Virus record (IMG/VR): IMGVR_UViG_3300036985_002656
Coordinates: 1-20,304 of that record
DNA length: 20,304 nt
Source of the DNA: a virus
Reading direction: 5' to 3' (one strand)
Part shown: in pieces, positions 1 through 20,304 of the stretch
How the letters are laid out: each line of letters opens with the position of its first letter
How positions within the stretch are numbered: position 1 is the first letter of the stretch
Program-made: the position numbers and the translations under genes
Notes under the pieces: model-generated
What the model saw: the letters and a program-made list of their open reading frames with translations, nothing else
What the model was told of the DNA's origin: nothing
Database searches by the model: none

Positions 1-2
1 AT

Positions 3-71
3 CAAGTTAACCAGATCCTGGCAGAACTCGACAAAGGGACAATAGATATAAGCCACAGCGAACAAGGTTAA
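3..71 (+). CDS. C-terminal end of an upstream gene (possibly small terminase subunit)
   Basis: This frame is open from the left window edge and ends at TAA (69-71). It encodes 22 residues, QVNQILAELDKGTIDISH plus SEQG. The sequence reads like the polar, helical end of a real protein, and the other two forward frames contain stops within these bases. Its position before the large terminase on the same strand fits a small terminase subunit, but that is inference from gene order only; no diagnostic domain lies in the fragment. It is GC-richer than the downstream genes. It could equally be any gene that precedes the packaging module. Confidence 0.4.
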   Translation, partial: QVNQILAELDKGTIDISHSEQG

Positions 72-130
72 CCGTTAACGCTGCCAATGCGAGAGCGGAC
101 ACCGTTAACGCTGCAACACCGAGAGCGAGA
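71..130. repeat. Imperfect 30-bp tandem repeat with GTTAAC palindromes
   Basis: Two copies with an exact 30-base period: 71-100 and 101-130. The first 14 bases (ACCGTTAACGCTGC) are identical in 71-84 and 101-114, and GAGAGCG recurs at 91-97 and 121-127. Each copy carries the palindrome CGTTAACG (73-80 and 103-110), and GGTTAACC overlaps the first (67-74). A further GTTAACC lies at 6-12. The block is clearly GC-richer than the rest of the window. Repeats beside terminase genes are often terminase recognition sites (cos or pac), but this role is inferred from position alone. Confidence 0.6.
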
Positions 131-305
131 GCAACCTGGAACGGGAGGCAGTTAGGACGTTGAACTTTTGAAAGTGGAAGGTGGGGAGCGATATAAACAC
201 CAAAATAATTTTTAGCAATTTTCAGCTATATCTTTTTTTTATGATAAATTCCAACACAATAGATATTTTCTATAATAAAGTTAGTATTATTAAATATTTT
301 ATATT

Positions 306-313
306 TACATTTG
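306..313 (+). promoter_or_regulatory. Bacteroidota-type -7 element for the terminase transcript
   Basis: TACATTTG matches the TAnnTTTG consensus of the primary sigma factor of Bacteroidota exactly, and is followed by CA as in many such promoters. No clear TTG or TTTG element is seen about 20 bases upstream, only TTAG at 281-284, so the -33 half is weak. Transcription would begin near 320, leaving a leader of about 90 bases before the terminase ATG. Confidence 0.5.
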
Positions 314-321
314 CACTTTAA

Positions 322-341
322 CTTTACTAATAATAGTAAGG
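322..341 (+). promoter_or_regulatory. Dyad / hairpin at the predicted start of the terminase transcript
   Basis: CTTTACTA (322-329) and TAGTAAGG (334-341) pair through 8 positions, one of them a wobble, around the loop ATAA. The core TTACTA/TAGTAA is a perfect dyad. It begins within a few bases of the predicted transcription start of the box at 306-313, a usual place for a repressor or activator operator. Alternatively it acts as a 5' hairpin in the RNA. No T-run follows, so it is not a terminator. Confidence 0.4.
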
Positions 342-410
342 GGATATTCCTATTGAGTAAATTGGTCTTTTTAAAATTTTTTTTTATAAATTTACACCAA
401 ATATTTTTTT

Positions 411-1871
411 ATGTTAGATGGATTAAGTCCTTTACAGATATTACAAGCTAGGTTAATGGGAGATAGTTTGGCATTTACCAAGTATTTCTTTCAGAAGCGG
501 TTTAATAGGAGTTTTGTTGTAAATAGTCATCACGAGATTATTTGCAAGGCTATGGATAGGATATTGCGTGGAGAGTTAAAAAGGGTTTGTATAAGTATAG
601 CTCCGAGATATGGTAAGACTGAATTGGCTGTTAAGAATTTTATCGCTTTGGGATTGGCACATAATCCAAGTAGTAAATTTATTCATTTGAGTTATAGTGG
701 AAGTTTAGCGGAGGACAATAGTGAGAGTGTAAGGGATTTTATTGATAGTGAGGATTATAGTGGTATTTTCCCTTATGTGCAATTGAGTAAGAGTAGTGCT
801 AGTAAGAGTAAGTGGGCAACTACTGCGGGTGGTGGTGTTTACGCTACTGCTACTGGAGGGCAGATAACTGGATTTGGGGCTGGGGAGGTTGATAGGGATA
901 TTTTGGGTGCGATGCCTGATGAGAAGAAAAATAGCTTTGCGGGAGCAATTATTATTGATGATGCGTTAAAGCCAGACGATGCGCTTAGTGATTTGAAAAG
1001 GCAGAGGGTAAATGAAAGGTTTGAGAACACTATAAGGTCGAGAACCAATAGTAGGGATACTCCAATTATTGTAATTGGTCAAAGGTTGCACTCTAATGAT
1101 TTGATTGGGTATTTAAAGGAAACTGAGGAGGATAGGTGGGAATTTATAGATATACCTTGCATTACTGTTGATGAGTTTGGGAATGAACACGCTTTGTGGG
1201 AATTTAAGCAGACGTTGGCTGAATTGAACAATATTCGGCAAATTGACGAGAATGTATTTGAAACGCAGTACCAGCAGAACCCTCAAGACTTAAAAGGGAA
1301 GTTATTGCCGTTACAGAGCTTAAAGTTTTGGAATTTAGCTAATATTCCATTTGAGAGTATAGTTTGGAAGTTTGCAGTAGGCGATCCAGCGAATGTGGGT
1401 GGAGATTATTACTCGATACCATTTATGCACGTTGCGATAATAGAGGGAAAGCTATTATGTTTTGTAAAAGCGATAGTGCATAGCAAGGAGGGTATTGAGG
1501 TTGTTAATGATAGGATGATTGATAAAACTAGGGAGCATTTCATTGAGGAGGTGTTTTTAGAGGTTAATGGCATAGGTCTAGCTGCATACTCACTTTTAAA
1601 AAGAGATTTATCAAATACAACCCTTGTTAAGCCTTTTAACGTAACAATACCTAAAGAAGCAAGAATATTATCAAATAGTGAGTTTATTAAAAATCATTTT
1701 GTATTTGATGAACGATACAAAGAAGATTCTGAATATTCTCGTTTTATAAATCACGTTACAAGTTACGATAGAGAAAGTTCAAATTCTCACAAAAAAGATG
1801 CAATAGATAGTTTAGCAAGTGCAGCAAATATCCTAAAGATTAAATATAGAAATTTACTGTATGGTAATTAA
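411..1871 (+). CDS. terL: Phage terminase large subunit (packaging ATPase and nuclease)
   Basis: This protein is the motor that cuts concatemeric phage DNA and pumps it into the prohead through the portal. The N-terminal ATPase shows a Walker-A-like APRYGKTE (residues 64-71), a Walker B AIIIDD (179-184) and the coupling motif IGQRLHSNDL (222-231). The C-terminal RNase H-fold nuclease shows its acidic residues in GDPANVGGD (D325), FLEVNG (E384) and KKDAIDS (D463/D466). The length of 486 residues is normal. The ATG at 411 is the first in frame. Codon use changes sharply near base 1575 (about residue 389). Before it, 15 of 20 Arg codons are AGG and about 20 of 28 Glu codons are GAG; after it, 0 of 6 and 1 of 6. 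The 3' end overlaps the convergent endonuclease gene by 18 bp. Confidence 0.95.
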   Translation: MLDGLSPLQILQARLMGDSLAFTKYFFQKRFNRSFVVNSHHEIICKAMDRILRGELKRVCISIAPRYGKTELAVKNFIALGLAHNPSSKFIHLSYSGSLAEDNSESVRDFIDSEDYSGIFPYVQLSKSSASKSKWATTAGGGVYATATGGQITGFGAGEVDRDILGAMPDEKKNSFAGAIIIDDALKPDDALSDLKRQRVNERFENTIRSRTNSRDTPIIVIGQRLHSNDLIGYLKETEEDRWEFIDIPCITVDEFGNEHALWEFKQTLAELNNIRQIDENVFETQYQQNPQDLKGKLLPLQSLKFWNLANIPFESIVWKFAVGDPANVGGDYYSIPFMHVAIIEGKLLCFVKAIVHSKEGIEVVNDRMIDKTREHFIEEVFLEVNGIGLAAYSLLKRDLSNTTLVKPFNVTIPKEARILSNSEFIKNHFVFDERYKEDSEYSRFINHVTSYDRESSNSHKKDAIDSLASAANILKIKYRNLLYGN

Positions 1872-2375
1872 TGCTAATGCTTTTTGATATGCTTCGTGCG
1901 CTTCTATTTCTGTGTTAAAAGTTCCAAGATGTATTCTTTTGAATTTAATTCCAATTCTTGCTTGCCATTTACATTTTGATTTGCTCCAATTAACTCCAAT
2001 ATATTTGCTTGTACCAATTGTTTTTTTACGATGTGTATTTTCTCTTGAAGAAACAATATTTAGATTTTCAACTCGATTATCGTTTTTAATAGAGTTGATG
2101 TGGTCAATTACTAATTTTTGACCATTAGGCTTATGATTTAAAAATGATTCAGCTACAAGTTGATGAACTTTCCTCATTTTTTTAATTTTGTTCTCATCAG
2201 TTAAAGAAACAACAATGTAACCATCTTTATCAGTTTGTAGTTTAAGTAGTTTTTCTTTACAAACAAAAGGATGTAGACCTTTATTTAAAACAATCCTACT
2301 TAATGATTTTACTCTACCCACATTAGACACTTCATAAATTCCTTCGTGATTTTTAACTTCTTTCCAAATTTCCAT
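1854..2375 (-). CDS. Free-standing HNH homing endonuclease (NUMOD4 - HNH - AP2-like)
   Basis: This is a 173-residue protein with three recognisable parts. Residues 1 to about 50 are a NUMOD4 DNA-binding motif beginning MEIWKEVKNHEGIYEVSNVG. Residues 71-115 are an HNH_3 nuclease with VHQLVAESF, the metal-binding pair D91/H92 in VIDHIN, and N100/R101. Residues 122-172 are an AP2-like DNA-binding domain (YIGVNW, W137, HLGTFNTEIEAHEAY). Such proteins cut DNA site-specifically and spread their own gene into uncut relatives. It is the only minus-strand gene and sits between terminase and portal. I chose the ATG at 2375; a TTG five codons upstream lies inside a T-run and is unlikely. HNH proteins beside terminases can also serve in packaging, but the NUMOD4/AP2 build and the antisense direction favour a homing element. 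Confidence 0.9.
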   Translation of the reverse strand: MEIWKEVKNHEGIYEVSNVGRVKSLSRIVLNKGLHPFVCKEKLLKLQTDKDGYIVVSLTDENKIKKMRKVHQLVAESFLNHKPNGQKLVIDHINSIKNDNRVENLNIVSSRENTHRKKTIGTSKYIGVNWSKSKCKWQARIGIKFKRIHLGTFNTEIEAHEAYQKALALITIQ

Positions 2376-2378
2376 AAC

Positions 2379-2422
2379 AAAAAAAAACAATCCGTCAATG
2401 TTGCAGCATATCAGGATTGTTT
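2379..2422 (-). terminator. Stem-loop plus T-run directly before the endonuclease start
   Basis: Read on the minus strand, AAACAATCC (2422-2414) pairs perfectly with GGATTGTTT (2393-2385) around a 20-base loop and runs into more T residues to 2379. This has the form of a rho-independent terminator, although the stem is AT-rich and the loop long. The endonuclease ATG is only 3 bases further on. It could attenuate minus-strand transcripts, or be a leader hairpin that hides the translation start, as known for free-standing endonuclease genes of T4-like phages. The choice between these is inference. Confidence 0.5.
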
Positions 2423-2461
2423 AAATTAATATCTTTTATTTTCTAACTGCAATTAGATTTA

Positions 2462-2469
2462 CAAATATA
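2462..2469 (-). promoter_or_regulatory. Minus-strand -7 element, candidate endonuclease promoter
   Basis: The minus strand reads TATATTTG here, an exact TAnnTTTG match. A transcript would start near 2455, pass through the hairpin at 2379-2422 and enter the endonuclease gene. No TTTG lies at the right distance upstream, so support rests on the -7 box and its placement. Confidence 0.35.
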
Positions 2470-2478
2470 ATCAAACTT

Positions 2479-2512
2479 TTTGTTATTTGGTTAATAAAAT
2501 TTTATATATTTG
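2479..2512 (+). promoter_or_regulatory. Promoter for the portal / head operon
   Basis: TTTG (2479-2482) and TATATTTG (2505-2512) are separated by 22 bases. This matches the Bacteroidota -33/-7 pattern TTTG-N19-23-TAnnTTTG and is the best two-part match I found in the window. Transcription would begin near 2519, about 13 bases before the portal ATG. It would let the head genes be transcribed independently of the terminase across the inserted endonuclease gene. Confidence 0.6.
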
Positions 2513-2531
2513 TTGCAAAATATTATAATAA

Positions 2532-3794
2532 ATGGCGTGGTCGTTATTTGGTAAAAAGAAAAATTCACCGCAAGGGTTTGCAGAAGTTCAGAATGATGGA
2601 GCTTGGTTAAGCTATTTCAATCAGTATTTACAAAATGCTAATGGCGATAGGTTAATTAAGTTTGATCAGAGCCGAGCTTATGAGTTGGCTAATACTATTG
2701 CTGAGATATTTATACCAATTGATGCTATTGCTGAAAGGGCAGCTAATATCAAATATGATATTATTGATACTACTACGAAAGAGATAATTGTACCAACTGG
2801 TAATTTAAAGAGAATTATTGACAGTCCTAATCCTTTGGAGAAATTCTCGGATATAATTTATCAAGATGTATTTAGTAAGTTGAGTGATGGGAATAGCTAT
2901 GTTTACACTAAGACTGCTGAAAGCATTGTTAATCCTACTTATGACAACATAAGTAATATTTGGGTGTTGCGACCTAATTTAACAACTCCAATTTTAAGGA
3001 AGCAAATATCGAATCCATTTTTAATGAAAACCATTGGGGATTTGGTAGATTATTACAAGACTTTCTTTTTTTATGAGCATAAGTTACAACCGAGATATGT
3101 GTTACATAACACGGTGTTGGGGATAACTCAAACTGGTACTGGTAAAAGTCCATTGTTTGCTTGTGAGAAAAACATTAATAATATTTTGGCAGTTTATCAA
3201 GCGAGGTATAATGTGTATGCTAAGAATGGTAATGCTGGGATTTTGGCTAAAGCTCCAGTTGGTGGTGGTGGTGCTAGTCTGCAAGAAGCGATTGATCCGA
3301 TTACTAGAGATACGATGCTTAAGGATTTGCAAGACAGAAATGGATTGACAGGAGATAAAAACTTTATCGGAATGTCGAGTGTGCCTTTGCAGTTCATTAA
3401 AACTTTGGGTACGATTAAGGAGTTAGAGCCATTTGATGAAACATTAGAGAACGCTATTAAGATTGCTGGGGTGTTTGGGGTTAATAAAGAGCTGATACCA
3501 AAGAAAGACAATGCTACTTTTAGTAATCAAATGATTGCAGAGAAAAGTTTTTGGCAAAATGTGGTTAAGGGTACGGCTTATGATGTAGCCAATTCATTGA
3601 ACAAAATTTATTACTTACCAGACACTTGGTCTTTTGTTCCTAACTTTAGTGGTATTGAAGCATTGCAAGAGGATAAAAAGGCTGGATTTGAAGCTGATGG
3701 GTTGTTAATTGACAACTTAGACAAATTAAGAGCAAATGGTATTGATATGACAGAGGCATATTTAACAATTCAAGAGAGATACAATGGAAAATAA
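2532..3794 (+). CDS. HK97-family portal protein
   Basis: This is the dodecameric ring at the special capsid vertex through which DNA enters and leaves, and the docking site for terminase and connector. At 420 residues it has the usual length of HK97-type portals. Visible family features are: the N-terminal helix with IPIDAIAERAANIKYDIID (61-79); PLEKFSDIIYQDVFSKLSDG followed by NSYVYTKT (101-128); the GKSPLFACEKNI segment (204-215); and KDNATFSNQMIAEKSFWQNV (325-344) near the C-terminal clip and crown region. It overlaps the protease gene by 11 bp, so translational coupling is likely. Arg and Glu codon use is mixed, between the G-ending style of the early terminase and the A-ending style of later genes. 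Confidence 0.93.
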   Translation: MAWSLFGKKKNSPQGFAEVQNDGAWLSYFNQYLQNANGDRLIKFDQSRAYELANTIAEIFIPIDAIAERAANIKYDIIDTTTKEIIVPTGNLKRIIDSPNPLEKFSDIIYQDVFSKLSDGNSYVYTKTAESIVNPTYDNISNIWVLRPNLTTPILRKQISNPFLMKTIGDLVDYYKTFFFYEHKLQPRYVLHNTVLGITQTGTGKSPLFACEKNINNILAVYQARYNVYAKNGNAGILAKAPVGGGGASLQEAIDPITRDTMLKDLQDRNGLTGDKNFIGMSSVPLQFIKTLGTIKELEPFDETLENAIKIAGVFGVNKELIPKKDNATFSNQMIAEKSFWQNVVKGTAYDVANSLNKIYYLPDTWSFVPNFSGIEALQEDKKAGFEADGLLIDNLDKLRANGIDMTEAYLTIQERYNGK

Positions 3795-4461
3795 AATATT
3801 AGAATTTAAGGCACAAAGGGATTTGTTTAAAAATCCAGTTTCACTTGGTCTTGATGCAGAGAGAGCAAAGTTAGAGATAACTGCTGACAGAAAGGTAAAA
3901 GGATATGCTATTGTTTGGGGAAGCAAGAATGACTATAATGAAATTGTATTGAAAGGTGCGACTTTAAATAGTTTGAACGCTAGAGGTGTGGGGAGTGCGA
4001 GTGGCAATCCTATTTTGGTTTTGAACCAACACAGACAGACAGAGCCTTTATGCAGACCGACAATATTACAGGAAGATGATTACGGCTTATATTTTGAGGG
4101 AGATATAATTGATGGCGTAGGTTATGCAGACGAAGCGGTTAATCAAGTAGCGCAAGGAGTTTTAAGACAATTATCTTATGGCTTTAACTACATCTGGTCG
4201 CAAACAGAGTATGATGCTACAAACGATGCTTATATTTTAAAAGAAATAAAATTGGGAGAGATTTCACTTGTAACATTCTCTAGTGATGAAAATGCACAGT
4301 TAAGAAGTTTTAACCAATTACAAGAAAGAGCGGTGCTAGATAAGTTTAGTGCTGACCAAATTACGGATTTACATAATCTTTTAGCGACAAGAGCCGTGAC
4401 GAACACTCCGATAGAAGAAAAGATTATAGAGGTTGATAAAGGAAAAGTAACACTATTTTAA
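3784..4461 (+). CDS. HK97-type prohead protease
   Basis: This is a serine protease (peptidase family U35/S78) that removes the N-terminal scaffold part of the capsid protein during head maturation. The 225 residues show the expected order: VKGYAIVWGSKNDYNEIVLKG (starting at 38), the catalytic His in LNQHRQTEP (H83), GLYFEGDI (101-108), the catalytic Ser in RQLSYGFNY (S131) and the acidic residue in LGEISLVTFSSDENA (E159). The C-terminal tail after about residue 185 is not conserved and is probably self-processed. The gene sits between portal and capsid genes, the standard order for this family, and starts inside the portal gene. Confidence 0.92.
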   Translation: MENKILEFKAQRDLFKNPVSLGLDAERAKLEITADRKVKGYAIVWGSKNDYNEIVLKGATLNSLNARGVGSASGNPILVLNQHRQTEPLCRPTILQEDDYGLYFEGDIIDGVGYADEAVNQVAQGVLRQLSYGFNYIWSQTEYDATNDAYILKEIKLGEISLVTFSSDENAQLRSFNQLQERAVLDKFSADQITDLHNLLATRAVTNTPIEEKIIEVDKGKVTLF

Positions 4462-4472
4462 AAAAAAAGAAA

Positions 4473-5732
4473 ATGGAAACATTAAATTTAAGAAGTGCGC
4501 TAGAAAAAAATGGCGCAACATTGGATGAAAACCAATTGAAGTTCGTTTCGGCTATTGAAAACGAAATGAACGAAAGAGCAAAAAAACAAGAAGAAGCGTA
4601 TTCAGCATCTTTATCAGAAGCGTTAAGAAGCGTACTTGGAGCTCAAGAGAAAAATGAGCAAGGACAAACAGTAACAATTGCAGATCAATTGAGAAATTTG
4701 GCAGAAGGCTTAGAGAAAGTTGAGAAAAACAATGTTAGACAATTGTCTAATGTAGAAAAATTCCAACTTCGTAAAATGGTAAAAGAGCAACACAAAGATA
4801 TTTGTGAGGCTATCAGAAATGGAAATGACTTAGAGATTACTTTCAACGCAAAACGTGCTGCTGCAATTTATACTGCTGCTACTGCTGTTGCAAATGATAC
4901 TGGTGTTTTATTGCCATTGAATGAGAACTTTGAGTTTGAAAGCGAAATTTCTAAAATTCGTTACCCAGAGAATTTCATCTTAGATGTAATCTCTAACAGA
5001 CAAGTTGCAAGAGTTCCACAACAAATCATCAAAAACGAACAAGCTACTGCTGAGGGAGCTGTTGCTTTAGTTGCTGAGGGTGGTACTAAGCCATTAGTAT
5101 CTGATACATTCTTGAGAACACTTACTTTGCGTAAGAAATATGCTGCTCACATTGAGTGGACTGAGGAGTTTGAAGTTGACAACGAATTGTTGTACAATGA
5201 AATCCTTATGATGTTTGAAGAAAAAGTAATCAGATTTTGGAATAACGGATTGATTGGAACAATTGTTTCAAATGGTACTGCTTACACTACTTCTGTAATG
5301 GATGACACTTTGGTTATTCCAGACAACGGACTTGCGGTTATTGCTGCACAATCTGTAATCAACGGAATGAACTTTAACGCTGATTTGGTTCTTATGCACC
5401 CAAGCGATATTGTAACTACAATGTTCACACAAGATACAGAGGGTAATTCAAGATTATTGCCTTATATGCAAAATGGTTCAATCAACGGAATGAGAGTTGT
5501 TTCTTCAAACGCAATTACTTTAGGTACTGCAATCGTTATGGATAGTTCAATCTACCGTGAAATGCACTCTGAATTTATCTTACGTTTTGGTACTTACAAC
5601 GACCAATTCATCAAGAATCAAAAATCAGCAGTTGGGGAAGTTTATTCTATCTTAAGAGTGGCTAAAAACAACTTACCTGGAGCGATGGCATTTAGTCTTG
5701 CAACAGTAAGAGCTGCATTATTGAAACCGTAA
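4473..5732 (+). CDS. HK97-fold major capsid protein
   Basis: This protein forms the icosahedral shell. Residues 1 to about 110 are charged and helical, and match the delta (scaffolding) domain that the upstream protease removes. A smaller, less charged stretch follows (VANDTGVLLPLN, about 139-150), and then the HK97 core: SNRQVARVPQ, EGGTKPLVSDTFLRTLTLRK, AAHIEWTEEFEVDNELL, the A-domain segment LVLMHPSDIVTTMF and MRVVSSNAITLGTAIVMD. The 419-residue length fits a precursor with a cleaved domain. It starts 11 bases after the protease gene behind an A-rich leader. Codon use is A-ending, as expected for a highly expressed gene in an AT-rich phage. The exact cleavage site cannot be read from the sequence. 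Confidence 0.94.
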   Translation: METLNLRSALEKNGATLDENQLKFVSAIENEMNERAKKQEEAYSASLSEALRSVLGAQEKNEQGQTVTIADQLRNLAEGLEKVEKNNVRQLSNVEKFQLRKMVKEQHKDICEAIRNGNDLEITFNAKRAAAIYTAATAVANDTGVLLPLNENFEFESEISKIRYPENFILDVISNRQVARVPQQIIKNEQATAEGAVALVAEGGTKPLVSDTFLRTLTLRKKYAAHIEWTEEFEVDNELLYNEILMMFEEKVIRFWNNGLIGTIVSNGTAYTTSVMDDTLVIPDNGLAVIAAQSVINGMNFNADLVLMHPSDIVTTMFTQDTEGNSRLLPYMQNGSINGMRVVSSNAITLGTAIVMDSSIYREMHSEFILRFGTYNDQFIKNQKSAVGEVYSILRVAKNNLPGAMAFSLATVRAALLKP

Positions 5733-5749
5733 TTTTAAAACTCTAATAT

Positions 5750-5971
5750 ATGTCAAATTTTAGTATCAAAGAAGAAGAAGCAAAAATTGTAGGAACTGCT
5801 ACATTCGATAAAGTATCAGATTACAAAGCAGTAGACTTAGATGGAAACACTTATTTACTACACAAAGTTCACGCTGATAAGTTAATCGCAAAAGGGTTAG
5901 CAAAATTGGCTAAGGATGTGAAAGTGAAAGAGAAAACTCCAGAAATGACTTCAACCGTAATAGAGAAATAA
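5750..5971 (+). CDS. Small post-capsid protein of unknown function
   Basis: This encodes 73 residues, with the core DYKAVDLDGNTYLLHKVHAD followed by KLIAKGLAKLAKDVKVK and a Lys/Glu-rich tail. There is no membrane segment or signal peptide. It lies 17 bases after the capsid gene and its stop overlaps the next start (TAATG). That position often holds a decoration, head-completion or capsid-accessory protein. I do not recognise the family; a virion role is inferred only from context. Confidence 0.7.
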   Translation: MSNFSIKEEEAKIVGTATFDKVSDYKAVDLDGNTYLLHKVHADKLIAKGLAKLAKDVKVKEKTPEMTSTVIEK

Positions 5972-6606
5972 TGATAATAAATGCTCAATACTTTCAGACT
6001 AAGGAATTATACATTCCAAATGCTGTTGCACAACCGAGTATCGGAAGTGTATTACCGACTGCGACGACACAGTTAGCTCAAGAGATTGAAAGTATTGAGC
6101 AATCATTGTTACTTGATATTTTAGGGTATGAACAACTACAAGAGTTAAATGCACAATTTGAACCGAATGGAGATTGGATAGCAACTCCTTTGCAAAAATG
6201 GGTTGACTTAGTTGATGGAAAAGATGATTGGAAAGGATTAAGATACACGATTGGTACAAAGAAAATTAGCTTAATTGCTTATTATGTTTTCTTTTATTAT
6301 TTGGGTATGGATTTTCAAACATACTCTACAACTGGTATGCAAATACCTAAAGCGGAAAATTCAGTAATGAATGATCCGAGCGTTAAGCAAGTTTCAGTTT
6401 GGAACAAGTTTGTAATGATGTATGTAGGTAGAGGAATGAATAATAATGGCGACGTTTCAACAAGTTGGAATGGTCAGTTTATTAGTTTTGGCAACACAAA
6501 TATAGGGAATGAAGTTACTTTGTATGAGTATTTAAGCACTAACAATGGTGTTTACGATATTAGTTACTTTAGAAACAAAACTCCTTTAAATTACTTTGGT
6601 TTATGA
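5971..6606 (+). CDS. Probable head-tail connector (gp6-like adaptor)
   Basis: A 211-residue, mostly helical protein. The N-terminal part (residues 1-120) contains IPNAVAQPSIGSVLPTA, an acidic helix QLAQEIESIEQSLLLDILGY and an aromatic helix ISLIAYYVFFYYLGMDFQTY. This build (N-terminal helices, then a 'YYVFFYYL' helix) resembles helical proteins found after the capsid gene in Bacteroidota phages and taken to be head-tail adaptors. Its place after the capsid gene and before the tail genes agrees. It overlaps its upstream neighbour by one base and its downstream neighbour by four (ATGA). The C-terminal half, rich in Asn, Gly and Thr, could contact the tail. The assignment is by position and general build, not by a catalytic motif. 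Confidence 0.6.
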   Translation: MIINAQYFQTKELYIPNAVAQPSIGSVLPTATTQLAQEIESIEQSLLLDILGYEQLQELNAQFEPNGDWIATPLQKWVDLVDGKDDWKGLRYTIGTKKISLIAYYVFFYYLGMDFQTYSTTGMQIPKAENSVMNDPSVKQVSVWNKFVMMYVGRGMNNNGDVSTSWNGQFISFGNTNIGNEVTLYEYLSTNNGVYDISYFRNKTPLNYFGL

Positions 6607-7076
6607 TAGTTGTAGAAGAATTTTTGAATGGATTGTTTGAAAATTTGCCTTTAATAGATGGTTACACGACTATTTATAAATGGGGAAACAAGCAACATTT
6701 ATTAAAACAACTAGAGTTATTTTCAAAGGAAGCCAGAACAATTTACCCTTTAATCTATCAAACATCAAACTCTAGTGTTCAAGGTAAAGATGAATGTGAA
6801 ACGAAGTTGACACTTGTTTTAGCTTGTCAGAATACAAATGTAGATTTGACAAATGAGCAAAGATGGATGTTGAGTTACAAGAACATACTTTACCCTTTGG
6901 TAGAGAATATTGAAAGTATATTTAGAAGAAGCGGTAGCGTAACGTGGACTAATAGTTATACAATAACCGAGTTTCCAAATTACGGAAACGGAGAGGAAAA
7001 TTTTACTATTGACAAGTGGGATGCTATCTTATTAGAAACAACAATTAAAATAACCAACGTGCAAACGTGTAATTAA
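6603..7076 (+). CDS. Probable tail terminator / head-tail joining protein
   Basis: This encodes 157 residues. The layout is an N-terminal amphipathic helix (VVEEFLNGLFENLPLIDGYT), a central beta region with ETKLTLVLACQNTNVDLTNE, a helix LVENIESIFRRSG and C-terminal strands ending AILLETTIKITNVQTCN. This alpha-beta-alpha-beta pattern, and the place directly before the tail-tube gene, fit a tail terminator (gpU-like) or joining protein, which caps the tail tube and attaches it to the head. I see no family-specific motif, so the role is inferred from gene order. The start overlaps the preceding gene by 4 bp. Confidence 0.5.
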   Translation: MIVVEEFLNGLFENLPLIDGYTTIYKWGNKQHLLKQLELFSKEARTIYPLIYQTSNSSVQGKDECETKLTLVLACQNTNVDLTNEQRWMLSYKNILYPLVENIESIFRRSGSVTWTNSYTITEFPNYGNGEENFTIDKWDAILLETTIKITNVQTCN

Positions 7077-7084
7077 AAAACAAT

Positions 7085-8002
7085 ATGGCAATTATAACAG
7101 GTGTGGATTGTACCACAAGCAGATTTGGCAGCGGATTAGAAGCGTGTCAAGCAATTGAAGGATTACCAAACGGTGTAATCTTAGTTCCAAAAGGATGGTC
7201 TTTAGAGAAAGCGACAGACACTTTCGACAAGGCTTATGTTCAAGAGCAATGTCAACTAGGGAATTTCATTCCATTAGTAGGTTGTTTTGAAATGGTATCT
7301 GAAACTCCAGATGCTACAACGCAAGAAAGTCAATCAGGACTTATGGAAGTAGTAAGACAAGGGAAACCAACTTTTACCGCTACATTCAAACAAGGATTAG
7401 CTTTCCAAAAGATTGCTTACTCTTACAACTCTTACCAACAATACGATACATTGATTACTTACGAAACTGGGTATATCAAATGTGCTGAAAGTGTTGATGG
7501 TACGCAAATCAAAGGGTTGACAACTGGTATGTTAAACACTAATGGTTATACTGAAAACAATGGTACTACTTCTGCTTCAACTATCTTGAAGTTTCAAGTT
7601 ACAAATCCATTTGAGTACAATCAATATGTAAACCTTTTAACTGATTTGGATTTTGATCCAAACTCTGAGTTGTTCGGTATTACTGATGTAAACATTGTAG
7701 GTCGTGCAGATGCTTCTGAGGCTAAAGTTTATATCAAACCAACTTGGAAATGGAATGACTTGTTTACAATTACAGGATTGGCTGCTGCTAACTTAAGACT
7801 TACAGTTGGTGGGGTTACTAATGCAATTGTAGGAGCTATTACTTACAACGCAACTACTAAAGAGTATGCTATTACTCCAACGGCTACTTTGGTTGCTGCT
7901 GATGTAGTAACAGTAACTTTAGCTGATGGAGCTGTTAATACTGCTAAGGTTGGTAACAAATTTTATAGCGGTACTACTGGAAATGTAGTAACGGTAGCAT
8001 AA
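7085..8002 (+). CDS. Major tail (tube) protein with C-terminal Ig-like domain
   Basis: Hexameric rings of this protein would stack to form the tail tube. The 305 residues divide into a beta-rich N-terminal tube domain (1 to about 225) and a Thr/Ala/Gly-rich C-terminal domain (about 228-305, beginning FTITGLAAANLRLTVGG) with the short alternating strands of an Ig-like fold. Such domains are frequent add-ons of tail-tube proteins and project outward, where they may bind cell-surface sugars. Four Cys residues are spaced through the first 70 residues (TGVDC, EAC, EQC, VGC). The gene starts 8 bases after the probable terminator gene and is followed by a transcription terminator, so it closes the head/early-tail block. 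The codon use suggests high expression. Confidence 0.75.
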   Translation: MAIITGVDCTTSRFGSGLEACQAIEGLPNGVILVPKGWSLEKATDTFDKAYVQEQCQLGNFIPLVGCFEMVSETPDATTQESQSGLMEVVRQGKPTFTATFKQGLAFQKIAYSYNSYQQYDTLITYETGYIKCAESVDGTQIKGLTTGMLNTNGYTENNGTTSASTILKFQVTNPFEYNQYVNLLTDLDFDPNSELFGITDVNIVGRADASEAKVYIKPTWKWNDLFTITGLAAANLRLTVGGVTNAIVGAITYNATTKEYAITPTATLVAADVVTVTLADGAVNTAKVGNKFYSGTTGNVVTVA

Positions 8003-8028
8003 GTTTAGCGACTTAAGTATTTGGGTAG

Positions 8029-8060
8029 AAAAAGGTGTGCGATTTTGTACGCCTTTTTTT
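8029..8060 (+). terminator. Rho-independent terminator after the tail-tube gene
   Basis: GGTGTGC (8034-8040) pairs with GTACGCC (8047-8053) in 7 positions, two of them G-T, around the loop GATTTT. It is flanked by five A residues on the left and seven T residues on the right, which extend the stem. It lies 26 bases after the tail-tube stop codon. Confidence 0.75.
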
Positions 8061-8061
8061 A

Positions 8062-8069
8062 TATCTTTA
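8062..8069 (+). promoter_or_regulatory. Possible -7 element for the distal tail block
   Basis: TATCTTTA differs from TAnnTTTG only in the last base. It lies just after the terminator and about 22 bases before the next ATG (8092). No TTTG is at the right distance. A new promoter is expected here because the terminator separates the blocks, but the sequence support is modest. Confidence 0.35.
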
Positions 8070-8091
8070 CATAAAAATAAATAAAATAGAG

Positions 8092-8403
8092 ATGACAATT
8101 TTCAACATAGAATTATTTGGAGCTGATGCGGATTGGTTTTGTAATTTAACCAAATCGGAGCAATTTGCGTGGATTAAGGCTAATACTAATCAAGTTAATG
8201 ATGATTTGATTAATGATTTTTTAAGCACTCCTTTAAAGAACAAAAAGGAATATTGTTTTACTTGTAGAGATAACAAACAAAGAGTATCAATTGCTAAAAT
8301 TGTAGAAGATGGGAATATCAGCAAAGGAAATGAGCAACAGGTTACGCAAGTTGACAGAGCCGAAGTTAATGAGCATAGAGGAAAAAGAAATAAGAAAAAA
8401 TGA
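8092..8403 (+). CDS. Small protein at the head of the distal tail block, unknown function
   Basis: I start this 103-residue protein at the ATG at 8092 (MTIFNIELFGADADWFCNLT). An in-frame ATG-less extension back to 8035 would run through the terminator stem and encode an unlikely hydrophobic leader. Visible features are the acidic, Trp-containing N-terminus, ADWFCNLTKSEQFAWIKANT, a CFTC pair and a very basic end (HRGKRNKKK). The last 95 bases overlap the next gene in the +1 frame, and the gene ends at an A-rich AAG AAA AAA TGA. The place between tail tube and tape measure suggests a tail-assembly role, but I recognise no family. Confidence 0.6.
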   Translation: MTIFNIELFGADADWFCNLTKSEQFAWIKANTNQVNDDLINDFLSTPLKNKKEYCFTCRDNKQRVSIAKIVEDGNISKGNEQQVTQVDRAEVNEHRGKRNKKK

Positions 8404-8758
8404 AACTATATTACTTCAATATAAAAGATTTGATTTTATAATTGGAGATATTTGGGGAGATGGAACTAGATTTTCTTATGCAAGTCCAGAGTATCAAGAA
8501 TATAAATTTGGCAAAAACCCATCAGCAAAAGGAGATGTAGATTTAATTAATGAGGGAGATTTTATTAATAGTTTCTTTTTACAAGCACCATTACAAAACA
8601 AGTTATTATTTGGAGCAAGTGATTATAAAGCAACAAAATTAATGTCTAAGTATGGAGATGAAATATTTAGTATTAATAACAATAGATTTCAGATATTTCT
8701 TAAAAAACACGTTCTAGAATCATTTACAAAGGCAATTAAGCAAGAATTAGGACAATAG
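8309..8758 (+). CDS. Phage morphogenesis protein of unknown family
   Basis: This encodes 149 residues from the ATG at 8309 (MGISAKEMSNRLRKLTEPKL). An alternative ATG at 8369 (MSIEEKEIRKNE) would cut the overlap with the preceding gene from 95 to 35 bp. I prefer the longer form because MGISAKE... reads as a natural helical N-terminus. The middle contains DVDLINEGDFINSFFL and LLFGASDYKATKLMSKYGDE, then IFSIN and a C-terminal amphipathic helix. The 'D-x-I-NS' strand, the 'FGASD-KA-KLM-KYG-EIF' segment and the last helix recall small neck or tail-completion (HK97 gp10-type) proteins, but this is a weak impression. The stop TAG (8756-8758) directly abuts the next ATG. Confidence 0.6.
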   Translation: MGISAKEMSNRLRKLTEPKLMSIEEKEIRKNETILLQYKRFDFIIGDIWGDGTRFSYASPEYQEYKFGKNPSAKGDVDLINEGDFINSFFLQAPLQNKLLFGASDYKATKLMSKYGDEIFSINNNRFQIFLKKHVLESFTKAIKQELGQ

Positions 8759-9352
8759 ATGGCAAAGCACAATTCGATAGAAAATATACCCGCAAAACTG
8801 TTCTTTGACGTTTTACAGAGCAAAGATTACTCATTACTTGTGTCAACGGAAGAAAATGAAGACTTAGAGGGTGTTTTTTCCACAATATACGACGATTTCT
8901 TTGTAAAATCGGACAATACAGAGGCAAAAAGGTACATAGAATTAACTTTTAATGTGAATTTGCTATCTTATAAGATTGAAACTATAAAGCAAGTGATGCA
9001 CTTCTTGTATTATAATCCAGTTACAGATGAAATGAAAGAGAAATTAACGACTGCTTTAAAGAATGGGTGCTGTATTTATTACGATAAAGATGCAGAGTGG
9101 GGAGAAGAAGTGTTAAGAATATTACAAGTTGAGTGCGGTGTTATTGAAAACGATTTGACAATGGCTACTTTGGAGTTGCAAAAGTATTTTGGCAAAGATA
9201 CTGGAGGTAAGTTTGACTTCTTTAAAAATATAGTTTCTTTGAGTAACATTCATAATAGGAATATTGACGAAACAATTACTTTAGCAATGTATATTGCAAT
9301 TGAAAATTCGGGTAAAAGTATAATTAAAATACAAAGGAATAATGGCAAATGA
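8759..9352 (+). CDS. Probable tail assembly chaperone
   Basis: This encodes 197 residues, mostly helical, without membrane segments. Features are an N-terminal helix (IPAKLFFDVLQSKDYSLLV), an acidic linker EENEDLEG, helices IETIKQVMHFLYYNPVT and LTTALKNGCCIYYDKDAEW, and the end ITLAMYIAIENSGKSIIKI. It lies immediately before, and overlaps by 11 bp, the tape-measure gene. That is the standard position of the chaperone that coats the tape measure before tail-tube assembly. The assignment is by position and helical character. I saw no obvious slippery heptamer within this gene that would make a G/GT-type fusion. Confidence 0.55.
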   Translation: MAKHNSIENIPAKLFFDVLQSKDYSLLVSTEENEDLEGVFSTIYDDFFVKSDNTEAKRYIELTFNVNLLSYKIETIKQVMHFLYYNPVTDEMKEKLTTALKNGCCIYYDKDAEWGEEVLRILQVECGVIENDLTMATLELQKYFGKDTGGKFDFFKNIVSLSNIHNRNIDETITLAMYIAIENSGKSIIKIQRNNGK

Positions 9353-12300
9353 TGGTTTTATAGAGTTTTTAACTCCTGATGCACTAGCGCAATTAAAAGA
9401 GGCTAGTGCAATAGTTGATAAATTAGTTCCTCAAATTGAGAAAATTAAAAATTTTAAACCACCTACAACTCCAAGTGGAGCGGATAGTGCTGCAAAGCAA
9501 ATGATTGCTGATTTAAAAGCACAAGAACAAGCTATAAAACAAGCTACAAATGCTTTAATTCAAGAGGAAAAAGTAAAACAACAAGTATTAGCAACGGAAA
9601 TAAAACAATCTAATGCTATAAAGGCTAATATTGCTCAAAGAGAAGCTCAAAGAAAAGCAAGTGTAGCGCAACAACAAGCAGATGAAAAGGCTGCTAAATC
9701 TGCTGAAAGAAGCGCATTAGCAAACCAAAGACTTAACGATGCTTACGGAAAATTAAACGCAAGTAGAAATCAAGCGGCTAGAACATTACAAAACCTTATT
9801 GCTAGTGAAACAGCATCAAACGCTGAAATAAGAAAAGCGCAAAGAGAGTTTGATATTTTAGATGGTAAAGTAAAAAAGGCGGATAAAGCAGTAGGCAACT
9901 TCTCACGAAATGTAGGTAATTACGGAAGTGCATTATCAGGAGTAACTCAACTTATGGGTGCTTTTGGTATTGCTACTGGATTAGCATTAGGAGCTGATAT
10001 TGTTAAAAATATATACGAAACAACAAAACAACTTCAAAGTTTAGATTTGGCTTTGAAAATGGTTTCTGAAACTCAAGAAATTTATGGCGCAAATATAAAT
10101 TTTGTAAAGAATATTTCTGAAAAATGGGGGATTGAAATAAAAGGACTTACAGAGCAGTTTACACAATTCTATGTAAATGCAAAAGGAAAATTATCTGAAA
10201 CTGATATTAAGAAAACATTTGAGGGTATTGCAAAAGCTGGCTCGTTAATGGGTATTAGTATTGACAAGCAAAATGATGCCTTTTATGCTTTTAACCAAAT
10301 GTTATCTAAGGGTACAGTACAAGCAGAAGAATTAAAAAAGCAGTTAGGTAACGCATTGCCAGGAGCGATTAAAGCTGCAACAATGGCTTACCAAGAGCTA
10401 AACCCTAACTTGAAAGTTACAGAGCAAATGATGCTCGACCAAATGAAAGCGGGTAATCTTGTTTCTACTGAAATGGTACCAGCTATTATTCGTGCTTATC
10501 AAAAGTTATACGGAATTGAAAACGTAACAGGAATTGAAACTTTAATATCTAAGCAAAATAGACTATCAAATAGTTGGACTGAAATGGTTGCTGCTATGAG
10601 TGCATCTAATTCATTAACAATAGCTGGTCGTACATTGTCAGGAATGACTATTTTAGCACAAGGTTTTTTAGATGTTTTAACTAAAGTATTATCTACACAA
10701 GAGCAAATAAACAAACAATCAATGTCTATTGATTTTACAGTAGGTCAAACTGCTGCTCAAGAAGATGTTGATGCTTTTGGAGGTAACACAAAAGAATCTC
10801 AAATAACTTATGCTAAAGACTTATTAAAAAGCGATATTGAAGAATATAACTTTTTAGTTAAAAAATATAATAAGTTAAATAAAGAACTTTCAGAAAGTAA
10901 TTTCCCGCTTTTTCAATATAATTTAAAAGCTGAAATAGAGGGAGTATCAAAATCTATGGGTTATTTTCAAGGAAGAATTAATGCTTTGAGAGAAAATATA
11001 AACCCAACCGTTTCTCCTACAACTCCTGATGATGGTGGCGATAAAGACAAAAAACAAAAAGAAAGAATAAGGCTTAATTACGAGGAAGTAGAATCTTTAT
11101 ATAATCTTAGAATTGCAAAACTAAAAGAACAACAAGTTTTGCAGAAAGAAATTACTGATAATCAAGATGCTCCAGATTATACTAGATTGGAAGCTAGAAA
11201 AGAGTATTCAAGATTGGCAGTTGAAATATTGGATGAACAATATAGAAAAGAAACTGCAATATCTAAGTTAAAATTAAAAGAAGATTTAGACAGAGCTAAT
11301 GAGATTTATTTAAAAAATAAAAAAAATGGATATGACGATGTTCAAAATAGTGAAGAATACGCAAAAGCAATTAAAGACATTAATGACAGATACAATAATG
11401 AAACTCAATTAGCCGATATAAACCATAGCAGAGCGTGGAAAAATTTAATGTATGAAGATGCTGATTTTAATGAAAAAATAAGAAAAGCAACTTTTGATAA
11501 AGAGGAAAAATTAAGAAAGAAAACGCTTGAAGAAGTTAGAAAATTAAACGAACAGATAAATAAATCTGAACAAGATAAATATTTAAGAATTTCTAATGAT
11601 GAAAGCAAAACTTTAAAAACTAGACAAGCAGCATTTGAAGAATATCAAAATTTAGTATTAGAACAAATAAATTTAGACCAACAAGCAGATTTAGCAAGAG
11701 CAACTCCAGAAGAATATGATGGAATAATTTTTAAATACAAAGAATTAGCAAATGCAATAAAAGGATTAGAAAGTCCATTAGACGTTGCTAATGAAAAAAT
11801 GAAAGATTTTTTAAGAGATAGTTCATTAGATACTTTAAATAAAGGATTAGATGATTTAGGAATGTCCTCTTTAAAAGTATTTTTAGATTTAGACCAAAAC
11901 GGACAAAGCACATTTGATAAATTATTAGAGGGAGCTAAAAATTGGAAAGAAGAAATGGCTGTTACTTTTCAAGCAGTTGGAGATATAGCTCAAGATATTT
12001 TCAATAAAATGTTTGAAAATTCTAATAGAAGATTTGAAAATGAAAAAGCTAATTTAGAACAAGAAACTAATATAGCATTAGCATTTGCTGGGGATTCAGA
12101 TACAGCTAAAGCAGAAATTGAAAGACAAGCCGAGCAAAGACGAAAAGAGATAGCAAGACGAGAATTTAAAGCTAAAAAAGAACAAGCTATTTTTAATATA
12201 GCATTAGATACAGCACAAGCAGTTATGTCAACTTATGCACGTTTAGGATTCCCAATTGGATTACCCTTAGCGATTGTTATGGGAGCTATTGGACTTGCTC

Positions 12301-12737
12301 AGATAGCTTTAGTAAGTTCTCAACAAGTACCAGCATACAAAGATGGAACGGAGAACCACGGTGGTGGAGCAATGCTTGTAAATGATGGTAGTGGTTCAAA
12401 CTACAAAGAAACAATACAAACGCCTGATGGTAAGATTTACCAACCTAAAGAGCGTAATGTAATAATGAACGCACCAAAAGGCACTAAGGTATTTACTCAC
12501 GACCAATGGCAACGTAATTTAGACAATATATTAACTAGCAATAGTATTGGTTACGCACAGCCTAATGTTGTTGTAAATAGCGGTATGAGCGATTCACAAG
12601 TAGATAGGATTGTAAGCACAATACAAAATAAACAAGAGGCAATTTTAAATATTGACAAAAACGGTTGGAATACAAGTGTTCGTAATGGACATAGTACAAA
12701 AGAGATATTAAATAACCAAGTAACATTCGGTAGATAA
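9342..12737 (+). CDS. Tail tape measure protein
   Basis: At 1131 residues this is the longest complete gene. It sets tail length and is ejected ahead of the DNA. Residues 1-185 are Ala/Lys/Glu/Gln-rich coiled coil. A hydrophobic stretch follows (about 199-222, LSGVTQLMGAFGIATGLALG). The tape-measure domain spans about 230-410 and includes KGLTEQFTQFYVNAKGKLSE and KGTVQAEELKKQLGNALPGA. A long charged coiled-coil region follows (about 550-960, after PTTPDDGGDKDKKQKER). A second hydrophobic segment (GFPIGLPLAIVMGAIGLAQI, from 969) probably inserts in the host membrane. The Gly-rich end (from about 1005, HGGGAMLVNDGSG) has no recognisable peptidase motif. The length would predict a tail of roughly 170 nm if the usual 0.15 nm per residue holds. 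Its stop overlaps the next ATG by one base. Confidence 0.92.
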   Translation: MANDGFIEFLTPDALAQLKEASAIVDKLVPQIEKIKNFKPPTTPSGADSAAKQMIADLKAQEQAIKQATNALIQEEKVKQQVLATEIKQSNAIKANIAQREAQRKASVAQQQADEKAAKSAERSALANQRLNDAYGKLNASRNQAARTLQNLIASETASNAEIRKAQREFDILDGKVKKADKAVGNFSRNVGNYGSALSGVTQLMGAFGIATGLALGADIVKNIYETTKQLQSLDLALKMVSETQEIYGANINFVKNISEKWGIEIKGLTEQFTQFYVNAKGKLSETDIKKTFEGIAKAGSLMGISIDKQNDAFYAFNQMLSKGTVQAEELKKQLGNALPGAIKAATMAYQELNPNLKVTEQMMLDQMKAGNLVSTEMVPAIIRAYQKLYGIENVTGIETLISKQNRLSNSWTEMVAAMSASNSLTIAGRTLSGMTILAQGFLDVLTKVLSTQEQINKQSMSIDFTVGQTAAQEDVDAFGGNTKESQITYAKDLLKSDIEEYNFLVKKYNKLNKELSESNFPLFQYNLKAEIEGVSKSMGYFQGRINALRENINPTVSPTTPDDGGDKDKKQKERIRLNYEEVESLYNLRIAKLKEQQVLQKEITDNQDAPDYTRLEARKEYSRLAVEILDEQYRKETAISKLKLKEDLDRANEIYLKNKKNGYDDVQNSEEYAKAIKDINDRYNNETQLADINHSRAWKNLMYEDADFNEKIRKATFDKEEKLRKKTLEEVRKLNEQINKSEQDKYLRISNDESKTLKTRQAAFEEYQNLVLEQINLDQQADLARATPEEYDGIIFKYKELANAIKGLESPLDVANEKMKDFLRDSSLDTLNKGLDDLGMSSLKVFLDLDQNGQSTFDKLLEGAKNWKEEMAVTFQAVGDIAQDIFNKMFENSNRRFENEKANLEQETNIALAFAGDSDTAKAEIERQAEQRRKEIARREFKAKKEQAIFNIALDTAQAVMSTYARLGFPIGLPLAIVMGAIGLAQIALVSSQQVPAYKDGTENHGGGAMLVNDGSGSNYKETIQTPDGKIYQPKERNVIMNAPKGTKVFTHDQWQRNLDNILTSNSIGYAQPNVVVNSGMSDSQVDRIVSTIQNKQEAILNIDKNGWNTSVRNGHSTKEILNNQVTFGR

Positions 12738-15394
12738 TGGCGCACCCATACGATGATAATGGATTTAGACACTATTTAAAGTTTTGCGACTTTGATATGG
12801 ATTGGTATGAAATAGCAGAGCCCGTTGGTTTTGATGGTGCTAAATACGTTAAGAAGCAATTGCCAAATAGATGGACTAGAGATGTAGAGTATTTTGCTAT
12901 TGATGGGTTAACATTCCCTGATGCGTTTGGCGATATATTAGTTGCTCCTAGAGTTTACACACCACAAGGCGATACTTCTAATTATATGGATTATGGTTTT
13001 CGTTTTTTAATGGAAAACAGACGATTGAAAGGAAGTGAAATGAAAGTAGGCTATAAGATTAGCCGAAACGGAGTTGATTTTAGAGAGTTTGAATTAGACA
13101 ATAGAGATGAAGATTTAACCGATGGACTTACTTACTACAAATGTAAGTTAGTTGAAATAGGATTAGTAGCAGACCATTTCAGAAACTTAAAAAATACTTT
13201 TGATGCTTTTAGCGATAAGAATTTTAAAGACGAAACTATTACACCGATTAATAGTTTTAATTATTTAATTAAAGCAACACCTTTAAATTTAACTAGCATT
13301 TTTAAAATGCCTAATAACTTTTCATTTGATGTAATTAATAGTCCGTGGTTTGGAGCAGCAACAGGTATAAATCCAAGTCAACAAATTACAGAAAGCGGAG
13401 TTAATAATACTTTAGGGTGGCTACTTCCTCAAATAAATACCAATACATTTTCAGATTTTGAGAATTTTGCTTTAATGGTGGCAGTTAAAGATACTAATAA
13501 TGTTAAAGTATCAATTGATATTGATATGGATTATGAATTTTTAAATGGAGGTGGTTCTTTAACAGGTAATGGTAGAATTCAATTTTTAATGTACGTTGGA
13601 ACAACTGCAAATTTAAGCACTTTTGTAACGCAATTTTATGCAAAGTCAGTTGGAGCAAGTGAAAATGAAAGTGGCACAATAAAACAAATTTTTACTTTTG
13701 AAATAAACGAAGTCCCAGTAGGTCAAAAGATTTTTCTATTTCATTACATAGAGGGTGTAGGAGATAGAAGAATCAAAGGATTATTTAGGAAACACGAAAT
13801 TACTTTAGAGGTAGTTGAAACAGACTTAGATATTGTTTGTCCCGCAGTTCGTTATATTGATTTAATAAAACAAGGCGGTAAATTTGTAAATAATTTGCCA
13901 GTAGTTGCACCTAGATTTGATATAGGAGGACAGTTTTATAGTCAAGCAGTATTTAGTCGTTCACTACTTGAGCAAAGAAAAGAAATGTACTCAACTAATG
14001 AAGATTTAATACAATCCTTGCAAGAGGTTTGTGCAGATGCAGAAATATCAAAAGATAATATTGATATTAGACAACATCAAGACTTTTATCAAAATAATGA
14101 AATAGCTTCTTTTCTAGTAATTCCTAGCGAGGACTATACAGAGCCTTATGATGAATATTATTTAATTAATAACTTCAATTTTGGTTATAAGAATTTTGAG
14201 CAAGATAGGACTACTAAAAATACTGTAAAATCATTTCACACAAGCTCCGAATGGTTGCCAAAGAATGAACGTTCTGATAAAAATAAGAAAATTGAAAACG
14301 AATTAATACGCGATCCGTTCTTAAAACAGACTACATTTAATTTAGCAATTAAAAACCCTAGTACTTCAACCGAAAAAGACGAAAAGTTGTTTATTGAGGA
14401 TATGGTTACACTTGCTCCAAATAGTTCAAATGAGTTTGTAAGGACTTTATTAATGCGTTGGCAAGATGGCAAACTAGAAATATTAAATAGAAATACACTA
14501 GGCACTAATGAAGATGCTATACTTAATTGGAATAACTTAGGTTTAGCAGTTGGAGCAAGTTTTATTATATTGTCAGGTGCAAATGTTGGAAACTATACAA
14601 TATTTTCTATTAATACTGCTGGAACTACTTTAACATTAACACCAATAGGTTCAATAAGTCAAGCAAGCGGAAACTACACAATAAGAATAAAACACTTTTA
14701 TTCTAACGTACTTTGGCAAACAAGAATAGGAGAGGGATTTACTAAATTTGAAAAAGGTTATTCAAATCAGTTTTACACAATAAAACGTAATATGAAGTAT
14801 TGGTATTACTATTTGGGTACTGCTACAATGTATTGTAAAAAAGATATTAAAAACTCGTTCTTTAAAAACTTTGGTAAATTAGAAACGCAATTAGATAGTG
14901 AAACAACTCCAGTTATTGAAGATGCAACGATATTATATGCTGATTTGCCTAATCCTTTAGTTGAGCCAATAACAATTAAAGCAAAGATAGTAGCACAATA
15001 TGAAGATGTATTACAGTATTTAGAGAATTATAGAACGATAAAGGGTTTTGTAAGGTTATTTACACCAACTGGAAAAGTAGTTAAAGTTTACCCTAAAGAC
15101 TTCCAATATACGCTATCATCAAGTGAGGCAGTTATACAAGGAGAAAAGAAATACGAAACACAATACTTGAAAATTGATATAGTTGGAAATATTGTAAATG
15201 TAGATGATGCGCCTTATGATTTACAAGGTGTAGCCGAGTGGTTTAGAACGCAAAATGACTTCATTCAGTTGTACGATAAAAAAAGCAATCCTTTGAGTAA
15301 TTTTTATCGATATGATTTTGTACTTTTGAACGATGTAAAATATAATTCTATAACAGAATTAGTTATCCAATTAAACTTAGTAGAATGGACTTAG
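12737..15394 (+). CDS. Large distal tail / baseplate protein
   Basis: This encodes 885 residues. It directly follows the tape measure, where siphophages carry distal-tail and baseplate-hub genes. The N-terminal part (1-150) has alternating strands with YFAIDGLTFPDAFGDILVAP and FRFLMENRRLKGSEMKVGYK. A beta-sandwich-like insertion spans about 185-365 (from NLTSIFKMPNNFSFDVI to HEITLEVVETDLD). A core with SLLEQRKEMYSTNEDLIQSL and AEISKDNIDIRQHQDF follows. A second compact beta insertion lies at about 590-652 (LGLAVGASFIILSGANVGNY to GNYTIRIKHF). The C-terminal 190 residues contain DVLQYLENYRTIKGFVRLFT. There is no lysozyme or peptidase motif. The role as hub or tail-associated protein is inferred from position and size. 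It overlaps the next gene by 10 bp. Confidence 0.65.
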   Translation: MAHPYDDNGFRHYLKFCDFDMDWYEIAEPVGFDGAKYVKKQLPNRWTRDVEYFAIDGLTFPDAFGDILVAPRVYTPQGDTSNYMDYGFRFLMENRRLKGSEMKVGYKISRNGVDFREFELDNRDEDLTDGLTYYKCKLVEIGLVADHFRNLKNTFDAFSDKNFKDETITPINSFNYLIKATPLNLTSIFKMPNNFSFDVINSPWFGAATGINPSQQITESGVNNTLGWLLPQINTNTFSDFENFALMVAVKDTNNVKVSIDIDMDYEFLNGGGSLTGNGRIQFLMYVGTTANLSTFVTQFYAKSVGASENESGTIKQIFTFEINEVPVGQKIFLFHYIEGVGDRRIKGLFRKHEITLEVVETDLDIVCPAVRYIDLIKQGGKFVNNLPVVAPRFDIGGQFYSQAVFSRSLLEQRKEMYSTNEDLIQSLQEVCADAEISKDNIDIRQHQDFYQNNEIASFLVIPSEDYTEPYDEYYLINNFNFGYKNFEQDRTTKNTVKSFHTSSEWLPKNERSDKNKKIENELIRDPFLKQTTFNLAIKNPSTSTEKDEKLFIEDMVTLAPNSSNEFVRTLLMRWQDGKLEILNRNTLGTNEDAILNWNNLGLAVGASFIILSGANVGNYTIFSINTAGTTLTLTPIGSISQASGNYTIRIKHFYSNVLWQTRIGEGFTKFEKGYSNQFYTIKRNMKYWYYYLGTATMYCKKDIKNSFFKNFGKLETQLDSETTPVIEDATILYADLPNPLVEPITIKAKIVAQYEDVLQYLENYRTIKGFVRLFTPTGKVVKVYPKDFQYTLSSSEAVIQGEKKYETQYLKIDIVGNIVNVDDAPYDLQGVAEWFRTQNDFIQLYDKKSNPLSNFYRYDFVLLNDVKYNSITELVIQLNLVEWT

Positions 15395-16545
15395 GATTTG
15401 TCAGACTATATTTAAACGACTTTCAAAGCGCATTAAAAGGCGATGACAGTAATGATGTGCGTATCGCTAAGTATGCTTATATCCAATTGTTGCCGTGTGG
15501 TGTGATTAGTCAATTTAGTAGATGCAAAGATGGCGTTTCATTTGTAGGAGGTATAAAAGTTGAGCTTATTGATTCTTGCGAAACAGTTTTAGAAAATGTA
15601 ACGGATTTCTTTGCCTACGATACTTTCATTCAAGATGGACTTTCGCAAATTAATTGGGAGTTTGGTAAAGTAGGCAAAGATTATTATTACAAGCCTTTGT
15701 TTTTAAAGATAACAGATTTGATAAACAATAATGTTTATTACTCTAGTAGGTTTTTAATGACAAATATGGATAGTGAGTTAAGCACTAACTTTGTTTATAC
15801 AGAGAACACTCGTTTCAGAGGCATACCATACGATATAAAGCCTTTTTATCAACAAGTAAGGTTCTATAAGTGTTTCTATAAAGATTCAGCTAATACGTCT
15901 AATTTAAAAGAATACACTCAAACAAGTGGGCGTATTATGAATTACAGAAATATAACTACTTTCATTAAGTCGTTTACATTTGACAAATTAGATATTGCCA
16001 TTGATAATAGAATGAATGAAATGTTTGCTCATTCAGTTGTGTATGCTAATGATGAAAGAATTAAATTACAGTCTTACGAAAGCAAAGAGGTTATTGGCGA
16101 TACGAATTGGAAGTCAGCGATATTCAAAGTAAACCCACAAGAGCAGTATTATACTTTAAGTTATCAATTATTAGAGCCTCTAAAATTAGATTTGTTTACT
16201 CCTGGTGGTTATTATACTACTATTTCATTCCCTAATGACATTGTAGGTGTTTTTAATAATACAGTTACTTTAGGAATTGGAACTTTAAAAATATTTGATA
16301 ATTTTAATGCATTAATTGTTACTTTTACACAAGTAGATATAGTATTAGTTGGAAATACATTTACAATTGATAATAGTGCATTTGTAAAAACTTTAAAGAA
16401 TTACTACATTACTATTTCTGATGGTTTATTTAAAGGCTTAGGATGTAATAGTTTTAGCATTAAAAACATAACTGATTGGACTTTTGAAATAGGAGCTGGA
16501 GAATATGATTCAGCAGATTACGATACAACAAACGATTATACATAA
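15385..16545 (+). CDS. Distal tail protein with C-terminal SbsA-type Ig-like domain
   Basis: This encodes 386 residues. The N-terminal 265 residues are beta-rich and aromatic (FVRLYLNDFQSAL, INWEFGKVGKDYYYKPLFLK, IPYDIKPFYQQVRFYKCFY). They probably form a baseplate or fibre-attachment domain of a family I cannot name. Residues about 279-370 match the SbsA Ig-like (Big_5) pattern: GVFNNTVTLGIGTLKIFDNF, VLVGNTFTIDNSAFVKTLKN, then the signature NYYITISDGLFKGL. Such domains are common in surface-exposed adhesins of Bacteroidota and in phage tail tips. The gene starts within the end of the preceding gene and is 3 bases from the next one, so the tail-tip genes form one operon. Confidence 0.65.
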   Translation: MDLGFVRLYLNDFQSALKGDDSNDVRIAKYAYIQLLPCGVISQFSRCKDGVSFVGGIKVELIDSCETVLENVTDFFAYDTFIQDGLSQINWEFGKVGKDYYYKPLFLKITDLINNNVYYSSRFLMTNMDSELSTNFVYTENTRFRGIPYDIKPFYQQVRFYKCFYKDSANTSNLKEYTQTSGRIMNYRNITTFIKSFTFDKLDIAIDNRMNEMFAHSVVYANDERIKLQSYESKEVIGDTNWKSAIFKVNPQEQYYTLSYQLLEPLKLDLFTPGGYYTTISFPNDIVGVFNNTVTLGIGTLKIFDNFNALIVTFTQVDIVLVGNTFTIDNSAFVKTLKNYYITISDGLFKGLGCNSFSIKNITDWTFEIGAGEYDSADYDTTNDYT

Positions 16546-16548
16546 GAT

Positions 16549-17061
16549 ATGAGTACAAAAACACAAATAACAACCGCAATTAACGCTAAAATTAGGAATA
16601 AAACTCCTTTAGTAGTAAAAGTAGAACACGCTGATGTTGAGCAATTAATAACAGATGAAATGTTCCCAGCTCCCGTTAAGGTTGAATGGAATGGGACAAC
16701 TTCAATTGCCCCGACAACAGATATTATTTGTAGCGGTTCTTTAAGCTCACCAGATAATATTTTGTTTACTGTTTACTTTTGGAAGCAAGGAAATGATGTT
16801 TATTTTAACGGAATAATGCAGAGTTTAAGTAGCAATTTTTCATTAGATGGGTTGTTGCTGATAGAGTTTGATACTGATTTATACAAACCTTTAGTTACGT
16901 CAAAAGTAAAAGTAAATATTGTAAATAGTTTTAATCAAGTGGGAAAACAAATAGTAACCGTTCAAGATACTGGCTTATTAATTACTAACGGTCTGCCTCC
17001 ACAAGTTTCAAATGCATCAACAAATTGGATTTTTAACGGAAATTATAAAGTAGCAAATTAA
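16549..17061 (+). CDS. Tail-fibre-associated protein, N-terminal attachment motif
   Basis: This encodes 170 residues. The first 40 (MSTKTQITTAINAKI, then VVKVEHADVEQLITDEMFP) resemble N-terminal segments seen in Bacteroidota phage tail-tip proteins (pattern 'K-x-E-HA-x-VE-xx-I-x-DE-x-F/YP'), which may attach fibres to the baseplate. The rest is a small beta-rich domain with NILFTVYFWKQGNDVYFNG and an all-strand C-terminus ending WIFNGNYKVAN. There is no signal peptide or enzyme motif. It lies 3 bases after and 5 bases before its neighbours. Function as an adhesin or fibre adaptor is inferred; the N-terminal resemblance is from memory of such proteins. Confidence 0.55.
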   Translation: MSTKTQITTAINAKIRNKTPLVVKVEHADVEQLITDEMFPAPVKVEWNGTTSIAPTTDIICSGSLSSPDNILFTVYFWKQGNDVYFNGIMQSLSSNFSLDGLLLIEFDTDLYKPLVTSKVKVNIVNSFNQVGKQIVTVQDTGLLITNGLPPQVSNASTNWIFNGNYKVAN

Positions 17062-17066
17062 TTATT

Positions 17067-18065
17067 ATGGCAATTCAAGGTATATTAACACAAGAACAAA
17101 CTGCAAGGTCGTCTGAAAACATTTTCAATCCATTCTTGACTTTAGATAGTCCACATACTTACTCTATTAGTGATGGTGTTGGAGTAGCTGAAATATCAAA
17201 TACAGATGAATTTTTCCTAACGGGCCAAGGATGTATGAAAGTTAGGTTTTTAATAGCTGGGGATAATATAGCATTTAACGCTCAAGATAATACAAACTCA
17301 GTTATAAAAAGTACGGGATTACATTATATTCAATTTGCGGTTTATAAGAACAATCCTACTGCTGATGTAAATTTGACTGTTAGCGTATTTATAAATGACG
17401 TTTTAACATCATCAAGAACAATAGCTCAAAACTTATATAATGCAAGTGGTTTTATAGATGATAATTGGAATATTTATCATCAAACATTCACAGCTAATGA
17501 AGGTGATATAGTTTCTTTAAATTGGTCGGCTGATAGCGATGATGATACAGCAATTATTTATTTAGACAACTTCAAACTAGAGCGTTCAAATCAAAGTTTA
17601 ATAGCACCTACAATATATACTAACCCTTCCTTTTTGCCCACAAAATACACTAAGGTATATGACTTTGATAATACACAAGTGCTAGATGAAGATATAGAAA
17701 CCAACTTTATATTTTCAGCAACTAGAGAAAGTAATTGCGGGACTATCTTATTAAACACAGCAATTACTCCACAAACACTAAATTCTTTCTTTGAAATACA
17801 AGCTAACTTTTTGGCATTAGTTCCTAGTGGGACAAATATACATATCGATGCAGTTTTATTAATTAATGGTGTTAATTACTTAGGACAAACGGTTTATTTA
17901 AACAAAGTTGCAACAGATAGTCAGTATGGAAACATAACTTTTTCTTTACCAGTAAATCAAGAGTTTTTAGATAACGATGGAGTTGTAACGCTAACTGCTA
18001 GAGGTAATGATATTACTATTTCAAGACGAAGTTTAACGGTTAAAGAGGAATCAAATTTTAATTAA
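17067..18065 (+). CDS. Tail-tip adhesin with carbohydrate-binding-like jelly roll
   Basis: This encodes 332 residues in two beta-sandwich parts. Residues about 20-175 show the spacing of a CBM_4_9-like jelly roll: an opening FNPFLTLDSPHTYSISDG, a middle IQFAVYKNNPTADVNLTVSV, and the closing pattern DTAIIYLDNFKLERSN ('xxDN-x-x-LE') typical of carbohydrate-binding modules. Residues about 195-332 form a second strand-rich domain (VLDEDIETNFIFSATRES, GTNIHIDAVLLINGVNYLG). There are no catalytic motifs. Lying between the baseplate genes and the main fibre, it is probably a receptor-binding or fibre accessory protein that recognises surface glycans. The jelly-roll call rests on the closing pattern and the strand order only. 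Confidence 0.55.
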   Translation: MAIQGILTQEQTARSSENIFNPFLTLDSPHTYSISDGVGVAEISNTDEFFLTGQGCMKVRFLIAGDNIAFNAQDNTNSVIKSTGLHYIQFAVYKNNPTADVNLTVSVFINDVLTSSRTIAQNLYNASGFIDDNWNIYHQTFTANEGDIVSLNWSADSDDDTAIIYLDNFKLERSNQSLIAPTIYTNPSFLPTKYTKVYDFDNTQVLDEDIETNFIFSATRESNCGTILLNTAITPQTLNSFFEIQANFLALVPSGTNIHIDAVLLINGVNYLGQTVYLNKVATDSQYGNITFSLPVNQEFLDNDGVVTLTARGNDITISRRSLTVKEESNFN

Positions 18066-18070
18066 AAGCT

Positions 18071-20304
18071 ATGTTTGTAATACAAAAAACAATAACGGGG
18101 AATTTTTACCATATCTATAATAATCAAAGCACGAAAGTAAACGTTTCAGACTTTGATGTTGTTTTAGACGATGTTGCTTTAACTTTTATTATTCAATGCA
18201 AGAACGGAAGTAATATCCCTAGTCAAGCTATATCAATTAGTTTAATACAAGTTATTGATTTAAGCGTTGGCACTTCTCCAATAGCATTTAGTGGAGTTGA
18301 TGGATTGATACTTTTATTAAAATCTATATCTTACACTCCTTACTTACAGTCTTTAATTGTAACAACTCCTGTTACAGTTTATAGAGTAGGGCAAGTAGGA
18401 GTTTTTACAATGACACCTACACAATTTACAGATAACTTTAATGGTACTGGATTAGGACAAAGTGCAATGTTAGGGTGGGCTTTAAGAAACGGAAACAACG
18501 GAACAAAAAACCAATTAGGTAAATTCTCACTAAATAAAGGCGTTGCTCCTTATGATGTTATAGGTAATATTGGAGGGTATGAAGATTCTATAATTGTTGC
18601 TCATAAACACGGACAAAGGTCAAGTAGTACTACAAATAATGATGCAAAGCACGTTAAAATAGGATTTACGGGTACAGATACAGGACTTTATCAGCAAACT
18701 CCAGATAGTATGGCTACAAATAAAGTCCAAGTTACAACAGAAGAAGTAGGGATAAGTGGTGTAGGTAAAAATATGCCTCCTTACTTAATTGATGTTTGGG
18801 TTGAAAGAGTTACTGACTTAGTTATAAATGTAGGTCAAGGAGGCGGTGGTGGTGGAGCAGTAGATTCTGTTAACGGTCAAACTGGAGATGTTTATATTCC
18901 TTTAGACTACTTACCATTAGCGGGTGGAACAATGGAAGCGGGTGCAGATATTAACTTTGATAACGGTACTAAAATTAGTGAGGGCGTTGTTGATGCGGGA
19001 ACGGGTGGAAACAAAGGTATTGCTTTAACGTGTGCCGTTGGTTACGAGTGGAAATGGGAAGCGGGAGAGGCATATTTAACTAATCTTAGTGGCAATCAAA
19101 TCGATTCAAAGCAATACGCACGGAGTGTACCAACACCAACAGACGATGACACTAAAGGATTCTATGCGGGTAGTGAATGGTTTACTTTAACAGGAGGTAG
19201 ATACCATTGTGATGATGCTACAACAGATGATGCGGTTTGGCAGTTGGTTGATAACACCCCTAATTTGCAACAAGTATTAACACTTGGGGATAGGATATTT
19301 AAAGTTGAATCAGGTAACTACACTATTGAAGCGGAGGATATTTATTCTTATGTAGCAATGAAAGAAACAAATCCAGGCGATGGAACTTTTATAAATATAG
19401 ACAGCACAATTTTTAACAAAGCAGATTCAGTTTGTTTATTTTCTATATTTGAGGGGAATGGTATTCTTAGGTGTTCAGGTGGGGAAGTAATGAATTACAA
19501 TGGACTACAAGACGTAACGGAAATTTTTTACAGTCAGGGTGATGTTATTAGTATAAAAAATCTTGAAGGGAGTGGTTTTTACTACGTTGATATAGTTAAT
19601 AAGTCAAGCGGTGGCGTAACTTCAGTTGGTTTAACAATGCCATCTGCTTTTATGGTAACAAATAGCCCTATAACATCAAGTGGCGATATAGCTGTAACTG
19701 GTGCGGGAGCAGTATCGCAATACGTTCGTGGCGATGGTACTTTGGCTAACTTTCCAACTTCAAGCGGTGGCGGTTCATCATTATCATTTTATCTTAATGG
19801 TTCAGTTTCACAAGGCACAATCGGTGGCGTTGCATTTAGAGAAATGGACAGAACACCAATTTTAGGTGCGGGTACTGATTTTACAATAAATGCAAATGGT
19901 TATATTCAGTCATTTATTACAGATGCAGGAGTACCTAATTTATTAGAGATACCCGCTGGAAATTGGAATTTTGAAACCTATTTTAGTGCTTCAAGTGGTG
20001 GAGGTTCGCCATCATTTTACGTTGAGTTATACAAATGGGATGGAACTACTTTATCTTTAATAGCTTCTAATTCAGCAACGCCTGAAGCGATAACAGGAGG
20101 CACAACTATAGATTTATATGTAAGTGCTTTAGCAGTTCCACAAACTACTTTATTAGTAACGGACAGACTAGCAGTAAGGATTTACGTTACACATAGTGGA
20201 AGAACTATTACACTACATACAGAGGATAATCATCTTTGTCAAGTAATAACAACCTTTTCAACTGGACTTACTGCATTAAATGGACTTACAGCACAAGTTC
20301 AAAA
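18071..20304 (+). CDS. Tail fibre / receptor-binding protein, 3' end beyond the window
   Basis: An uninterrupted frame runs from the ATG at 18071 (MFVIQKTITGNFYH) to the window edge, 744 codons plus two bases, so the C-terminus is missing. Modules in order are: an N-terminal attachment part (1-125); a phage tail-collar domain (about 130-180, LGWALRNGNNGTKNQLGKFS then IVAHKHG); a Gly-rich linker; the fibre motif VDSVNGQTGDVYIPL (about 263); DYLPLAGGTM; a bead with DDDTKGFYAGSEWFTLTGGR and YHCDDATTDDAVWQLV (about 355-395); GGVTSVGLTMPSAFMVTNSP and GAVSQYVRGDGTLANFP (about 513-560); and a C-terminal beta head (from about 626, NWNFETYFSASSGGGSPSF, DRLAVRIYVTHSGRTITLHT). These pieces recur in fibres of Bacteroidota phages. 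It is the last visible gene of the tail operon, 5 bases after its neighbour. Confidence 0.85.
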   Translation, partial: MFVIQKTITGNFYHIYNNQSTKVNVSDFDVVLDDVALTFIIQCKNGSNIPSQAISISLIQVIDLSVGTSPIAFSGVDGLILLLKSISYTPYLQSLIVTTPVTVYRVGQVGVFTMTPTQFTDNFNGTGLGQSAMLGWALRNGNNGTKNQLGKFSLNKGVAPYDVIGNIGGYEDSIIVAHKHGQRSSSTTNNDAKHVKIGFTGTDTGLYQQTPDSMATNKVQVTTEEVGISGVGKNMPPYLIDVWVERVTDLVINVGQGGGGGGAVDSVNGQTGDVYIPLDYLPLAGGTMEAGADINFDNGTKISEGVVDAGTGGNKGIALTCAVGYEWKWEAGEAYLTNLSGNQIDSKQYARSVPTPTDDDTKGFYAGSEWFTLTGGRYHCDDATTDDAVWQLVDNTPNLQQVLTLGDRIFKVESGNYTIEAEDIYSYVAMKETNPGDGTFINIDSTIFNKADSVCLFSIFEGNGILRCSGGEVMNYNGLQDVTEIFYSQGDVISIKNLEGSGFYYVDIVNKSSGGVTSVGLTMPSAFMVTNSPITSSGDIAVTGAGAVSQYVRGDGTLANFPTSSGGGSSLSFYLNGSVSQGTIGGVAFREMDRTPILGAGTDFTINANGYIQSFITDAGVPNLLEIPAGNWNFETYFSASSGGGSPSFYVELYKWDGTTLSLIASNSATPEAITGGTTIDLYVSALAVPQTTLLVTDRLAVRIYVTHSGRTITLHTEDNHLCQVITTFSTGLTALNGLTAQVQ
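19604..19772 (+). repeat. 13-bp direct repeat bracketing a fibre module
   Basis: TCAAGCGGTGGCG occurs at 19604-19616 and at 19760-19772, in the same reading frame (encoding Ser-Ser/Gly-Gly linkers). It encloses the VTSVGL...RGDGTLANFP module. Repeated linker DNA of this kind can mediate exchange of fibre modules by recombination. Confidence 0.5.

Follow-up and report, generated by a model that had tools for sequence, protein, structure and literature searches.

The terminase large subunit gene (terL) of the window, i.e., of the whole 20,304-nucleotide stretch of viral DNA analysed here (IMG/VR virus record IMGVR_UViG_3300036985_002656, positions 1 to 20,304), changes its codon usage abruptly before its 3′ end, where a convergent gene for an HNH endonuclease (HNH1) is located. 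The question is whether the end of terL and the endonuclease gene came to this genome together and, if so, as what kind of unit. Coordinates of the relevant features are collected in Table 1.

Table 1. Features of the terL–portal locus (window coordinates).
Feature	Position	Strand	Remarks
terL, native part	411–1577	+	ATPase domain, nuclease motifs I (D325) and II (E384)
Replacement tail of terL brought by E1, stop codon included	1578–1871	+	contains nuclease motif III (D463)
HNH1 gene	1854–2375	−	173 aa; NUMOD4, HNH_3 and AP2-like; convergent to terL
HNH1 RNA leader	2373–2468	−	match to model R1, 111.8 bits (the window is itself a row of the model); alignments
Terminator-like leader hairpin 2	2385–2422	−	T-run just before ATG
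Leader hairpin 1	2442–2457	−	
TTATATTTG in HNH1 leader	2462–2470	−	putative promoter-like sequence
Remnant of displaced native terL end	2479–2494	+	16 bp, final codons and stop
Backbone right of E1	2495–3794	+	portal leader and portal gene (2532–3794; Pfam Phage_portal, 7e-20)
Promoter-like TATATATTTG in portal leader	2503–2512		

Codon usage and gene content of the terL–portal locus

The identity of terL follows from a PHROG profile match (4e-82) and from a predicted fold that matches 8dgc, T4 gp17 and other terminases; its motif residues are invariant in a structure alignment of 28 selected relatives. The HNH1 product, which starts at MEIWKE, has Pfam matches to NUMOD4 (1.6e-13) and HNH_3 (8e-9) above the cut-offs and to AP2 (9e-7) below its cut-off, matches a PHROG of HNH endonucleases, and in the PDB matches the sequence of the HNH homing endonuclease 1u3e (2e-8). 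The initial annotation had placed a convergent HNH gene beside the codon-usage break, and HNH1 and the 3′ end of terL share 18 bp.

The codon counts given there are reproduced exactly: before the break, AGG is used for 15 of 20 Arg and GAG for 20 of 28 Glu, and after it for 0 of 6 and 1 of 6, respectively. The same shift is seen for AAG (17/24 to 2/9) and TTG (15/33 to 0/10), and GC3 falls from 0.36 to 0.12. A change-point scan comparing G- with A-ending codons, with shuffles made within amino acids, placed the break at 1584 (G-ending codons 101/167 before, 3/39 after; likelihood ratio 40.3; reached in 0 of 1000 shuffles), and comparison with relatives gave a junction at 1577/1578, in agreement with the proposed position near 1575. 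The part after the break had been described as the last third of the gene; it does include motif III (KKDAIDS), but its 97 codons make up only about a fifth.

The scan covered the window and 36 other loci, partial terL genes and those of less than 60% identity being excluded. Some break at p < 0.05 was also detected in 11 other terL sequences among the 37, mostly elsewhere in the gene, and the one at position 858 of L017 was likewise not reached in any of 1000 shuffles. The codon test by itself would thus be weak, and the decision comes from comparison with relatives. Within the close clade (the window, L001–L012 and L029), p < 0.05 was obtained for the window and L001 only, both of which carry HNH1 (L005, p = 0.055). 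Outside this clade, L033, which matches neither of the two HNH genes described below, has a break in the opposite direction at 1584 (G-ending codons 27/161 to 18/37, p = 0.001), perhaps an old replacement.

Relatives of terL were found at 76 loci in a scan of viral contigs, and HNH and portal genes were placed by tblastn. Among the 13 close relatives, L001 carries an HNH1 homologue (95% amino acid identity to that of the window), and L010, L011 and L029 have a different HNH gene (51% amino acid identity) at the same site, the one in L011 being interrupted by the contig end. In eight others (L002, L003, L004, L006–L009 and L012), terL and portal are separated by 39–41 bp with no gene between them; none of these eight shows the break, which is what the initial annotation expected of relatives without the endonuclease gene. 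HNH1 is therefore present at one site in the window and L001, while this site is empty in eight of the 13 close relatives. By this distribution and by its domain set, HNH1 is predicted to be a free-standing NUMOD4-HNH homing endonuclease gene.

Other inserts occupy the same gap elsewhere. In L005 it holds a glycosyltransferase-like gene (named by sequence appearance only), and a 315-aa ORF of this appearance lies between terL and portal in L005, L020 (shortened by the contig), L022 and L042. The TerL of L046 contains an in-frame insertion of about 300 aa, from about position 6360, exactly at motif III; it is called intein-like on the basis of its ends (DDA/C...N/C).

Limits and divergence of the E1 and E2 blocks

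The block that we call E1 extends over 1578–2478 and consists of the terL tail, the endonuclease gene and its leader. Nucleotide identity between the window and L002 is 96, 94 and 92% over 411–1000, 1001–1300 and 1301–1577, drops to 69% over 1578–1785 and returns to 96% in portal. Compared to L001, the window is 95, 92 and 91% identical upstream and 99, 94, 96 and 97% inside E1. The tail segment 1578–1785, 99% identical between the window and L001, is only 69–73% identical to those of L002, L003 and L007 and about 70% identical to the eight non-carriers. L001, in turn, is 96–98% identical to the uninvaded L002 outside E1 and 68–78% in the tail; L001 can thus be described as an L002-like genome carrying E1. 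Backbone-specific bases in the right flank are like L003 in the window and like L002 in L001.

The left junction lies five codons past the invariant motif-II glutamate E384, and the tail joins the native 5′ part of terL in frame. On the right, a 16-mer that forms the end of terL in each of the eight uninvaded relatives is found beyond the element in the window, L001 and L010, and with one mismatch in L029. Since this native end stands to the right of the HNH leader, the native tail has been displaced and lost except for this remnant. No such remnant was found beside other terL–portal inserts at the five loci checked (L005, L013, L022, L034 and L042). Both the left junction and the 16-bp remnant of E1 are identical in two different backbones.

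The second HNH gene lies in a block of the same design, E2, present in L010 and L029. Its left junction is at 1791, two codons before the motif-III residue D463, so that the junctions fall at conserved nuclease motifs, II for E1 and III for E2. L010 is 97–99% identical to L007 up to 1785, 70% identical in the final stretch of terL and 100% identical from 2478 on (about 155 columns without a difference). L010 and L029, 84–87% and 79% identical outside E2, are 99, 96 and 100% identical inside. The overlap between the HNH gene and the 3′ end of terL measures 18 bases in E1 and 15 in E2, which ties the endonuclease gene to the tail. In L001, some departures from the window at the terL end (1786–1868) are E2-type bases, which suggests that E1 and E2 may have exchanged sequence.

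Synonymous divergence sets the blocks apart from their backbones. Between the window and L001, synonymous differences number 6/61 in the tail, 12/104 in HNH1 and 76/229 in the upstream backbone, i.e., significantly fewer inside E1 (Fisher p = 1.9e-4 for the tail and 2.5e-5 for HNH1), and the corresponding rates are 0.09–0.11 inside and 0.33 outside. For the two copies of E2 the counts are 1/17 (tail), 10/89 (HNH) and 132/239 (backbone). This contrast is stronger evidence for a separate history of the tail than are trees.

Body and tail trees do differ, in line with the earlier claim that the end of terL has a different history from the ATPase part. The near copies L011, L031 and L037 were omitted from them. 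In the body tree, the window, L001 and L002 are grouped (98/99), with L001 and L002 nested within (100/98); in the tail tree, for which 288 columns were available, a branch of 0.56 sets the window and L001 apart from the rest (100/100). For this short tail, AU tests did not reject a clade of the window, L001 and L002 (p = 0.156) or a position of the window and L001 inside the close clade (p = 0.474), but did reject a grouping of L010 with L007 (p = 0.004). With the body, a close clade without the window and L001 was rejected (p = 0.001). In search of the donor, viral_contigs was scanned twice for exact DNA matches to tail patterns; one scan gave no match and the other a single match, the L001 contig.

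Joint arrival of the terL 3′ end, the endonuclease gene and perhaps the intergenic region, as proposed in the initial annotation, is supported, with the intergenic region included up to 2478. The proposal can be refined. Since left and right limits are common to different backbones, E1 is a defined unit and, very probably, one with its own divergent gene end rather than a one-off conversion tract. Put differently, E1 is very probably a homing element with a free-standing HNH gene, and a diverged version of the final 97 terL codons moves along with it. The computed support for such a block consists of the two backbones, the common left junction, the common right remnant and a synonymous divergence lower than that of the backbones. 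Counted against a fixed unit are the third HNH locus described below (E3 in L138), which lacks a divergent gene end, the unlike tails of L168 and L190, the AU result for the short E1 tail, which leaves the backbone grouping unrejected (p = 0.156), and the fact that only two genomes carry E1.

Three other explanations were weighed. Ordinary co-conversion, in which a terL–portal HNH gene arrived by a single homing event from a distant phage, the tail being the stretch copied on that occasion and a special unit being superfluous, is rather unlikely. Co-conversion around the cut sites of phage endonucleases is established, as described in PMC2988022, and the small number of E1 carriers and the chance-level codon matches between tail and native sequence would both agree with it. 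It does not, however, predict equal left and right limits in two backbones, seen for E1 and again for E2, and if an HNH gene had simply been inserted past the stop codon and its flanks copied, no native terL remnant would lie beyond it.

It is very improbable that the tail was driven by selection to differ, avoiding cutting and recombination as in engineered home-and-rescue drives. The tail proteins of the window and of L002, L003 and L007 are 88–90% identical and their synonymous sites are saturated (pS 0.87–0.96; 1.00 between L001 and L002), which speaks for such recoding. Yet the number of codon matches to the native tail equals the chance expectation obtained by shuffling codons within amino acids, both for the window and L001 (nine close relatives compared, the result being the same for each) and for E2 (eight compared); directed recoding was therefore rejected, and long separate descent suffices. 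The tail thus resembles a terL lineage that has long been separate and probably evolved under purifying selection, not one selected to differ.

Finally, the HNH1 protein might be a packaging partner of the terminase, the tail having co-evolved with it or shifted in composition for expression. This we find barely credible. In Skunavirus, an HNH gene is always present between terL and portal and is read as a packaging part, according to PMC12724721; HNH1 differs in this respect from the universal Skunavirus protein HrdP, to which, in the same text, a packaging role is given. The conserved presence expected of a packaging-associated HNH gene is not observed, since nine of the 13 close relatives have no HNH gene at the site (the eight empty sites and L005, with its glycosyltransferase-like gene). 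In addition, the domain set and the nearest PDB match of HNH1 are those of homing endonucleases, and the change in the tail is sharp at one base and affects mostly synonymous sites.

Proposed spread and known counterparts

As a homing element with its own gene end, E1 would spread as follows. A carrier and a non-carrier, whose host is probably one of the Bacteroidota, would coinfect one cell, and the endonuclease would cut intact terL at what we infer to be its target, the motif-II codons. Since the native tail to the right of the cut would pair poorly with the donor, the recipient end would be resected until homology is reached at the far edge, i.e., in the last terL codons, the intergenic region and portal. 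Repair would then copy the tail and the endonuclease gene together. The new tail would keep the terminase working and at the same time break the target, making the carrier immune. E2 may use the same process with its other HNH protein at motif III. For free-standing phage endonucleases, resection has to extend as far as homologous sequence on either side of the endonuclease gene, and codons of critical residues are targets of many of these enzymes (both from PMC2988022).

The closest known kind is the carboxy-terminus-carrying mobile ORFs of fungal mitochondria, of which E1 would be a phage counterpart. Mobile ORFs with foreign carboxy-termini are described in PMC3630166 for Glomus atp6, atp9, cox2 and nad3 and for Allomyces macrogynus atp6. 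There, too, an endonuclease ORF brings a divergent 3′ part of the host gene that takes the place of the native end by in-frame fusion; what it displaces persists downstream, whole or in part, and beside E1 only the last 16 bp of it are left. Divergence is also similar, the inserted C-termini being 64–81% identical at the nucleotide level and the native ones 91–98% (PMC3630166). Unlike the mitochondrial ORFs as presented there, E1 belongs to a phage, has an HNH enzyme and not one of the LAGLIDADG or GIY-YIG type, and has a convergent endonuclease gene with its own leader RNA. Thus, E1 works like a mitochondrial mobile ORF, but, being viral and HNH-based, is not classed as a member.

Free-standing endonucleases of T4-like phages share with E1 a stand-alone gene beside an essential gene; in E1, unlike in the co-conversion outlined in the accessible part of PMC2988022, a fixed diverged gene end moves with equal limits in different backbones. 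HNH-type genes often adjoin terminase genes in phages, and a replaced gene end is not reported for them in the available parts of PMC10448857 and PMC12724721. An engineered home-and-rescue gene drive likewise combines a nuclease acting on an essential gene with a working replacement; as described in the available part of PMC7968924, it is engineered and Cas9-based, whereas E1 is natural and directed recoding was not detected in it. A phage element carrying a gene end of its own was not found in the open-access literature searched. If E1 behaves as proposed, a selfish nuclease can occupy an essential gene of a phage without doing harm, and a mitochondrial oddity and engineered gene drives are brought into one frame. 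Essential phage genes would become mosaics at exact joints, which may mislead phage trees based on terL. With uninvaded, E1 and E2 genomes as a natural set of matched backbones, target choice, immunity and resection can be put to the test.

HNH genes at other loci and their leader RNA

HNH3, the third such HNH gene and one with the same leader, is located at 5638–6042 (minus strand) of L138 and defines element E3. No divergent gene end was found alongside it in L138, where it adjoins a homologue of the window gene at 7085–8002, and E3 was therefore ruled out as a further tail-carrying case.

In L091 and L157, a convergent HNH gene overlaps the end of a gene whose product resembles a head protein (named by sequence appearance). 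L157 and the HNH-less L158 are 85% identical in the body of this gene and 64% in its last 66 bases (96 and 73% at the amino acid level); compared to the HNH-bearing L168 and L170, L157 is 72 and 69% identical in the body and 74 and 77% in the tail. HNH matches of several kinds occur at the end of this gene in nine of 34 related loci. L168 and L190 have HNH genes that are 98–100% identical in most bins and tails that are 65% identical, so the link between tail and HNH gene can break. What this locus supports is that gene ends turn over where HNH genes adjoin them, and not that the two form a fixed unit; it would make a weaker third case. Throughout L157–L190 the 3′ end of the head-protein-like gene is a hotspot for convergent HNH genes of several kinds, and in L160, L162, L163 and L187 it is followed by other long convergent ORFs that resemble DNA methyltransferase.

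The 96-nt leader of HNH1 recurs with hardly any change ahead of the HNH genes in E2, E3 and L142, although their proteins are about 50% identical. The loops of its two hairpins are complementary (UUGCAG and CUGCAA). A scan with a leader pattern retrieved 12 contig stretches, and an ORF starting with MEIWK or MEVWK follows in all 12, two of these ORFs being short (36 aa in L153; at the contig end in L135). Since the pattern fixed both loop sequences, loop invariance among its matches is no evidence of pairing; two stem pairs vary on both sides.

Leaders were also compared at 41 loci, after matches starting past query residue 25 had been skipped; 16 of them, identical leaders being counted once, have a terminator-like hairpin before the ATG. 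The leaders of L146 and L147, which were found by protein and not by pattern (L149 is a copy), differ in their loop sequences, and these loops, too, are complementary to each other over seven bases, a pairing reached in 1/500 and 2/500 shuffles, respectively. The six-base pairing of the main family was reached in 14–54 of 500 shuffles, the five-base pairing of L096 in 79 of 500, and in seven of the 16 leaders (L088, L089, L091, L099, L110, L113 and L124) this test revealed no loop pairing. The fold of the window's single leader strand was no better than that of shuffles (z −0.51). Rfam contained no match to the leader at the gathering threshold; three sub-threshold matches with E up to 5 are chance-like. 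None of 395 bacterial genomes from the phylum that includes Epilithonimonas (L080) contained the leader, nor did L080's own genome (0/1), a search that had no positive control and shows little.

It is possible that this leader RNA is a new type of regulator for homing endonucleases. In L146, a similar leader precedes a gene whose sequence is unlike that of an HNH gene, and the design may therefore be a general phage control element. On a wider and more tentative view, which we put forward as a possibility, phages hold a natural class of home-and-rescue HNH elements that target active-site codons of essential packaging or head genes, each with a gene end that keeps function and blocks recutting. 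Such elements would be rivals for a single gene, each with its own cut point (motif II versus motif III), and a common leader RNA switch, absent from Rfam, would set their expression through pairing of the upstream loop with the terminator loop before the start codon.

The leader also occurs at L149 and L150–L156. A different recurring leader is present before the portal gene in L005, L013, L015, L016, L025, L033, L036, L039 and L042; it consists of promoter-like TATATTTG, a small hairpin and a terminator-like hairpin whose T-run lies just before the portal start codon.
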